The translations under genes were made by a program, and so were the position numbers. Shown here piece by piece: positions 1 to 64,000 of a DNA stretch of 64,000 nucleotides (positions within the stretch are counted from its first letter, which is position 1; every line of letters starts with the position of its first letter). The notes beneath the pieces were generated by a model. The model ran no database searches and had not been told where the DNA came from. It worked only from the letters and a program-made list of their open reading frames with translations. The DNA comes from Stenotrophomonas maltophilia. GTDB lineage: Bacteria; Pseudomonadota; Gammaproteobacteria; Xanthomonadales; Xanthomonadaceae. The DNA lies in the NCBI RefSeq assembly GCF_004684085.1, contig NZ_SRHZ01000051.1:1-64000 (forward strand), in the 5' to 3' direction.

Positions 1-58
1 CATGGCCCGGCGCTACGCGGAGGGTGCGACGTCGGTAGCGCCGGGCCATGCCCGGCGA
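1..58. repeat. SMAG-type (GTAG) palindromic repeat pair, inverted
   Basis: Bases 1-16 are the reverse complement of a GTAG-headed unit, and 35-58 is the same unit in plus orientation: GTAG, then a GCCGGGC/GCCCGGC stem with a CAT loop. This head-to-head pair matches the SMAG family of extragenic palindromes of Stenotrophomonas maltophilia. The left copy is cut by the window edge. Such units lie between genes and may fold in 3' untranslated mRNA. Confidence 0.75.
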
Positions 59-81
59 GCGCAGCGGTGCTCGGACCCGCC

Positions 82-570
82 TCACAGGCGGCTGTAGGAC
101 CAGCTCACCATGCGACCGTCCTTGTACGGCATCACGCCATGGAACGGGCGCGGGTCTGCGTCGAACACCAGCGGCAGGAAGTTGCGGTCGCCCTCCCACA
201 TCGGCAGCGTGTCCAGCTTGTCTAGGTCCACCCACTCCAGCGTGCCTTCGTGGTTGCCGCCGTGAGGGGTGCCCTCGAATCCATCGATGATGAAGACGAA
301 GCCGAGCCAGTCCTCGCCGTGCTTGCCGAAGCCCGGCCAGCTGATGGTGCCGCGCAGGCGCATGCCGGTGCAGTCGATGCCAGCTTCCTCGGCGATTTCG
401 CGGCGCATGCCGGCCGCGACGTCTTCGGTCGGTTCGATCTTGCCGCCCAGACCGTTGTACTTGCCCAGGTGGTGGTCACCGGGCCGGGTGTTGCGATGGA
501 TCATCAGCACCTGGCGACGATCCGGCGACAGCACGTAGCCCAGGGTGGCGACGATCGGGGTGTACGGCAT
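82..570 (-). CDS. NUDIX hydrolase, MutT-like (probable 8-oxo-dGTP diphosphatase)
   Basis: The 162-residue cytosolic protein carries a complete Nudix box at about residues 43-65 (G-x5-E-x7-RE-I-x-EE-x-G-I), the Mg2+-binding site of pyrophosphohydrolases. A small single-domain enzyme of this length usually hydrolyses damaged or surplus nucleoside triphosphates; a MutT-like mutation-avoidance role is the default, but the substrate cannot be read from sequence. It lies 42 bases downstream of the DUF1249 gene on the same strand and may be co-transcribed with it. The next sequence downstream is a SMAG repeat pair. Family assignment is firm, substrate is inference. Confidence 0.9.
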   Translation of the reverse strand: MPYTPIVATLGYVLSPDRRQVLMIHRNTRPGDHHLGKYNGLGGKIEPTEDVAAGMRREIAEEAGIDCTGMRLRGTISWPGFGKHGEDWLGFVFIIDGFEGTPHGGNHEGTLEWVDLDKLDTLPMWEGDRNFLPLVFDADPRPFHGVMPYKDGRMVSWSYSRL

Positions 571-612
571 GGGGCAGCATCCAGCGGCAGGTCAGCCGTG
601 GATTATGGCCGA

Positions 613-1122
613 TCAGCGCACCAGCGACAGGCGGCGTTCGGCGGGTGTGCCTGCGCCATCGGGATCGCGGCGCAGGGTGGCCACGCCATGGCCGCGCTCG
701 GCCAGGTATTCCAGCCACTTGCCGAGGAAGGTGTTCATCCGCATGCGGTGGCTGATCAGCTCCGCCGGCGGCGGGTACAGCCCCATGGTGTCCTGCCAGC
801 GACGGCCGACATAGCAGTGGGTGGTCTCGGCCTGCCGCGCATCGCGGTACAGGCGCACGTAGGCCGATGGATCCGGCTCGCCGGTGACCGGGTCGGCCAG
901 GTCGTAGGTCAGGCGCAGCTCCACCGTGTAGCGGTGGCACTCGATCACGTTCAGGCGGACATCCAAGCCATCACCGATCGAGGAGATGTAGCTGCCCGCC
1001 ACCAGTCCGGCCGGTTCGAACAGGCGCACCAGATGGCGGTAGTTTTCCGCGTACAGGCCCATGAGCCAGCTCAGCCGGCTCAGGCGGGGAATGCGTTCGG
1101 TGCGGGGCAAGGCTCGGGCCAT
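613..1122 (-). CDS. DUF1249 family protein (YqiB-like)
   Basis: A 169-residue protein without signal peptide or membrane segment. The stretch from about residue 20 on ([12 protein letters not shown], then the [10 protein letters not shown] region) matches what I know of DUF1249, whose E. coli member YqiB is of unknown function. In many gammaproteobacteria this gene neighbours a NUDIX hydrolase gene, and here a NUDIX gene also follows 42 bases downstream, so the pair is probably one operon. No catalytic motif is visible. The family call rests on recall of the conserved N-terminal pattern. Confidence 0.8.
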
Positions 1123-1190
1123 GGGTCGATCCTACACGTTGGTGCTTCAACGTGGGGGCGGGATCACCCCGACCAAAGGGGTCACGCGCC

Positions 1191-2012
1191 TCAATACAGC
1201 TCGCGCTGCAGCCCCAGCGTGGCCAGCACCTTGCTGGAAATCTCCTCGATCGAGGTGTGGGTGGTGCTCAGGGTCGGGATCCGCTCCATCTGGAACATCA
1301 CCTCGGCCGCGGCCACCTCGCGCTTGCAGGTGTCCAGGTTGGCGTAGCGCGAGTTGGGCCGGCGCTCCTGGCGGATCTGCTGCAGGCGGTCCGGGTCGAT
1401 GGTCAGGCCGAACAGCTTGCGCCGGTAGTTGCGCAGGCGCGGCGGCAGGCGGTCACTTTCCAGGTCTTCGTCGGTCAGCGGGTAGTTGGCCGCGCGCACC
1501 CCGTAATGCAGGGCCAGGTAGATGCAGGTGGGCGTCTTGCCGGCGCGCGACACCGCCACCAGGATCACGTCGGCGTCGTCGTAATTCACCGCGATACCGT
1601 CGTCATGGGTCAGCGCGAAGTTCATCGCGTTGATGCGGCGGTGGTAGGTGTCGAAGTCGACCATGCCATGGGCCTGGCCCACACGGTTCACACGCGAACT
1701 GGACAGCTCACGCTCCAGCGGCTCGATGAACGGGGCGAACACATCCAGCATCAGCGCCCCGCTCTCGGCCAGGATCAGGCTCAGGCTCTGGTCCACGCAG
1801 GAGTTCACCACGATCGGCCTGACCTGGTAGCGCTCCCCCGCCGCCTGGATCCTGGAACAGGCTTCCCGGGCTTTTTCGGGGTCGTCGACAAACGACATCC
1901 GGTCGGTAATGAAGCTGAACCCGGAGAACTGGGTCAGCAGGCTATGCCCAATGGTTTCAGCGGTGATACCGGTTCCATCGGAAACGTAGAACACCGGACG
2001 GATGGTCGACAT
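1191..2012 (-). CDS. ppsR: PEP synthetase regulatory protein (bifunctional kinase/pyrophosphorylase, DUF299)
   Basis: This 273-residue protein begins with the DUF299 signature ([19 protein letters not shown], about residues 8-26) and has the P-loop-like VSRAGKTP near residues 150-160. PpsR proteins inactivate PEP synthase by ADP-dependent phosphorylation of the threonine next to its catalytic histidine and reactivate it by phosphate-dependent dephosphorylation. The target gene ppsA is transcribed divergently from the other side of a 144-base intergenic region, which is the expected arrangement. Length is normal for the family. Confidence 0.95.
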
Positions 2013-2156
2013 GCGCGCTTTTACCCCCTACGAAGCCTAAAAGAGCCGCCAACACAAGCTTGTGCCGACAGCGGTCTGCCCGGCATCATATCGGCTTCTT
2101 CCTACGGACGCGGCCACTCAGCCCGCCTCGGGCGATGGCCAAACGGAGCATCGCGC

Positions 2157-4535
<2,379 letters not shown>

Positions 4536-4597
4536 TGCCGTAAAGGCCGCAGGCTGACGTCGTGTTCATCGGCGTCAGCCGATACTGCTGCTGCATG

Positions 4598-4621
4598 CAA
4601 GCCCCGCCTCTGCGGGGCTTG
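4598..4621 (+). terminator. intrinsic terminator of ppsA
   Basis: A perfect 10-bp stem (CAAGCCCCGC / GCGGGGCTTG) with a CTCT loop starts 63 bases after the ppsA stop codon. It is followed by only a weak T-rich stretch, but nothing else between ppsA and the mscS-type gene could end transcription. Confidence 0.75.
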
Positions 4622-4689
4622 CTGTTTCTGGCGTCCGTGCACGCCACGCGCACCTCGCGCCTGTCCCGCAGCAGCAAAGGAATTCCCGC

Positions 4690-5583
4690 ATGATCGCCGC
4701 CGCACCGCCCTCGCCCGCCGCAACGCCCTGGTTCCACTCGCTCGACTGGCAGCACCTGCTGGAGACCTACGGTGTGCCGTTGCTGGCCGCCATCGTGGTG
4801 CTGCTGATTGGCATGTGGGTGGCACGACGTCTGTCCAACGCGATGCCGCGCGCCACTGCACGCATGGGTGTGGACCCGATGCTGGGTACCTTCCTGCGCA
4901 ACGTGGTCTATGCCACTTCGTTGGTGATCGTGGCGCTATTGGCCATCGACACGCTGGGCGTGAAGATCACCCCGCTGCTGGCCGTGCTCGGCACCGCTGG
5001 CCTGGCCGTTGGCCTGGCACTGAAGGATTCGCTGTCCAACATCGCCTCGGGCGTGATGCTGGTGACGCTGCGCCCGTTCCGCGTGGGCGATGTGGTGACC
5101 GTGGCTGGGCAGACCGGCACCGTGCGCGAAGTGCGCATCTTCCAGACCGTGCTTACCGGTGCCGACAACCAGCACACCACCATCCCAAACACGCTGATCA
5201 CCGCCGCACCGATCATCAATCTGACTGCCGAACCGACGCGCCGCGTCGAACTGGTGATCGGCATCGGCTACGAGGACAACATCCAGCTGGCACGCGATAC
5301 CGCGCTGGCGCTGATGAAAGCCGATCCGCGCGTGCTGCAGACGCCGGCACCGGACGTGGTGGTGTACGAGCTGGGTGCGCATGCAATCAACCTGGGCATC
5401 CGCTGCTACGTGAAGTCGGCCGACTGGTTCGGCACCAAGGTCACGTTGCTGGAGCAGCTGAAGCTGGGCTATGACAAGGCCGGCATCAACATCCCGTACC
5501 CGCAGCAGGACATGCACCTGTATCTGCACGGCAAGGATGGCGGGGTGATAGAGGCTGACGCGCTGGTGCGCGACAAGCCCTGA
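4690..5583 (+). CDS. MscS-family mechanosensitive ion channel
   Basis: A 297-residue inner-membrane protein with three hydrophobic helices in the first 125 residues (about 28-46, 73-92 and 97-118). The third is the Gly/Ala-rich pore helix (GTAGLAVGLALKDSLSN), followed by the beta domain segment LRPFRVGDVV that defines MscS. These channels open under membrane tension and release solutes on osmotic downshock. The AAAGGA at 4675-4680 is a usable ribosome site for the ATG at 4690. The length is close to E. coli MscS (286 residues). It stands alone after the ppsA terminator. Confidence 0.93.
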   Translation: MIAAAPPSPAATPWFHSLDWQHLLETYGVPLLAAIVVLLIGMWVARRLSNAMPRATARMGVDPMLGTFLRNVVYATSLVIVALLAIDTLGVKITPLLAVLGTAGLAVGLALKDSLSNIASGVMLVTLRPFRVGDVVTVAGQTGTVREVRIFQTVLTGADNQHTTIPNTLITAAPIINLTAEPTRRVELVIGIGYEDNIQLARDTALALMKADPRVLQTPAPDVVVYELGAHAINLGIRCYVKSADWFGTKVTLLEQLKLGYDKAGINIPYPQQDMHLYLHGKDGGVIEADALVRDKP

Positions 5584-5591
5584 TCCATGCG

Positions 5592-5615
5592 GTAGTGCCG
5601 ACCAACGGTCGGCAC
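5592..5615 (+). repeat. SMAG-type palindromic repeat
   Basis: GTAG at 5592 is followed by a stem TGCCGACC/GGTCGGCA with an AAC loop. It lies just after the stop codon of the mechanosensitive channel gene, in the convergent gap with the reductase gene. Confidence 0.8.
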
Positions 5616-5636
5616 CCACCCCACCTCCATACTCCG

Positions 5637-5659
5637 GTAGTGCCGGCCGCTGGCCGGCA
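5637..5659 (+). repeat. SMAG-type palindromic repeat
   Basis: GTAG at 5637 then TGCCGGCC-GCT-GGCCGGCA. It is the second unit in the same gap, direct relative to the one at 5592, so this is a head-to-tail SMAG dimer. Confidence 0.8.
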
Positions 5660-5669
5660 GCCTCCAGAA

Positions 5670-6794
5670 TCAAGCAGCGACGCTTTCTTCCAACGTCGGG
5701 TAATCGGTGAAGCCGACCGCACCACCGCCAAAGAACGTCGCACGATCCGGCGGATTCAGTTCCGCCCCCAGGCGCAGGCGCTCCGGCAGGTCCGGGTTGG
5801 CGATGAAGGGGCGACCGAAGCCGATCAGGTCGGCCCAGCCTTCCGCCAATGCCTGCTCGGCGCGCTCGGCGGTGTACTTGCCGGCATAGATCAGCGTGCC
5901 CGGGTAAACCATGCGCAGCGCCTGCTTGAAGGCCACCGGCATCGGCGGGGCATCGTCCCAGTCGGCCTCGGCAATGTGCAGGTAACCCACACCCAGTCCA
6001 CCCAGCAGGTGTGCGGCAGCCAGATAGGTCGCCTGCGGCGTATCGTCCACCGCACCCTGCAGCGTAGTCAGCGGCGCCAGGCGCACGCCCACGCGCTCGC
6101 CACCGGCAACCTCGACCACCGCCTGCACCACCTCGCGCAGGAAGCGCAGGCGATTCTGCAGCGCGCCGCCGTAGCCATCGGTGCGCCGGTTGGCCTGGGA
6201 ATCAATGAACTGGTTGATCAGGTAGCCGTTGGCGCCGTGCAGTTCCACACCATCAAATCCCGCGGCCAGCGCATTGCGGGTGGCCTGCGCGTAGTCGGCG
6301 ATGATGCCGGGGATCTCGTCCTCGGCCAGCGCGCGCGGCATCGAGTGCTGGATCATCTCGCCCACGCCCGCCTTCGGACCGGCGCCCGTGGGATCGACGA
6401 ACACCTTCACGCCTTCGGCCAGCAGCGCCGACGACGACACCGGCGCGACGCCGCCCGGTTGCAGCGCCACGTGCGAAACACTGCCCACGTGCCACAACTG
6501 GGCGTAGATGCGACCACCGGCGGCGTGCACCGCATCGGTCACTTGGCGCCAGCCCTGCACCTGCTCGGCGCTGTGGATGCCCGGGGTCCAGGCGTAGCCC
6601 TGGCCCTGCGGGCTGATCTGGGTGCCTTCGCTGACGATCAGGCCGGCGCTGGCGCGCTGCGCGTAGTAGGCAGCCATTTCCGCGGTGGCAACGTTGCCGC
6701 CGGCGGCACGCGAGCGGGTCATCGGCGGCATCACGATGCGGTTGGCCAGCGTCAGCGCGCCCAGGCGGTGGGGAGTGAACAACATGACGGACAT
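5670..6794 (-). CDS. alkene reductase, old yellow enzyme family (NemA-like)
   Basis: An FMN-dependent TIM-barrel reductase of 374 residues with the start chosen here. Visible family marks: LANRIVMPPMTRSRA at the N-terminus, the central substrate/FMN segment GFDGVELHGANGYLINQF, the RTDGYGGALQNR motif, and DLIGFGRPFIANPDLP near the end. NemA-type members reduce activated C=C bonds of electrophiles such as N-ethylmaleimide or nitrate esters with NADPH. Start codons at 6794 or 6785 (MLFTPHRL) fit homologues; the open frame extends to 6860 but adds unlikely sequence. Cytosolic and monocistronic. Confidence 0.92.
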   Translation of the reverse strand: MSVMLFTPHRLGALTLANRIVMPPMTRSRAAGGNVATAEMAAYYAQRASAGLIVSEGTQISPQGQGYAWTPGIHSAEQVQGWRQVTDAVHAAGGRIYAQLWHVGSVSHVALQPGGVAPVSSSALLAEGVKVFVDPTGAGPKAGVGEMIQHSMPRALAEDEIPGIIADYAQATRNALAAGFDGVELHGANGYLINQFIDSQANRRTDGYGGALQNRLRFLREVVQAVVEVAGGERVGVRLAPLTTLQGAVDDTPQATYLAAAHLLGGLGVGYLHIAEADWDDAPPMPVAFKQALRMVYPGTLIYAGKYTAERAEQALAEGWADLIGFGRPFIANPDLPERLRLGAELNPPDRATFFGGGAVGFTDYPTLEESVAA

Positions 6795-6923
6795 CTCTTG
6801 CGGGGGAGTGCCGGCAAGAATGGGGATCGCCTGCGACATGCAACAGGCGTGCGCTGGCAAAACAATTGTTCCCCCAAGGCAAGGATCACCCGGTTCGAGG
6901 GCTCATCCACGCATGGCGTGGCT

Positions 6924-7799
6924 TTACTCCAGCCTTGGCTCGATCTTTACCGCGCCATGCGCCACGCGGTCATAACAAGTGCGCACCACTTCTTCGCCGT
7001 ACTTCAACTCCAAGCGGCGCACGATGAAGTGGCCGCGCGCCATGTCCTGGTAGTAGTCGGTAAACATGGTATTCAGTGTTGCACCGGCGGCAGCACCGAC
7101 GATCGGCACCGCCTGTGCGGCAAATTTCTCGGTGACCACCACACCGAAGCGCGCCGCCACCTTCTCCACCATCTTCGCCAGCAGCTTGCCCGCCTCCTTC
7201 GGTGCCACGCCCAGGGTCAGGTCGCGGCCGGTCACCACGCGCCCGGCCAGCTCGGCCGACAGGTGGCGCATCACATCGGTGGTGAAGCCGCGGGCCAGGT
7301 AATAGCCGGTCTCGCTGGCGTCATCGCGCGGCGAATTGCCCCCCAATGCGAACACCTCCAGGCAGGCCTGGCGGGTACTGAACTCGGACAGGTCGAAACC
7401 CTCGCTGCGGGCCACGTCGGCCACGGCACGCATCATGATGGTGGTCGACACCGGCAGCTCGATGAACAGCGCTGCGAAGCCGAAGGCACCGCCAACCGCC
7501 CCCGAGGTGGCGGCCGCCAGTTTGTGCCAGCGGGTGGACGCCCCCTTGCCGGGGGTGTTGTCCATGCTCCACAGCGCGGCCTGCGCCGATTTGGTCAGCG
7601 CTGCCTGCACCGCACCGTGGATGCGGTTGGAGACCGAGCTGGGCAGCGCCTTCACCGCGAACTCCAGCGGCGTGCCGACCAGATTGGCCATGCGCGCGGT
7701 CAGCGTCGGCGCTTCCAGCAGGGCCACCGCCCGCTGCAGGTCGGACCAGTCGCCGGCGTCGTGGGCAATATCGCGAGGGAGCAGGATGGGCTCGTTCAT
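6924..7799 (-). CDS. EcsC family protein
   Basis: A 291-residue protein with the EcsC-family core at about residues 90-270: a Gly/Ala-rich hydrophobic stretch (AATSGAVGGAFGFAALF), FIELPVSTTIMMRAVADVARSEG, and a second hydrophobic stretch (AAQAVPIVGAAAGATLNTMF). The family is named after the B. subtilis ABC transporter-associated EcsC; its biochemical role is unknown and it is probably membrane-associated. No obvious operon partner is present: the reductase gene downstream is 130 bases away. The start ATG at 7799 gives a sensible N-terminus. Confidence 0.85.
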   Translation of the reverse strand: MNEPILLPRDIAHDAGDWSDLQRAVALLEAPTLTARMANLVGTPLEFAVKALPSSVSNRIHGAVQAALTKSAQAALWSMDNTPGKGASTRWHKLAAATSGAVGGAFGFAALFIELPVSTTIMMRAVADVARSEGFDLSEFSTRQACLEVFALGGNSPRDDASETGYYLARGFTTDVMRHLSAELAGRVVTGRDLTLGVAPKEAGKLLAKMVEKVAARFGVVVTEKFAAQAVPIVGAAAGATLNTMFTDYYQDMARGHFIVRRLELKYGEEVVRTCYDRVAHGAVKIEPRLE

Positions 7800-7852
7800 G
7801 GCGCCGATCTTAGCGCCATGGAGTTGAACGGTTCGTCGCGGGGCACGACAGC

Positions 7853-7891
7853 GGGGTCAGAGCCCTTTCCACTGGAAGGGGAACCGACCCC
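7853..7891. repeat. imperfect 39-bp palindrome, probable dispersed repeat
   Basis: GGGGTC...CCCTTTCC-ACT-GGAAGGG...GACCCC folds on itself with short mismatches. It lies in the gap between the orn and EcsC genes, next to a SMAG pair. Similar GGGGTC/GACCCC palindromes are, from memory, frequent in Stenotrophomonas and Xanthomonas intergenic DNA. Confidence 0.5.
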
Positions 7892-7898
7892 GGCGCCT

Positions 7899-7962
7899 TG
7901 CCGGCCAGCGGCCGGCACTGCCAGTTCGCGTGTCACGCGGTAGCGCCGGGCCATGCCCGGCG
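7899..7962. repeat. SMAG-type repeat pair, inverted
   Basis: A minus-oriented unit at 7899-7922 (stem TGCCGGCC-AGC-GGCCGGCA; head GCAG instead of GTAG) faces a plus-oriented unit at 7940-7962 (GTAG then CGCCGGGC-CAT-GCCCGGCG). The pair sits directly downstream of the orn stop codon. Confidence 0.75.
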
Positions 7963-7969
7963 TCGTTGT

Positions 7970-8542
7970 TCAGGCAACCGGCAGGCCGGAAAGCGCACCC
8001 ATGAACTGGCGGTAGTGGCGCAGCTCGGCGATCGAGTCGTGCACGTCGCTCAGCGCGGTGTGGTTGCTGTTCTTGCCGACGCCAGCGGCCACGGCCGGCG
8101 CCCAGCGCTTGGCCAGTTCCTTCACCGTTGAAACGTCCAGGTTGCGATAGTGGAAGTACTTCTCCAAGCGCGGCATCTGGCGGTGGAGGAAACGACGGTC
8201 CTGACAGATCGAGTTGCCGCACATCGGCGAAAGGCCGGCCGGGATCCATTGCGCCAGGAAGTTCACGGTCTGCGCCTCGGCCTGGGCCAGCGTGGTGGTG
8301 CTGTCCACCACGCGCTGCCACAGGCCCGAACGGCGGTGCTGGTTACGGTTCCACTCGTCCATCGCTTCCAGCGTTTCCAGCGGGTGATGGATGGCGAATT
8401 CCGGGCCCTCGGCCAGCACATTGAGCTGGGCATCGGTCACCACCGTGGCGATCTCGATGATCGAATCGTTATCGGTATCCAACCCGGTCATTTCCAGGTC
8501 GATCCAGATCAGTCGCTCGTTGGCCGCGCCGGTGTCCGCCAT
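7970..8542 (-). CDS. orn: oligoribonuclease
   Basis: This 190-residue DEDDh 3'-5' exonuclease degrades 2-5 nt RNA and the c-di-GMP breakdown product pGpG. The first catalytic motif, [11 protein letters not shown] at residues 12-22, gives D15 and E17. The central N-S-I-C-Q-D motif ([11 protein letters not shown]) and the C-terminal H-x4-D motif ([10 protein letters not shown]) are also present. Length and N-terminus match family members. It is a single gene between tadA and the EcsC-family gene, all on the minus strand. Confidence 0.96.
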
Positions 8543-8617
8543 TGTGTCGCCTCGTTGCTGGGCAGGCGCGCGGCCTACCGGTAATGGAAAGAGGCGCCCA
8601 TCATACCCTTTCGCCCC

Positions 8618-9142
8618 TCAGCCCTCGCTGGCGTGGTCTTCCAGCAACAGCGGCGGCTTGCCACGCTTGGCGCGGAAATAATTGGTCAGGCGCGTACTGG
8701 CTTCCTTGGCCAGCACCCCGCCGTGAATCTCCACGCGGTGGTTGTGGCGGGCGTCGCCAATGAGGTCGAACACGCTGCCGCAGGCACCGGTCTTGGGGTC
8801 GCTGGCGCCGTAGACCAGGCGCGAGACACGTGCATGCACGATTGCCATTGCACACATCGCACACGGCTCCAGGGTCACATACAGCGTGCTGCCAAGCAGG
8901 CGATGATTGGCCAGCAACTTTCCGCCGGCCCGCATGGCCACGATCTCGGCGTGCGCACTGGGATCGTGCGAGGCGATGTTGAGATTCCAGCCCTCGCCCA
9001 GCAGCTGCCCATCGGAACCCACCAGCACGGCGCCCACCGGAATTTCGTCGAACTCGCGCTGCGCGCGCTCGGCCAGCGCCAGCGCGTGGCGCATCCAGTG
9101 TTCATCGGTGTCGTGCACCGGCACACCCAGGGCATCGGTCAT
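8618..9142 (-). CDS. tadA: tRNA-specific adenosine deaminase
   Basis: TadA makes inosine at the wobble position of tRNA-Arg(ACG). With the ATG at 9142 it has 174 residues and the zinc-dependent deaminase signatures: HAE at residues 64-66 (E66 is the proton shuttle) and PCAMC at 93-97, whose two cysteines bind zinc with H64. DPKTGACGS follows, as in family members. The open frame extends 16 codons further upstream, but that part is arginine-rich and unlike the family. Cytosolic, essential in most bacteria. Confidence 0.93.
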   Translation of the reverse strand: MTDALGVPVHDTDEHWMRHALALAERAQREFDEIPVGAVLVGSDGQLLGEGWNLNIASHDPSAHAEIVAMRAGGKLLANHRLLGSTLYVTLEPCAMCAMAIVHARVSRLVYGASDPKTGACGSVFDLIGDARHNHRVEIHGGVLAKEASTRLTNYFRAKRGKPPLLLEDHASEG

Positions 9143-9217
9143 GGCGGTTCTCGCGTGAGTACAGGGCCAGGATGGCCGCCGGGGCCGCATTGTACGCCCG
9201 CGGCCGTGCAGGCGCCG

Positions 9218-9577
9218 CTAGCGCGCGTCGAAGCGCTCGCGGGCCGCATCCAGCACCGGGAAATTGTGCTCGGCCCATCGGTCCAGGGCGGACAGCGTCT
9301 CGACCAGGCCGCGCGCGACCTCGGTCAACCGGTACTCGACATGCAGCGGCATGCTACCCAGGTCACACCGCTCGACCAGGCCATTGCGCTCCAGCTGCCG
9401 CAGGGTCTGGGTCAGCACCTTCTGCGAGATGCCTTCGATCTTCCGCAGCAGCGCACCGTTGCGTTGCGGGCCCTGCGCCAACGCCGGCAACAACAGCATC
9501 ACCCACTTGCCGGAGATCAGCGCCAGCGCATCGCGCGCCGAGCAATCGGCGGCATAGACATCTCCGGGAAAGGCCAT
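9218..9577 (-). CDS. HxlR-family transcriptional regulator
   Basis: A 119-residue winged-helix protein: CSARDALALISGKWVMLLLPAL at the start, then GISQKVLTQTLRQLERNGLVER as recognition helix and wing, both typical of HxlR. The cysteine at about residue 12 is common in redox-sensing members (YodB type). It is divergent from the quinone-reductase gene at 9656 with a 78-base gap, so it probably controls that gene in response to quinones or electrophiles. The start has GAGG 7 bases upstream; the open frame runs further but only as antisense of the neighbour. Confidence 0.9.
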   Translation of the reverse strand: MAFPGDVYAADCSARDALALISGKWVMLLLPALAQGPQRNGALLRKIEGISQKVLTQTLRQLERNGLVERCDLGSMPLHVEYRLTEVARGLVETLSALDRWAEHNFPVLDAARERFDAR

Positions 9578-9655
9578 GGTTACCTCAAGGTGCGTAATTG
9601 CCGGGGCATACCGGCGCCGCGAGGATGGTCGCACACTCCTCGAACACCTCGCCCC

Positions 9656-10423
9656 ATGCGCGCCCTGATCCTGCTTGCCCACCCCGAATCCCGCTCCTTC
9701 AACGCCCACCTGGCCGTGCAGGCGGCCGAGCAGCTGCGGCACGACCACCTGCAGGTGGATGTGGTCGACCTGTATGCGGAAGGCTTCGATCCGCTGGAAG
9801 CGGCCTGCCACCATCGGCAACGTCTGCAGCCCGACCGCTTCGATGCCCAGCGTGAACAACGCTACAGCGCCGAACACGACCAGCTGCCCGCCGATGTGCA
9901 GCGTCACCTGCAACTGCTGCGGGCTGCGGACCTGGTGATCCTGCAGTTCCCGCTGTGGTGGTTCGCGGCGCCGGCCATCCTCAAGGGCTGGCTGGACCGC
10001 GTGATGGTGTATGGGCCGATGTACAACAGCCGGCAACGTCACGAACATGGCGTGATGCAGGGCAAGCGTGCGTTGCTGAGCGTCACCACCGGCTCATCCG
10101 CACGGGCATGCGCGGTCGATGGCCGCGAAGGCGATACCCGGCTGTTGCTGTGGCCGTTGATGTACAGCCTGCGCTACGTCGGCTTCGAGGTGATGGAGCC
10201 GCATGTAGTGAACGGCGTGCGTTCAGGGCTTGCAGCGGAACGCGTACAGGCCCACGACGAAGCGCTGGCTGCAGCCACCCTTTCCTACCGCGAGCGACTG
10301 ACGCACTGGCGGCAGTGGCCGACCGTGCCCTTCAACAATAGCGGGGACTTCGAGGATGGCGTGGCGCTGCGCGCGGAAGCGACTGCCTACAGTCCCTTCA
10401 TCCGCCATCGCAACGCGGGATGA
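9656..10423 (+). CDS. NAD(P)H dehydrogenase (quinone), flavodoxin-like fold
   Basis: A 255-residue NQO1/KefF-family reductase. It begins with the flavin-phosphate-binding segment RALILLAHPESRSFN, followed by DLYAEGFDP and LVILQFPLWWFAAPAILKGWLDRV, the hallmark of the family, and later TTGSSA. These enzymes reduce quinones by two electrons with FAD or FMN. The divergent HxlR regulator suggests induction by quinones or electrophiles. The ATG at 9656 is 78 bases from the regulator start, a normal divergent promoter space. Confidence 0.9.
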   Translation: MRALILLAHPESRSFNAHLAVQAAEQLRHDHLQVDVVDLYAEGFDPLEAACHHRQRLQPDRFDAQREQRYSAEHDQLPADVQRHLQLLRAADLVILQFPLWWFAAPAILKGWLDRVMVYGPMYNSRQRHEHGVMQGKRALLSVTTGSSARACAVDGREGDTRLLLWPLMYSLRYVGFEVMEPHVVNGVRSGLAAERVQAHDEALAAATLSYRERLTHWRQWPTVPFNNSGDFEDGVALRAEATAYSPFIRHRNAG

Positions 10424-10490
10424 ACCGCGCCTGCAGGCGCGGCCGGAAAGCTTCATACTGCGCATTCCTGTCAAGCACCTTGGTGAACAC

Positions 10491-10928
10491 ATGACCACCC
10501 TCCGTCCCTCTCGCGCCGACGACGGCGCCGCCCTTGTCGACCTCTGGCGCCGCGCCGTCGACGCCACCCACGACTTCCTCAGCACTGAAGATCGCCAGGC
10601 GATCGATGCCGAAGTCGCCGGTTTCCTGCCGCAGGCGCCGATGACCGTTGCTGTCGATGCGAAGGATCGGCCGCTGGGTTTCATGCTGATCGACGGCACG
10701 CACATGGAAGCGCTGTTCATCGATCCGGACGTACGTGGCACCGGCATCGGCCGGCAGCTGCTGCAGCACGCACTGGCCCAGCATCCGCAGCTGAGTACTG
10801 ACGTCAACGAACAGAACGCACAGGCCGTCGGCTTCTACCTGCGCATGGGCTTCGTCGAAAGCGGCCGCTCACCGCTCGATTCGCAAGGCCGTCCGTATCC
10901 GCTGATCCACCTTCGGCACAACGGCTGA
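10491..10928 (+). CDS. yjaB: GNAT acetyltransferase, YjaB-like
   Basis: A 145-residue GNAT domain that can be aligned from memory along its length with E. coli YjaB: WRRAVDATHDFLS near residues 19-31, the acetyl-CoA-binding loop DPDVRGTGIGRQLL near 82-95, and VNEQNAQAVGFYLRMGFV at about 104-121. The acceptor substrate of YjaB is not known to me. It lies 67 bases after the quinone reductase gene on the same strand and could be read through from it. Confidence 0.88.
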   Translation: MTTLRPSRADDGAALVDLWRRAVDATHDFLSTEDRQAIDAEVAGFLPQAPMTVAVDAKDRPLGFMLIDGTHMEALFIDPDVRGTGIGRQLLQHALAQHPQLSTDVNEQNAQAVGFYLRMGFVESGRSPLDSQGRPYPLIHLRHNG

Positions 10929-10986
10929 CATCCGTCGGCAGCAGCCACGTGCTAGCGTGGCTGCTTTCGACCAAGGAATGCCGTGC

Positions 10987-11193
10987 ATGGATGGTGCAAA
11001 AGCCCTGCTGACCCTGTTTGCGCTGGGCATCAGCCTGGTCTGGATCCTGGTGCCGTTCGCCATCTTCGCGGTGCGCAACCTGCTGCGTGAGGTACTGGTC
11101 GAGCAGCGCCGTACCAATGAACTTCTCGAGCATATCGGCGGATACCGCATTCCGAAGCCGCAACCCGAACCAACCGTCTGGCGCGCGCCCTGA
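10987..11193 (+). CDS. small single-pass membrane protein, unknown function
   Basis: A 68-residue protein with one membrane helix (about residues 7-27, rich in L, F, A, V) and a charged cytosolic-looking tail ending in PKPQPEP. AAGGA at 10974-10978 with 8 bases of spacing selects the ATG at 10987 over the ATG at 10978. No family is recognised. It shares a strand with the acetyltransferase gene 58 bases upstream. Confidence 0.6.
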   Translation: MDGAKALLTLFALGISLVWILVPFAIFAVRNLLREVLVEQRRTNELLEHIGGYRIPKPQPEPTVWRAP

Positions 11194-11215
11194 GCAGAAA
11201 CGTGGCAGGCCCGGA

Positions 11216-11722
11216 TCAGGCCGTCGCCTCGAAGGCCGGTGAGTACTGCACCTCGCCCTGTGCCAACGGAGGCTGCAGGCAAAGTGCCTGGAAGTACTCC
11301 GCCGGCACACCCGGCAGCACCAGGCCCGGCTCGGCACGGAAGCCGAAGCGACCGTAATAGGCCGGCTCGCCCAGCAATACACAGCCATGTGCACCCTGCT
11401 GACGCAGAGCTTCAAGTGCAGCGTGCATAAGGGCCGCACCGATGCCCTGCCCCTGCCACGCGGGCAATACCGAAATCGGGCCCAGGCCAAACCAGCCCGT
11501 GCTGCCATCGCTGATCGTCACCGGCGACACCGCCACATGGCCGATCACCTTCCCGTCCATCTCGGCCACCAGCGAAACGCTCAGCTCCCCGCAGGCGCGC
11601 AGGGCGTCGACGATGAACTGTTCGGTATGGCTGCTGTGCGCAGCGTTCCGGAATGCGGCCTCGGTCAGCGCGTGGATGGTGGGGTGGTCGGCAGTGGATT
11701 CTGGGCGGATCGTGTAGTTCAT
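11216..11722 (-). CDS. GNAT N-acetyltransferase, YhbS-like
   Basis: A 168-residue GNAT domain: ISVLPAWQGQGIGAALM is the acetyl-CoA pyrophosphate loop and VLLGEPAYYGRFGF is the C-terminal motif characteristic of the YhbS branch. The ATG at 11722 starts MNYTIRPE, which fits the family; the open frame upstream adds unrelated sequence. It is convergent with the small membrane protein gene. Substrate unknown. Confidence 0.87.
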   Translation of the reverse strand: MNYTIRPESTADHPTIHALTEAAFRNAAHSSHTEQFIVDALRACGELSVSLVAEMDGKVIGHVAVSPVTISDGSTGWFGLGPISVLPAWQGQGIGAALMHAALEALRQQGAHGCVLLGEPAYYGRFGFRAEPGLVLPGVPAEYFQALCLQPPLAQGEVQYSPAFEATA

Positions 11723-11964
11723 GGCGTAATGTTCGCTTGCGTGAGAGTTGCGTGAATTAGCGACCGTTGTCACAAATTTGCGGCGAAATGTCGAACGCGA
11801 AGCGCAATCGCTCCGCGAACCTCGAATCGCCTGTGCCGCAATCGATTCGGCGACGCTGCCGAACGCTGAATGCGTCAAAATTCCGTCACCGACGCCTTGC
11901 CGTAGCTGGCGCCAGGTTTCCAGAACACTCCATAATCGATAAGCCTGTCACCAGGGAAGGATAT

Positions 11965-12006
11965 ATGGACACGGACGCACGATGCAGGATGCCGCCATGG
12001 ATGTAG
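11965..12006 (+). CDS. possible 13-codon leader peptide before the first immunity-type lipoprotein
   Basis: A GGAAGG lies 4 bases before the ATG at 11965, a better ribosome site than any in front of the lipoprotein starts. The frame encodes MDTDARCRMPPWM and stops at 12004-12006, two bases before the ATG at 12009. The arrangement would allow re-initiation at the lipoprotein gene. A mis-set start or chance frame is equally possible. Confidence 0.3.
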   Translation: MDTDARCRMPPWM

Positions 12007-12008
12007 CC

Positions 12009-12653
12009 ATGCCGACACGCAAGGGACGCCATCTGGTACCGATGGGCCTCTTGCTGGCGCTGACGGCCTGCTCGCCTTACGCGGACGCAGAGCGTGACGT
12101 CGCCGCGGGTGGACGCGGCCTGGCCAAGCTCAACCCATCACCGCAGCAAGGCTACGAGCTGGTACTGACACTGAAGGATGCCCCCGGTCCCTTCGCGGTG
12201 GTCGAGGGCGTTGCCCAGTACGACGTCCGCAACCACAAGGACTGCGGCCGGGTCCTGTGGGCGACCGGTACCGCCAGCCGTATCACCAGCCAGGAGTTGG
12301 TGGAACTGCACAAGGTCGGCGAGAACGAATACCGCGGTACGTTCTACCTCGACCGCATGCAGGACGAGGACTACTACGGGCGTGGCGTCTGCCATTGGAC
12401 GCTGACGGGTGTCGGTGCGATGTTGCGCGCGACTGGCGACACCGCAAATACCCGCTTTCTGACGTTTCTCAATAAGGATCGCGTGGACGCAGGTTCGCCG
12501 TTGACTCTCTACTATCCGAAGGTTGCCTATCCTCGCGCCGAGCTTGCTACCAACTACCCTGCAAGCGGCAAAGAGAATCCATCCGAGTACAAGGAAGAGC
12601 TGCGCGACGCGCTGTTCTCGACCACCACCGCTGTGCAGAAACTCGCGCCATGA
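12009..12653 (+). CDS. lipoprotein, probable immunity protein (X-Tfi) of the X-T4SS, copy 1
   Basis: With the ATG at 12009 the protein has 214 residues and a clean lipoprotein signal (MPTRKGRHLVPMGLLLALTAC); the lipid-modified Cys is residue 21. The mature part is strongly similar to the next gene product, e.g. GGRGLAKLNP, FAVVEGVAQYDV, DEDYYGRGVC. It is the first of two tandem paralogues that precede an XVIPCD lipase. X-T4SS effector genes are normally co-transcribed with a periplasmic immunity lipoprotein, so a lipase inhibitor is the likely role (inference). Starts at 11982 or 11997 are possible but put acidic residues before the signal. Confidence 0.8.
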   Translation: MPTRKGRHLVPMGLLLALTACSPYADAERDVAAGGRGLAKLNPSPQQGYELVLTLKDAPGPFAVVEGVAQYDVRNHKDCGRVLWATGTASRITSQELVELHKVGENEYRGTFYLDRMQDEDYYGRGVCHWTLTGVGAMLRATGDTANTRFLTFLNKDRVDAGSPLTLYYPKVAYPRAELATNYPASGKENPSEYKEELRDALFSTTTAVQKLAP

Positions 12654-12696
12654 GCTGCCAGTTCAACCATCCCTCTACCCCCCAAGGAGGCCGACA

Positions 12697-13350
12697 TTGC
12701 GCCACAAGATGATTCCGTGCCTTGCTCTGCTTCTGTTGACCGCCTGCCATCCGGAGACCGCCATGAACCAGGAACGTGCCGCTGCTGAAGCCGATGTCGC
12801 CCAGGGCGGGCGCGGCCTCGCCAAGCTCAACCCCACCCCGCGCAAGGCCTATGAGCTGGTGCTGCGCCTGAAGGATGCCCCCGGCGATTTCGCGGTGGTC
12901 GAAGGAGTCGCGCAGTACGACGTGACCAACGAAGACCAGTGCGGGCACATCGAACCGGCCACCGGTACCGCCGCACGCATCACCAGCCAGGAGCCGGTGG
13001 AGCTGCGCAAGGTCGCCGACGGCGAGTACCGCGGCACCGTGTACCTCGATCGCATGCTGGACGAGGACTACTACGGCCGTGGCGTCTGCAAGTGGGAATT
13101 CAGCGGCGCCGGCGCGATGCTGAAAGCCACTGGCGCCGATGGTGAAACGCGCTTCCTGTCGTTCATTGAGGCAGCGCCCTTCGTCAAAGGCGAGGCCGAA
13201 ACTCGCCACTATCCTCGTGCGGACTATCCGCGCGTGAACGAGATCCCTGACTACGGCGCAAGCGGACAGGAAGATCCCACCAAATTCCGCCCTGAACTGC
13301 AGAATGCGCTGTTCTCCGCTTCGCTTGAAGCCGATGAGGTCCGCCAATGA
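12697..13350 (+). CDS. lipoprotein, probable immunity protein (X-Tfi) of the X-T4SS, copy 2
   Basis: A 217-residue paralogue of the preceding lipoprotein. AAGGAGG at 12684-12690, six bases before the TTG at 12697, decides that start and gives MRHKMIPCLALLLLTAC, a lipobox with Cys at residue 17. An ATG at 12709 is the alternative. The stop overlaps the start of the lipase gene as ATGA at 13347-13350, so toxin and antidote translation are coupled. Outer-membrane or periplasmic anchoring would place it where an incoming phospholipase acts. The role is inferred from context and the X-T4SS paradigm. Confidence 0.85.
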   Translation: MRHKMIPCLALLLLTACHPETAMNQERAAAEADVAQGGRGLAKLNPTPRKAYELVLRLKDAPGDFAVVEGVAQYDVTNEDQCGHIEPATGTAARITSQEPVELRKVADGEYRGTVYLDRMLDEDYYGRGVCKWEFSGAGAMLKATGADGETRFLSFIEAAPFVKGEAETRHYPRADYPRVNEIPDYGASGQEDPTKFRPELQNALFSASLEADEVRQ

Positions 13351-14675
13351 GCTTCAACAGCCAAGACTATGCTGCGCTATCCGAAGATGCATACAAGGAT
13401 TACGCGGTCGGTCGTCGTGCACCTGGCCAGGATGAGATCGTCCCGATCAACGGGCACAAGTACAGGATTCTCGAGCACGTCGACAATCGACTGAACGGCT
13501 ATCAGGGAACGATCTACCAGCGAGTCGATACCCATGAAATCGTCGTCGCTCATCGCGGCACCGAGCAGATCGCTCGTGATGCAGTCCTCACCGACGGTGG
13601 CATGGTTGTCGCCCGCACCAATGTGCAGGCCCCGGACGCCATCGCATTGACCCAGCGCGCCCTCGCCTACGCCAAGAAAGAAGGCCAGGATCTCGGACAG
13701 CGCCCACCTGAGGTCACCGTCACCGGCCACTCCCTCGGCGGTGCCCTGGCCCAGATCACCTCGCACCACTTCAACGTCAAGGGCGAGACATTCAATGCCT
13801 ACGGCGCGGTCAGCCTCAGCTACCGCATCCCGGAAGGCGGAAACACCATGATCAACCACGTCATGGCGTCCGATCCGGTCAGCGCTGCCTCGCCGCACTT
13901 CGGTCAGGTCCGCATCTATGCCAAGCCCGACGAGATCAAGACGCTCGCGGCAAACGGTTTCAGCAATCACGCCCTGCGTGACCTGATTCCGGACCGGCCG
14001 ATCATTGCGGCGACCAGCTCGTTCGGTGCGCACAAGCTGGGCAACTTCCTCGACGAAGGCTCGGTGCTGAAGCACCCGGAAACGCAGAAGCTGGCGAAAG
14101 ACAACGCCAAGATGATCGAGGAGTACCGCGATGACGTCGAGTCACTGCGTCGCGGCGTCACCCGCGCGGCACGCGGCATCCCGGGCGGCGCCGTCGATCT
14201 GTACGACCACATCCGCGGCCCGCTGCAGCCCGGTGAACCGGCACGTCGCGAAGCGGAGAAGAACGGCCACCACACCAGCATGCTGCGTATGGACGATGCC
14301 AATCACCTGGGCAACCCGCTGTTCAACGACGCGATCCGCGGCGTGCACGCGCAGGACGTGCGGGTCGGTCGCGTGCCGGATGTGATGAGCACGCAGCTGG
14401 CGGGCAGCCTGGCGGCCGAAATGCATGCGGCAGGCGGCAAGCGCATTGACGAGGTGATGATGAATGCCGATGCCTCACGCAGCTTCGCCGTGCAGGGCCA
14501 GGGCGGTGATCCCGCCCACCTTCGCGTATCGGTGGATACGGCGGTGGCGATGAACACACCGCTGGAACAGAGCAGCCAGCGCATCGACCAGCAGGCCGCA
14601 GGTCAGCGCCTTGCGCTGGAGCGCGACCAACAGCTGGAACAGCAGCAGAATCAGACCCGCAGCATGCAGGCCTGA
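13347..14675 (+). CDS. X-T4SS effector: class-3 lipase domain with C-terminal XVIPCD
   Basis: A 442-residue protein without signal peptide. The N-terminal half is an alpha/beta hydrolase of the lipase class-3 type: nucleophile elbow TGHSLGGALAQ with Ser129, probable Asp176 (MASDPVSAASP) and a downstream His near 208. Residues 320-442 look like the VirD4-interacting XVIPCD: HLGNPLFNDAIRGVHAQD, RIDEVMMN, SFAVQG at 379-384, DPAHLRVSVDTA, PLEQSSQ, then a Gln-rich tail. Such effectors are delivered by the T4SS into rival Gram-negative cells, here probably to hydrolyse phospholipids. It is coupled by ATGA to the upstream lipoprotein. Other enzymatic specificity within the fold is possible. Confidence 0.9.
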   Translation: MSFNSQDYAALSEDAYKDYAVGRRAPGQDEIVPINGHKYRILEHVDNRLNGYQGTIYQRVDTHEIVVAHRGTEQIARDAVLTDGGMVVARTNVQAPDAIALTQRALAYAKKEGQDLGQRPPEVTVTGHSLGGALAQITSHHFNVKGETFNAYGAVSLSYRIPEGGNTMINHVMASDPVSAASPHFGQVRIYAKPDEIKTLAANGFSNHALRDLIPDRPIIAATSSFGAHKLGNFLDEGSVLKHPETQKLAKDNAKMIEEYRDDVESLRRGVTRAARGIPGGAVDLYDHIRGPLQPGEPARREAEKNGHHTSMLRMDDANHLGNPLFNDAIRGVHAQDVRVGRVPDVMSTQLAGSLAAEMHAAGGKRIDEVMMNADASRSFAVQGQGGDPAHLRVSVDTAVAMNTPLEQSSQRIDQQAAGQRLALERDQQLEQQQNQTRSMQA

Positions 14676-14683
14676 TGGGTAGC

Positions 14684-14713
14684 GCGGGAGCCGATCATTC
14701 CGGCTCTCGCTTT
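14684..14713 (+). terminator. intrinsic terminator after the lipase effector operon
   Basis: Stem GCGGGAGCCG/CGGCTCTCGC (one G-T pair) with an ATCATTC loop, followed by TTTA. It lies 8 bases after the effector stop codon in a convergent gap and could serve both strands. Confidence 0.7.
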
Positions 14714-14729
14714 ACTTCAGCATCGCGCC

Positions 14730-15998
14730 TCAGGGGCTGGTGGTCGCGACCGGTGCAGACGCACTGGCGGTCACGAACAGATCCGGCCCGGAATCCGGGA
14801 AGCCCCCACAGGTCCGATCCCCCGGCGCCACCGGATCACACGGCCACTGGCTGCGCGGGACCTTGTCGCGCAACTCGAAGCGATCGCCAGTCCAGACCAC
14901 GAAGGCGATGTGCTCGCGGTTCCAGTCGCTGTAGGCACGCGGACCGCCCTTCTGCGCCGTCTCCGGATACTGCACGAACCAACGCATGGCAGGCCCGAAC
15001 TGCAGCTTGCTGTGATCCAGCGTGACCCTGCCCTCACGGGCCAGCTGGCGTGCACGATCCGCATCGGTCACCTGCGGCATGGCCGGCATCGCCTCGGCGG
15101 TGACATCCCTCGGCGCCGCGTCCCCGCGGACCTGGTACACACGCTGGCTGGCATAGGCCTCGCGGCAGTCACCCGCTGGCACGCGCACCGGCTCCGCGCC
15201 GTACTCATCGCGGTTGGCGACCTGGTCGCTGCAGGTGAACGGCGCTGACACCAGATAGAACGTGCTGTCGGCGTCGCGCCCTTCCAGCGAGCGCACCCAG
15301 ATATCGCCCATCCGCACGATGAAGTCCGGACGTTGGCCGTAACCCGGCACGGCCTTGAACCAGGCTTTGTGCTGTACCTCACGCTCGCGCCAACTGCGTG
15401 GCAGGTGGATGTCCTGCTCGGGCAGTGCGACCAGCATCGCGGCCAGATGCGTCGGCATCGTGCCTTGGCAGGCCCCGATCAGCAGGTCGCCCTGGGTCGC
15501 CAGCCGCCCGGCCAGATCCACCGGACAACGGGCACCGAGCGCACGCTCGGTCGCCCGCTCGGGCGGCAACGGCACGATGACCAAGGCGGGCGGTGCCGGT
15601 GCTACCGCCGGGACGGCTGGCTCGACGACGGCAGGCGGTGCAGCGACAGGCGCCGCCGCTGCGGACGCAACAGACACAGGCGTCGGGTCAGCAGCCGACG
15701 CCGGCTGCGCGTCCACCACAGGTGTTGCAGGGGGTGTCACGGCAGCCGGTACTTCGGGAGCCGGCGCCGCGACAACGGCTTCGGTGACCATGGGCGCTGC
15801 AACAGGTGCCGTCCCTGCAGGCGTGTCAACGGTCGCCTCAGCAGCCGGGGGCGTCTCCACGACGGGGGCCGCTGCCTCCTGAGCCTGTGCCGACGCCGCG
15901 GCAAGTCCAAGTGACAGCAGCCAGAGCGGCGGCAGGCGGCGCACGGATGCATTGCAGCGGGCAGCGGCGTGCTTGGCATTCAGGGGAACGATTCGCAT
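14730..15998 (-). CDS. secreted or periplasmic protein with Ala/Pro-rich linker, unknown function
   Basis: A 422-residue protein not recognised from any family. A signal peptide is visible (hydrophobic LWLLSLGLAAASAQAQ, likely cleaved near residue 40), preceded by a long basic segment. Residues 40-150 are a low-complexity Ala/Pro/Val linker. From about 155 to the end is a Cys-containing globular region (RCPVDLAGRL, GACQGTMP, FTCSDQV, GDCREAY, WPCDPV, RTCGGFP), so disulfides are likely. It follows the GH19 effector by 96 bases on the same strand, inside the X-T4SS island. A cell-envelope role near the secretion system is only a guess. Confidence 0.75.
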   Translation of the reverse strand: MRIVPLNAKHAAARCNASVRRLPPLWLLSLGLAAASAQAQEAAAPVVETPPAAEATVDTPAGTAPVAAPMVTEAVVAAPAPEVPAAVTPPATPVVDAQPASAADPTPVSVASAAAAPVAAPPAVVEPAVPAVAPAPPALVIVPLPPERATERALGARCPVDLAGRLATQGDLLIGACQGTMPTHLAAMLVALPEQDIHLPRSWREREVQHKAWFKAVPGYGQRPDFIVRMGDIWVRSLEGRDADSTFYLVSAPFTCSDQVANRDEYGAEPVRVPAGDCREAYASQRVYQVRGDAAPRDVTAEAMPAMPQVTDADRARQLAREGRVTLDHSKLQFGPAMRWFVQYPETAQKGGPRAYSDWNREHIAFVVWTGDRFELRDKVPRSQWPCDPVAPGDRTCGGFPDSGPDLFVTASASAPVATTSP

Positions 15999-16094
15999 GT
16001 AGTGTCCTTACGAGTGGGTTTCCATGTCGGCGCCACAGGGCGCCACGCGTCGTACGTAAAGCGCCCGCGGGCACCCTGCCCGCTGGCACCGGTG

Positions 16095-17102
16095 TTACAG
16101 AGATCGGGAACGCTGCTCCTGCTCACGGGTGAGTGCGGCCGCCGGGTCCTGCTGCGCGACATTGGCAGCCATCTGCTGGCTGCTCTGCTCCAGCGGCTGC
16201 TGCGCCGCCTGCTCGCGATCGACCGATGCGCGCAGCATGGCCGGATCGCCCAGCGCACCCTGTACAGCAAACAGCATGCGACCGTCATTGCCGGCCAGGA
16301 GATGATCGATGCGCGACAGGCCGGCCTTCTGCGCGCTCAATGCCAGTGCGCCGGCGGCATTGTCCAGTTCCTGCCCACTGCGCAATCCGCTCTGCGGTCC
16401 CATCTGCTGAAGGTGCTGGCGCGCCCCCTGGAACAGGGCGTGTCCCGGCTCGCCCGGCTGCGACATGTCACGCACAGTGGCCGGCTGGGCCGGCGCCCCT
16501 ACGTCGCCCCGCTCCAGCCGCGCCATCACATCGGGCGTCAACTTCTGCTGCCACACATCGAATCGCTGCTGGCGGGCCTCGATGCCGTTGAGCGCGCCAT
16601 TGATCGCACGGGTCGCTTCACGCACATCCTCGCGCGCGGCTTCCGGCACACGTTTCTGCCACTGCCACACCGCAATGCGGCCGGCGTGCTCGGGCAGCGC
16701 GGCCAGTTCCGGCTGATTCACCAGATCCAGATCCAGCGCCTTGCCGGCACGCTCGTAATTCTCCTTGCCGACCAACGGCAGATAGCCGCGGCCGTGGTAC
16801 TTCAGTGCATCGCCAGGCGCGTCGTTGCCCATGCGCCCGCCGTACATCAGTTCGGCCAGATTCTCCGGCCGCCCACGAAGCGCCTCCTGGCGGGCGCTCT
16901 CAAGTGCACCATTGCCATTGCGCCACGCCGCTTCCACCGGGATCTGCGAGATGCCCCGGGTGAAGTTGAAACTCTCGTTGAGCCGGCTCAAGCCACGGGA
17001 CTCGTGCCCGGCCTGCGCCATGAAGTTGGCCAGTTCCCGGGACGAGGTCATGCCGGCCTCCGTGGCCTGCCGCAACAACTGCGACTCTCTATCCTGCGAC
17101 AC
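16095..17102 (-). CDS. X-T4SS effector: GH19 lysozyme/chitinase-like domain with C-terminal XVIPCD
   Basis: A 335-residue protein without signal peptide. Residues 1-200 form a GH19 domain: FMAQAGHESRGLSRLNESFNF gives probable catalytic Glu34, followed by AELMYGGRMGN and KYHGRGYLPLVGKENYERAG. Residues 217-335 form the XVIPCD (GHALFQGARQHL, AGLSRIDHLLAG, LFAVQG, DPAMLRASVDRE, PLEQSSQ). It parallels the X. citri GH19 effector that lyses peptidoglycan of target cells. The substrate is therefore probably murein rather than chitin. Its probable immunity gene ends 57 bases upstream on the same strand. Confidence 0.92.
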   Translation of the reverse strand: MSQDRESQLLRQATEAGMTSSRELANFMAQAGHESRGLSRLNESFNFTRGISQIPVEAAWRNGNGALESARQEALRGRPENLAELMYGGRMGNDAPGDALKYHGRGYLPLVGKENYERAGKALDLDLVNQPELAALPEHAGRIAVWQWQKRVPEAAREDVREATRAINGALNGIEARQQRFDVWQQKLTPDVMARLERGDVGAPAQPATVRDMSQPGEPGHALFQGARQHLQQMGPQSGLRSGQELDNAAGALALSAQKAGLSRIDHLLAGNDGRMLFAVQGALGDPAMLRASVDREQAAQQPLEQSSQQMAANVAQQDPAAALTREQEQRSRSL

Positions 17103-17159
17103 GGTGAAACTCCTGCTCGATCATCGTGGGGTACTCCTGCCTCCTCACGGGCGCGGCAC

Positions 17160-17696
17160 TCAAGGCAGGCTCACGTCGGCAACCGCGGACGGATCGAAGT
17201 CCTCGAATCGCACCCTGCCCAGCTCGGCCGCCGAGAACTCACGCGTATGGATCGCCTCTGTCTCAATATCGACCACCCTCCGCTGCACGCCCTGCACCCA
17301 ACAGGCGCGCTCCGCTGGCGCATAACGGAACGTGTAGATGCTGCTCCAGCGCTCCCTGCTGCCACCATTGGTGATCACGCTGAACGCGCCATCCTCGATC
17401 GTCACGTAGGCGAAGGGATCGCCGGCAATGCCACCACGGGTGGAGCACGGCACCAGCTTGTCGTTGCGTGCTGCAAGTTGCCATCGGCCCGCGGCGTCGC
17501 CCAGTAGCAGCAACAGCACCCGGTTGGGGCCGTGCTCGCCGGGCACCAGGCCATCAGGCGCCGGTTGATCGATCACCAGCAACTGATCGTCGACCCCATT
17601 ACCTGTGAGATCGCCGCGTACGGCTTCCAGCAGGTTCGCGCCGGACGGAACGAACGCCAGGGCATTGTCCATGTGCGTGCCACTCCCCTTCTCCAT
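17160..17696 (-). CDS. probable immunity protein for the GH19 effector
   Basis: With ATG at 17696 (AAGGAG 9 bases before it) the product has 178 residues. It contains a Ca2+-site-like stretch (VRGDLTGNGVDDQLLVID) and a beta-rich remainder; the inhibitor paired with the X. citri GH19 effector also depends on calcium. Position directly upstream of the GH19 effector supports an immunity role. Unlike the other immunity-type proteins here, no signal peptide or lipobox is visible at this start, at 17672 (MDNALAFVP), or at the in-frame ATG at 17864. The gene 5' end may be mis-set or altered. Confidence 0.7.
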   Translation of the reverse strand: MEKGSGTHMDNALAFVPSGANLLEAVRGDLTGNGVDDQLLVIDQPAPDGLVPGEHGPNRVLLLLLGDAAGRWQLAARNDKLVPCSTRGGIAGDPFAYVTIEDGAFSVITNGGSRERWSSIYTFRYAPAERACWVQGVQRRVVDIETEAIHTREFSAAELGRVRFEDFDPSAVADVSLP

Positions 17697-18251
17697 CCCC
17701 TGCAACTCCTTCAATCCCGTCCTGCCGGTATCCGAGCGGAGGTCGGAACCGGTGCGATGCACCATGCGCGCCCAGCGTCCGCCATGCCGGATCATAGCCC
17801 TGAGCCCACGGCGATCGCGACGGCGGCAAACGTCATCCGCAGCGCGGGTGATCAGAGTCCTCATGGACGGAAAAGCTCCTGCGTTCGACAGCACCGATGC
17901 GTCGGAATTTTGACGCGCACGCAGCTTACTTCGAGGAGGCGGGGCTCGTCGAAGGGGGCTTGGGATGAAAAGCGCACTTGATCACAGAAAAAGCGCGGTC
18001 AGCGTAACTTTTGCAAACATGAGGACCGATCGCAGCCGGGTCGATTGGGACTGCAAAGCCCAGCAGGACTACCAGTGCGTCTTCAGAGCCTCAGTAGATC
18101 AATCGCCAGCCTGTTCTGGATCTGAACCAGGAATGGACGGGCCGTCCCCAAGAAACGCTTTCGGACGCGACGCGGGCCGCTTGGCACCGCACGATCGCTT
18201 GCCGCTCCGCGTCCAGCTTTGAGGACGGCCCTATACTTGCAAGGCTTGACT
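17697..18251. other. 555-bp intergenic region
   Basis: It separates the DUF4189 gene (end of the virB operon) from the GH19 immunity gene. It should hold the promoter of the immunity-effector pair, but no clear -35/-10 is visible. A minus-strand hydrophobic frame (17836-17792, MTFAAVAIAVGSGL then stop) is described under findings. No other gene is seen. Confidence 0.5.
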
Positions 18252-18788
18252 TCACCCACCTGCTAGAACTGGAAGGCTGCACGCACTGTAGACAACATGA
18301 CATCCCTTTTGGGATGGATCTGCGCAGTTCTTTTGGGCCGCCACCACCGCGAGAGCCTCCGAAGACCCAGTCCCCAGACCACCTGCGGCGCCCGTCCGTT
18401 TCTCCGAAGGCATGACCCAAGCCGCGCATTGGTTCCTGTACTTCAGGATCATCTTGCAGTCGCGCGCTCCATTCCTACCGCATTGCCGCAAAGCCTCGGA
18501 CTCTGCCAGAACCTCGCTATCGCGACCAACCACATCACCTGCATCGCTCGTAGTATCAGAGAACGCAATGGCGCCCCATCGATCCATATAGCGCATGCGC
18601 GGCTGCAGATTTTTCCCCCGCTCTGTCGCCCCTCCATTTGCGCCAGGAATAGGAGCACACCCCTGAACACCTTGACCCCCAATTGGGTAGAAGCCAGGCG
18701 GACAGTTTCCCTCCGCACGGGCACTTTCCATGAAGCCCCACCCACCGAAGACCACAAGAGTAAAGAGAGCGGGCACAAACTTACGCAT
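18252..18788 (-). CDS. DUF4189 domain secreted protein at the end of the virB operon
   Basis: A 178-residue protein with a signal peptide (MRKFVPALFTLVVFGGWGFMES, then ARA cleavage) and a C-terminal DUF4189-like region: RWGAIAFSD, SEALRQCGRNGARDCKMI, CAAWVMP, ALAVVAAQKNC, CHVVYSACS. Several cysteines suggest disulfides. A DUF4189 gene commonly closes the virB operon in Xanthomonas-type T4SS loci; its function there is not known. ATG at 18788 has GGAG with 8-base spacing; it is 25 bases after virB6. Confidence 0.85.
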   Translation of the reverse strand: MRKFVPALFTLVVFGGWGFMESARAEGNCPPGFYPIGGQGVQGCAPIPGANGGATERGKNLQPRMRYMDRWGAIAFSDTTSDAGDVVGRDSEVLAESEALRQCGRNGARDCKMILKYRNQCAAWVMPSEKRTGAAGGLGTGSSEALAVVAAQKNCADPSQKGCHVVYSACSLPVLAGG

Positions 18789-18813
18789 ATGGATATCTCC
18801 CATAGCTTATGAA

Positions 18814-19947
18814 TCAGGTGGAGTTCTGCGCATTGCCACGGCTACCCGCGGGTGTACTGCTGCTGGAGAAATTCGGAGTCGCAACCACAGTTCGGGTAGC
18901 ACTCACCTCGCTGGGAGAGCTGGCCGGAACAGGTGCGCTGGCTACCGAACCAGGCGGCTGCCCTTGCGGTCCTGGTTGCGCTGCTGGTGAACCGCCAATC
19001 TGGGAATAAGCCATGAAGCTACCCAGCGTGCCCTGGAAGAACATCGCGGCCATCGGCGGCGACGTGAGAATCAATGTCGTCAGAATCAAACCCATGCCGC
19101 CTTGCTGCAAGGCCATGCTGGACATGCCTTCGGTGAAATTCTCACCCATCAGGCTACCGAGCAGTGTCGACCCCCAGAAGGCCAGCGCAACCTTTGCCAC
19201 CATCTTCATCGCGATCGCGGTCATTGCAGCCAGTACCGCCATCGAGAACATTGTGCCTATGCCATACATCAACCACTTCTGGAAAAGTTGCTTGGTCTGA
19301 TCAAATAGCAGACAAAGAATGAACAATGGCCCAAGGCCAATGAACAGGGCCAATGCGACCTCATAGAGAAGCAACATGGAGCCCGCCGTCACTGCGGGTC
19401 CGCCGGTTCCCATTCCGATGAACCACATGGCCCGCGTCTTGGCATTGTCCAGGGTTACATCACCGACGACATCCAACGTGTCCACTGAAGCCAGGGCAAG
19501 CTGCATGTAGCCAAGATTCTCATCGATGAGATCCTCCGGAGAGTCCTTCTTGCCGGTAATGACATGAGTGATCTCGTTCTTGACATCCTTATTCAGGAAC
19601 GTATGAAGGTCGCGACCGAACATGGCCATGGTAGTAGCCACAGACACAATCAACGCTGCCCTCGCCATGTTGGTGACAAGGATCATCATCGAGTCCCGGC
19701 TGCGACCTGTGGCTATCCGGAAGCCCTGAATAAGAACCCAAAGCGTCATGAGTGTGAGCGCGATGGCCCCAACCCACTTCATCATTCTCCCGAGCAATGC
19801 GATACCGAAATCCGCAATCTCCTTGTGGAGATAATCGAGGATCAGACGAAAGAACATGAAGTCGCCAACCGACGACGTCACGTGCAGGTTTTGCAGCATA
19901 TCCAGCGCATTTGAACCAAACATGCCGCCCACCATCCCTAGACTCAT
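18814..19947 (-). CDS. virB6: T4SS inner-membrane protein VirB6 (TrbL/VirB6 family)
   Basis: A 377-residue polytopic membrane protein. At least five hydrophobic helices are visible between residues 50 and 310 (e.g. WVGAIALTLMTLWVLIQG, MLLLYEVALALFIGLGPLFIL, MFSMAVLAAMTAIAM), with the TrbL/VirB6 central pattern around GLGPLFILCLLFDQTKQLF. The last 60 residues are a Pro/Ser/Ala-rich hydrophilic tail. VirB6 is part of the inner-membrane complex that passes substrate to the channel. ATG at 19947 is preferred to an in-frame TTG at 19959. Confidence 0.92.
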   Translation of the reverse strand: MSLGMVGGMFGSNALDMLQNLHVTSSVGDFMFFRLILDYLHKEIADFGIALLGRMMKWVGAIALTLMTLWVLIQGFRIATGRSRDSMMILVTNMARAALIVSVATTMAMFGRDLHTFLNKDVKNEITHVITGKKDSPEDLIDENLGYMQLALASVDTLDVVGDVTLDNAKTRAMWFIGMGTGGPAVTAGSMLLLYEVALALFIGLGPLFILCLLFDQTKQLFQKWLMYGIGTMFSMAVLAAMTAIAMKMVAKVALAFWGSTLLGSLMGENFTEGMSSMALQQGGMGLILTTLILTSPPMAAMFFQGTLGSFMAYSQIGGSPAAQPGPQGQPPGSVASAPVPASSPSEVSATRTVVATPNFSSSSTPAGSRGNAQNST

Positions 19948-19995
19948 GACTTCACCCAATAATTGAATACGGCCCTCAAGAGGCCGAGTTCGGCA

Positions 19996-20784
19996 TTACA
20001 GCGACAGCGCGCCCTTCAGGGCCGCAGCCTTCACCACAGTACCAAGCGGCGAGCGGGTACCTTTCAGTGCTCGCTCCGTCAAGAACTGCTGCTGACTCTC
20101 AAGCGCCGAAATCTGTCGATCGTACATTTTGATCTGCGTTTCCCAAGAGGCGAAACCCGCATTCATATAGGAATCGGACACCTGAGCATTGGCCATTGTC
20201 TCGGTCATTCCGCCCTCGGTTGATGTCAGATCTCGAATATTCTTGATCTTGTCGAGAACAGAGCGCATCTGCGGCAAAGTTTGCTGGACGACGGTAATCG
20301 TCTCGTTATATTTCTTGTTTTCGATCATCTGGATCGCCGCACAGATCTGCTTCTGCTGCGCGGCAATGTCGCCCTTCGGGTTCAGCTTCATCGCCGAAAG
20401 CAGATCACCGATGCCCCCGATAACGCCAAGGCCACAGCGCTCGGCCACATTCCAATCTTCCTCGACAGGGGTCAGCTTGATGCCACCCGGCATATTGGGA
20501 GCGGCGATGATCTGCTGGAACTTTGCCAGCTTCTGCGCCCAGTTCTGTGTCGTCTCGATGAATCGCTGAGCCTGGGTGCCGTACTCGGCAAACGCCTCGG
20601 CCTGCGACGCAAGGGTATTGACTTCGGTCATCGTGCCATTGAAGAGATTCATGCCGATCTCAACAACTGGAAGTGTGTAGGCCTGAACCGGAACAGCCAT
20701 CATTCCGGCCAATGACAGCGCCAGCATCGTGTTCCTGACGCCGGTGGTAGCACTCGATGCTTTTTTGATACGAATGACGGCCAT
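19996..20784 (-). CDS. virB5: T4SS minor pilus protein VirB5
   Basis: A 262-residue secreted protein. GGAGAAG before the ATG at 20784 gives MAVIRIKKASSATT, a hydrophobic stretch LALSLAGMMAVPVQA and cleavage near residue 35. The mature part is alpha-helical (TEVNTLASQAEAFAEYG; YDRQISALESQQQFLTERAL), like VirB5/TraC proteins at the pilus tip. An ATG at 20841 overlapping the virB4 stop (ATGA) is an alternative start. Its place between virB4 and virB6 confirms the assignment. Confidence 0.88.
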   Translation of the reverse strand: MAVIRIKKASSATTGVRNTMLALSLAGMMAVPVQAYTLPVVEIGMNLFNGTMTEVNTLASQAEAFAEYGTQAQRFIETTQNWAQKLAKFQQIIAAPNMPGGIKLTPVEEDWNVAERCGLGVIGGIGDLLSAMKLNPKGDIAAQQKQICAAIQMIENKKYNETITVVQQTLPQMRSVLDKIKNIRDLTSTEGGMTETMANAQVSDSYMNAGFASWETQIKMYDRQISALESQQQFLTERALKGTRSPLGTVVKAAALKGALSL

Positions 20785-20837
20785 GTTCTTCTCCATCGAA
20801 TTCAAGGAATTCACGCTTTTCACACCGTCAGCAGCAC

Positions 20838-23282
20838 TCATGCCGCCACCTCACTATTGTTCGCTGACTTCCCCGAACCCTTCCGGTTCTTGTAAAAATC
20901 TTCCAGCCATTGCTCGGGCGTGAGTTCGTCCACGGTGATCCGGTTGCGTACCGCTGCCGTCTGCAACACACGATGCATGACATCGATGTTGTCGGTCGAG
21001 GCCGAGATCACCGACAGGATGTCGTCCATGCCGCGCAGGTTGAGCTGACAAACACTGGACGCATGGCCCTGCTTGACCAGGAAGCAGCGTGAGCGCTCGT
21101 CCAGGGCGGTAACCACCTTGAACTCAGCCTCGGTCAGCTTCAGGCCATCCATGTAGTCACTCTTGCTGGCATTCGGGTTCGGCAGCAGGATCAGCGTCGC
21201 CGTCTGCTCGATCAGGGCGGCGGAGATATCACTCTTCAGTGCATCTTCCGGGCTCTGCGTTGCGAAGATGCCGAGACCATTCTGCTTACGGATGGTCTTC
21301 TGCTTGTTCTTCGCGAATTCCTTCAGGCCACCCTCGCCGTCAAGGATCTTCCAGAACTCGTCCATCACATAGATCAAGGGACGACCGTCGATCAGCGACT
21401 CGAGACGGTGCAGCAGGTAATTGATCACCGGCACGCGCACTTCTGGGTTGTCGATGATGTCGGTATAATCGAAACCGATGATGTTGGCCTTGCTCAGGTC
21501 AACGGTATCCACGGGATTGTCGAACACCCAGCCCAGCGAATTGCCCGAGGTCCAGCGGCGCATGCGCGCGTAGAGGCCATCGTCACCCATGTTGGGCAGG
21601 CTCTTCTGGAAATTGGTCATGCTGCGCAGATGCATCGGAGTATCAAGCATGCTCTCCACCGCGCGATAGATGTCTTCTTCCTCGCGGGCGCTGTACTCAC
21701 GCTTGCCGGCCAGCACCTTGATCAGGTCGGCCAGGAACTGCACGTTGGCTTCGTTGTTCTCGCACTGGAACGGGTTGAAGCCGGTCGGCGCGCCGTTCTC
21801 CAGGGCCAGATAGTTGCCCCCGCAGGCACGCACGAAGATCTCCGCGCCGCGATCCTTGTCGAAGAAGAAGATGGTCGGCGACGGCTCGTACTTCTGCACC
21901 TGGCTGAGCAGGAAGTTGATCAGCGCGGTCTTACCCGTACCGGACTTGCCGATCACCATGGTGTTGGCGATCGCCTTCTCACCCAGCGAGTTTTCCGACG
22001 GGTGGGTCGCGTGGAAATTGAAGTAGTACGGCTGGCCGTTGGTGGTCTGCAGCGTGGTGACGCAGTCGCCCCACGGGTTGTTGTGCTGCTTGCCGGTGGC
22101 GAAGTTGTGTAATGGCGACAAGCCCAGGAAATTCAGCGAGCTGACATTGGCCAGGCGTGTGCGATAGCGCCAGTTACCCGGCAGCTGCGAGTAGAAGGAC
22201 GAGGTAACCGCCAGGTCTTCCTTGGTCGACACAAAACCGGCATTGGAGAGCTCGGCGCGGGTCGAGGCGACGTTCTGCGAGAGCTTGGCCTGCGTGTCGC
22301 CGTAGACCGCCATGATGAAGTGGTACTCACCCAGCACAAAGTTGCCCGACGACAGCTGATCCATGGCCTGATCGAGCTCGACGATCTGGCTGACCGCCTT
22401 GTCGCCGGAGGAGATCATCATGCCCTTGGTGCGGTCGAGAACCTTCAGCGCATCCTGGCGCCCCATTGGGCTGAACGAGTGGGTGATGACGTACTCATAA
22501 TCCAGGTACTTCAGGCCGTTGAGGATGCCCGGGTAGGTCCCCTCGGCATACTCCTTGATGTTCAGAATGGCGCCGTAGTGATTGGCACCATTGGGAGTAT
22601 TGATCGCGAAATCGCCGGTCTTGGCCGAGAACATGTGGCGGCTGACAGGCAGGTAATCCTTGATCGGCGCCGACAGCACCGGCACCGGCTCGTCGATACG
22701 GTTGATCAGGTAACCGAACAGCTCCAGCGTTTCCGAGAACACCACACCGTTCTTGGCTTCGTACATGCCCAGACGATAGGGCGCGTAGTCGCGGATCACG
22801 GCCTCGACGTTGCCGGCGAGCTCCATCAGCTTCTCGACCGCCTGCTCCTGCTCTGCGCGCAGTTTTTCCACGTTCGCCGACTTTTCGACGAAGCGCTTAC
22901 CCGCCACCACCGGGCGGTAGATCATGGTCAGGTACAGCTCGTTCTGCATGATGCGCTGCGAGGACAGCATGCCCATGTACTGGTCGGACACGTCCTGATT
23001 GAAGCGCTGCCTGTAGTTGCTCTTGCCCTTCAGTGTGCGGCGGCGACGGATGTCGTGCACCCAGAAGGCAACGTTGACGAAGTCGGGAGCGCGCAGCGTC
23101 TGCAGCAGGCGGTTGAACGTGTTGTGGCGATGCTCGAGCTCCCACTCCTCGCGGCCGACGAACGGCAGCCCTTCCAGATGCCAGGTCAGCAGGTAGTCGC
23201 CGCCCGTGGTCTTGACCACGTTCGGGGCAACATGCGACGACAACGGGATGAACTCACTGATGGAGGTGTCAGGGCTGAACAT
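20838..23282 (-). CDS. virB4: T4SS ATPase VirB4
   Basis: The largest T4SS ATPase, 814 residues, with the CagE/TrbE/VirB N-terminal domain and a C-terminal RecA-like domain. Walker A is GKSGTGKT at 445-452; Walker B is around LIYVMDEFWKIL; a later GIFATQSPEDALKS is typical of the family. It energises pilus biogenesis and substrate transfer at the inner membrane. The start follows virB3 by 81 bases, a larger gap than elsewhere in the operon. Confidence 0.96.
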   Translation of the reverse strand: MFSPDTSISEFIPLSSHVAPNVVKTTGGDYLLTWHLEGLPFVGREEWELEHRHNTFNRLLQTLRAPDFVNVAFWVHDIRRRRTLKGKSNYRQRFNQDVSDQYMGMLSSQRIMQNELYLTMIYRPVVAGKRFVEKSANVEKLRAEQEQAVEKLMELAGNVEAVIRDYAPYRLGMYEAKNGVVFSETLELFGYLINRIDEPVPVLSAPIKDYLPVSRHMFSAKTGDFAINTPNGANHYGAILNIKEYAEGTYPGILNGLKYLDYEYVITHSFSPMGRQDALKVLDRTKGMMISSGDKAVSQIVELDQAMDQLSSGNFVLGEYHFIMAVYGDTQAKLSQNVASTRAELSNAGFVSTKEDLAVTSSFYSQLPGNWRYRTRLANVSSLNFLGLSPLHNFATGKQHNNPWGDCVTTLQTTNGQPYYFNFHATHPSENSLGEKAIANTMVIGKSGTGKTALINFLLSQVQKYEPSPTIFFFDKDRGAEIFVRACGGNYLALENGAPTGFNPFQCENNEANVQFLADLIKVLAGKREYSAREEEDIYRAVESMLDTPMHLRSMTNFQKSLPNMGDDGLYARMRRWTSGNSLGWVFDNPVDTVDLSKANIIGFDYTDIIDNPEVRVPVINYLLHRLESLIDGRPLIYVMDEFWKILDGEGGLKEFAKNKQKTIRKQNGLGIFATQSPEDALKSDISAALIEQTATLILLPNPNASKSDYMDGLKLTEAEFKVVTALDERSRCFLVKQGHASSVCQLNLRGMDDILSVISASTDNIDVMHRVLQTAAVRNRITVDELTPEQWLEDFYKNRKGSGKSANNSEVAA

Positions 23283-23363
23283 ACGACTGCTTCCAAAGAG
23301 GTACTGCCAAGGAGTTTCAAGAGACCTGGCGGGCGCGGGCGCCCGCCAGGCCGGATCCGGACC

Positions 23364-23672
23364 TCAATCCATTCGGGCCGGCTTGTTGCGGTAATGGTTG
23401 GGGTTGAACACCCACATGCCATCGTGTTCCGGCACATTGCGCACCTTCAGCTTGAACATCAGGCGCAGGCCCAGCAGCCGGAAGATCATTTCGTCACGCT
23501 TGGCCATGTGCCGCATGATGAAGATCGCCACCGGAATGGTGAGCAGGAACCAGAAATTCGTGTACACGCTGAGCAGCAACAGCCCGCCCGCCACCATGAA
23601 AAATGGCAGGTAGGGCACGCCCAGGAACATCGCTGGGCGCGTGCAACCGCGGAACAGGACGTTCTTATGCAC
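23364..23672 (-). CDS. virB3: T4SS protein VirB3
   Basis: A 102-residue protein with two adjacent membrane helices (about residues 16-52: MFLGVPYLPFFMVAGGLLLL and FWFLLTIPVAIFIM) and the VirB3 beginning LFRGCTRPAMFLGVP. It associates with VirB4 at the inner membrane. Its start overlaps the end of virB2 by 8 bases. Confidence 0.93.
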   Translation of the reverse strand: MHKNVLFRGCTRPAMFLGVPYLPFFMVAGGLLLLSVYTNFWFLLTIPVAIFIMRHMAKRDEMIFRLLGLRLMFKLKVRNVPEHDGMWVFNPNHYRNKPARMD

Positions 23673-24072
23673 TGTAGTACTGGATCGCGTTGTTGATCAG
23701 GTAGTACGTCGTGCCACCGCCGGTGCACTTGCCGTCGCTGCCCTCGCCCAGCAGCATGCGCGCGATCTGGCCAGCGGCACCGATCAGAACACCACCGATC
23801 AGGATCGGCGCGACGTCACCGATGCGCTTGTGCGCAAAAGCGATCTGGTAGCCGGCGAAGATCACCGCAATAGTCACCACGGCGATCGACGCCATGTTCA
23901 GCAGGCCATTGATGTTGGAGAAGAAACCGCAGACCTTCTTGTCGGTACCGCCGAAGTCGGTGTTGTTGGCGAACACCTGCGGGGCAAACAGTGCGCCAAC
24001 GAAGAGGGTGGCCATCAGCAGGGTCTTCAGCGTGCGCTGGGCCTGGACGAGGTCGAGATTGGATCGCTTCAT
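23665..24072 (-). CDS. virB2: T4SS pilin VirB2
   Basis: A 135-residue pro-pilin: long signal peptide (basic start, TLLMATLFVGALFAPQVFA, cleavage near 35) and two hydrophobic helices (MASIAVVTIAVIFAGYQIAF and IGDVAPILIGGVLIGAAGQI) joined by a short basic loop, the conserved VirB2 fold. ATG at 24072 follows AAGGAAAT. The C-terminus after the second helix (DGKCTGGGTTYYLINNA) is longer than in Agrobacterium VirB2. Confidence 0.93.
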   Translation of the reverse strand: MKRSNLDLVQAQRTLKTLLMATLFVGALFAPQVFANNTDFGGTDKKVCGFFSNINGLLNMASIAVVTIAVIFAGYQIAFAHKRIGDVAPILIGGVLIGAAGQIARMLLGEGSDGKCTGGGTTYYLINNAIQYYSA

Positions 24073-24145
24073 GGATTGATTTCCTTGTTGATGGACTAAC
24101 ACAACTGAATCGACCAGCCGGGGGACTGGCCGTACCACGACTTCG

Positions 24146-25129
24146 TCAGAACACGAAGGCCGCATCCCCTGCGGGAATCTGCTGAACCGGCGCGGTCTGC
24201 GCCGGTGAGTTGTACGGATTGGCACCACCGGCTACAGGCTGGTTACGCTCGCTCCAAGGCCGCAGCATCACGGGGCCCTCGTTGCCGGCGCCAGCGGCAC
24301 CGGGCAGTTGCTGCGGCATGGCCATTGCCTGCGCGACACCCTGCTGAGGCAACTGCTGCGGCATGCCAGCGGCCTGTTGCTGCGGATAGGCGGCTCCTTG
24401 GGCCGGCTGTGCCTGTGGCTGCATCATGCGGTCCACCGAGCCCAGCACCACCTTGGACAGTGCCTGGTCGGCGATGTTCAGCAGGCTGCCCCGCGCCATC
24501 GCACCCGTGGACGGATAGACGACATAGGCGCGAGCCGGGTCTTCCGTCGGCACGTACACCGGGCCACTCGACTGTGCAACGATGCGCGCCTGCGCCGGAG
24601 AGGCCAGCTGCGGATGATGTTCGACCTTCACGCTGCGGCGTTCGCCGCGGCTGACGACCTCGATCGGCGCCACGCCATTGCTGGCAAGCTGCTGCCCGCG
24701 GCGCATCGAGTCATAGACCTTCTGCACGTAGCCGTGGCGGAACCCTGTCTCGAAATTGCCCGAGTAGTAGCAGCTGAACGATTTGCCCCAGTCGCCGCCG
24801 GAGCGCTTGTAGCATTCGGCGAGGATGCGCGAACCCGCCTGCAGGTTCGGGCACTGCTGGAATGCCTTCTCGTAGGAATCCAGCCCATACTTGCCCAGGT
24901 TGTAGCGGTTGACCTGAGCCAGGCCGATGGAGAAGTTGTAGCCCTTCTCCTCCAGCATGCGCACAGTAGCGAGCGCCTCATCCAAGGCCTTCGGCTGGCG
25001 TGCCAGCGCACCGCCGACCACGCCGATGGCATAGGGATTGCGTGACGACTCGACGTTGATGACATGCTGCATCACGTCCATCGACACCGCCATCTCCGGG
25101 CACGCCATCATTTCCAGTCCTGGCAGCAT
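24146..25129 (-). CDS. virB1: T4SS lytic transglycosylase VirB1
   Basis: A 327-residue protein with an SLT lysozyme-like domain at 10-150: NVESSRNPYAIG contains catalytic Glu27, and FSIGLAQVNRYNLGKYGL and CYKRSGGDWGKSFSCYYSGN follow. It opens the murein layer for the secretion channel. The rest is a Gln/Pro/Ala-rich tail (residues about 240-327). No classical signal peptide is visible at this start. It begins 3 bases after virB11 ends, so the two are co-translated. Confidence 0.93.
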   Translation of the reverse strand: MLPGLEMMACPEMAVSMDVMQHVINVESSRNPYAIGVVGGALARQPKALDEALATVRMLEEKGYNFSIGLAQVNRYNLGKYGLDSYEKAFQQCPNLQAGSRILAECYKRSGGDWGKSFSCYYSGNFETGFRHGYVQKVYDSMRRGQQLASNGVAPIEVVSRGERRSVKVEHHPQLASPAQARIVAQSSGPVYVPTEDPARAYVVYPSTGAMARGSLLNIADQALSKVVLGSVDRMMQPQAQPAQGAAYPQQQAAGMPQQLPQQGVAQAMAMPQQLPGAAGAGNEGPVMLRPWSERNQPVAGGANPYNSPAQTAPVQQIPAGDAAFVF

Positions 25130-25132
25130 CCT

Positions 25133-26176
25133 TCAGCCCTCCTGCCCCTGGGCGCGCCCAGGATTGAAATCGATACCGGTGATGTAGCGCGAACCAGCGT
25201 GCGCCTTGATATGCACAACGATGTCGATGGTCATCATCAACAGGCGCTTGATCACGTTGAATTCCAGGCCAGAACCCTCGGTGGAGGCCTTTACCATCAG
25301 GGCCAGCTGGTCCCACGTCTGCTCTGGGCTGCCCGCATGGCAGCTGGTGATCGAACCTGGATGGCCGGACGCGCAGTTGCGGATGAAGTAGAACGCTTCA
25401 TCGCCGCGCAGCTCGGCGAGGATGATGCGCTCAGGCTTCATGCGCAGGCACGCTTCCATGCAGCTCTTTGCACTGACATTGCTCGTGCTCTGCCCACCCT
25501 TGGAATACAGCAGGTGCACCACATTGGGTTGGGTCAGAAACAGTTCGCGCGCATCCTCGATCGTGACCAGGCGCTCACTGTCCGGGATATGATTGACCAA
25601 CGCTTTCATGAAGGTGGTCTTGCCGCTACCGGTTGCACCGGATACCACGATGTTCTTGCGGTACATCACCGCGCGACGGAAGAACTCGGCGTACTCGCGC
25701 GACTGCCGCAGTTCCAGCAGCTCACGATCCTGTTCGCTGATGCTGCCATCGCTTTCCAGGATCTGGTTGAAGAAGCCGTCTTCGTGATACTGGCTGAGCG
25801 ACTTCGTGTGCTTGGACGGCAACCGGATGGTGATCGACACCTTGCCCGCGTCACAGGCCGGCGGAATCACGAACTGGGCACGCTGGCCAGTGGGGAATGT
25901 GAGTGAAACGACCGGGTCTGCATCGGTGATGCGCTGACCAGTGTTGCTTTCGTTCACCACTGCGGTGCAGAACTGCCGGGCCCGTTCGAAGGTCAGGCCC
26001 GGCACATCCACCCGCTGCCACCCCGCCCGGGTTTCCAGGTACAGCTCACCGGGACGGTTGATGCAGATTTCCGTCACCTCCGGCGAGGTCATGTACTCGG
26101 CAATGCCCAGCACTTCGTACTGATAGCGCAGGAAATCGCTGGAGACGAGGGCGAGGGGTGACACTTCGGCGTCCAT
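25133..26176 (-). CDS. virB11: T4SS ATPase VirB11
   Basis: A 347-residue hexameric ATPase of the secretion-ATPase superfamily. Walker A GATGSGKT lies at 180-187; the Asp box TIEDARELFL and the His box GHPGSITSCHAGS follow, with Walker B near RIILAELRGDEAF. VirB11 switches the apparatus between pilus assembly and substrate transfer. In order and size it matches X-T4SS members. Confidence 0.96.
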   Translation of the reverse strand: MDAEVSPLALVSSDFLRYQYEVLGIAEYMTSPEVTEICINRPGELYLETRAGWQRVDVPGLTFERARQFCTAVVNESNTGQRITDADPVVSLTFPTGQRAQFVIPPACDAGKVSITIRLPSKHTKSLSQYHEDGFFNQILESDGSISEQDRELLELRQSREYAEFFRRAVMYRKNIVVSGATGSGKTTFMKALVNHIPDSERLVTIEDARELFLTQPNVVHLLYSKGGQSTSNVSAKSCMEACLRMKPERIILAELRGDEAFYFIRNCASGHPGSITSCHAGSPEQTWDQLALMVKASTEGSGLEFNVIKRLLMMTIDIVVHIKAHAGSRYITGIDFNPGRAQGQEG

Positions 26177-26190
26177 GATCGTTCGTTGGG

Positions 26191-27444
26191 TTACCGGCGG
26201 GGGTTCAGCACATTGGTGAAGTCGACGTCCTTGGCGACGTAGACATTCACGATCGTGCCCTGGTTGATAGTCACCGTCGGAGGACGACGGTTGCTGCTGA
26301 GTGCCTCATTGGCCAGTCGCTCCATGGTGCGTGCGGTAGCACTCTCATAGGGCGACTGCACCGTCATGCCGTTGTTGGCAATGGTGGTCGTCTCCGGACC
26401 GTGCTCTGCAGCGGCGTACTTGAAGGCGTCGGAGATCAGGCTGATCATCAGCGCCGAGGCGATACGACTGCCCCAGTGCGCACTGTATTGACCCGGATGC
26501 CCGGCACCGCCCAGTTGATCCACGCCCGGGCTGGACATCGCGACATCGATGCCATTGGGGGTGGTGATGCGATCCCAGATTACCTCCACACGCTTGCCCA
26601 TCGGACCACCGCCGTAGGCACCATAGATCTTGGAGCCCTTGGGCAGCAGCAGGTTGCGGCCGTTGATCGAGTAAACCGGCTCGGTCAGCAGGCACGAGGT
26701 ATAGCCGGCGAGATCGGTGATGATGCGGGTTTCCAGCACGCACCGCAGGTAGGTGCCGCGCACCAGCAGCGCATCCGGGCTCTGGATGTAGGTGGCACTG
26801 GAAACGTCTTCCACATCGGGCCCACGGCGGATCTTCTGCTGCCCCTGCTGGTTGGGCATCATGTTCGCAAGCAGCGCCTGGCGGGTCTGCTCGTCGATCG
26901 CACTGCGCTGCGGCTGCGCGCGATTGCCTGCCGCAAGTGCGGCATCATCCACGCCAGCCATCCGGCGCTCGACCAGCGTCGGCCCACGGGGCTCCATGGC
27001 TTCCGGCCGGGATGCGATGGGCACCAGCTTTGGACCTTCGTCCTGCGACATCGGCGGAAGCATTGGAATCGGCTCGGCAGCCGTCGGCGGCGCCTGCGGA
27101 GGCGGCGCAACGTCCGGCAGTGTCGGCGTGCTGGCACGTGCGACATCCGGCACCTTCTGCGCGGCGTCATCACCATCCTGGCCCTTGCGGAACAGCAGGA
27201 AGCCCATTGCCATCAGCAGCAGCACGATGCCGCCGAGGAACAGAAGCGCCTTGCGGTTCAACCGCTGTTCCTCGGCCGAGCGCAGCTGCGGCGCGGCCGC
27301 GTCCAGATCCGGCGCCGGCTCGGCCTGGGCCGTGCCGAAGTACGGGTTCGACTGCGTGTCCGGGGTGCCCTGCGCGCCGTACGGACTCTGGCTCTCGTCG
27401 CGTCCGTTGTTCGGGTCGTTTCCGGGAGTGTTCTGCTGGCTCAT
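26191..27444 (-). CDS. virB10: T4SS core-complex protein VirB10
   Basis: A 417-residue protein spanning both membranes: cytosolic N-terminus (1-64), one TM helix at 65-85, a Pro-rich periplasmic stretch (105-150), and the C-terminal beta-barrel domain (about 215-417) with RCVLETRIITDLAGYTSC and LLLPKGSKIYGAYGG, typical of VirB10/TrbI. It forms the outer-membrane cap with VirB7 and VirB9. The start overlaps the virB9 stop as ATGA. Confidence 0.95.
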   Translation of the reverse strand: MSQQNTPGNDPNNGRDESQSPYGAQGTPDTQSNPYFGTAQAEPAPDLDAAAPQLRSAEEQRLNRKALLFLGGIVLLLMAMGFLLFRKGQDGDDAAQKVPDVARASTPTLPDVAPPPQAPPTAAEPIPMLPPMSQDEGPKLVPIASRPEAMEPRGPTLVERRMAGVDDAALAAGNRAQPQRSAIDEQTRQALLANMMPNQQGQQKIRRGPDVEDVSSATYIQSPDALLVRGTYLRCVLETRIITDLAGYTSCLLTEPVYSINGRNLLLPKGSKIYGAYGGGPMGKRVEVIWDRITTPNGIDVAMSSPGVDQLGGAGHPGQYSAHWGSRIASALMISLISDAFKYAAAEHGPETTTIANNGMTVQSPYESATARTMERLANEALSSNRRPPTVTINQGTIVNVYVAKDVDFTNVLNPRR

Positions 27445-28220
27445 TTCTTCACGTTCCTTCGCAGGCCGACGACGAAGTCGCCGTGGCGGATGACCAGGTA
27501 CGGGTGCGTCCCGTGCACGATCAGCGTATTGCCTTCAACCGTGGTGTTGACCACGAAGTCTTCACCGTATTCCGTTTCGCGACCGAAAACCGCCGGGAAG
27601 ATGCCGGTCTTGTACTCCGGCGAATTCGGCAGCTTCAGGTAGGTGAAACGACCATCGTCATAGGCGTTGACCGGGATCAGCCACCCCATCTTCTTCGCCT
27701 TGCTGGTCGAATAGGAGTAGTTGAAGTTGTACTGGCGGTCCTTGGCCAGTTCAGAGCTCAACAATGGCTTGGCCTCTTCCTCGACCGCTTCCTGGGCGAC
27801 GCCGAACACGGTGTCGTTCGGATAGACGAAGGCGATCTTGTACTGCACGCCTGCACGACGCGCCTGTTCCAGCTGCCGCCAGTCTGTGGCCACCACCTTC
27901 AGCTCGAAGATGTAGGAATGAGTCTCGGTGCGCACCATCATGTTGGTGTCGACGTCGACGTTCTTCGGCTTGATATAGAACACGTTCTCGCGACGGGTCA
28001 GCTCCCAGCCGCTGCTGAAGCCGGTGCTGTAGTCGAGGATCTTCTCGTTCGGGCTCAACTCGATCTGGGTGGTCAGGCCCAGGCCGGTGCGAACCGGATA
28101 GATGCGGTCCTTCTCGTACTCGTAATGGTCCACGGCCTGCGCCATCGCCGTTGCTGAAAACAGCAGCGACAGCATCGACAGCAGCGCCAGCGCGCTTCCC
28201 CTGATATTTCGACTACTCAT
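27441..28220 (-). CDS. virB9: T4SS core-complex protein VirB9
   Basis: A 259-residue periplasmic protein: signal peptide (ALALLSMLSLLFSATAMAQA, cleavage near residue 28), N-terminal domain with VRTGLGLTTQIELSPNEKI, and the C-terminal VirB9/CagX domain (YNFNYSYS, LPVNAYDDGRFTYLKL-like segment, VVNTTVEGNTLIVHGT) that binds VirB7. The length matches the family. It overlaps both neighbours by ATGA, indicating tightly coupled translation of virB8-9-10. Confidence 0.95.
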   Translation of the reverse strand: MSSRNIRGSALALLSMLSLLFSATAMAQAVDHYEYEKDRIYPVRTGLGLTTQIELSPNEKILDYSTGFSSGWELTRRENVFYIKPKNVDVDTNMMVRTETHSYIFELKVVATDWRQLEQARRAGVQYKIAFVYPNDTVFGVAQEAVEEEAKPLLSSELAKDRQYNFNYSYSTSKAKKMGWLIPVNAYDDGRFTYLKLPNSPEYKTGIFPAVFGRETEYGEDFVVNTTVEGNTLIVHGTHPYLVIRHGDFVVGLRRNVKK

Positions 28221-29272
28221 CGGTTGCTTGCTCCATCAGCAGTTCCGGTGGAATTGTTCTGCGCCGGCCTCATGGCCGGCTGTCCGGGCATGGCTTGCCC
28301 CGGCATTACTTGCCCCTGCACCGGCTGACCCGGCATGGGTTGCCCCTGTACGGGCTGACCCGGCACCGGCTGGCCCGGCACCTGGCCGTTGACCGGAGCC
28401 GCGACCGGCTGGCCGGTGGCCGGATCGATCATCGTGGCCGCGGCTGGGTTGTTGGGATCGTAGGCCCCCTGGGCCTGCTGCGCGGCCTGTGCAGCCTGCT
28501 GCGCCTGCGCCTGCATGGCGCCGTCATCCGGCACCGGGACGCCACGGGAATAATCGTTGTCGACGCGATACTCGGTGACCTGGAAGGCCAGCGGATTGAG
28601 GATGCGGTCCTGCTCGGACAGCGCCAGATTCTGGTTGTAACCGAAGCGCATCGTCACCAGCTGGTTGTCCAGATAGGTGGCAACGCCAGTGCGCTTGTCC
28701 AACAAGCTGCGCTGGATGCGCACCGACGCACCGCGGAAGCTGCCATTCGCCTCGGCGCCCAGCGGCGTGATGCTGAGGATCTTGACCCGGATGGCGCGCT
28801 CGCGGCCATACATGACGAACGGATTCTGCGGGTTGTTGCCGGCATAGCGGACACGCATGGACTGCGCGACCGGATCGGTGGACATCACGAACACCAGTTC
28901 CCAATCGCGCAGACCCATCACCGCCGAGTCGTACGACTCGCGTGCCAGCACGTACTGGGCGACGTTGCTGCGATTGATCGCTTCATTGCTGGTGATCGTC
29001 TCGCCCTGGAAGGTACCGCTCAGCCGCGCGACGGTGGCGGTACCGGTATAGGCATCGGCCATCACCAGGAACGGCACCTTCTCCTTCAGCGGCAGCATGT
29101 AGTAGTAGCCACCCGCCAGTGCGAGCGACATCAGCAGCGAGCCCGTGGCGACCCACCAGGCACGGCGCTCGCTGCGACGCGCCATATCGGCCACGGTGAT
29201 CTCGTAGCTGACCGCCTTGGCGACCGACTGCTCGACCTTGGGACTGTTGCCGGGATCCTTCTTGCGGAACAT
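28217..29272 (-). CDS. virB8: T4SS inner-membrane protein VirB8 with C-terminal PGQ-repeat tail
   Basis: A 351-residue bitopic protein: cytosolic N-terminus, TM at about 41-60, and periplasmic VirB8 domain to about 240 (GNNPQNPFVMYGRERAIRVKILS; LDKRTGVATYLDNQLVTMRF). Unusually, residues 250-335 are a Gln/Ala-rich linker followed by tandem PGQPV/PGQPM/VQGQ units (297-332). Agrobacterium VirB8 (237 residues) ends where the tail starts. VirB8 scaffolds the inner-membrane complex; the tail would reach into the periplasm. Confidence 0.95.
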   Translation of the reverse strand: MFRKKDPGNSPKVEQSVAKAVSYEITVADMARRSERRAWWVATGSLLMSLALAGGYYYMLPLKEKVPFLVMADAYTGTATVARLSGTFQGETITSNEAINRSNVAQYVLARESYDSAVMGLRDWELVFVMSTDPVAQSMRVRYAGNNPQNPFVMYGRERAIRVKILSITPLGAEANGSFRGASVRIQRSLLDKRTGVATYLDNQLVTMRFGYNQNLALSEQDRILNPLAFQVTEYRVDNDYSRGVPVPDDGAMQAQAQQAAQAAQQAQGAYDPNNPAAATMIDPATGQPVAAPVNGQVPGQPVPGQPVQGQPMPGQPVQGQVMPGQAMPGQPAMRPAQNNSTGTADGASNR

Positions 29273-29361
29273 GGATTCTTCCGTACTGCTGAAACATCAA
29301 TGGGCGTGGAGCCCCTGCGACAGGCGCGGGGAGCGGCACGTTCGATGATTTCGATGTGGAC

Positions 29362-29808
29362 TCAGGTGCCGCTGTTGGAATCAGCGCCCTGCGCCGACGC
29401 GGTCGGCGTCGCGCCAGCGCTCTGCACAACGATCTGGTTGCCAACGATGGAGACGGAGATTCCCTGCATCGCATAGGCCGCGGTGAGATCGATCACGGCC
29501 TGCTGTGCGTTGGTGGTGTCGATGTTCGAGACCGCGCCATACAGCGTGAAGTCCGAGCTGAGGCGGTAGTCCAGCGTGCGTCCGGAATCCTTGGCCCAGC
29601 GCTCCAGCATGGCTTTGAGCGTGCCATCCATCGGCGAAGCCTGGTAGACATAACTGGAATACAGCGGGATCTCGGTCGTCGCCGCAGCAAAACGGTTGAC
29701 CGGCTTCCAGCGCCCTCCGAAATCGGGAGCGGACTTGGTGGCACACCCTGCCACCATCAACGCCGCCACTGCGGCGATGGATATTTTCGCGATAAACGCC
29801 TGATTCAT
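29362..29808 (-). CDS. virB7: T4SS lipoprotein VirB7 with C-terminal N0 domain
   Basis: A 148-residue outer-membrane lipoprotein. The signal ends in lipobox VAGC with the lipidated Cys at residue 22; a short VirB9-binding segment follows (APDFGGRWKPVNRF). Residues about 55-140 form an N0-like globular domain (LDYRLSSDFTLYGAV; AQQAVIDLTAAYAMQGISVS), which distinguishes Xanthomonas-type VirB7 from the roughly 50-residue classical form. The start codon overlaps the stop of an upstream 75-codon ORF (ATGA) and its own ribosome site is weak. First structural gene of the virB operon. Confidence 0.95.
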   Translation of the reverse strand: MNQAFIAKISIAAVAALMVAGCATKSAPDFGGRWKPVNRFAAATTEIPLYSSYVYQASPMDGTLKAMLERWAKDSGRTLDYRLSSDFTLYGAVSNIDTTNAQQAVIDLTAAYAMQGISVSIVGNQIVVQSAGATPTASAQGADSNSGT

Positions 29809-30032
29809 ACGGGCTTCACTTTGACGTACGAAAAAGAAGTCCCGAACACTGGCCCCCTGGTCGTCCGGCGCTGCATGGCGCACGCCGGAATCGGGAAGAC
29901 GCGCTGGCTTGCAGCACACCTGCCCCGGCTCCCCTGCAGCCCGAAAGCTGCCAACCAGGTGGCGGGGCCGCCAGACTTCGCCGACGACACACCCGCACCC
30001 ATCACCAACGTCGAAACCATCCTTGTTTCCAT
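29805..30032 (-). CDS. possible upstream ORF coupled to virB7
   Basis: An ATG at 30032 is preceded, with 8-base spacing, by AGGAG at 30041-30045. The frame runs 75 codons (METRMVSTLVMGAGVSS... ending YVKVKPV) and stops in an ATGA overlap with the virB7 start. No protein family is recognised and codon use is unremarkable. It may be a leader whose translation controls virB7, rather than a functional protein. Whether it is translated is inference. Confidence 0.4.
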   Translation of the reverse strand: METRMVSTLVMGAGVSSAKSGGPATWLAAFGLQGSRGRCAASQRVFPIPACAMQRRTTRGPVFGTSFSYVKVKPV

Positions 30033-30234
30033 GGCACAAACTCCTGGCCACCCTGCGTTACAACTTCTGCCATCCAACACACACTTCTGGATGCCGAACA
30101 CAGAGTTACACAACCACGCGTCAATTCCATGTCAGACAAGTCTGAATTTCTATGAACAGATGATGTTTTTTTGACTTGGCTCACGAATTCACGTCAATGA
30201 ATGTGAATCAACATCACAAATTCAGCGTCGTGAA
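29809..30234 (-). promoter_or_regulatory. virB operon 5' region with multiple GGA motifs and an AATTCACG/CGTGAATT repeat
   Basis: This 426-base gap between virD4 and virB7 must hold the virB promoter. Read on the minus strand it has at least five GGA motifs (ATGGAA, TTGGAT, AGGAGT, ATGGAA, AAGGAT), one inside the ribosome site of the upstream ORF. In X. citri the virB operon is repressed by the RNA-binding protein CsrA, which binds such motifs, so the same control is likely. The AT-rich part near virD4 contains an 8-bp inverted repeat, AATTCACG at 30186-30193 and CGTGAATT at 30229-30236. Promoter boxes could not be placed with confidence. Confidence 0.6.
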
Positions 30235-31914
30235 TTAGACGTTAAGCATCGGAACATCCACTTTCGGCATCAGCCGCGATGTGAAATAACGATCCTTGTA
30301 ATAGCGGATCTTGTCGCACTTCACCGGATGCGGTATGCCCTCATACAGGAACACCTCCTTGTCCGGCCCCATCGCCTTCAGCTCCTGCGGCAGCATCAGT
30401 GCGCGCCGCTCTTCGGTGAAGCTGTGGGTCTTCTCACGGGCATGGGTGACGTTTTTCTTGCGGATGGTGGTGTAGCCCAGCATGTCCGAGTAGTCGTTGG
30501 CGTCCTGCTGCTCGCGTGGTGCATACAGGATCTGCAGCGCGTGGTTGGTGATGATGGTGCGCGACACCTCGCGCCCGTAGGTGGCATCGAGCTGGGACAT
30601 GCTCTGGATGATCGGCAGCAGGCGGATGTTGTAGCCGGCCATGTAGGACACCGCCGAGGCGATGATCTCGACCTTGCCGATCGAAGTGAATTCGTCCATC
30701 AACAGCAGGCACTGGTACTTCAGGTCCGGGTTGGACTTGGGCAGTTCCTTGGTATTGAGATTGATCAGCTGGCTGAAGAACAGGTTGATGATCAACCGGC
30801 TCTCGGCCAGTTTGTTGGGCTGGATGCCGATGTAGATGGTCATCTTCTTCTTGCGGACATCGGTCAGCAGGAAGTCGTTGCTGCTGGTGGCCTTGTCCAG
30901 CACCGGGTTGATCCAGGCGTTGAGCGGCTCCTTGAAGGTACCCATGATGGAGGCGAAGGTCTCATCAGCCTGGGACAGCATGTTGGCAAACGCCGAGCGC
31001 GCGTTGGAACTGAGGAATGACCGCTCCGACAAGGCTTTGAGGTACTTCTTCAGATCGCTGCCATCACCCGATGACAACCGGTAGACAGCGCCCAGGGTGG
31101 GCGTGCCCGAGCCACCCGGGAAGCCGCTGTTGCGCTCGTCGTCCCAGTTCTCGAACAGATACAGGGTGAAGGCCATGAACGCATTGCGCGCCTGGCTGAC
31201 CCAGAATTTCTGGTCCTCGGCGCCGTCCGGGTACAGCATCGCGGCGATGCTCATCAGGTCCGACACCCGGAACGCCGGGTCATCGGAGACGTAGCTGAGC
31301 GGATTCCAACGATGCGTGCGGCGGTCTTCGGCAAAGGGATTGAACAGGTAGATCTCCTGGCCCTGGCTGGCGCGCCAGCCGCTGGTGAGGTCGAAGTTCT
31401 CCTGTTTGATGTCCAGCACCACCAGCGATTCGCCGTACTCCAGCAGGTTCGGAATGACCACGCCCACGCCCTTGCCGGAGCGGGTCGGCGCGGCCAGGAT
31501 CACGAACTGCTGACCGTCCAGCCGCACCAGCTTGCCGCCATGGCTGCCGACCACGATGCTCTGGCCGGTCTTCTTGAACATGCCATGCTTGGACAGGTCG
31601 GCGCTGGTGGCAAAGCGTGCATCACCGTGCAGCGAGCGCTTGTCCTTCTTAAGCAGCAACACCAGGCCGGTGACCAGCAGTACCAGCAGCGGCAGGCCGA
31701 AACCCAGATAGCCGGCCCACTTGATCTTGCCCACGAACGGCGCGACCTGCGGCTGGCCCAGGGCGTTGAAGTACTGGTAGTAGGTGTTCCAGGTGAACAG
31801 CTTGGTGTCCAGGCCCAACAACAGCAGCGTCAGGTAGCCGGAAAAAACGAAACCAAGCAGCAGGGTCGCCAGCGTGATGATGGCGATGAGCAGATACTTC
31901 TTACTGGGCAACAC
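30235..31914 (-). CDS. virD4: T4SS coupling protein VirD4
   Basis: A 559-residue inner-membrane ATPase that selects substrates. Two TM helices (about 8-34 and 66-88) precede the RecA-like domain; Walker A is in AAPTRSGKGVGVVIPNLL (143-150) and Walker B is around LLLMDEFTSIGK. It has the TraG/VirD4 motif PLSYVSDD. In this system it binds the XVIPCD of effectors. GTG at 31914 is chosen because GGAGG lies 6 bases upstream. It lies upstream of virB7 on the same strand, separated by the 426-base regulatory gap. Confidence 0.96.
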   Translation of the reverse strand: MLPSKKYLLIAIITLATLLLGFVFSGYLTLLLLGLDTKLFTWNTYYQYFNALGQPQVAPFVGKIKWAGYLGFGLPLLVLLVTGLVLLLKKDKRSLHGDARFATSADLSKHGMFKKTGQSIVVGSHGGKLVRLDGQQFVILAAPTRSGKGVGVVIPNLLEYGESLVVLDIKQENFDLTSGWRASQGQEIYLFNPFAEDRRTHRWNPLSYVSDDPAFRVSDLMSIAAMLYPDGAEDQKFWVSQARNAFMAFTLYLFENWDDERNSGFPGGSGTPTLGAVYRLSSGDGSDLKKYLKALSERSFLSSNARSAFANMLSQADETFASIMGTFKEPLNAWINPVLDKATSSNDFLLTDVRKKKMTIYIGIQPNKLAESRLIINLFFSQLINLNTKELPKSNPDLKYQCLLLMDEFTSIGKVEIIASAVSYMAGYNIRLLPIIQSMSQLDATYGREVSRTIITNHALQILYAPREQQDANDYSDMLGYTTIRKKNVTHAREKTHSFTEERRALMLPQELKAMGPDKEVFLYEGIPHPVKCDKIRYYKDRYFTSRLMPKVDVPMLNV

Positions 31915-31950
31915 CCGAATCCTCCATGATGCGCACGAGGGCGCGACGGC

Positions 31951-32208
31951 CTAGCGGCGGCGCCAGCGCGACGCCTTCTTCCGCAGGTGGTTTTCGTTCT
32001 CCAGCCCGGGCTCTTCACCCTCTTCACGCACCCGTTGCAACAGAAGTTGGCGCGCTTCGGCCAGCGACATCAGGTCGGTCAGACGATCCCCATCGTCGGC
32101 TACGACCGCATGGCCGACCACATCGCCCGGAGCGTACACCGGCGCGTAGGACACCGCTACCAGCTGATAGCGGCCGCGCGTCTCGAGCACATGCCTGAAT
32201 TCCTGCAT
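31951..32208 (-). CDS. small protein upstream of virD4, unknown function
   Basis: An 85-residue protein, not recognised. AAGGAGA lies 7 bases before the ATG at 32208; the ATG at 32214 is too close to it. The sequence has a beta-rich start (YQLVAVSYAPVYAPGDVVGHAVV), an acidic middle and a very basic tail (KKASRWRRR). It ends 36 bases before virD4 and is probably co-transcribed with it, so it may be an accessory or regulatory partner of the coupling protein. Confidence 0.65.
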   Translation of the reverse strand: MQEFRHVLETRGRYQLVAVSYAPVYAPGDVVGHAVVADDGDRLTDLMSLAEARQLLLQRVREEGEEPGLENENHLRKKASRWRRR

Positions 32209-32444
32209 CGACATTCTCCTTGTTGTGGCACTCCAACAGCCCCTGCATCTCGCATCATGCCGTGCCGCCTGTCGTCGTCACATGCAGAACGCCAACAACA
32301 CTGCATCGCACCTGCTGCAGCGCCGAGCCCCTGCTCGTCCTGCCGCAATCCCATCGATCAAACACTGATTTACCCCCAGCATCGCTGCTCCTGCTGCGGT
32401 GCAGCAGTACAATGCCTGGCTTCCCGCCCCCATCGCGCCCCCGC

Positions 32445-33656
32445 ATGAGCCCCAACTCTTCCCTGGCTGCGCGGCTGACGCCCCGTCAGCGCACCTTGAT
32501 CATCCTTGCCCTGTCACTGGGCGGCTTCGCCATCGGCACCAGTGAATTCGCCAGCATGGGCCTGATGCTGGAGATCAGCCGCGGCCTGTCGATTTCCGAA
32601 ACCCAGGTCGGTCACCTGATCAGCGCCTACGCCATCGGCGTGGTGGTCGGCGCGCCGATCCTTGCCTTCGTCGGCGCCAACTTCCCGCGCCGCAAGCTGC
32701 TGCTGGCGCTGATGGGCTTCTACGCCGTCGGCAACCTGGCCAGCGCCCTGGCCCCGAACTACGGCACGATGCTGATCGCGCGTTTCGTTGCCGGCCTGCC
32801 GCATGGCGCCTACTTCGGCGTGGCGATGCTGGTGGCCGCCGCAATCAGTCCGGCCGGCCAGCGCGGTCAGGCGATGTCGCGGGTGCTGCTGGGCCTGTCG
32901 ATTGCGATCCTGGTCGGCAATCCGCTCACCACCTGGCTGGGCCAGCAGCTGAGCTGGCGCACCGCCTTCGCCCTGGTCAGCCTGCTGGCCATCGCCACCG
33001 TGGCGATGATCGCGCGCTTCCTGCTGCCCGATCCGGACGAGGTGCGCACCTCGCCGATGCGCGAACTGCGCGCCTTCAACACCACCCAGGTGTGGTTGGC
33101 GCTGGCGATCGGCGCCGTTGGCTTCGCCGGCATGTTCTGCGTGTTCACCTACCTGGCACCGACCCTGGTGCAGGTCACCGGCGTGGCCGAATCGTGGATG
33201 CCGCTGGCCGTGGGCGTGTTCGGCATCGGCGCGATCATCGGCAACATCGCCGGTGGCTGGCTGGTGGACAAGTTCCACTTCAAGGCCGCTGCAGTGGTAC
33301 TGCTGTGGTCGATCGTGATGCTGCTGCTGTATCCGCTGGCCGCGCAATCGGTGTGGACCATCGGCCCGATGATCATCACCGTCGGCACCATGGGCGCGCT
33401 GGCGGCGGTGCTGCAGACGCGCCTGATGGACGTGGCCGGCGAAGCGCAGACCCTGGCTGCCGCCTCCAACCATGCCGCCTTCAATACCGCCAATGCCCTC
33501 GGCCCGTGGCTGGGCGGCATGGCGATCAGTGCCGGCTTCAGCCCGGCCAGCACCGGCTATGTCGGTGCGGCCACCGCCATCGGCGGCCTGCTGTTGTGGT
33601 GCGTGGCGGTGATGCTGGACAAGAAGCGCAAGGCCGCCGCTGCCAGCAGCCACTGA
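32445..33656 (+). CDS. MFS transporter, AraJ/YdhP-like sugar or drug efflux
   Basis: A 403-residue protein with 12 predicted membrane helices and MFS motifs: AYAIGVVVGAPILAFVGANFPRRKLL (motif A region with RRK) and ARFVAGLPHGAYFGVAMLVAA typical of the DHA1 AraJ/YdhP branch. Such permeases export arabinose, purine nucleosides or drugs by proton antiport. ATG at 32445 fits homologues; the open frame upstream is non-coding. It is convergent with the MerR gene. Confidence 0.9.
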   Translation: MSPNSSLAARLTPRQRTLIILALSLGGFAIGTSEFASMGLMLEISRGLSISETQVGHLISAYAIGVVVGAPILAFVGANFPRRKLLLALMGFYAVGNLASALAPNYGTMLIARFVAGLPHGAYFGVAMLVAAAISPAGQRGQAMSRVLLGLSIAILVGNPLTTWLGQQLSWRTAFALVSLLAIATVAMIARFLLPDPDEVRTSPMRELRAFNTTQVWLALAIGAVGFAGMFCVFTYLAPTLVQVTGVAESWMPLAVGVFGIGAIIGNIAGGWLVDKFHFKAAAVVLLWSIVMLLLYPLAAQSVWTIGPMIITVGTMGALAAVLQTRLMDVAGEAQTLAAASNHAAFNTANALGPWLGGMAISAGFSPASTGYVGAATAIGGLLLWCVAVMLDKKRKAAAASSH

Positions 33657-33672
33657 CCATCGCGCCGGATCG

Positions 33673-34152
33673 TCAGCTGCTGCCCCCGCGGCGGCGGCGA
33701 TCCGGACGCAGCAACGCGGTATCGCTGGCCGCCAGGGTCGGCTGTGCCAACTCACCGCGCTGCACGCGGTCCAGTACCCGCCGCGAGTTGGCCGCGCAAT
33801 CGATGCCGTCCGGCCGCGCCTGGATGTCCTCGATCAACGCCAGCAGGTGCGCCCGGCTCTGCGCCAGCCGCAATTGCAGCGCTTCGATGTCGGCCACCTT
33901 CTGCTGCAGCATCATGATCAACGCGTCGTGCTGCCACTGGCCCATGTCCGGTGGCAGCAAGGCGCGTATCTCCTCCAGGCTGAAGCCGGCGCGCTGCGCG
34001 CCGGTGATCAGCTCCAGCAGCAGCACCGCCTGCTCAGGGTAGTCGCGATAGCCGTTGGCCTGGCGCTGCACCACCAGCAACCCCGCGTCCTCATAGAAGC
34101 GGATGCGCGACGCGGCAAGGCCAGTGCGCCTGGCCAGCTCACCGATCTTCAT
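33673..34152 (-). CDS. MerR-family transcriptional regulator
   Basis: A 159-residue regulator with the MerR N-terminal winged helix (MKIGELARRTGLAASRIRFY, then EDAGLL) and a coiled dimerisation helix at about 80-115 (MLQQKVADIEALQLRLAQSR). C120 (DGIDCAANS) is the only visible Cys near the sensor end, so metal sensing is not obvious. It is divergent from an OYE-type reductase gene; the shared 89-base gap has a promoter with the 19-bp spacer and palindrome typical of MerR control. Inducer unknown, possibly an electrophile. Confidence 0.92.
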   Translation of the reverse strand: MKIGELARRTGLAASRIRFYEDAGLLVVQRQANGYRDYPEQAVLLLELITGAQRAGFSLEEIRALLPPDMGQWQHDALIMMLQQKVADIEALQLRLAQSRAHLLALIEDIQARPDGIDCAANSRRVLDRVQRGELAQPTLAASDTALLRPDRRRRGGSS

Positions 34153-34180
34153 CTGTATGAATCCTCGACATCGGAGCCTG

Positions 34181-34211
34181 TTGACCTTCAATCAAGCTTG
34201 AAGGTTAGCGT
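34181..34211 (+). promoter_or_regulatory. MerR-type promoter/operator of the OYE reductase gene
   Basis: A perfect palindrome ACCTTCAA-TCAAGC-TTGAAGGT (34184-34205) lies between a -35-like TTGACC (34181-34186) and a -10-like TAGCGT (34206-34211) spaced by 19 bp. A long spacer holding a dyad is the classic architecture activated by MerR proteins through DNA distortion. Confidence 0.75.
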
Positions 34212-34241
34212 AGCGCCATTCCCCTGTCCTGGAGCTGTCCG

Positions 34242-35480
34242 ATGTCGCTGTTCTCGCCCCTGGCACTGCCCTCCGGTGCCGTCATCCGCAACCGCATCGC
34301 CAAGGCGGCGATGGAGGAAAACATGGCCGACGCGGACCACGCGCCCTCCGAAGCGCTGCTGCAGTTGTACCAGCGCTGGGCCGACGGCGGCGCCGGACTG
34401 ATCATCACCGGCAACGTCATGGTCGACGGCCGCGCCATGACCGGGCCGGGCGGCGTGGTACTGGAAGACGACCGCCACCTCGACCGCTTCACCGCCTGGG
34501 CGGACACTGCCCGCTCGCGGGGCGCGCAGATGTGGATGCAGATCAACCACCCCGGGCGGCAGATGCCGGCCGCGCTCGGCCAACCCGCACTCGCGCCGTC
34601 AGCCGTCGCATTGCAGATGGGCGCGCTGTCCAAGCAGTTCGCGCCGCCGAGGGCGATGACCGAGGACGATATCGACTCGGTGATCGCACGCTTCATCCGC
34701 AGTGCCGAGCTGGCCGAGCGTGCCGGCTTCAGCGGAGTGGAGATCCATGCCGCGCACGGCTACCTGCTCAGCCAGTTCCTGTCGCCGCTGTCGAACCGCC
34801 GCGACGACCGCTGGGGTGGCAGCCTGCACAACCGTGCGCGCCTGCTGCTGGAGATCGTGCAGGGTGTGCGCGCGGCCGTGGCGCCCACGTTCGTGGTGGC
34901 CGTGAAGCTCAACTCCGCTGACTTCCAACGGGGTGGGTTCTCGCCCGAGGATGCGCGTGCAGTGGTGGAGATGCTGGCCCCGCTTGGCGTGGATCTGGTC
35001 GAATTGTCCGGCGGCAGCTATGAAGCCCCCGCCATGACTGGCGTCGCACGCGACCCACGCAGCATGGCCCGCGAAGCGTACTTCCTCGAATTCGCACGCG
35101 AGATCGCCACGGTGGCAACGATGCCGCTGATGGTCACCGGTGGCGTCCGCCGCCGCGAAGTGGCAGAGCAGGTGCTGGCCAGCGGCGTGGGCATGGTCGG
35201 CATCGCCACTGCGCTGGCGATCGAGCCGGATCTGCCACAGCACTGGCAACAGGGCCGCGACCCGGTGCCGACACTGCGCGACATCAGCTGGCAGAGCAAG
35301 CCGCTGGCGGCCAGTGCGCACATGGCCGCGGTGAAGTACCAGCTGGGCCGTCTGAGCCGGCGCCGCCCCACCGCACCCGGTGTCTCACCGGTGTGGGCAC
35401 TGCTGCTGGCACAGGCAGCCGGCAAGTGCCGTACCCGCCGCTACCGGCGCTGGATCGGTGCACGCACCATCGCATACTGA
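34242..35480 (+). CDS. NADH:flavin oxidoreductase, old yellow enzyme family
   Basis: A 412-residue FMN-dependent TIM-barrel enzyme: GAVIRNRIAKAAMEENMAD at the start, AGLIITGNVMV, MWMQINHPGRQMP, GFSGVEIHAAHGYLLSQFLSPL and NRRDDRWGGSLHNR, the signature of the 2,4-dienoyl-CoA/xenobiotic reductase branch. It lacks the C-terminal FeS/FAD half of FadH. The C-terminal 40 residues are basic and unusual (RLSRRRP; KCRTRRYRRW). The divergent MerR gene presumably controls it. Confidence 0.9.
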   Translation: MSLFSPLALPSGAVIRNRIAKAAMEENMADADHAPSEALLQLYQRWADGGAGLIITGNVMVDGRAMTGPGGVVLEDDRHLDRFTAWADTARSRGAQMWMQINHPGRQMPAALGQPALAPSAVALQMGALSKQFAPPRAMTEDDIDSVIARFIRSAELAERAGFSGVEIHAAHGYLLSQFLSPLSNRRDDRWGGSLHNRARLLLEIVQGVRAAVAPTFVVAVKLNSADFQRGGFSPEDARAVVEMLAPLGVDLVELSGGSYEAPAMTGVARDPRSMAREAYFLEFAREIATVATMPLMVTGGVRRREVAEQVLASGVGMVGIATALAIEPDLPQHWQQGRDPVPTLRDISWQSKPLAASAHMAAVKYQLGRLSRRRPTAPGVSPVWALLLAQAAGKCRTRRYRRWIGARTIAY

Positions 35481-35573
35481 GCCTCGCGGTCTTCTCATCG
35501 CCGCAGCGATGCTCCACCATCTGCAGGATCGGCGGCAGTCCGCCGCCGGTCGCAGCATGGAGATGGAACCCAG

Positions 35574-36050
35574 GTGGCAGCAGGATCGACAAAAAACCGC
35601 GAGAAGCTGCTCGACGACCTGCTCTCGCTGGGCCGCAACTGGGCACTTGCCATCGCCATCGCCGGTGCCGGGGCCGCCGTCCACTACAACGAATCGGTCT
35701 ACGAGGCAGGGCTCTGGCGAGGGCTGCTGCCCACGCTCTGCTTCCTGGTTGCGATCATCTGGATCGTGCTCAGCATCATCCGCTTCGACCTGACCATCCA
35801 GCAGCACTTCGAGCGCAAGCTGTCGCGCTGGCTCAGCCGAATGCTGTATGTCGTGCTGCTCGGCACTGGCTTCACCGCGGTGTTCTTCGTGACCGAGCTG
35901 GCGTCCAACAACCACATCGCGCGGCTATGCGACTCGGTTGCCAACGAACCCGGCAGCCGCATCCACAAGTCCGCAGAGTGCCAACGCCTGTACCAGCATC
36001 GGGCGGCTTACCGGAAGCGGCTGGAATCTGCCGAGGGCGAGTTCGACTGA
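35574..36050 (+). CDS. membrane protein, unknown function
   Basis: A 158-residue protein with three hydrophobic segments (about 23-37, 48-69 and 91-110) and a soluble Cys-containing tail (ARLCDSVANEP; SAECQRLYQ). No family is recognised. The start is GTG at 35574 with GGAG 11 bases upstream; no ATG in frame lies near. It is 93 bases after the OYE gene. Confidence 0.65.
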   Translation: MAAGSTKNREKLLDDLLSLGRNWALAIAIAGAGAAVHYNESVYEAGLWRGLLPTLCFLVAIIWIVLSIIRFDLTIQQHFERKLSRWLSRMLYVVLLGTGFTAVFFVTELASNNHIARLCDSVANEPGSRIHKSAECQRLYQHRAAYRKRLESAEGEFD

Positions 36051-36138
36051 GTTCCCGTTACCGCGGTCACAGGGCGCACGCGAAGTACACGCGGCGTGGA
36101 TATGCGGTCGGGCACAGTACCTGCGCCGCCCCTTCCAT

Positions 36139-36426
36139 ATGACGCATCCGGCCAGCATGCTTCGCCACCCTGCCCCCGCCCGCCATGATGTCGTTGCCCT
36201 TCAGGCGGGCGTGCTCGGCAGCGTGCTGGGCATGGCCCTGCTCAAGGCGATCGCGTTGTCGGCGCTGGCGACCGGATCGCTGATGGTGATCGGGCTGTGG
36301 CTGTTGGCCTGCGCGCTGCTGGGCGCGTGGTCGCTGGCCGCCTGTCTGGCCTGCCTTGCGCTGAGCCGGCGCGTGTTCGTGCTGATGCTGCTGCTGTGCA
36401 CGGTGCTGATGATCTGTGCCGCCTGA
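36139..36426 (+). CDS. small hydrophobic protein, unknown function
   Basis: A 95-residue frame, mostly hydrophobic from residue 24 on, with about three membrane helices (LKAIALSALATGSLMVIGLW, LLACALLGAWSLAACLACLA, VFVLMLLLCTVLMIC). No ribosome site is evident before the ATG at 36139; MLRHPAPARHD at 36157 is another possible start. Coding status is plausible but unproven. Confidence 0.4.
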   Translation: MTHPASMLRHPAPARHDVVALQAGVLGSVLGMALLKAIALSALATGSLMVIGLWLLACALLGAWSLAACLACLALSRRVFVLMLLLCTVLMICAA

Positions 36427-36551
36427 TCCCAGCAGGGCACGGACTATCGCGCATCTGTTACAGAATAACAAGTGTGGTTGGTCGGCTTGTGCGTGCCCGG
36501 TGTCACGGATTTGAATTCCATGGCCAGCCCGGCACCACCCGAGACCTCCGC

Positions 36552-36797
36552 ATGAACCTGCAGCCCCTGCTCCGCGCGTCCCTCATCGCTTTTGCCCTGG
36601 CCTCGCTCAGTGCCTGTGCCACCTATGACGACAGCAACATGCATCAGGCCTGCCAGGAGTCGCCGCATCTGAAGGATCTGCCGCGCGAAGTGGCTGCCCG
36701 CGAGAGCCGCTGCAACAAGAGCATGGAAGTGTGGTCGAGCGAGCGCAAGGGCAGTGACAGGCCGATTGACCTGAGCGGCAAGAAGAAGGATCTGTAA
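36552..36797 (+). CDS. small lipoprotein
   Basis: An 81-residue protein with a lipoprotein signal (LLRASLIAFALASLSAC, Cys about residue 22) and a hydrophilic mature part ending in SGKKKDL. Two further cysteines (HQACQES, SRCNKS) may form a disulfide. No family is recognised. A strong terminator follows. Confidence 0.7.
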   Translation: MNLQPLLRASLIAFALASLSACATYDDSNMHQACQESPHLKDLPREVAARESRCNKSMEVWSSERKGSDRPIDLSGKKKDL

Positions 36798-36805
36798 CCG
36801 CGCCA

Positions 36806-36829
36806 GGCGCAGCCTTCATCGGCTGCGCC
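36806..36829. terminator. bidirectional terminator
   Basis: A perfect 9-bp stem GGCGCAGCC/GGCTGCGCC with a 6-base loop stands between the convergent lipoprotein and FAD-monooxygenase genes, followed by TTCGGG on the plus strand. Confidence 0.75.
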
Positions 36830-36842
36830 TTCGGGTTGCGCG

Positions 36843-38372
36843 TCAGTCTGCCTTTGGCAGTGCGAACCAGCGCTGCAACGCCAGGTCCAACCCGGCCTCG
36901 TCGCCTCCCGCATCGCAGGCCCAGGCCACGATGCCATCTGGACGCACAAGCAGCGCGCCCAGGCCCAACGCATGGTCCACCGCCGAGGTGACGCTGGTGA
37001 AGTGCTGTTGCCAGCGGTCGACGACGTCGCGCAACGCGCAGTTCTCATCGAGCATGAGCAACACCCCCTGCCCCGTCCTCAGCACTTCCCCCATGCGGCG
37101 ACCATCGGCCAGCAGGAAGTCCGGCACGCTGCGACCGACCAATGGATGGCCGTCGCCCAGATCAAGCTGCTGCGAAACGCCCCAGACCCGCTCGGCCAGA
37201 TAGGTGGCGCCATCGCGGGTATCGGCCAGATCCGCCATGACCGCCGCCAGCGCGCGCGAACCGGCTCCGGGACGCATCAGCACAACCTGCGCCCGTGACC
37301 AGTCCAGTACTGTGGCGCCAATCGGATGGCGCTCCAAGTGATAGCTGTCGAGTAGTGCCTCGCCGGCATCGCCGCGTACCACCCTGGCCAACTTCCAACC
37401 GAGGTTCATCGCATCGCCGATGCCCAGATTCAGGCCCTGCCCTCCCAACGGTGAATGCACATGCGCAGCGTCACCTGCCAGCAGTACGCGACCGTTGCGA
37501 TAGGCGCTGGACTGGCGTGCACCATCGGTCCAGGTACTGTGCAGATGCAGCGCGGTGATGGTCGCATCGCGAGCAGACACACGCCGCAGCAGTGACTGCG
37601 CTTCGGCCAGGTCGAGCGGCTTTCGATGTCCGGCACCGCCATCGAAATCGGCAAGCGCCAGGACACCCGGCGGATTGAAGTTGCACATGCCCTGCGCGGT
37701 GTACTGACGGCCCGGTGTCAGTACTCCGGGATCTTCCAGCTCGACCAGCAGCGAGTGACCGGTGAACTCCGGATCCGTGCCAGCAAAGCTGAAACCGCAC
37801 TGTTTGCGCACGGTACTGCGGCCGCCGTCGCAGCCCACCAGCCAACGACCACGAACCACTCCAGCAGCGGTCTCGACGACCACTTCGGTCGCATCGGCGC
37901 GCACGGCCTGCACAGCGCGGCCGCGCTCGATGCACACGCCCAGCGCGATCGCTCGCTGGGCCAGCACAGCGTCCAGCGCCTGCAGCTCCACCGCCATCTG
38001 GGTGCCCGCCGGCGTCGGCAGGCGCCAGGTCCAGCGCGTGCGGTCCACGTCGTCCAACGCAAACGGAATGCCGGCGAAGTGGCCCCCCAGCGGCCGCGGT
38101 TGCGCCAGCCAATGGGCCGTGCCGGGCGGTGGCGGCCCCTTGTCCGGCTTCAGCACCTGCGTGGCGGCGACCGCATCGAGCAGACCCCGCCTGTCCAGCG
38201 CTTCCAGGGTGGGCGCGTTCAAGCCACGCAGCCCGAATGGCAAACGCTTCAACGGTGAATCAGCGGACTCGGCCTGTTCCAGCACAAGCACCGAACACCC
38301 GGCCTGGGCCAGTTCGCAGGACAGGAACAGGCCGACCGGGCCAGCACCGGCAATGACGACGTCGTACAGCAT
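36843..38372 (-). CDS. FAD-dependent aromatic monooxygenase (PHBH fold)
   Basis: A 509-residue flavoprotein hydroxylase: FAD-binding GAGPVGL near 9-15 with LVLEQAE after it, the DG motif region (GRWLVGCDGGRSTVRKQCGF), and GRVLLAGDAAHVHSPLGGQG around 285-305 (GD motif). A thioredoxin-like C-terminal region follows (residues 400-509), as in phenol and 3-(3-hydroxyphenyl)propionate hydroxylases. Substrate unknown. The TetR gene at 38455 is divergent and probably represses it. The open frame extends upstream of 38372, but only into the TetR promoter region. Confidence 0.9.
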   Translation of the reverse strand: MLYDVVIAGAGPVGLFLSCELAQAGCSVLVLEQAESADSPLKRLPFGLRGLNAPTLEALDRRGLLDAVAATQVLKPDKGPPPPGTAHWLAQPRPLGGHFAGIPFALDDVDRTRWTWRLPTPAGTQMAVELQALDAVLAQRAIALGVCIERGRAVQAVRADATEVVVETAAGVVRGRWLVGCDGGRSTVRKQCGFSFAGTDPEFTGHSLLVELEDPGVLTPGRQYTAQGMCNFNPPGVLALADFDGGAGHRKPLDLAEAQSLLRRVSARDATITALHLHSTWTDGARQSSAYRNGRVLLAGDAAHVHSPLGGQGLNLGIGDAMNLGWKLARVVRGDAGEALLDSYHLERHPIGATVLDWSRAQVVLMRPGAGSRALAAVMADLADTRDGATYLAERVWGVSQQLDLGDGHPLVGRSVPDFLLADGRRMGEVLRTGQGVLLMLDENCALRDVVDRWQQHFTSVTSAVDHALGLGALLVRPDGIVAWACDAGGDEAGLDLALQRWFALPKAD

Positions 38373-38419
38373 GGGGATTCCTTGTGAGCACCGGGTCGGC
38401 GCTCTGGCAGCCCAAATGT

Positions 38420-38432
38420 TACACTCGGTGTA
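38420..38432. promoter_or_regulatory. TetR-type operator candidate
   Basis: TACAC-TCG-GTGTA is a perfect dyad in the 82-base gap between the divergent monooxygenase and TetR genes. A TetR protein bound here would shut both promoters. Confidence 0.6.
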
Positions 38433-38454
38433 CGTTTCTACAAGTGAACCGCTC

Positions 38455-39093
38455 ATGACCCCGCCCCCAGGCCGCCGCGAACAACGCAAGGCCGAGACCC
38501 GGCAAGCGATTTCGGACGTCGCCACCGAGCTGATCATCCGGCGCGGCTTCGAAGCCGTATCGATGTCCGAGATCGCCGAGGCCGCAGGTGTCTCACGCAA
38601 AACGGTCTTCAACTACTTCGCGAGCAAGGAAGACCTGGTGTTTGACCGCGACGAGGAGGCCCGGGATCTGCTGCGCGAGGGAATGCTGGCGCGCCGCGGC
38701 ATGCCCCCGCTGGCCGCCTTCCAGTCGCTGGTGCAGGAACTTCTGGAGAGCGGCCACCCCCTGCTGCGGATCAACACAGGCGCGACGGCCTTCTGGCTGA
38801 CCGTAGCCGAAAGCCCCGTACTTGCAGGCCGCGCACGGGAGCTGCAGGCCCTGCTCATCGCAGACCTTGCATGCTTGATGGCAGATGCCACCGGGGCCGA
38901 CCCCGCCGACGCACCGGCACAACTGGGTGCATCGATGCTGATCGCAGCGCTGGTGGTGGCCTATGCCGATGCACTGCGTGCCTTCAACAAAGGCAACGAT
39001 TCCACGCCGGCATTCACTGCAACCTGGCAGCGCGGCAGCATCGGCGTGCGCGCTGCGCTCAGCGGGACCGCCTACACAGCACGCGACCAGTAA
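38455..39093 (+). CDS. TetR-family transcriptional regulator
   Basis: A 212-residue regulator. The N-terminal helix-turn-helix at about 25-60 is typical (GFEAVSMSEIAEAAGVSRKT, then VFNYFASKEDL); the C-terminal helical ligand domain has no recognisable signature. Its gene is divergent from the FAD monooxygenase gene, the usual layout for an autoregulated repressor induced by the enzyme substrate. ATG at 38455 matches the family start. Confidence 0.92.
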   Translation: MTPPPGRREQRKAETRQAISDVATELIIRRGFEAVSMSEIAEAAGVSRKTVFNYFASKEDLVFDRDEEARDLLREGMLARRGMPPLAAFQSLVQELLESGHPLLRINTGATAFWLTVAESPVLAGRARELQALLIADLACLMADATGADPADAPAQLGASMLIAALVVAYADALRAFNKGNDSTPAFTATWQRGSIGVRAALSGTAYTARDQ

Positions 39094-39246
39094 CCAGCCC
39101 GCAACGATCATTGAATCCACCGCATCGGCGGTCACGACCAGCATCGATTGCCCCGATCATTCCCGCTTGCCGGCATCTACGGTGAAGCCACTGTTGCGTC
39201 AGGCCCCACCTCGCGCAGCACCCTGTCTTCCCGCAGAGGCCAAGCC

Positions 39247-41073
39247 ATGAAAGAGACACCTGAGCAAGCCGACTGGCGCCGCCAGATCAGCGGCGACCTG
39301 ACCAAGAAGATCAACAGCGCGCAGACCTACCCGGACATCCGCAACGCCGTCATCAGAGCGCTGGCCGACATCGACGGGAAACTGCATGCCCTGTCTGACG
39401 GCGTGCGCACCAAGTACCTGCTCCGGCAGGACATGCCGTTGGTGCATTTCTACATCAAGGGCGGCAATGCCTTCGCCGCACGCATGGACATGTTGCAGAA
39501 CCACAACGAACACCTTTTCACCTCGGGTGACTCGGACTGGGATACGCAGATCGTGATCGATCCTTGGCTGCCAGGCGCGGTGCAGAACGAACTGCATGCC
39601 TTGATCGAAGATCTGGTGGTGGAAGAACTCACCATTGCCGGCCAGAACGTCGCACTCCTGATCGATCAGCTCGCAGCACAGAATGCGGCGTATCCGCTGC
39701 AGCCGCCTCCCAGGCCGCCGCAGCCCGCCGCATCGCCGCTGGAACCGACGCCTCAGCCATTGCCCCTCCCTCCAGGCCAGCCCGCGAACGTCACCTGGCG
39801 TGCCACCTGCGATCCCACCCAGGCACTGCGCCGTGTCTACAGCCGCGACACCACCGGGCTCACCCTTGACACCCGGCGTGACCTCACATCGCCGGGACGT
39901 GCAGCTCCGCCGGGCATCATCCTAAACGACGCCATCCGGCCCTTCATCCTTTACCGGATGGGTTACACCTGGCATGCCGAACTGATCACCGCGCCGCCGA
40001 ATCCACCTCAGACGGCACCCGCTACGCCCCGACCGATCCTGATGGAACTGATCGACGTCAGCCTGCCACGCCGGAACTCGATCGAGGCGGTCACCGTCTG
40101 GTCGGAAATCGACCGCGGAAAACTGGTGATCGGCACCGATGGTGGGGCCCAGGATCCGGTCCGTCTGCCACTACCGGACATGGACTACCACCTGCGCGAG
40201 AACCTGGTGATGCTGTGTGAGATCGCCGTCGACCCCAATCGCCCCAGCGCGCGCAAGCGACACAAGCGGGTGGCGCGCGTAAACGAGATCTACACCCTGT
40301 ACGCGGGCCAGGACCGTCTGACGCAGTTCAAGAAGGTAGTCGACAGCATGGCCGGTGAAGAGGCCTCCGCCAACGCCAATGCGTCTGCCGACCAGCAGAT
40401 CAATGGACTGACAGCGGTCGTGCAGCGACGCATGCAGGACGCCAACGCCAGCTATGTGCAGAACAATCCAGCACCGGCGGTACTTCAGCGGATTGCCCAG
40501 GGACGCCAACGCGCACTGACCATCTTCGAGCTGCTCAAACAGTCCTTCACCGCCCCCGTCGACCCCTCTGCCATGTTCAGTGACGATCTGGTCCTGGTGC
40601 AGAGCCTGAAACAGAGCCCCTATCTGGATGTGCCACAGGTTCCGTTTACCGGCGTCGATGTTGCGTTCATGGTGCGCGTCGACCAGAAGACACAGATGGC
40701 ATTCGATAAATGGGATTTCGCCCGGAAGCTGCAGGCGGTACTGCCCAAGGGAACCAAGGTCAGCGTGCGCAGCCACGCCTACAACACCCGGCGCGGCGGC
40801 AGCCTCAGTTATGAGGTCACTCTGGTAGTGCTGACCACCAACGCGGAACTGAAGGAGAACAAGCGCGCGCTGGCCTTCATCACGCTCACCTCCGCCACCG
40901 AGATGGAGGCGCCTGGGCGACCGAGTCCGAACGACCCGACCGTGCGCTATGCCTCGCTCCAGGACATCGATGGGCAACGCAAGGCCGCGGCGGCCCTGCT
41001 GCACGATTTCGCGCTGCAACAACAACTTGGAAAGCAGCACGATGCCATCAGCGAGTTGCTGACACCGACGTGA
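39247..41073 (+). CDS. large protein with nucleotidyltransferase-like motif, unknown function
   Basis: A 608-residue soluble protein not recognised. Near the start, FYIKGGNAFAARM (69-80) is followed by SGDSDWDTQIVID (93-105); a G-G-N/S...D-x-D pattern is what nucleotidyltransferase-fold proteins use to bind metal and NTP (D97 and D99 here). Residues 155-180 are a Pro-rich linker. The second half is mixed alpha/beta with two repeats of conserved-looking basic helices (RKRHKRVARV). No signal peptide, membrane segment or XVIPCD. ATG at 39247 is the first in a sensible context. It stands alone, between the TetR gene and a TonB receptor. The function call is a motif-level inference only. Confidence 0.75.
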   Translation: MKETPEQADWRRQISGDLTKKINSAQTYPDIRNAVIRALADIDGKLHALSDGVRTKYLLRQDMPLVHFYIKGGNAFAARMDMLQNHNEHLFTSGDSDWDTQIVIDPWLPGAVQNELHALIEDLVVEELTIAGQNVALLIDQLAAQNAAYPLQPPPRPPQPAASPLEPTPQPLPLPPGQPANVTWRATCDPTQALRRVYSRDTTGLTLDTRRDLTSPGRAAPPGIILNDAIRPFILYRMGYTWHAELITAPPNPPQTAPATPRPILMELIDVSLPRRNSIEAVTVWSEIDRGKLVIGTDGGAQDPVRLPLPDMDYHLRENLVMLCEIAVDPNRPSARKRHKRVARVNEIYTLYAGQDRLTQFKKVVDSMAGEEASANANASADQQINGLTAVVQRRMQDANASYVQNNPAPAVLQRIAQGRQRALTIFELLKQSFTAPVDPSAMFSDDLVLVQSLKQSPYLDVPQVPFTGVDVAFMVRVDQKTQMAFDKWDFARKLQAVLPKGTKVSVRSHAYNTRRGGSLSYEVTLVVLTTNAELKENKRALAFITLTSATEMEAPGRPSPNDPTVRYASLQDIDGQRKAAAALLHDFALQQQLGKQHDAISELLTPT

Positions 41074-41147
41074 GATGCAGGCTCCCGGCGCTGCCCACCC
41101 TGACCGGGCGGGCAGCGCCTGATCGGCGAAGCGGCACCATGACAATG

Positions 41148-41170
41148 CAAATGATATTCTTTCTCATTTG
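41148..41170 (+). promoter_or_regulatory. Fur-box-like palindrome upstream of the TonB receptor gene
   Basis: CAAATGA-TATTCTTTC-TCATTTG is a dyad with the AATGATA core of Fur boxes. It lies 20 bases before the receptor ATG, consistent with iron repression. Confidence 0.65.
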
Positions 41171-41190
41171 AAATCCATACTGTCGCCCCC

Positions 41191-43323
41191 ATGGCCCTCC
41201 CATCGCCCCGTAGGTACCCCCTTTGCGCCGCTCTGGCCATTGCCCTGACACCCTCCGCCCATGCGGCAGATGGCCCGCCGAAGGAGCTGGATGCCGTCGA
41301 GGTGCGCGGCCGCGCACAGACGCTGTACCGCGTGGACGACGCCGCCGTCGGTACCCGCACCGATACCCCGTTGCAGCTGGTGCCCCAGTCGATCCAGGTG
41401 GTGCCACGCGAGTTGATCGACGACCAGGCCGCCCGCCAGGTGACCGACCTGTACCGGAGCATCAGCGGCATCAGCTTCTTCAGCTACGCTGGCGTGACCC
41501 TGCGCGGCTTCCGACAGGAAAACGTGCTCTATGACGGCCTGCGGGGTGATCCCTATGCCGGTTTTTCGGTGCCGCAACTGTTCAACATCGAGCGCGTGGA
41601 AGTACTGAAAGGCCCGGCCGGCGCGTTGTATGGCGGCGGTGATGCGGGCGGTGTCATCAACTACGTGACGCGCAAACCCGAGGCCACCGCCGAACGCCGT
41701 ATCGAGATGCAGCTGGGGGACAAGGATTTCCGTGCCGGCTCGATCGAAGGCACCGGGCCGTTGAACGCCGCCGGCAGCGTGCGCTATCGCGCCGGGCTCT
41801 ATGCCGACAGCGAGCAGGGCGTGCGCTGGAACACCGACAGTGAGAGCGTGATCGGTGATGCTTCGCTGGCCTTTGACGTCGGCCAGACCGGCGAACTGGT
41901 GCTGCAGTTCACCGATATCACCCAGAACCTTGGGGGTAACCGCCTGCGCGGCGTGCCTGTCAACGATGCCGGCACCTTCCTCACCGACCGGCGCTGGAAC
42001 CACAACGAAGCCAGCGACTTCCTCGACATGCGCGCCAAGGTGGCGCTGGCGCAGTACCGTTTCGCGCCGGGCGACAATCTGGACGTGGACATCGCCGCGC
42101 GATGGTTCAGCAACAACGAACACCAGATGTACCACGAGCCGATGGGGCTGATCGATCGCGATGGTGATGGTGCTGCCGAATGGATGACCCGCCAGTTGCG
42201 CAACCAGATCCGCGACAACAAGGCATTCACCGCCAATGGCAATGCCGTGTGGCGCGTAACCACCGGCGCGGTGGAGCACAAGGTGCTGTTCGGCGCGGAT
42301 GTGTACCAGCTGGATGCGGATTTCACTGCACAGACCGCCAACAGCGCTGATCTTGCGCGTGGCGCCGGGCCGGTGCGCGGCATCGATCTGTTCAATCCCG
42401 TGTACGGCGCCAGCACCTGGCACGACTACAACCTGGCTGCCCTGCCCTGGCGCAGCACTTCAACCCGCAGCAAACGCTACGGCGCCTATCTGCAGGACGA
42501 ACTGGCGCTGACCGCACGCTGGCACGTGCTGGCCGGGTTGCGCTGGGACGGCTTCAAGGACAACGACCGGATTGCCGGCAGCAGCGTCGATGGCAACGAC
42601 CTCAGCTGGCGGCTGGGCAGCACGTTCACTGTACGCGATGGCCTGAATGTCTACGCCAACGTCGCCAGCGGCTTCGTACCGCAGAGTGCGGCCAACCAGA
42701 ATCCGGCCGCAGGTGGCCCGTTCGATGCCGAGCGCAGCAAGCAGTGGGAAGTGGGCATGAAGTCGCTGCTGGCTGACCGCGTGACCTTGAATCTGGCGGC
42801 CTACCGCATCGACCGCAGCAACATCGTGCAGGCGACCGGGGAGGTGATCGGTGGCGTGAACCAGCTGGCCGCGCTGGGCCTGGTCCGCAGCACCGGCATG
42901 GAGCTGGACCTGCTGGCCGACGTGACCGAGCGTTGGGTGCTGAACCTGACCTACGCCTACAACGATGCGCGGGTGAAGGACGCCGGCCCGAATGGCATCA
43001 CCAATGCCTCTGGCGACCGTTTTGCCAATGCACCGCGCAACAAGCTGGGCCTGTGGACACGCTACGAGCTGCCAGCGATCAACTCCGCCATTGGCTTCGG
43101 GGCAGACCATGTGGGCGAGCGCGTCAGTCTGGACGGGCAAACGGTGAAGGCCTATACCGTGTTCGACATGAGCTGGAAGACCACGTGGAAGCAGTGGCAG
43201 TTCCAGGTCAACGTGAAGAACCTGTTCGACAAGGTGTACGCGGCCAGCGGCTTCATCGAGCGCAACGGACACTTCCCGGGCGAGCCACGCCGGGTGTATG
43301 TGCAGGCGGCTTACAGCTTCTGA
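41191..43323 (+). CDS. TonB-dependent siderophore receptor
   Basis: A 710-residue outer-membrane receptor: signal peptide (CAALAIALTPSAHAADG), plug domain (LDAVEVRGRAQ; VPQSIQVVPRELIDDQ; ERVEVLKGPAGALYGGGDAGGV) and a 22-strand barrel ending in the C-terminal motif (VYVQAAYSF, terminal Phe). The SIQVVPRE and LKGPAGALYG patterns are those of ferric-siderophore receptors such as FhuA/FoxA types. A Fur-box-like dyad lies just upstream. The siderophore cannot be named. A strong terminator follows. Confidence 0.95.
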   Translation: MALPSPRRYPLCAALAIALTPSAHAADGPPKELDAVEVRGRAQTLYRVDDAAVGTRTDTPLQLVPQSIQVVPRELIDDQAARQVTDLYRSISGISFFSYAGVTLRGFRQENVLYDGLRGDPYAGFSVPQLFNIERVEVLKGPAGALYGGGDAGGVINYVTRKPEATAERRIEMQLGDKDFRAGSIEGTGPLNAAGSVRYRAGLYADSEQGVRWNTDSESVIGDASLAFDVGQTGELVLQFTDITQNLGGNRLRGVPVNDAGTFLTDRRWNHNEASDFLDMRAKVALAQYRFAPGDNLDVDIAARWFSNNEHQMYHEPMGLIDRDGDGAAEWMTRQLRNQIRDNKAFTANGNAVWRVTTGAVEHKVLFGADVYQLDADFTAQTANSADLARGAGPVRGIDLFNPVYGASTWHDYNLAALPWRSTSTRSKRYGAYLQDELALTARWHVLAGLRWDGFKDNDRIAGSSVDGNDLSWRLGSTFTVRDGLNVYANVASGFVPQSAANQNPAAGGPFDAERSKQWEVGMKSLLADRVTLNLAAYRIDRSNIVQATGEVIGGVNQLAALGLVRSTGMELDLLADVTERWVLNLTYAYNDARVKDAGPNGITNASGDRFANAPRNKLGLWTRYELPAINSAIGFGADHVGERVSLDGQTVKAYTVFDMSWKTTWKQWQFQVNVKNLFDKVYAASGFIERNGHFPGEPRRVYVQAAYSF

Positions 43324-43347
43324 CGCAGGGCTGCGGGCTGTGATAAC

Positions 43348-43371
43348 GGGGAGGTGGCAACCCACCTCCCC
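43348..43371. terminator. terminator after the TonB receptor gene
   Basis: A perfect 10-bp stem GGGGAGGTGG/CCACCTCCCC with a CAAC loop, 25 bases past the receptor stop. It may also terminate the convergent small lipoprotein gene. Confidence 0.8.
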
Positions 43372-43379
43372 TGTTGGCC

Positions 43380-43661
43380 TCAGTGCGAGCAGGCCACCAG
43401 CATCGAGCGGGTGGCCATCTGGGTGGAGGTGAAGCCGTTCTTGTTCCCCACGGCAATGGCATTGCCGTCGTCGCCATCCTTGCTGAAGACAACATAGCCA
43501 CCCGGGCACATCTGCCCGGCCTTCTCGTAGCAGCCACTCCAGGAACTGGAGCCACTGCAGTCGATGGAAACGCCGCGTCGACCATCAGGGGTAACGGTCA
43601 TCTTGGCGGTGGTGCAGCCACTCAGCGCGGCCACGAACAACAACGGAACGAACAACTTCAT
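43380..43661 (-). CDS. small Cys-rich lipoprotein
   Basis: A 93-residue protein with a lipobox (MKLFVPLLFVAALSGC, Cys16) and four further cysteines in the mature part (DCSGSSSWSGCYEKAGQMC; VACSH at the end), probably paired. Small lipoproteins with this CSGSxxxSWxxC pattern are found in several gammaproteobacteria, function unknown. Confidence 0.75.
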   Translation of the reverse strand: MKLFVPLLFVAALSGCTTAKMTVTPDGRRGVSIDCSGSSSWSGCYEKAGQMCPGGYVVFSKDGDDGNAIAVGNKNGFTSTQMATRSMLVACSH

Positions 43662-43870
43662 GGGTACTCCAAGGATTGGGGATCAGCAAGAGGGCGCCAA
43701 GGCTGGAGTGCCCGGATTGCGCGAACCTTGCGCCGATGCCCCTCTTCATGGCGCGTCACAGCCTCACCGGGCATCGTGAAGGCACGCCATGTTCACGCAA
43801 TGTTCCTGTAATACGGTGCCGGCGCGTGCCGAACCGCCCTGCCACGCCCCTTCCTGCCCAAGCCCTGCCG

Positions 43871-44545
43871 ATGCACATCCTGCTGATCGAAGACGAAGCC
43901 GAACTGGCCGCTACCCTGAAGTCCGCCCTGCAGCGCGAGCGCTACGTGGTCGACCTGGCCAACACCCTGGCCCTGGCCCGCGAAGCGGCTCTGTCTGGTT
44001 CGCACGACCTGGTGCTGCTGGACCGCACCCTGCCCGATGGCGACGGCTTGGGATTGATTTCGCTGTTGCGCGAGCGCAACCCCGGGGTGCCGATCATCGT
44101 GCTGAGCGCGCTGGGGCAGCTGCCGGACCGCATCGCCGGCCTGGATGAGGGGGCCGACGACTACCTGGCCAAGCCCTTCGCGCTGGAAGAACTGTTCGCG
44201 CGGATCCGTGCGGCCGGGCGCCGGCCGAGCGGCATGCAGGTAGAACCGGTGAGCATCGGCCGGCTCCTGTTCGACCCCGCCTCGGGCGAGGCCAGCGTGG
44301 GCGGCCAGCGACTGGAGCTTCCGCGGCGCGAGATCCGCGTGCTGGCCACCCTCGCCCGCCGACTGGGCCGCACCGTGCTGCGCGAGTCCATTGAAATGGC
44401 GGTGTACGGCTTCGACGACGGCATTCATTCCAATACGCTGGACTCGCATGTCTCTCGTTTGCGGCGCAAGCTGGCCGACGCCGATGCAGGGGTGGAGATC
44501 CACGCCATACGCGGTGTCGGCTATCTGATGCGGGAAGCGAAGTAA
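43871..44545 (+). CDS. two-component response regulator, OmpR/QseB type
   Basis: A 224-residue regulator: receiver domain with phospho-Asp at residue 51 (LVLLDRTLPDGDG), acidic pocket IEDE at 6-9 and Lys of YLAKPF; then an OmpR-type winged helix (ELPRREIRVLATLARR; NTLDSHVSRLRRKL). The stop overlaps the sensor kinase start (TAATG). The pair precedes macAB-like genes, which may be its targets (inference). Confidence 0.94.
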   Translation: MHILLIEDEAELAATLKSALQRERYVVDLANTLALAREAALSGSHDLVLLDRTLPDGDGLGLISLLRERNPGVPIIVLSALGQLPDRIAGLDEGADDYLAKPFALEELFARIRAAGRRPSGMQVEPVSIGRLLFDPASGEASVGGQRLELPRREIRVLATLARRLGRTVLRESIEMAVYGFDDGIHSNTLDSHVSRLRRKLADADAGVEIHAIRGVGYLMREAK

Positions 44546-45894
44546 TGGCACGTCGTCCCTCGCTGAAGCGCCCGCTGATCGTCAAAACGCTGATCTACCA
44601 GCTGCTCGCGTTGCTGGTGGCATTCTTCGCGCTGCTGATGGTGCTGGTACGTGCCGACAGCGGCGGCTACTACAGCATCCAGACCTTCGCGCCGGTGGCC
44701 GCCGACGCGGTGCACCGCGACCGCAACGGCGAGCTGTATGTGGAACACACACCGGAGCTGGCCGAGCTTCTGAAGGTCGTGCCCGACGCGTGGTTCATCG
44801 CCGAGGATGAACACGGCCACCACGTTACGTTCGGGCATGTGCCACCGGCCTATGCCTCGCTGGTGGGCGCCCTCGACGGCATTCCCTATGGGGACCTGCG
44901 CGGACGTGGCCGCAACGATGGCCTGGCCGTGGTGATACGCCAGCACCGCGGTCCGGCCGGCAAGCTGACCATCATGGCCCATGGCGAAACCGATTCGCTG
45001 ACCTGGCAGATGGCGCTGGCCGCACACATCATCACGCTGCCCATCTTCCTGCTGCTGGGCCTGGCCACCATCATCCTGACCCCGGTCATCGTACGTCGCG
45101 CCCTGGCCGGCGTGGAACGCATCGCCCAGGAAGCACGCAACATCTCCGCCAGCCGCCGAGGCATCCGTCTTACAGAAACCGCCGTGCCGGTAGAGATCGC
45201 TCCGTTGGTGACGGCGGTGAATGAAGCCCTGGGCCGGCTGGACGAAGGACACGAACGGCAACGCCGCTTCATTGCCGCCGCCGCGCATGAGCTGCGCACA
45301 CCCATTGCGATTCTGAGGGTGAAGATCGATGCGGCCGACGATGCCACCTCGCGCAGCCTGGCCGTGGAAGTGGCGCGGTTGGCGACGCTGGCCGAGCAGC
45401 TGCTGGATCTGCACCGCATGGAGGAGGACGGACCGAAAGAATCCATCAACCTGGCGCGGGTGGCCAAGCGGGTGGCCGCCGATCTGGCGCCGCTGCTGAT
45501 CCAGTCGGGCAAGGCCGTGGCGGTGGCGGTGGAACCCCACTTCCCGGTGCTCGGCGAGGCCGGTGCGGTGGAACGGGTGATCTCCAACCTGGTTCTGAAT
45601 GCTGCCGAACATGGCGGAAGCCAGGTCATCGTGCGCGTACAAGGCAGTTGCCTGGAGGTGGAGGATGACGGCCCCGGCATACCGGTCGACCAGCGCGAAC
45701 GCGTTTTCGAACCCTTCCAGCGGCTGCGTCCGCGGCAGACAGGCGCGGGCCTGGGGCTGAACCTGGTGCGTCAAGTGATCGACCGCCACGGTGGCCACGT
45801 TACGATTCTGGATGCACCTGGCGGTGGTGCATTGATCCGTGTTGAGTTTCCACTGCATCCGGGCGTGACCAGCACGCCACCGCTGGAGCACTGA
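44545..45894 (+). CDS. two-component sensor histidine kinase
   Basis: A 449-residue membrane kinase: TM helices at about 17-36 and 160-180 enclose a periplasmic sensor of some 120 residues. A HAMP-like linker is followed by the H-box AAAAHELRTPIAIL (His248), N-box around VISNLVLNAAEHGG, and G-boxes DDGPGIP and GAGLGLNLV. It phosphorylates the upstream regulator. The sensed signal is unknown. Confidence 0.94.
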   Translation: MARRPSLKRPLIVKTLIYQLLALLVAFFALLMVLVRADSGGYYSIQTFAPVAADAVHRDRNGELYVEHTPELAELLKVVPDAWFIAEDEHGHHVTFGHVPPAYASLVGALDGIPYGDLRGRGRNDGLAVVIRQHRGPAGKLTIMAHGETDSLTWQMALAAHIITLPIFLLLGLATIILTPVIVRRALAGVERIAQEARNISASRRGIRLTETAVPVEIAPLVTAVNEALGRLDEGHERQRRFIAAAAHELRTPIAILRVKIDAADDATSRSLAVEVARLATLAEQLLDLHRMEEDGPKESINLARVAKRVAADLAPLLIQSGKAVAVAVEPHFPVLGEAGAVERVISNLVLNAAEHGGSQVIVRVQGSCLEVEDDGPGIPVDQRERVFEPFQRLRPRQTGAGLGLNLVRQVIDRHGGHVTILDAPGGGALIRVEFPLHPGVTSTPPLEH

Positions 45895-45968
45895 ACATAT
45901 CGCATACACGCGGGTAACTGACACCTGTCCAGGCGTGCCCGGCAGCGAGGACAGGCAAGGTTGCGGCA

Positions 45969-46634
45969 ATGTTCGCTGCACAGCATCAGGGTGTGGCACC
46001 TGTCGTGCCACCGCGTTCCGATCCGACAGGAAGCCTGCATGTGACCCAGGGAGCCCCTCCTCCGTCTTCTTCCACGCGCACTGTGCCACCGCGGAATTCG
46101 CCGGGCCTTACAGCAGCTGCCTGGAATCGCCGCCCACGGGCTGGCCGTGCGCTCGGCCTGGAACATTGGCCGCACTGGTTGCGCGCCGTTCCCGAGGCCG
46201 AGCGCGCTGGCGTGTTGATGCGGCTGTTTGGCGCTTTGTTTCTGCTGCTGCCCGGCATTGCCCTGGTGACTTCAACGTATCGGCACGCCAGCGCAACGGC
46301 GGCCGCAGGCGTATTCCTGTTTGTTGCCGTGCATGCCGCGCTGCATGGGTTGGCAGCATGGCGAGCGGCAACCTCGCGCCCCATTCCACCGCTGCTGCGC
46401 GTTCTGGATGGCCATGCTGCCGGGGTAATGATTGCCAGTGCGCTGCTGACCGCCATCGGCGCAGGAATGACGAAGGCGCCTGTTTCAACGTTCTTCTGGT
46501 TGTTGGCCGGCGCGGCGAGTCAATTCTGCGGTGCGCGGATGGCAGGTCATCGGCTGCGCAATGTGCTGCTGGTTCTCGGTAGCGCCCTACAGTTCATCGC
46601 CGTAGCACTGCTCGCCCTTCTTGCCGCAGGCTGA
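45969..46634 (+). CDS. membrane protein, unknown function
   Basis: A 221-residue frame: Pro/Ser-rich soluble N-terminus (1-75), then four hydrophobic segments (about 84-101, 106-124, 145-165, 195-220). No family is recognised. The start is uncertain; no good ribosome site precedes 45969 and the conserved part may begin near residue 60. It lies between the sensor kinase gene and macA on the same strand. Confidence 0.55.
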   Translation: MFAAQHQGVAPVVPPRSDPTGSLHVTQGAPPPSSSTRTVPPRNSPGLTAAAWNRRPRAGRALGLEHWPHWLRAVPEAERAGVLMRLFGALFLLLPGIALVTSTYRHASATAAAGVFLFVAVHAALHGLAAWRAATSRPIPPLLRVLDGHAAGVMIASALLTAIGAGMTKAPVSTFFWLLAGAASQFCGARMAGHRLRNVLLVLGSALQFIAVALLALLAAG

Positions 46635-46769
46635 CACAGCGGTAGACCCGCAAGGTTCACGCAATCCAGCGCATCGAGACTCGACGACCATCCACACCCG
46701 TCACCACAGGTGTGCATTCCATCTGTCTCGAGGTCACACGATGCCCTGTCCCTTCTGGATGCCGCGCTG

Positions 46770-47960
46770 ATGAGCGCCGCATCGCGCAATCGCCGCCGTA
46801 TGCTCATCATTGCTGCCGCACTGCTGTGCAGCGCGCTGATTCTGTTTGCATTCTTGCGGCCGGCACCGCCACCGCAACTGCAGGTTGCACCAGTCGTTCG
46901 CGGCAACATCGAACAGGTGGTGGAAGCCACTGGCACGCTGAAGCCTTCGCGGCTGGTAAGCGTGGGCGCGCAGGTTTCCGGCCGCATCGATACCCTGCAT
47001 GTGAAGCTGGGGGACAAGGTGAGGGCAGGCGATCCGATCGCCGATATCGATTCGCGTACGCAGCGCAATGCGCTGCTGAGCGCGCAGGCGGCACAGCGCA
47101 CCGCGCGTGCCAATCGCGATGCACTGGCCACCGACCTGCGCCAGTTCGAGCTGACACTGCATCGGCAGCGGCAACTGGTGACATCGCAGCTGGTGGCGCG
47201 CGCCGATTTCGATGCTGCCAAGGCCAAGGTCGATGCCACCCGCGAACAGATTGCCGCGCTGGACGGCGAGGTCGTGCGCCGACAGACGGACGTGGACATC
47301 GCGCAGACCAACCTGGAGTACACCCGCATCACTGCCCCCACCGACGGCACCGTGCTGGCCGTGGTCGCGCGCCAGGGGCAGACCGTGAACGCGGTGCAGA
47401 GCGCGCCGACCATCGTCATGCTGGGCAACCAGGATGTAATGACGGTGTACGCGGAAATTTCCGAGGCTGACGTTGTACACACGTCCGTTGGCCAAGAGGC
47501 ATTCTTCACCATTCTTGGCGACGCAGGTCGCCGCTACAGCAGCCTGTTGCGCGACATCGCGCCGGCGCCCGAATCAATCACCCAGGAGGACAGTTCCAGC
47601 CTCGCCTCGCCGGCCGTATCAGGCGGCAGCCGCACGGCCATGTACTACAACGGCCAGTTCGACGTGGACAATGCCGATGGCCGCCTACGCAGCTACATGA
47701 CCGCGCAGGTACGCATCGTGCTGGGCCGCGCCAGCAACGTGCTGACCATTCCCTCGGCCGCACTGGGTACACGCGCTGCCGATGGCAGCTACAGCGTGGA
47801 CGTGCGCGGTGCCGACGGGTACGCCAGCACGCGGCGCATCACCGTCGGGCTGGATGATCAGATCCAGGTGGAGGTCCGCAGCGGGCTGAAAGAGGGCGAA
47901 CAGGTGGTGTTGGCGCAGGCCAGCGACGAAGCCGCAACTGCAACCGCGCAGCCGAAATGA
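46770..47960 (+). CDS. macA: periplasmic adaptor subunit, MacA-like
   Basis: A 396-residue membrane-fusion protein: N-terminal anchor helix at 11-28 (MLIIAAALLCSALILFAFL), lipoyl/barrel-sandwich halves (GAQVSGRIDTLHVKLGDKV; ITAPTDGTVLAVVARQGQTV), an alpha-hairpin between them (coiled, Arg/Gln-rich), and a beta-barrel and membrane-proximal domain. It links MacB to an outer-membrane TolC-type channel. The stop overlaps the MacB start (ATGA). ATG at 46770 fits homologues. Confidence 0.92.
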   Translation: MSAASRNRRRMLIIAAALLCSALILFAFLRPAPPPQLQVAPVVRGNIEQVVEATGTLKPSRLVSVGAQVSGRIDTLHVKLGDKVRAGDPIADIDSRTQRNALLSAQAAQRTARANRDALATDLRQFELTLHRQRQLVTSQLVARADFDAAKAKVDATREQIAALDGEVVRRQTDVDIAQTNLEYTRITAPTDGTVLAVVARQGQTVNAVQSAPTIVMLGNQDVMTVYAEISEADVVHTSVGQEAFFTILGDAGRRYSSLLRDIAPAPESITQEDSSSLASPAVSGGSRTAMYYNGQFDVDNADGRLRSYMTAQVRIVLGRASNVLTIPSAALGTRAADGSYSVDVRGADGYASTRRITVGLDDQIQVEVRSGLKEGEQVVLAQASDEAATATAQPK

Positions 47961-49921
47961 GTACAGCCACGACCGAGCCGATGCTGCGCGTCCGCGGTGT
48001 ACGCCGTGAGTTTGCAGCCGGCGAGCAGACCCTGGTGGTGCTGGATGGCATCGACCTGGAGATCCGCGCAGGTGAACTGGTGGCCATCGTTGGCCAGTCC
48101 GGCTCGGGAAAATCCACGCTGATGAACATCCTCGGTTGCCTGGATCGGCCCTCTGCCGGCGCCTATCAGATTGGCGGGCGCGAAACCGCACAGATGACGC
48201 CCGATGAGCTTGCCGAGCTGCGCCGCGAGCACTTCGGCTTCATCTTCCAGCGCTACCACCTGCTGACTGATCTGACCGCACTGAGCAATGTGGAAGTACC
48301 GGCAATCTACGCCGGCATGCCCGCGGACGGCCGCCACGCACGGGCCGCCGAACTGCTGACGCGGCTGGGCCTGGGCGAGCGCATGCAGCACCTGCCCGGC
48401 GAGCTGTCCGGCGGCCAGCAGCAGCGCGTCTCCATCGCCCGCGCATTGATGAACGGTGGCGCGGTGATCTTCGCCGACGAACCCACGGGTGCGCTGGACA
48501 CACACTCCGGCAAGGAGGTGATGAAGATCCTGGGCGAGCTGCACGCCGAGGGCCATACCGTGGTGCTGGTAACGCATGACATGGCCGTAGCCGAACATGC
48601 GCAACGCATCATCGAGATCCGCGATGGACGGATTGTGGATGATCGTGCCACCGGCACTGCATCTGCAACGGGTGTCGCGACGGCAACCTTGCCTCAGCGT
48701 GGTAGTGGCAGTAGCTGGCAGGCCATGCGCGACCGGTTCGCCGAGGCCTTCCGCATGGCGCTGCGCGCCATGAACGCGCACCGCATGCGCACCTTCCTGA
48801 CCATGCTCGGCATCATCATCGGCATTGCGTCGGTGGTGTCGGTGGTGGCGCTGGGCACCGGTGCGCGGCGGGCCATCCTGTCCAACATCTCCTCCCTGGG
48901 CACCAATACCATCGAGATCTATCCCGGCTCAGGCTTTGGCGACCTGCACGCTGCGCGGGTAGAAACTCTCACCCCCGGCGACAGCGTGGCCCTGGCTGGG
49001 CAGCCGTTCGTGGACAGCGCCACGCCCGGCGTGGCCACCAGCGGGACGGCACTGCGCGGCAACCGCTCGGCCAGCGTGCAGGTGCAGGGGGTCAGCGAGC
49101 AGTACTTCCGCGTGCATGGCCTGAAGCTGGGCGAAGGCGCTTTCTTCGGCCCTCCCGGCGTGGCCGGCTACCAGCAGGTGGTGGTGATCGACGCCAATAC
49201 CCGCTCACGTTTCTTCGCCACGACGGAAAACCCAATCGGGCAGACGCTGCTGCTGGGCAACGTGCCGGTACGCGTAGTGGGTGTGGTGAAAAAGGATGCC
49301 GGCGCGGTCGGCGATGCATCATTGCTGCGGGTATGGCTGCCCTACACCACCGCCATGGCGCGCATGCTGGGGCAGAGCCACGTCTCCAGCATCACCGTGC
49401 GCGTTTCCGATGCAATCAGCATGGAAGCAGCCGAGCAGGCCATCGCGCGATTGCTGACGCGTCGCCACGGCAGCACGGATTTCTACTTGAGCAACAACGC
49501 GCAGATCCGCAAGTCCATCGAACAGACTACCGGCATCCTGACCATGATGATCAGCTCCATTGCGGCTATCGCATTGGTGGTCGGCGGGATCGGGGTGATG
49601 AACATCATGCTGGTTTCAGTGACAGAACGAACGCGTGAGATCGGCGTACGCATGGCGGTGGGCGCGCGACGCAGCGACATCCTGCAGCAGTTCCTGATCG
49701 AATCGGTGCTGGTCTGCCTGCTGGGCGGCGTGCTCGGCATCGGCGTGGCCTTGGCGCTGGGCGCGGTACTGGAGCTGGCCAACGTGGGCTTCAGCCTGGT
49801 GTTTTCCGCCCATTCAATTCTTGCCGCATTCGCGTGTTCCAGCCTGATCGGCATTGGCTTCGGCTTCCTGCCGGCACGCCGTGCCGCACAGCTGGATCCG
49901 GTGGAGGCGCTGGTTCGATAG
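47957..49921 (+). CDS. macB: macrolide/peptide ABC exporter, MacB-like
   Basis: A 654-residue fusion of an ABC ATPase and an FtsX-type permease. ATPase: Walker [10 protein letters not shown] at 46-54, signature LSGGQQQRV, Walker [13 protein letters not shown]. After residue 245: first TM ([20 protein letters not shown]), a large periplasmic domain, and three C-terminal TM helices including [21 protein letters not shown]. MacAB-TolC pumps export macrolides, heme precursors or virulence peptides. Substrate here unknown. Confidence 0.95.
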
Positions 49922-50011
49922 CCGCTGCAATTGCGCGCCCTGACGGCAGGTTCGCGCAATGTCTGCGGGGTGTACTACAGCCACCAATGATGTCCGCACA
50001 GGAGCTGGACG

Positions 50012-50413
50012 ATGTTTCTGAAGACAGGAAGGGCCGCGCTGATTCTGGCGGCCGCTGCGCAGCTGGTGCTGATGCCGTACTCCGGCGACGCCCATGCGCA
50101 GCGGGGCGACCGCTACAACCCGCAGTGGAACCAGGACTACCGGGATCGGGATCGCGATGCGTGGGAACGGCGCGAACGGGAGCGGGAGCGGGACCGAGAT
50201 CGGGAACGCGAGCGCCGGCACGACGCCAGGACCGCCGGCGTCGTGGTGGGCGTGGTAGGTGCAGCGGTGGTGGCCGGCGTGATTGCCGCTGCCGCCAAAC
50301 GCGAGCGCGAGACCCGCGAGCGCGCCGACTACTGCGTGAACCGCTACGGCAACTACGACCGTCGCAACGACACCTATCGCGGTTCCGACGGCTACACCTA
50401 TCCCTGCCGCTGA
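50012..50413 (+). CDS. secreted protein with Arg/Asp/Glu-rich repeat region, unknown function
   Basis: A 133-residue protein: signal peptide (AALILAAAAQLVLMPYSGDAHAQ, cleaved near residue 30), a strongly charged stretch of R, E and D repeats (about 44-70), a hydrophobic Gly/Ala/Val segment (GVVVGVVGAAVVAGVIAAA) and a C-terminal YCVNRYGNYDRRN / GYTYPCR region. AGGAG precedes the ATG at 50012. No family recognised; may be envelope-associated. Confidence 0.7.
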   Translation: MFLKTGRAALILAAAAQLVLMPYSGDAHAQRGDRYNPQWNQDYRDRDRDAWERRERERERDRDRERERRHDARTAGVVVGVVGAAVVAGVIAAAAKRERETRERADYCVNRYGNYDRRNDTYRGSDGYTYPCR

Positions 50414-50440
50414 CCTGTATCTCTCACGGACAAACGACCC

Positions 50441-50818
50441 ATGACCAAGACCACCCTGTTGATCGCACTGTGCACTGCCCCGTTGCTGGCCCAGGCCACA
50501 CCGGCTGACCCGAAGCAGGCCTACATCGACTCCACATTCACCGCCATGGACACCAACAACGACGGGCGCGTCGACAAGGCCGAGTACGCGAGATTTGAGC
50601 AGGGACGCTTCAGCAAGCAGGCCGATTCAATCGACGCCGCGTTTGCCGCGATGGACAAGAACAAGGATGGCAGAATCAGCAAAGAGGAAGCCACCGTGGT
50701 GCCGGAGATCGCGCAGTACTTTTCGGGCCTGGACACCGATGGTGACGGTTATCTGTCGCTGAAGGAAATGCAACAAGCCATGGTCGCCGCGCAGACCGCA
50801 GACGCCCCGGCAACGTAA
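50441..50818 (+). CDS. periplasmic EF-hand calcium-binding protein
   Basis: A 125-residue protein with a short signal peptide (LLIALCTAPLLAQA) and three EF-hand loops: DTNNDGRVDKAE, DKNKDGRISKEE and DTDGDGYLSLKE. It resembles bacterial calmodulin-like proteins. It starts 28 bases after the charged secreted protein and may be co-transcribed with it. Role unknown beyond Ca2+ binding. Confidence 0.88.
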   Translation: MTKTTLLIALCTAPLLAQATPADPKQAYIDSTFTAMDTNNDGRVDKAEYARFEQGRFSKQADSIDAAFAAMDKNKDGRISKEEATVVPEIAQYFSGLDTDGDGYLSLKEMQQAMVAAQTADAPAT

Positions 50819-51207
50819 ATCCCTGCTGGGGCACTGACGTAGTGGATGCCCATCCGGGTGGGTACCTGCCCCGGACGCGGCTCCAACGCCGGTAAGGCCT
50901 GCAGGCTGAGCGCCGCGCTTGTGGCATCCCACACCCGCGTTTGCACCGGGTCGTTTTACTTGCGGGCCATCCGATCGATCCTGGCGACGGCCACCGGCGC
51001 CACAGTCGACACTTCCCCTGTTCCGGCCGAGGCGCCCAGGGGGCCATCAACGGCTGGCAACGATGCCAAGCTGAAGTCCGCCCCAATTCAGGTATTCTTG
51101 CGCGCAGTCAGCCACGCCTCCATGCCATCGCTGCGGTGCAGCATCGACGTTGCGGACGAACACACGATTCACCATGGATGTTTCAACGTAGTCACAGGGG
51201 AAAATGG
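50819..51207. other. 389-bp gap
   Basis: No convincing gene: the frames on either strand lack ribosome sites and family similarity. It must contain the promoter of the lipoprotein pair that starts at 51208; I see no clear boxes. GC-rich throughout. Confidence 0.4.
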
Positions 51208-51774
51208 ATGAAGAAGTTCCTGTTCGCGGCGATCATCGCCGCGTCGCTGGTAGGTTGCACCACCAATCCGCCGCTCAATTTCTCGGTCCCGAACGTCGGG
51301 GTCAGCAGCAAGAAGATTGATGGCGAGCTGAAGTCGTTGACGGTCACGCTTGCCCGTCCGGATGAGGCCAAGGGCAAGATTCCCGCACAGGCCCAGCACG
51401 AAGTCCCGCAGATGTGGCAGAACGCGCTGACCGAAGCACTGAACAAGATGGCCGTGTTCCGCGACGACGCGCCGGTGAAGTTGAGCCTGTCGGTGAAAAT
51501 CCTGGCCATCGACATTCCCAGTTTCGGTGCCTCGATGACCACCAAGACGATCGCCCGCTACGAGCTGATTGATCGTGCAACCGGCAGCATCGTCTACACC
51601 CAGGATGTCAGCGCATCCGGCGAAGTTCCGTTCAACTACGCCTTCGCAGGCGTGATCCGTGCCCGCGAGTCGATCAGCCGTTCGGCACAGAACAACATCG
51701 CCCAGTTCCTGCAGGCCCTGGAAACGGTGGACATCTCCAAGCCGATGTTCCCGAACAAGCAGGAAGCGCCGTGA
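51208..51774 (+). CDS. lipoprotein of unknown function
   Basis: A 188-residue protein with lipobox (MKKFLFAAIIAASLVGC, Cys17). The mature domain is mixed alpha/beta (LKSLTVTLARPDEAKGKIP; PVKLSLSVKILAIDIPSFG; ARYELIDRATGSIVYTQDV). From memory, similar Xanthomonadaceae proteins are labelled UDP-N-acetylglucosamine acyltransferase in databases; nothing here supports that. The stop overlaps the GTG of the next lipoprotein gene. Confidence 0.78.
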   Translation: MKKFLFAAIIAASLVGCTTNPPLNFSVPNVGVSSKKIDGELKSLTVTLARPDEAKGKIPAQAQHEVPQMWQNALTEALNKMAVFRDDAPVKLSLSVKILAIDIPSFGASMTTKTIARYELIDRATGSIVYTQDVSASGEVPFNYAFAGVIRARESISRSAQNNIAQFLQALETVDISKPMFPNKQEAP

Positions 51775-52241
51775 AGCGCCTGCTGCTGGCCGCATCGGTT
51801 GCCGCAATGCTGACGGCCTGCGCGCCCAACGTGCGCACGGACAGTTACTCCATCGGTTCAGTGGGACAGGTCAACCGCACGGTCAGCGGTACGGTCATCA
51901 GCGTTCGTCCCGTCAGTATTGACGGCTCGCAGGGAGGCGGTGCCGTTGCCGGTGCTGCCGCTGGCGGCGTAGCCGGATCCACCATCGGTGGCAGTGACCA
52001 GGCTGCGGCCATCGGCGCCATTGGCGGTCTGGTGGTGGGAGCGATCGCCGGTGCAGCGTCCGAGCGCGCGCTTTCCCAGGCCAAGGGCCTTGAGTACGTG
52101 GTACAGACCGAGAACGGCAACCTGATGACGGTCGTGCAAGGCCCCGATCCGGTATTCAGCACCGGTATGCGGGTGCTGGTGCTGTATGGGTCACCCTCGC
52201 GGATCATTGCAGATCCCCGTAATCCAAAGGCAACCCCGTAG
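51771..52241 (+). CDS. glycine-zipper outer-membrane lipoprotein, SlyB/Pcp-like
   Basis: A 156-residue lipoprotein (RLLLAASVAAMLTAC, Cys17) with a glycine-zipper segment at about 58-103 (GGGAVAGAAAGGVAGSTIGG; AIGAIGGLVVGAIAGAA) as in SlyB, followed by a small beta domain (EYVVQTENGNLMTVVQG). GTG at 51771 overlaps the previous stop as GTGA. Such lipoproteins stabilise the outer membrane under stress. Confidence 0.85.
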   Translation: MKRLLLAASVAAMLTACAPNVRTDSYSIGSVGQVNRTVSGTVISVRPVSIDGSQGGGAVAGAAAGGVAGSTIGGSDQAAAIGAIGGLVVGAIAGAASERALSQAKGLEYVVQTENGNLMTVVQGPDPVFSTGMRVLVLYGSPSRIIADPRNPKATP

Positions 52242-52246
52242 TCCCA

Positions 52247-52272
52247 GCGATGCCCCTTCCAAGGGGCATCGC
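52247..52272 (+). terminator. terminator of the lipoprotein pair
   Basis: A 12-bp perfect stem GCGATGCCCCTT/AAGGGGCATCGC with a 2-base loop (opens to 4), followed by TCTAT, just after the SlyB-like gene. Confidence 0.75.
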
Positions 52273-52359
52273 TCTATCCGCTGCTGACGGTGTGATATCA
52301 CTCCACCTGCATTGCATGACGTTCGCGCGTCCACAGAAATCCCGCGCACTCCTCGCGCT

Positions 52360-52707
52360 TCAGTTGTTGCCATCGATGTGTCCATGGCCGCGGTAGGTTT
52401 CACCCCACTCGCGCATGGCCAGCAGCACCGGCACCAGCGTGCGCCCGAACTCGGACAGCTCGTATTCCACCTTCGGCGGCACTTCCGGGTACACGTGGCG
52501 GATCACCACGCCATCGGCTTCCAGTTCACGCAGCTGGCTGGTCAGCATGGACTGGGTGGCATTGGGCACCCGCCGCGTCAGTTCCATGAAACGCCGCTTG
52601 CCCGTCATCAGATGAAAGAGGATGACAGGCTTCCATACGCCGCCGATGACCGACAGCGTGACTTCCACGGCGCAACCGCTCTTGCCGTCCCAACGCTTGC
52701 TACGCAT
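52360..52707 (-). CDS. HxlR-family transcriptional regulator
   Basis: A 115-residue winged-helix regulator: CAVEVTLSVIGGVWKPVILFHL, then RFMELTRRVPNATQSMLTSQ and LRELEADGVVIRHVYPEVPP, all typical of HxlR. Cys12 sits where redox-sensing members carry their reactive Cys. It is divergent from the zinc-free quinone oxidoreductase gene, an arrangement like the HxlR/quinone reductase pair at 9.2-10.4 kb. Confidence 0.92.
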   Translation of the reverse strand: MRSKRWDGKSGCAVEVTLSVIGGVWKPVILFHLMTGKRRFMELTRRVPNATQSMLTSQLRELEADGVVIRHVYPEVPPKVEYELSEFGRTLVPVLLAMREWGETYRGHGHIDGNN

Positions 52708-52715
52708 GAATACTC

Positions 52716-52745
52716 CGGAAAACCATAGCACCTACGGAAAATCAT
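52716..52745. promoter_or_regulatory. direct repeat, probable HxlR binding site
   Basis: CGGAAAACCAT (52716-52726) and CGGAAAATCAT (52735-52745) are direct repeats with a 19-base period in the 101-base gap between the divergent HxlR and oxidoreductase genes. Confidence 0.55.
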
Positions 52746-52808
52746 CGTTCTTGTTGCGATAAGGGCGCGAGCCTAGCATGGCTTCATCCCGTGAATGTGA
52801 GGCCAAAC

Positions 52809-53798
52809 ATGACGTTCAAAGCGCTGCTTACACGCAAGACCAACGATGAGGTTTCGACCGAGCTGGTCGATTTTGATGAGGCCGATCTGATGGACGGCGA
52901 CGTCCTGGTACAGGTCGAGTACTCCACGCTCAATTACAAGGATGCGCTGGCACTGAGCAACACGCGTCCGGTCATCCATAGGTTCCCGCTCATTCCTGGC
53001 ATCGATCTGTCGGGTGTAGTGCTGGAGTCCAGCAACACCGGATTCAAACAGGGCGACCGCGTGGTGCTGAACGGCTGGGATCTCAGCATGGGCCACCACG
53101 GAGGTCTGGCACAGCGCGCCCGCGTGCGTGGCGAATGGCTCAACCGGATTCCTGGCAACCTGAGCACCCGCGACGCCATGGCCATCGGCACTGCTGGATA
53201 CACTGCCATGCTGTGCGTGCTGGCGCTGGAAGATGCCGGGCTGACGCCCGAGAAGGGCGATGTGCTGGTGACCGGCGCCAACGGTGGCGTCGGCTCGATC
53301 GCGGTGGCGATCCTTTCGAAGCTTGGCTACCGCGTGGTGGCCGCCACCGGACGTCCGGAACACGCCGGGTATCTGCACGGCCTGGGTGCGGCCGAGATCA
53401 TTGATCGCGCCCAGCTTTCGGAACCGCGCGACAGGCCGGTGAGTGCCGAGCGCTGGGCAGGTGTGGTGGATGTGGCTGGCGGCCCCACCCTCGTCAACGC
53501 CATTGCCGAGACGAAATACCGCGGTGCAGTTGCCGCCTGCGGACTGGCCCAGAGTGATGCGCTGCACGGCTCGGTGCTGCCCTTCATCCTCCGCAACGTG
53601 ACCCTTGCGGGCGTGGATTCAGTGAATGCGCCGCAGGAGGTGCGTCAGCGCGCGTGGGATCGTCTCGCCATCGATCTGGATCCGCAGAAGCTGGAAAGCA
53701 CCGTGCAACTGATCGGGCTTGCCGAGGTGCTGGACGTCTACCAGCAGATCATTCCAGGCAAAGTTCGTGGGCGGATTGTTGTGGATGTCAACGCCTGA
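52809..53798 (+). CDS. zinc-free alcohol dehydrogenase-like quinone/acrylyl-CoA oxidoreductase, YhdH/YhfP (AcuI) family
   Basis: A 329-residue MDR enzyme: the family start MTFKALLTRKTND, LNYKDALALSN, and the NADPH-binding VLVTGANGGVGSIAVAILSKLGY at about 150-173; no zinc ligands. AcuI/YhdH members reduce acryloyl-CoA or small alpha,beta-unsaturated compounds. ATG at 52809 has GAGG 8 bases upstream. The divergent HxlR gene suggests induction by an electrophile. Confidence 0.9.
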   Translation: MTFKALLTRKTNDEVSTELVDFDEADLMDGDVLVQVEYSTLNYKDALALSNTRPVIHRFPLIPGIDLSGVVLESSNTGFKQGDRVVLNGWDLSMGHHGGLAQRARVRGEWLNRIPGNLSTRDAMAIGTAGYTAMLCVLALEDAGLTPEKGDVLVTGANGGVGSIAVAILSKLGYRVVAATGRPEHAGYLHGLGAAEIIDRAQLSEPRDRPVSAERWAGVVDVAGGPTLVNAIAETKYRGAVAACGLAQSDALHGSVLPFILRNVTLAGVDSVNAPQEVRQRAWDRLAIDLDPQKLESTVQLIGLAEVLDVYQQIIPGKVRGRIVVDVNA

Positions 53799-53928
53799 GA
53801 GGACGTCCATAGCGGATTCCATCCTGTAGCGGATGGTGAACACCTCGTGAAACCGTGCGTGCGGCAGCGGTCGCTTACCGCCGCCGCTCGCATACGCTCA
53901 GGTTCCCATCGCTCCATTGGACACCGCC

Positions 53929-54249
53929 ATGTCAATGACCGCATTCGCACTTGCCACCGCACTTTCGGGCCTGCCCGACATTACCTGGGAGCGCGAGCGC
54001 GGTGAGGACGCGCATCAGCTGATGCTCTGCCAGATCCATCGCGACGAGCTGATGCAGGATGACGCGAAGAACGATGCCTACCAGCGCGCCAAGGCGGTCT
54101 GCGATCTGCTGGCGCGTGAGTACAGGAACAAATGGGATTTCGATGCGCAGGAGGCATTGGCAGCATCGGCAGTGGATCTGGATGAGCTGATCCGGCGGGG
54201 AGATCTCATCGAAGTACCGCCTACGAAGCGGGATCGCGCCTACGAGTGA
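53929..54249 (+). CDS. hypothetical protein
   Basis: A 106-residue soluble, acidic, mostly helical protein (ERERGEDAHQLMLCQIHRDE, then LMQDDAKNDAYQRAK). No family recognised. ATG at 53929 or 53935 are both possible; a TTG at 53917 would add four residues. Composition and length make coding likely. Confidence 0.55.
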   Translation: MSMTAFALATALSGLPDITWERERGEDAHQLMLCQIHRDELMQDDAKNDAYQRAKAVCDLLAREYRNKWDFDAQEALAASAVDLDELIRRGDLIEVPPTKRDRAYE

Positions 54250-54318
54250 TCGACTGCTCGCACATACCGGCACGTGACGTTGCCGGACGACACATGGGCC
54301 CGATGCCGTTCGGTACTG

Positions 54319-54528
54319 CTAGCGGATCCGACCCGGCGCGAGTGCCAGGCGCCTGATTTCGTCTGGCGTAATGACGGTGCCATCCTCCATATCGATGCGC
54401 ATCTGCGAGACGTCACCCTCGTGACCCTGCATTGCAGTGGTCACCAGGATCTTCAGCGCATCGGTCCGGATAGCGTAGCCGCCGACGGTATGCTTCAGGG
54501 TGCCCACGCTGTTCCAGTCAATATCCAT
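54319..54528 (-). CDS. small hypothetical protein
   Basis: A 69-residue protein (MDIDWNSVGTLKHTVGG... ending LALAPGRIR). GGAGG 8 bases before the ATG at 54528 is a strong ribosome site and favours this start over 54564. The sequence is beta-rich (AIRTDALKILVTTAMQG; MRIDMEDGTVITPDEI). Not recognised. Confidence 0.6.
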   Translation of the reverse strand: MDIDWNSVGTLKHTVGGYAIRTDALKILVTTAMQGHEGDVSQMRIDMEDGTVITPDEIRRLALAPGRIR

Positions 54529-54699
54529 GGTCGACCTCCAGATCCACACGCTTGATGCTGGCAATAGCCTTCGCCTGCGTCAATGAAACCGGTCGCATGA
54601 CTGGCCATGAGGCGAAACGCCACACGCGTCGTCAAGGCCCCTTATCATGGGGCGCAAGGGCTCTGTAAGCCCAATTGACGTACGCAAGGCAGTATCTGC

Positions 54700-57459
54700 A
54701 TGTCTATGGAATGGCGCCCCTCAGGCTGGGGCCAGCGTGTGAACCGCTCGCCGAACTGGCGATTGCGGCTTGATGGCGAGCACGTCGAGCTCATGATCGG
54801 GGATAGACCGTACCGGGAGCACGTGAATGACGACCATCGCCTGCAGGTCACTCGTGGGCTGTTCTGGTCCACGGTGGTGCTGCAGACCGAAGGCGGTGAC
54901 ACGCTTTCCGTGGATGGGCTGCCCAACGGCCAGGCCTCCCGACTTGCGGCTGCTGTACAGCACGTGCTCTTCGCGCGCACCACGCGTGGTCGTAGGGCAC
55001 TCTTTGAAGCCCTCCTGGAGCAGATCCAGGCGTGGCTGGCCGAGGCAGATGCGCTCACCGACCGGGGCGCTACCGGCCGCCGCTGGATCAGCCACGAACA
55101 GCAGCAGGCGCTGCTGGCCGACCGACCCACCCTGCCCCTTCAGCCAGACGAACTGGAACGGCTGTTCCTCGATGAGAATGTGCACGAGGACCTGCATTCG
55201 CCCAGCCACCGCGCCGCACTGGACGCCCTGCACGACTGGCAGCTGGACTGGCCCGCCGTGTGGGCCGACGCCAACGCGACCATGGCAACACGCGAACTGG
55301 AGCTTGCCAAGGAGTTCCTGGACCGGGTCGAGAGCAAACCCCTGACCGAGGAACAGGCGCGCGCCGTATTCTGCTTCGACAATCGCGTGCAGGTCGTGGC
55401 TGCGGCCGGCTCTGGCAAGACATCCACCCTGGTCGCCAAGGCCGCTTATGCCATCGATCGCGGCTTTGTCGATCCCGAACGGATCGTGATGCTCGCCTTC
55501 AACAAGGACGCCGCGAAGGAGCTGGAAGAGCGCGCGCAGCGATCCTTCGACCGGCTCGGCATGGGCAACACCGTGGTGGAGGCCCGGACCTTCCACGCCC
55601 TGGGCCTGGCCATCATCGCCAAAGCCACAGGGCGCAAGCCCGACATCCCGGATTGGACCATCGACGCGACGCTCGGCTTCAACAAGCTGGCCGAACTGGT
55701 GGACGACCTGAAGGATCGCTCGACCCACTTCCGCACCCAATGGGACATGTTCCGTCTGGTGTTCGGGCGCGATCTGCCGCCATTCGGCGCGGAAATGGAT
55801 GCCGATGGTTACGACCGCGATGGCTCGCCCTATATCCGCACGCTGCAGGGTGAGCGGGTGAAGAGCCTGGAAGAGTGCGTGATCGCCGACTGGCTCTTCT
55901 ACAACGGCGTGACGTATGACTACGAGCGACGCTACGAATTTGATACGGCGACCGACACCCACCGCCAGTATCGCCCGGACTTCTACTATCCAGACGCCCA
56001 GCTGTATCACGAGCACTTTGCGCTGGATGCCGATGGCCAACCGCCGAAGCACTTTGCCAACTACAGCGAAGGGATGCACTGGAAGCGCCAGCAGCATGTG
56101 GCGCGCGGCACCGCCCTGGTCGAGACGACGTCGTTTGGCCTGCGCAGTGGACATGCCCTGCAGGATCTAGCAGACCGGCTTGGCGCGTCTGATGTCGAAC
56201 TCGACCCGAACCCGGACCGCGAGCTGCCTGATCAGGGCGCCAAGCCGATGCCGGACGCGGACCTGATCGGCTTGATGCGCACCTTCATTGCCCATGCCAA
56301 GAGCAACTGCCTGACCCTGGACGATATGGCCGCGCGCTTGCGGCAGATGCCCGAGGATCAGTTCAAGGAGCGATATCGTCGCTTCCTGGAAATCGCAGGG
56401 CCGGTTTTCCAGGCCTGGGACAACGCACTGGCTGACGAGCGCAGCATCGACTTCGAAGACATGCTCAACATGGCAGCCGGGCTGCTGGAACAGGGCCACT
56501 ATGAATCACCCTACGAACTGGTGATGGCCGACGAATTCCAGGACGCATCACGCGCCCGCGCACGCCTCTGCCGCGCCTTGGTCAGCCGCCCCGGCCGCTA
56601 TCTGTTTGCGGTGGGCGATGACTGGCAATCGATCAACCGCTTCGCCGGTGCCGACGTTTCGGTGATGACCGGATTCCGGGAGTGGATGAGGCATGGCCAG
56701 GTGCTGAAGCTGGAGCAGACGTTCCGCTGCCCGCAGGCACTGTGTGATGTTTCCAGCCGCTTCATCAGCAAGAACCCGGCGCAGATTGCCAAGGAAGTTC
56801 GCTCTGCTGCGCCGGCAATGGGCCCGGTGCTACAGGCGTTCCAGATGACTCGGCGTGAGGAGGTGCAGGATGGCGTTCGTCAGTACCTTTCGAAGCTGCA
56901 CCAGCAACTGTTGTCAGGTGCGGTGCCGCAGGGCCGCAACGGGCGCGTAACTGTATTCATTCTGGGGCGGTATCGCGCGGATCGCGGTGCAGTACCTTCG
57001 CATTGGAAGACGGCCTTCGGCAGTACGATGGACGTCGAGTTCCTCACGGTCCATCGGTCGAAGGGACGCGAGGCGGACTACGTTGTTCTGCCGGGCATGG
57101 TCAACCGCAGCTTCCCGAGCCTGCGCGCGGATGATCCGGTGCTTTCGCTGGCAATGCCGGACGGCGACACCTATCCGCTGAGCGAAGAACGGCGCCTGTT
57201 CTATGTAGCACTGACGCGTGCGCGGCGGTCGGTTGCGATGTTCACCCTGCAGGGGAAGCATTCGCCGTTCCTGGATGAGCTGGTGCGGGACGGCGCGGTG
57301 GAAGTGACCGCGATTTCAGGCGCGGCCATCCACGAAGAGCGCTGCCCGGTGTGCAAGGTGGGGGTGTTTGTGGACCGCAATGGGCCACATGGAGCTTTCC
57401 GGTCGTGCTCCAGTTACCCGTTGTGCCATAACAAGCCGAAGGGTGGGCGACGCGGGTAG
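54700..57459 (+). CDS. UvrD/Rep-type superfamily 1 helicase, HelD (helicase IV)-like, with nuclease-like insertion and zinc finger
   Basis: A 919-residue DNA helicase. The N-terminal 220 residues resemble E. coli helicase IV. Walker A AAGSGKTST is at about 235-243 and motif II (MADEFQDASR) near 607; motif VI is LFYVALTRARRSVAM. Between 1A and motif II, YRPDFYYPDAQLYHEHFALD (about 422-442) looks like a PD-(D/E)xK nuclease core, absent from E. coli HelD. The last 40 residues form a topoisomerase-type C4 zinc finger (CPVCKVGVFV...CSSYPLC). Probable role: recombination or repair. Confidence 0.88.
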   Translation: MSMEWRPSGWGQRVNRSPNWRLRLDGEHVELMIGDRPYREHVNDDHRLQVTRGLFWSTVVLQTEGGDTLSVDGLPNGQASRLAAAVQHVLFARTTRGRRALFEALLEQIQAWLAEADALTDRGATGRRWISHEQQQALLADRPTLPLQPDELERLFLDENVHEDLHSPSHRAALDALHDWQLDWPAVWADANATMATRELELAKEFLDRVESKPLTEEQARAVFCFDNRVQVVAAAGSGKTSTLVAKAAYAIDRGFVDPERIVMLAFNKDAAKELEERAQRSFDRLGMGNTVVEARTFHALGLAIIAKATGRKPDIPDWTIDATLGFNKLAELVDDLKDRSTHFRTQWDMFRLVFGRDLPPFGAEMDADGYDRDGSPYIRTLQGERVKSLEECVIADWLFYNGVTYDYERRYEFDTATDTHRQYRPDFYYPDAQLYHEHFALDADGQPPKHFANYSEGMHWKRQQHVARGTALVETTSFGLRSGHALQDLADRLGASDVELDPNPDRELPDQGAKPMPDADLIGLMRTFIAHAKSNCLTLDDMAARLRQMPEDQFKERYRRFLEIAGPVFQAWDNALADERSIDFEDMLNMAAGLLEQGHYESPYELVMADEFQDASRARARLCRALVSRPGRYLFAVGDDWQSINRFAGADVSVMTGFREWMRHGQVLKLEQTFRCPQALCDVSSRFISKNPAQIAKEVRSAAPAMGPVLQAFQMTRREEVQDGVRQYLSKLHQQLLSGAVPQGRNGRVTVFILGRYRADRGAVPSHWKTAFGSTMDVEFLTVHRSKGREADYVVLPGMVNRSFPSLRADDPVLSLAMPDGDTYPLSEERRLFYVALTRARRSVAMFTLQGKHSPFLDELVRDGAVEVTAISGAAIHEERCPVCKVGVFVDRNGPHGAFRSCSSYPLCHNKPKGGRRG

Positions 57460-57568
57460 CCGTCCAGGATCTGCCACCCGTTCGAACACGCCGACACTAA
57501 ACCTCAGCGGTGGGATACCGACTGGAACGGCGGCAGGGCCACCGACTCCCACTTTCCGACAATTAGAA

Positions 57569-57587
57569 AGCCGGCATTGAGCCGGCT
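57569..57587. terminator. weak hairpin terminator candidate
   Basis: AGCCGGC-ATTGA-GCCGGCT between the convergent helicase and small membrane protein genes; only a short T-rich stretch follows. Confidence 0.4.
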
Positions 57588-57612
57588 GATGGATCTTTCT
57601 CCAGCGCCTGCG

Positions 57613-57864
57613 TCAACGCTTTGAGCACAGCCTTCTCAAGCTGAGCACGATGTCCGCAAAGCCATAAAGGAAGGGCGCCGCAAGAAGCGCAGAGACACCT
57701 GATCCCAGAAGCCAGGGAACAGTGCCAGTAAGCGCCAACACGATGCTGATGACGCCAACCGCGGCCGACAAACCTCCGACCGTCTGGATGACAAGCGGCA
57801 GCGTCTCACTCTCTACTCGTGACCGTTCTGCCGAAGCCGGGTCCACCGCATCCATTTCACTCAT
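57613..57864 (-). CDS. small membrane protein
   Basis: An 83-residue protein with two hydrophobic helices (LPLVIQTVGGLSAAVGVISIVL and WLLGSGVSALLAAPFLYGFAD regions, about 23-44 and 50-70) and a short basic tail. No family recognised. It lies downstream of the RHS toxin/immunity pair but separated by a transposase relic. Confidence 0.55.
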   Translation of the reverse strand: MSEMDAVDPASAERSRVESETLPLVIQTVGGLSAAVGVISIVLALTGTVPWLLGSGVSALLAAPFLYGFADIVLSLRRLCSKR

Positions 57865-57940
57865 GATCAGTCCTTTCCGAGAAACCTGAATACTAGCTCA
57901 GTAAACGGCGTTTCGTGCTGGCGTCCCTCGGAACATCCCA

Positions 57941-58040
57941 TCGTTCCGAGCAGATGTGTTTGACTACATCGAGCGCCGCCACAACCCAAGAGGGATAAGG
58001 CCAGTACCTGTCGCCCTTGGGATGTGATCCCAGTGCGAGT
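57941..58040 (+). pseudogene. IS3-family transposase (OrfB) C-terminal relic
   Basis: The frame from 57941 reads SFRADVFDYIERRHNPRRDK, the C-terminal hallmark of IS3-family OrfB integrases (x-D-V-F-D-Y-I-E-x-x-Y-N-x-x-R). The following bases continue the element only after a frame change (QYLSP-like). No inverted repeats or upstream transposase sequence are visible. Confidence 0.6.
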
Positions 58041-58059
58041 AGCGGCGACTGCATCGAGC

Positions 58060-58392
58060 TTAGTTCCAGATCACGATGGTTCCATTTGGACTATTCAACT
58101 GCATCGCCTCTGGGCCAGAGTAGCCCTCGTCGCTTAAGTCGACTATGAGTGTGACCCCTCTAGAGAACTGCGCAACCATTGTCTCGTGATCGAAACGGCA
58201 ATCCTCCAGTACCAAGCTCAGCGTTGAGGGCGGAGGGGTCTCCGCAATGCAATCGCCAAGGAGGCTGAAAGAGTTGTAGATATGCAGCTTCCAGCCATCG
58301 TCCGTACCTATCGTGGCCATGCCATCTTCCACATCCAGTGTCACATTTTTCCCAATCATTGGCTGGAGGGCTTTCGCCTGGTGGTCGATCAT
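58060..58392 (-). CDS. probable immunity protein of the RHS toxin
   Basis: A 110-residue soluble protein (MIDHQAKALQPMIGKNV...; ends MQLNSPNGTIVIWN), beta-rich, not recognised. It starts 8 bases after the RHS toxin stop codon on the same strand, and the base composition is lower in GC than the core genes, as usual for polymorphic-toxin immunity genes. The role is inferred from position. Confidence 0.65.
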   Translation of the reverse strand: MIDHQAKALQPMIGKNVTLDVEDGMATIGTDDGWKLHIYNSFSLLGDCIAETPPPSTLSLVLEDCRFDHETMVAQFSRGVTLIVDLSDEGYSGPEAMQLNSPNGTIVIWN

Positions 58393-58400
58393 GTTCAGGC

Positions 58401-59450
58401 CTATCTGACTGGGAAGTGAGACTTCGAATTAGGTAGCGTTTTCCCGGAGAGCGGATCTACGCCTTGCTTTCCAGCATTCTCGTACTTGATGTAGCCAGCT
58501 GGATATCCAGGACTGTTTCCCCTGGGAGGGGTTGGGTCCATCATCCGCATGGTGGCTACTTGCCCATTGCTGCCTCCGGCACCCCCAGTAAATGCGACGC
58601 CGGTCTGTTTTCCTGCAGGGTTGATGACTGGAGTTGGTCCGCTCGCTCCTGTGGGTACCGGAAATGCTGTTCCGTTCGATGAGATGACATAGCTCGGGCC
58701 AGAGGGTGTCGCGGGAGCAGCGGCAGGAGTTTGCGCAGAGGGCGCTGCCGGTGCTGGCAGGGCCAGTGGTTGCGCCGAATTAATTGAGCCAGACATTGCC
58801 GATGCAACAGCAGGCCCAACAACTGGCGTCGCCCGCACAATCGCTGTTGTTACCGCAAGTGCTGCAGGGCCGAACGTATCATATGCCGAGGGTGAGCTCG
58901 CCACCGAGTCGGCATGTCTCTCCGCCGCCCGTTCCTGGCGACCATCAGGATCAACGAATCTGTAGGGATTGCCCGCAGCGTATCGATAGCGGTTGAAGGC
59001 GGAGCCTGGTTTGTTGTTTGGTGAAACGGGATCAACAGAGAGAAAGAGCCCTAGTTGGGGATCGTAGTAGCGCTGCTGCATGTAGCTTAGCCCCGTGGCA
59101 GCATCGCTTACGTGCCCAGTGTAGCCAGGCCCATCCATAACCGGTCCGTCCACGACACCCCCGTAGGGCTCGTAGTCGTACCGTTTGATCACCTTGCCAG
59201 CTTCATCGGTTTCGGCAACGACCGAGCCAAGTGCATCGGTATGGATGTAAGTGACCGCCTGGGCGCTTGCAGTTGGCGTCAGCATCAAGCCAACCAGCAG
59301 AACGCAGCAGAGCCAAGCACCCAAGACGCTCGTCTTGCTGAAACGCGTTCTCATGACCCTTGCGCGGACAGGGGGTACGCACGCAGCTCTCTCAAGCCGT
59401 CTCATCCTTCCAATCCCTGAAAGAGCCTTCCAGCAAGGCATTGCCTTCAT
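58401..59450 (-). CDS. short RHS-repeat core protein with C-terminal toxin domain and own signal peptide
   Basis: About 349 residues. After a signal peptide (LGAWLCCVLLVGLMLTPTASAQ) comes directly the RHS core (YIHTDALGSVVAETDEAGKV; RYYDPQLGLFLSVDP; NRYRYAAGNPYRFVDPDGR), with no upstream YD repeats. A Pro/Ala-rich linker leads to a variable tip (about 260-349: GYPAGYIKYENAGKQGVD, LPNSKSHFPVR) that is the likely toxin. GGAG 8 bases before the ATG at 59450 supports that start; ATG at 59354 just before the signal peptide is the alternative. The tip family is unknown to me; the immunity gene follows at 58392. Confidence 0.78.
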   Translation of the reverse strand: MKAMPCWKALSGIGRMRRLERAACVPPVRARVMRTRFSKTSVLGAWLCCVLLVGLMLTPTASAQAVTYIHTDALGSVVAETDEAGKVIKRYDYEPYGGVVDGPVMDGPGYTGHVSDAATGLSYMQQRYYDPQLGLFLSVDPVSPNNKPGSAFNRYRYAAGNPYRFVDPDGRQERAAERHADSVASSPSAYDTFGPAALAVTTAIVRATPVVGPAVASAMSGSINSAQPLALPAPAAPSAQTPAAAPATPSGPSYVISSNGTAFPVPTGASGPTPVINPAGKQTGVAFTGGAGGSNGQVATMRMMDPTPPRGNSPGYPAGYIKYENAGKQGVDPLSGKTLPNSKSHFPVR

Positions 59451-59917
59451 ATCACAGTCTCCATCGGCGTGACGACCGAAGGTGGTGCAGAAAGAGCACC
59501 CTATGAAGTGCGCAGGCGTGGCGGGGAGACGAGTGCGCACGCCGGGGTAAGCATGGCGCCGGGCCCCTGCGCCCCCATCTGCTCCACTGCCTCTCAACCG
59601 CTTCTACTGGCCGCTAACGCGCAGCAGTTCCTGGGTTGGGGCTTGCCTGGGCGCCGATGCTGCTACGCACGCTCATGGCCCTGCGCACGCGCCGCCTCAT
59701 TTCGTAACGGCTGTCAGAGGCGGTGGTGTGGGAGCGGCGTGCTTCCCGATGCGCACAGGCTCGCTATCTGAAACTGCTTGCGTGCACCATCACGTCTCCA
59801 GGTGCTGCCCTATTGCAACTGCCGTGAGCGGCACTCATACGCGCTGGTCGAGCTGCTGATAGGCCAGCAATCAACGGATTGACGAAGTATGGGTCCACAT
59901 ACGAACCCAAGAAAAAA
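59451..59917. other. 467-bp gap between RHS gene and island end
   Basis: No supported gene. The frames here lack ribosome sites and show no family similarity. It probably holds the RHS promoter and degenerate chromosomal sequence. Confidence 0.4.
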
Positions 59918-59935
59918 GCCCCTGAAATCAGGGGC
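59912..59935 (-). terminator. intrinsic terminator, probably of the original tRNA-Ser gene
   Basis: On the minus strand GCCCCTGA-TT-TCAGGGGC is followed by six T. It lies 13 bases beyond the tRNA-Ser 3'-end copy, so it is most simply the terminator of the tRNA gene into which the island integrated. Confidence 0.75.
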
Positions 59936-59948
59936 CTAGTTCGCATTC

Positions 59949-59966
59949 TGGCGGAGAGAGTGGGAT
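59949..59966 (-). other. tRNA-Ser 3'-end fragment, putative island attachment site (att)
   Basis: Read on the minus strand, 18 bases end in CTCTCCGCCA and match the T-arm/acceptor 3' end of a bacterial tRNA-Ser (from memory). No full tRNA precedes it. Mobile islands that integrate into a tRNA 3' end leave such a copy at the far junction. The terminator just beyond it and mobilization genes on the other side support this reading. Confidence 0.6.
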
Positions 59967-59997
59967 CGGATCACCACGGATCTAACCAATTCTCTCC
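59949..59997 (-). other. tRNA-Ser-like minihelix at the island end
   Basis: On the minus strand, GGAGAGA (59991-59997) can pair with TCTCTCC before the G-CCA end. Between them lies a degenerate T-arm (GTGG...CCCAC), with no D-arm or anticodon arm. This 49-base unit mimics the top half of tRNA-Ser. It may be chance, a decayed tRNA, or an integrase-binding dyad. Confidence 0.35.
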
Positions 59998-60292
59998 GTT
60001 GCAGAAAGCCTGTTTGACAGGTTTCCTTTGGATGTTTCCTCGATCATAGCCAGTCTTGGGTACGGTTGGTACTGCTTCCCCGGATGACCAGGCCTCCCAG
60101 CGATGGAGGAGCGGTCGGCTAGCAATCCAGCCAACCAAGGCGGCCCGATGGCCGCAGGGGCGGAGATACATCTAAGGATGAGATCTATGGTCGAATTGGA
60201 TGTTCAGATATGTGAAATTTCTCTCATTTCTCATTTGGCGACTATGGGCATGGGTGCTTGGATAGGCTTTCTACCAACGAAAGGAAGGCTCT
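59998..60292. other. 295-bp island-end region
   Basis: No convincing gene; a 66-codon minus-strand frame that ends next to the att copy (59971-60171) lacks a ribosome site. The rest may hold integrase arm sites and the promoter of the gene at 60293. Confidence 0.35.
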
Positions 60293-60622
60293 ATGCACCA
60301 CGACACACAGCTCCACATCGCCAGCCAATTGCTCAGCGCCCTCATGGTCAGCACCCCGAGTCGGGACATTGACGATCGCGACGTAGATGTTCGGCATGCT
60401 TTGGATGTCGCCGCCGAACTGATTAGGCAGTGGGGACCGACTACGCCCCCTGGGGGCTTTACTCCCCCGCCCGCAGCCGGCACATCGCTGAGAATGCCCG
60501 TTGACCGCTCACTCCCACCACCGGAAATGCCGGAATCAATGGAGCAATGGCGGAGCAGCAGGATCAACACGCCGATGCCCGGTCCGAAGCCAAAACTGGG
60601 CAGACGACCTGGTCTGCACTGA
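60293..60622 (+). CDS. hypothetical protein of the mobile island
   Basis: A 109-residue protein with a helical N-terminus (MHHDTQLHIASQLLSALM; VDVRHALDVAAELIRQW) and a Pro-rich, basic C-terminal half. GGAAGG 4 bases before the ATG at 60293 is a good ribosome site. No family is recognised. It converges on the relaxase gene with a shared terminator. Confidence 0.55.
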   Translation: MHHDTQLHIASQLLSALMVSTPSRDIDDRDVDVRHALDVAAELIRQWGPTTPPGGFTPPPAAGTSLRMPVDRSLPPPEMPESMEQWRSSRINTPMPGPKPKLGRRPGLH

Positions 60623-60629
60623 GTAAGAA

Positions 60630-60653
60630 GAGGCCCCGCAACTGCGGGGCCTC
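60630..60653. terminator. bidirectional terminator
   Basis: A perfect 10-bp stem GAGGCCCCGC/GCGGGGCCTC with an AACT loop; TCGCTTT follows on the plus strand and TTCTTAC on the minus. It sits between convergent genes. Confidence 0.85.
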
Positions 60654-60658
60654 TCGCT

Positions 60659-62203
60659 TTATGGACTCGGCGCCGACGGACGCGATGTCGGACCAGGCCG
60701 AGGCACCAGCGGGCCCTTGCGCACCGACGGCGACACGAATGGGGGGAACTCGCCGCAAGACTGAGCCAACTCCGACGCTTGTTGAAGGATGTCTCTTTCG
60801 GCGGCGTCCAGCGCCGGCTGAGTCGCCATCTCTTGGGCCTTAGCCAACTCGATTGACCGCATCTCGAGCACAGCCAGACGCCTCTCTCGGCGTTTGGCCC
60901 ATTCCTTGGGCGACCACTGGCTCCCTTCTCGTGGGTGGTCCGCGTTGAAGCTCTCCCACTGCTGCTGCGCCATGTGGTGAAGACGGTCTGCTCGCCGGAC
61001 CGCGCTCTCCCTCCGCCCCCTTCTCAGAAACGCCTGCTTGAGCGAGCGGATCTTGACCGCAACAGGTGCGACCAACGGGTGTGCCTGGGCGGTGTCACCA
61101 AAGCGGACCACGTGACGGCGCACACCTGCAAGCCACTCCCTAACAACGCCCAAAGCCAAATCAGCGCGGGCCTGGGTAATCTCCCACAGGTCTCTCAGTG
61201 CAACATCAATCCACTCGAGGCAGTTCCACTGCCTCGGGGGGCGCTCTGGCCTCAAGACACCGTTCTCAATGGGAGGTAGGCGAATGCCCATCACTCCCTC
61301 AATCCTGAGATCGCCGACCGCGAGGAAGGGCGCGGCAGACTTCTGCTTGGCTCGCTCAGCGAGGGCAGCCCGGTGATCGTGCGTGGGAGGAAGTCCAATG
61401 GCACGCCCCTCAGCCACAGCGTCTTGGATCAGCGATTCGAACTCTTGGTCGTTTTCCTGCTGAATCGACAGGTTGGTCTCTTCAACCTGGGTGGCCTGAC
61501 CTCTCCTGGCAAGCGCCGTCGCGACCTTTCCTTGATGACGGGTAGGCTCCCTAGAGAGCAGCGTTGCCCGAATCGGATCACCGTTCAACAATGCTGTCTG
61601 GGACTGCTCCTCCAAGCTACGATGGTCCACGCGGGAACGGATGCCAGCCGCCTCCAGATACGAGTTGATCGTGGACGCCACGGCCTCGCGAACCCACTCC
61701 ACCTCGATACGCCCCGTCGGACCACCATCCAGCTCTGTGGTCTTGTCACCAAACCTCTCTCCGGTGATCCGTCGTGTGCTTGCCAGGATGTGGACGTGGT
61801 GGTTCACACCGTCAGTGGTTGGCGGCGAATGGATGCTTGCTTGGACGACGAACCCATAGCGGGCTACCAACACGTCAGCAATCGCCCAAGCAAGTTCACT
61901 GCGCTGTTCGGTATCGAGCTCGTGTGGCAGCGACACTTCGAACTCGCGTGCAATCGTTGCGTCTTTGCGACGCTCGGCCGCTTCGACCGCGGGCCAGAGT
62001 TCGCCTGGAATTAGGGCCCATGGCGGCGCTCCTGGAGGGCCCAAGCAGCTGCTTGCGACGACGCCACCGCGGCGCCGATAGTCGTGCACTTGTCCTGTCT
62101 GAAAGTCTTTAAGGCGCAGGCCGCCGCGATAGGCGGCCGCTGCGACGGCGGACTGGCCTCGCGCACGGCTGAAGGTTTTGACGCTGGTGTGGTAGATAGC
62201 CAT
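60659..62203 (-). CDS. MobA/MobL-family relaxase (MOBQ)
   Basis: A 514-residue relaxase. The N-terminus MAIYHTSVKTFSRARGQSAV leads to AAAYRGG with the probable nicking Tyr at residue 25. EFEVSLPHELD near 88-97 and the metal-binding HHVHIL at 135-140 complete the MOBQ signature. The rest is charged and helical without a primase motif. It would nick the oriT-like site just upstream and pilot the strand into a recipient using another element's conjugation pore. GGAG precedes the ATG at 62203. Confidence 0.92.
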   Translation of the reverse strand: MAIYHTSVKTFSRARGQSAVAAAAYRGGLRLKDFQTGQVHDYRRRGGVVASSCLGPPGAPPWALIPGELWPAVEAAERRKDATIAREFEVSLPHELDTEQRSELAWAIADVLVARYGFVVQASIHSPPTTDGVNHHVHILASTRRITGERFGDKTTELDGGPTGRIEVEWVREAVASTINSYLEAAGIRSRVDHRSLEEQSQTALLNGDPIRATLLSREPTRHQGKVATALARRGQATQVEETNLSIQQENDQEFESLIQDAVAEGRAIGLPPTHDHRAALAERAKQKSAAPFLAVGDLRIEGVMGIRLPPIENGVLRPERPPRQWNCLEWIDVALRDLWEITQARADLALGVVREWLAGVRRHVVRFGDTAQAHPLVAPVAVKIRSLKQAFLRRGRRESAVRRADRLHHMAQQQWESFNADHPREGSQWSPKEWAKRRERRLAVLEMRSIELAKAQEMATQPALDAAERDILQQASELAQSCGEFPPFVSPSVRKGPLVPRPGPTSRPSAPSP

Positions 62204-62301
62204 TGAGATCTCCGTGATTGGTCGGAGTCTTTATGCTTTTGTTTTTTCTCTTCGCAAGCGGGAATCCGCTTGGGGTCCAAGGGGCGAAGCCCTTTGCGCA
62301 C

Positions 62302-62329
62302 GTGTAACGGAGTTACACCTAAGTGCGCT
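62302..62329 (+). other. putative origin of transfer (oriT) with nic site
   Basis: A 7-bp hairpin GTGTAAC-GGA-GTTACAC (62302-62318) is followed at once by CTAAGTGCGC (62319-62328). An inverted repeat 5' of a TAA(A/G)TGCGC core is the layout of RSF1010/pSC101-type (MOBQ) origins, nicked just after the GC. It lies between the divergent relaxase and small mobilization gene, the expected place. Confidence 0.75.
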
Positions 62330-62464
62330 CTTGCATTGTTCTTTTAAGCATGTTTTTTTGAGCCCTCATTGAGCGTTGCATGTTCGTACATTTTCGGATG
62401 CGAGCGATCTTGACGGCACCAACTTCTTTGGTTGACTGGTTTCAACCTCATGAAGGAATTCACC

Positions 62465-62776
62465 ATGACCGCCACCAATCACTACCATGAGCGCATCCAG
62501 AGGGCCACCGAGCGGCTCGCCCAGCTTCAGGCGCGCGAGCTGTTGGCATCACAACGTCAAGCGAGCAAAGCCAGGCAAGCCCAGCGTCAGGAAGAAGCGC
62601 GCCGCCGACGGCGTGTCGCAGCGCTGGTTTACTTGGCTGCAGCGGAAACACTGGATGACGCAGAACTGTTGGGCGCGCTTTTGATCCACCAGCAGAGCCG
62701 CAGCGATGATGAGATCCGAAAGGATGCTCGCGTCGTCGGCAAGGCGAAGCTGCAGGACTCCGTTGCTCCACCTTGA
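62465..62776 (+). CDS. mobilization/conjugal transfer protein, TraD-like (small helical)
   Basis: A 103-residue charged helical protein: HERIQRATERLAQLQAREL, a basic coiled segment with RRRRRVAALV, then AAETLDDAELLGALLIHQQ. It resembles small TraD/MobC-like accessory proteins encoded next to MOBQ relaxases. AAGGA 7 bases before the ATG at 62465 decides the start. It faces away from the relaxase gene across the oriT region and may assist relaxosome formation. Confidence 0.75.
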   Translation: MTATNHYHERIQRATERLAQLQARELLASQRQASKARQAQRQEEARRRRRVAALVYLAAAETLDDAELLGALLIHQQSRSDDEIRKDARVVGKAKLQDSVAPP

Positions 62777-62831
62777 AGCGTTCGATCTGATCCAGGTGCT
62801 GGCCGCCCACGATGGACGGCCAGCCTGATGG

Positions 62832-62972
62832 TTATTTCTTCTTGCCCTTGTCCGGGGCCTGACTGAGAGCCGAGCCAGCGGCGGTTTTGGAGTTCTTGCC
62901 TGTGCTGCCGCTCTTCAAGACCTTGCTGGCTGCGGTCGCTGCCTTCGGACTGGTTTTCTCGTTATTGGCCAT
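62832..62972 (-). CDS. 46-residue Lys/Ser/Ala-rich protein
   Basis: A short gene: MANNEKTSPKAATAASKVLK... ending APDKGKKK. AGAGGA directly before the ATG at 62972 supports translation. Similar short proteins (NxKTSxKxAxxASKVL...KTAAGSALSQ) occur, from memory, on many proteobacterial plasmids and islands; their function is unknown. It lies between the mobilization gene and hxsD. Confidence 0.7.
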   Translation of the reverse strand: MANNEKTSPKAATAASKVLKSGSTGKNSKTAAGSALSQAPDKGKKK

Positions 62973-63214
62973 ATTCCTCTCTCCAGGTCAGTCACCGGCT
63001 GGTGACAGCCATAAGCTGCGCTCGAACTCGCAGCGAAGCAAGCGGCCCAAACGACCTCCCACCAACGGCGGCACACTGCCTTTCCCCACTCGCCTATCGA
63101 ACCACCGCTGCCTCACCCGCGCCTCGGCGCGTATTCAGTTCCCCGTCCCACGATGTGCGCTTGTCAAATATCCACCCCCGGTGCAGAGTTACGCGATCCA
63201 CAGGGGGATGGGCA

Positions 63215-63517
63215 ATGGAACGCTCGGAGTTTGTTATTGATCGCAGTTTGTATAGCGACGAGGTGGTCACCAGGGCCGCCCACCGCCATACCGAAAGCTG
63301 TGCCGTAGAGATTTTTGTCCGAGGCAATGACTTCGTGGTTGCTCTGCAGCCGCGGCAAAGTCCGGTGTCGGCGGAAGAACTGCATGCACAATTCTTCAAC
63401 GACCTTCTGGACGAGCGCCTGCGCGCCCTGGTGCGTGTTGAGACTCAAGGCCTTCAGCAAGAGCTGGTTCGCGCCGCACTGACCCAAGCGATGCCGTCCG
63501 GCGCGGTGGTGCCGTGA
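63215..63517 (+). CDS. hxsD: His-Xaa-Ser system protein HxsD
   Basis: A 100-residue protein matching HxsD as I recall it: IDRSLYSDEVVTRAAHRHTE, CAVEIFVRGNDFVVAL, then the C-terminal ELHAQFFNDLLDERLRALV and ELVRAALTQA. HxsD is a small partner of the radical-SAM enzymes HxsB and HxsC that act on the repeat protein HxsA. AGGGGG lies 7 bases before the ATG at 63215. Its stop overlaps the hxsB GTG start, so the two are coupled. Function of the system is not established. Confidence 0.82.
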   Translation: MERSEFVIDRSLYSDEVVTRAAHRHTESCAVEIFVRGNDFVVALQPRQSPVSAEELHAQFFNDLLDERLRALVRVETQGLQQELVRAALTQAMPSGAVVP

Positions 63518-64000
63518 GATTCAGGCCAAGGGAGGCTTTCAGCCCTTCACCAGGCTATCAACTGCTGCCGATGCGTTTCAGGCGGCTGCCTTGGGACCCC
63601 GAGAAGGCGTTCGTCTCCTCAATGGCGGGCGATTGGCTGCTCATGGGTATGGAAGACCTGCAGCGCTTCGTTTCCCACGAACTTCCGGCCCACTCGCCGT
63701 TGCTCGCCGACTTGCAGGCCCGGCACCTTGCCGTTGCGGAGACGAGCCGAAGCTCACTCGCCCCGCTGCTCAGCCAATACCGAAGCCGAAAGTCCTACTT
63801 GGTGGGCGGGCCTGCCCTGCACATCTTTGTCGTGTCCCTACGCTGCCACCACACCTGCAGTTATTGCCAGGTGTCCCGCCAGCAGACGACCGCCACCGAG
63901 TTCGATATGGCGGGAACCCATGCTCGCCAGGCGGTCGAAAGACTGTTCGAGTGGCCAAGCCAAGAACTGACGATTGAGTTCCAAGGGGGCGAGCCTCTAC
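63514..64000 (+). CDS. hxsB: His-Xaa-Ser system radical SAM maturase HxsB (partial, cut by window end)
   Basis: The GTG at 63514 overlaps the hxsD stop (GTGA) and opens a frame to the window end (162 codons visible). It contains the radical-SAM cluster CHHTCSYC (Cys111, 115, 118), the HxsB-type QVSRQQTT, FDMAGTHARQAVERLFEWPS, and the SAM-binding GGEP in IEFQGGEPL. The N-terminus has the family pattern YQLLPMRFRRL. HxsB is one of two radical-SAM enzymes predicted to modify HxsA. About 300 more residues should follow beyond the window. Confidence 0.9.
   Translation, partial: MRFRPREAFSPSPGYQLLPMRFRRLPWDPEKAFVSSMAGDWLLMGMEDLQRFVSHELPAHSPLLADLQARHLAVAETSRSSLAPLLSQYRSRKSYLVGGPALHIFVVSLRCHHTCSYCQVSRQQTTATEFDMAGTHARQAVERLFEWPSQELTIEFQGGEPL

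Follow-up and report, generated by a model that had tools for sequence, protein, structure and literature searches.

The His-Xaa-Ser (Hxs) system has carried its name since 2011. Its protein families HxsABCD (TIGR03976-TIGR03979) are attributed to Haft and Basu in the available part of PMC9062424, and the accessible parts of the open-access literature searched contained no report on Hxs chemistry or role. Among the maturases that have been described, those forming cyclophanes join an aromatic residue at position i to the C-beta of residue i+2, the bond running from His C2 to C-beta with HaaB and YhhB and from Phe to Ser C-beta with MscB (PMC11002830, in the part available). The anaerobic sulfatase maturase attacks the C-beta hydrogen of Ser or Cys and has both auxiliary clusters, according to the accessible text of PMC8326336. 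Some AhbD enzymes, as presented in the accessible sections of PMC10452713, combine the AuxII spacing CX2CX5CX20-38C with Ser at the AuxI positions, and the authors state there that no AuxII-alone AhbD had been the subject of a biochemical study.

Here we describe hxsDBCA, a complete member of this named but uncharacterised system, located in a well-marked, presumably mobile island. The window, that is, the whole stretch of DNA analysed, comprises bases 1-64000 of a 168111-bp contig (C46) belonging to a 4.63-Mb genome; the operon crosses its right edge, and positions beyond 64000 are those of the contig.

Gene content of the hxs operon

The operon lies on the forward strand and begins with hxsD (63215-63517), which encodes a small alpha/beta protein of 100 aa. 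As the sequence-only reading had described, the TGA of hxsD overlaps a GTG start at 63514 (GTGA), and the frame that opens there, uninterrupted up to the window edge, contains CHHTCSYC and FQGGEP. This frame is hxsB (63514-65007, of which 63514-64000 lie inside the window), encoding a radical SAM maturase of 497 aa whose GTG start agrees with the aligned starts in relatives. Beyond the window follow hxsC (64994-66163, 389 aa), the start of which overlaps the hxsB end by 14 bases, and hxsA (66167-66829, 220 aa), which begins 3 bases past the hxsC stop. The same reading had foretold hxsC and an hxsA with His-Xaa-Ser repeats past 64 kb; both are present, with NCBIfam scores above the cut-offs (HxsC, 362.8 bits against TIGR03977, cut-off 267.9; HxsA, 129.3 bits against TIGR03979, cut-off 121.65), and the downstream genes belong to no different radical SAM system. 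The assignment of the first two proteins to TIGR03978 and TIGR03976 was borne out for HxsB (557.1 bits for the whole protein, cut-off 370; E 1.3e-38 for the portion within the window). HxsD scored 47.1 bits, 2.9 below the cut-off of 50, in a match that exceeds chance (E 2.3e-12, positions 1-88 of 90). It occupies the expected position in the operon and is 36-62% identical to the proteins found in the HxsD position of other Xanthomonadales loci. In gene content and order, hxsDBCA is a complete Hxs operon.

A conserved leader precedes hxsD (63160-63214, forward strand). It is common to the 13 hxs loci aligned, with the elements CTTG..., GCA.AGT and GGGGGATGGGCA, and nothing in common was seen farther upstream. 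The sequence shared with relatives starts 14-35 bp (by blastn) or about 55 bp (by alignment) 5' of hxsD, and the similarity detected by blastn stops near the end of hxsA. A sigma-70 scan 5' of hxsD found no site, and we infer only that a promoter may lie within the leader. That this copy is a decaying remnant devoid of function seems scarcely credible: the slightly low score of HxsD and the existence of broken relatives (L087, L026) would fit such decay, but all four frames are open, the overlaps, starts and cysteines are conserved, and so is the leader.

The AlphaFold2 model of HxsD (pLDDT 90.5) was also compared with known structures. No function was drawn from its fold, as the best Foldseek match had an E of 0.029 and the best VIA-align match (Z 8.1, rmsd 2.2 over 70 residues) reflects just the common ferredoxin-like arrangement.

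Distribution of Hxs loci

Scanning 84,980 species genomes with a pattern, a method that detects close relatives only, gave 33 HxsB loci: 27 of the Xanthomonadales type, one of them labelled Paenibacillus, 5 from Bacteroidota and 1 archaeal. The HxsA pattern occurred in 31 of these 33, the exceptions being L026, where the HxsC frame is also only 80 aa long, and the archaeal L036. The locus labelled Paenibacillus dendritiformis (L015) lies on a 5.4-kb contig and its HxsB is 74% identical to the one described here; it is possibly a contamination of that assembly. In whole-genome searches, 14 of 91 genomes belonging to the genus have an HxsB above the cut-off. At family level the figure is 27 of 395, and in sets drawn from the class and the phylum it is 4 of 370 and 15 of 397, respectively; the four sets overlap, and each includes the window's own genome.

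HxsB also matched 480 of 72,556 plasmid records (322 from Klebsiella), with at least 80% of the query covered in 370; some of the weak plasmid matches come from radical SAM proteins of other kinds, for example quinohemoprotein maturases. Among phages there were 14 matching records out of 50,697, two of them covering at least 80% of the query, and one of these two, Leptospira phage LE1, has HxsA, D, B and C annotated. On Aeromonas plasmid 4 (L047:9272-13431) the hxs operon is followed by a gene for a small DUF5334 protein and a TnsA-like gene.

For a closer comparison we used 44 loci from 43 genomes, chosen by HxsB and many of them in the same genomes as the loci of the pattern scan. HxsC and an HxsA-type frame were each present in 43 of the 44, the exception being L087, in which hxsB is truncated, hxsC and hxsA are missing and a TraD-like gene lies nearby. 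A tblastn search detected HxsD in 33 of the 44; since HxsD diverges fast, the missing matches do not show its absence.

The HxsA array and its presumed export

HxsA of this operon contains (HRSHSS)3, that is, six contiguous His-x-Ser units, and has no cysteine. Its C-terminal end is a PG_binding_1 domain (PF01471, 47.2 bits; this copy was the one scanned). In a set of 54 HxsA or HxsA2 proteins, taken from 43 loci and 11 plasmid or phage records, every array has 5 to 7 units (five in 12 proteins, six in 30 and seven in 12). Over the 324 units, the x residue is Ser in 153, Arg in 117, Ala in 26, Tyr in 23 and another residue in 5, so that these four account for 319. As most HxsA proteins were found by their pattern of His-x-Ser units, the selection itself accounts in part for the array being contiguous and for the occurrence of an aromatic-x-acceptor motif (His-x-Ser) in 54 of 54, but not for the range of 5 to 7. 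Some Bacteroidota loci have an interrupted array and stand outside the 54. In the HxsA2 proteins of the plasmids read here, the array forms the protein end.

Cysteine occurs in 2 of the 54 proteins (L089 and L090), in both outside the array, and for the L089 protein the start chosen may lie too far upstream. Thioether chemistry within HxsA was considered and is excluded for the other 52, because they have no cysteine.

The apolar N-termini together with the wall-binding domain led us to regard HxsA as presumably exported and wall-bound. With starts chosen by rule, Lys or Arg was present in residues 2-12 of 32 of the 54 proteins and absent from 22, this copy included, and because of that absence the export signal of this HxsA is weak. 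One could suppose that the array is a metal-binding stalk, in which the modification tunes the row of His residues and a periplasmic HxsA holds Cu, Ni or Zn. Five to seven His residues spaced by three in 54 of 54 proteins, and the wall-binding domain of the copy described here, would suit that purpose, as would the copper binding of a ribosomal peptide with His-to-butyrine crosslinks (PMC10206099, in the part available). We nevertheless consider a metal-binding stalk unlikely, as no metal-handling-like protein was found among the five neighbours scanned with NCBIfam and Pfam at this locus, a weak test in that it covers the flanks of one locus.

Cysteines of HxsB and HxsC and the likely chemistry

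We compared 61 HxsB-like proteins: those of the 44 loci together with 11 from plasmid or phage records, 5 from Bacteroidota loci and 1 from an archaeal locus. The radical SAM cysteines are kept in all 61, and the AuxII motif CX2CX5CX20-38C (C421, C424, C430 and C454) in 59, the exceptions being L087 and the archaeal L036. At the AuxI position after YP, on the other hand, HxsB has Ser in 56, Thr in 4 and Cys in 1, while two other AuxI-type positions, 356 and 434, are Cys in 3 and 0 of the 61. HxsB thus matches the SPASM enzymes with two auxiliary clusters at the AuxII cysteines but not at those of AuxI. The relative from L036 (Woesearchaeota) is the reverse of HxsB, having kept the Cys after YP and lacking the AuxII cysteines. 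In HxsC, seven cysteines are invariant (60 of 60 proteins).

Beyond the cysteines, Q157 is conserved in 60 of the 61 HxsB-like proteins, and D375 and E376 in all of them. In a profile alignment with the sulfatase maturase 4k37, Q157 falls on the Gln of FQGGEP and D375 on the Asp of YPCD, residues that we take to be catalytic in that enzyme. The HxsB model is equally close to CteB (Z 29.2) and to the sulfatase maturase 4k39 (Z 28.2), which we regard as a tie; residues 18-470 were aligned with CteB 1-448 in a model of the whole protein, the N-terminal domain having been folded within it rather than alone. Against the family models of cyclophane enzymes, HxsB scored 38.2 bits for FxsB (cut-off 370), 57 for GrrM (cut-off 310) and 56.1 for YhhB (cut-off 445), and it scored higher, still far below the cut-offs, with the quinohemoprotein maturase (86.1) and the thioether maturase PapB (81.7).

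The His-x-Ser unit fits both the C-beta attack of the sulfatase maturase and the joining carried out by cyclophane enzymes. If HxsB acted as an anaerobic sulfatase maturase does, the Ser of each unit would become an aldehyde (formylglycine), giving the wall-binding HxsA a reactive row that might become attached to wall amines. The aligned Gln and Asp, the structural match to 4k39 and the 52 of 54 substrates that offer Ser and no Cys all speak for this outcome, which we still hold to be improbable: HxsB reaches 64.9 bits against the sulfatase maturase model TIGR03942 (cut-off 349.45), it has no AuxI Cys after YP in 60 of 61 proteins when the sulfatase maturase, in the part of the source available, has both auxiliary clusters, and the repeated His is left unexplained. 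We prefer cyclophane formation, which accounts for the recurrence of both His and Ser as well as for their spacing, and the best reading of the chemistry is a reaction at Ser C-beta, perhaps one that yields His-to-Ser cyclophanes. This is a reading of the mode of action and not of family membership, since no score files HxsB with the cyclophane enzymes and several models of thioether or sulfatase enzymes score higher.

The putative tRNA-Ser(TGA) island

The hxs operon sits in a putative 74.4-kb island bounded by 18-bp direct repeats. The left repeat (59949-59966, forward strand), a candidate attachment site that would mark the island's left end, equals the 3' end of tRNA-Ser(TGA), and the right copy lies within the tRNA-Ser(TGA) gene itself (134349-134438, reverse strand; ARAGORN). 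Allowing up to two mismatches, the 168-kb contig contains just these two copies, at 59949 and 134349. The 102 bp at 59949-60050 have stretches 83-100% identical in four other genomes of the genus; these matches share one starting base, and the nine bases displayed left of it differ. The GC content between the repeats, 0.599, is lower than that of positions 1-52000 (0.642) and of the sequence on the right side (0.667).

Inside the left end we found genes for a MobQ/MobA-MobL relaxase of 514 aa (60659-62203, reverse strand; PF03389, 155.1 bits, cut-off 26.7), which scores 197.5 bits against the NCBIfam MobQ model (cut-off 200), and for a TraD-like small mobilization protein (62465-62776, forward strand; PF06412, 23.8 bits, cut-off 22.3). 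A tyrosine recombinase is encoded beyond the window (71143-72579; PF00589, 43.7 bits, cut-off 27.1). It had been proposed that the operon is cargo of an island with its own mobilization genes, and the tRNA-Ser-derived 18-bp repeat, the MobQ relaxase, the TraD-like gene and the tyrosine recombinase support that proposal, as do the lower GC content and the near-empty sites of three relatives described below. A comparison of the mobilization block with PLSDB plasmids gave no near match.

The distance from a core gene (52809-53798) to tRNA-Ser is 80.5 kb here. Among 21 genomes searched, in 12 of which the core gene was absent from the matches or elsewhere, the complete relatives G062, G048 and G035 are near-empty, with 3.8, 3.5 and 4.3 kb, respectively; the distance is 9.9 kb in G040, 14.0 kb in G025, about 48 kb in G038 and about 58 kb in G043, and in G024 the tRNA match is split. 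Judged by these distances, tRNA-Ser(TGA) is an integration hot spot in the genus, ranging from near-empty (3.5 kb) to 80.5 kb. In G006 and G049, hxs shares a contig with tRNA-Ser(TGA), at a distance of about 70 and 91 kb, respectively, and has a copy of the 102-bp end beside it, so that it probably occupies this hot spot too. Other genomes, G060 among them, have hxs elsewhere. In G049 a copy of the relaxase block, 98% identical, is found downstream of hxs, whereas here it is upstream, and the hxs DNA of the two genomes is 72-73% identical. The modules have thus been shuffled. An attachment-like site in G049 has a homologue of the right end of this island on one side and a copy of the left end on the other, which suggests tandem elements in that genome.

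Other genes of the region deserve mention in their own right. Lying outside the 18-bp repeat, a helicase gene (54700-57459) gave matches to GajB helicase models with a best E of 6.3e-44. Over 2.0 kb of DNA it is 66% alike to a helicase-like gene at 124457-126451, and in G006, G049 and G019 homologues of it occur within the hot-spot stretches. On either side of the operon region are Rhs-type repeat proteins, recognised by eye: a short piece (58401-59597) and a protein of about 1540 aa (75495-80114). Two genes downstream of hxsA lies a gene for a 480-aa RES-domain protein (68667-70109; L002:6667-8109), whose N-terminus gives a weak HEPN/RES match (25.3 bits, cut-off 27.4); an Acidiphilium plasmid likewise has a RES gene and an Xre-type partner near hxs.

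Genes neighbouring hxs loci

The three nearest called genes on each side of the 44 Hxs loci, 261 genes altogether, fall into 234 clusters, and the flanks are therefore hypervariable. The gene caller was crude, missing hxsA in most loci and losing or splitting other hxs genes in some, so that the neighbour sets are approximate. One gene per cluster was scanned with PADLOC (234 of 261 for the Hxs loci and 214 of 216 for random loci; the integrase set was not clustered). The random control comprised 37 loci, seven of the Hxs loci having no counterpart, and the integrase control 20 loci hand-picked among the matches listed, one each from 20 of 40 genomes.

At E <=1e-10, the two halves of the Hxs set matched 71 and 210 PADLOC families, those of the random set 2 and 14, and the integrase flanks 110. 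PADLOC names at E <1e-70 numbered 19 among the 234 Hxs neighbours (within the best 25 of 71 and the best 25 of 210 families; 10 names in one half and 9 in the other, ThsA and ThsB being in both), 2 among the 214 proteins of random loci (complete lists) and 4 among the 96 proteins of integrase-flanking loci (within the best 25 of 110 families). Fisher tests on the same matches listed gave p values of 2e-4 for Hxs against random loci, 0.24 for Hxs against integrase-flanking loci and 0.08 for integrase-flanking against random loci; the counts are of distinct PADLOC names, two of which could be one protein, and the test takes each name as one protein. From these counts we place hxs in defence-rich mobile islands. 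A defence role deduced from the neighbours was rejected, the excess being strong against random loci but not against integrase-flanking loci.

That Hxs itself is a cassette for defence or for competition between mobile elements, acting at the cell envelope, is in our view decidedly unlikely. The 19 names against 2 at random loci, which among the matches listed include Thoeris, Gabija, DRT, AbiE and Septu-type models, would agree with such a function, as would the spread of HxsB-like matches over the plasmid records and their occurrence in a Leptospira phage. Against it, the excess over integrase-flanking loci is non-significant among the matches listed, the six nearest genes in this genome match no defence model at E <=0.001 except the relaxase, weakly (DpdH, 2.9e-6), and, among the PADLOC models, HxsD and HxsA match none while HxsB and HxsC match viperin models weakly (best E 6.9e-7). 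A bolder version, which we regard as a long shot, would make Hxs a mobile immunity or exclusion cassette of the envelope, in which two radical enzymes, one of them AuxII-only, staple 5-7 His-x-Ser units into a rigid His-Ser cyclophane rod that, once exported, is fixed to peptidoglycan and obstructs the entry of phage or competing mobile DNA. If true, this would represent a defence principle resting on a covalently hardened wall protein.

Discussion

Taking the locus as a whole, we see about an even chance that hxsDBCA, in its tRNA-Ser island, directs a Ser C-beta chemistry of HxsB, likely the formation of His-Ser cyclophanes, on an exported and wall-bound HxsA. HxsA would be made in the cytosol and bound by HxsB, perhaps through an RRE-like N-terminal domain. 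Using its radical SAM cluster and a single auxiliary cluster, AuxII, HxsB would then abstract the hydrogen from the Ser C-beta in every His-x-Ser unit. The most likely product would be a three-residue cyclophane, in which this C-beta is bonded to the imidazole of the His that precedes the Ser by two residues, and its formation would be repeated along the array. HxsC may carry out a second or complementary step and HxsD may serve as an adaptor. After export, the modified HxsA would be anchored to the cell wall through its peptidoglycan-binding domain.

What is new here is a set of constraints on the chemistry and the setting of Hxs. An Hxs copy complete within one contig offers several handles: an array of narrow size range and free of cysteine, one maturase with the AuxII but not the AuxI cysteines, a substrate that binds the wall and is presumably exported, and a location within mobile islands rich in defence genes. 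With each of these handles an open question becomes directly testable.

With respect to known systems, the island resembles the MobQ integrative mobilizable islands at tRNA genes in its relaxase, its tyrosine recombinase and its tRNA-derived direct repeat, and differs in carrying hxs. HxsB shares with the AhbD of non-methanogenic archaea an AuxII-type cysteine set and Ser at the AuxI positions (PMC10452713, in the part available), although the substrate of AhbD is a haem precursor and not a protein. The anaerobic sulfatase-maturating enzyme has in common with HxsB the aligned Gln (FQGGEP), the aligned Asp (YPSD in HxsB, YPCD in the maturase) and the overall fold; in contrast, HxsB lacks the AuxI Cys after YP, has an extra N-terminal domain and is encoded with other partner genes. 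Like the cyclophane maturases XncB, OscB, MscB, HaaB and YhhB, as far as the available part of their description goes, HxsB is encoded beside a substrate with an aromatic-x-acceptor motif, and both His as the first residue and Ser as the third are each known in characterised members (PMC11002830, same part). Unlike them, HxsB scores far below their model cut-offs, the Hxs substrate bears a wall-binding domain, and Hxs has two different maturases. Compared with the known Hxs system, HxsD is 2.9 bits below its cut-off and the gene order is D-B-C-A here and in related Xanthomonadales, with A first in Bacteroidota and HxsA2 first on some plasmids; the four components are nonetheless united in one operon, with HxsB, HxsC and HxsA above their cut-offs.
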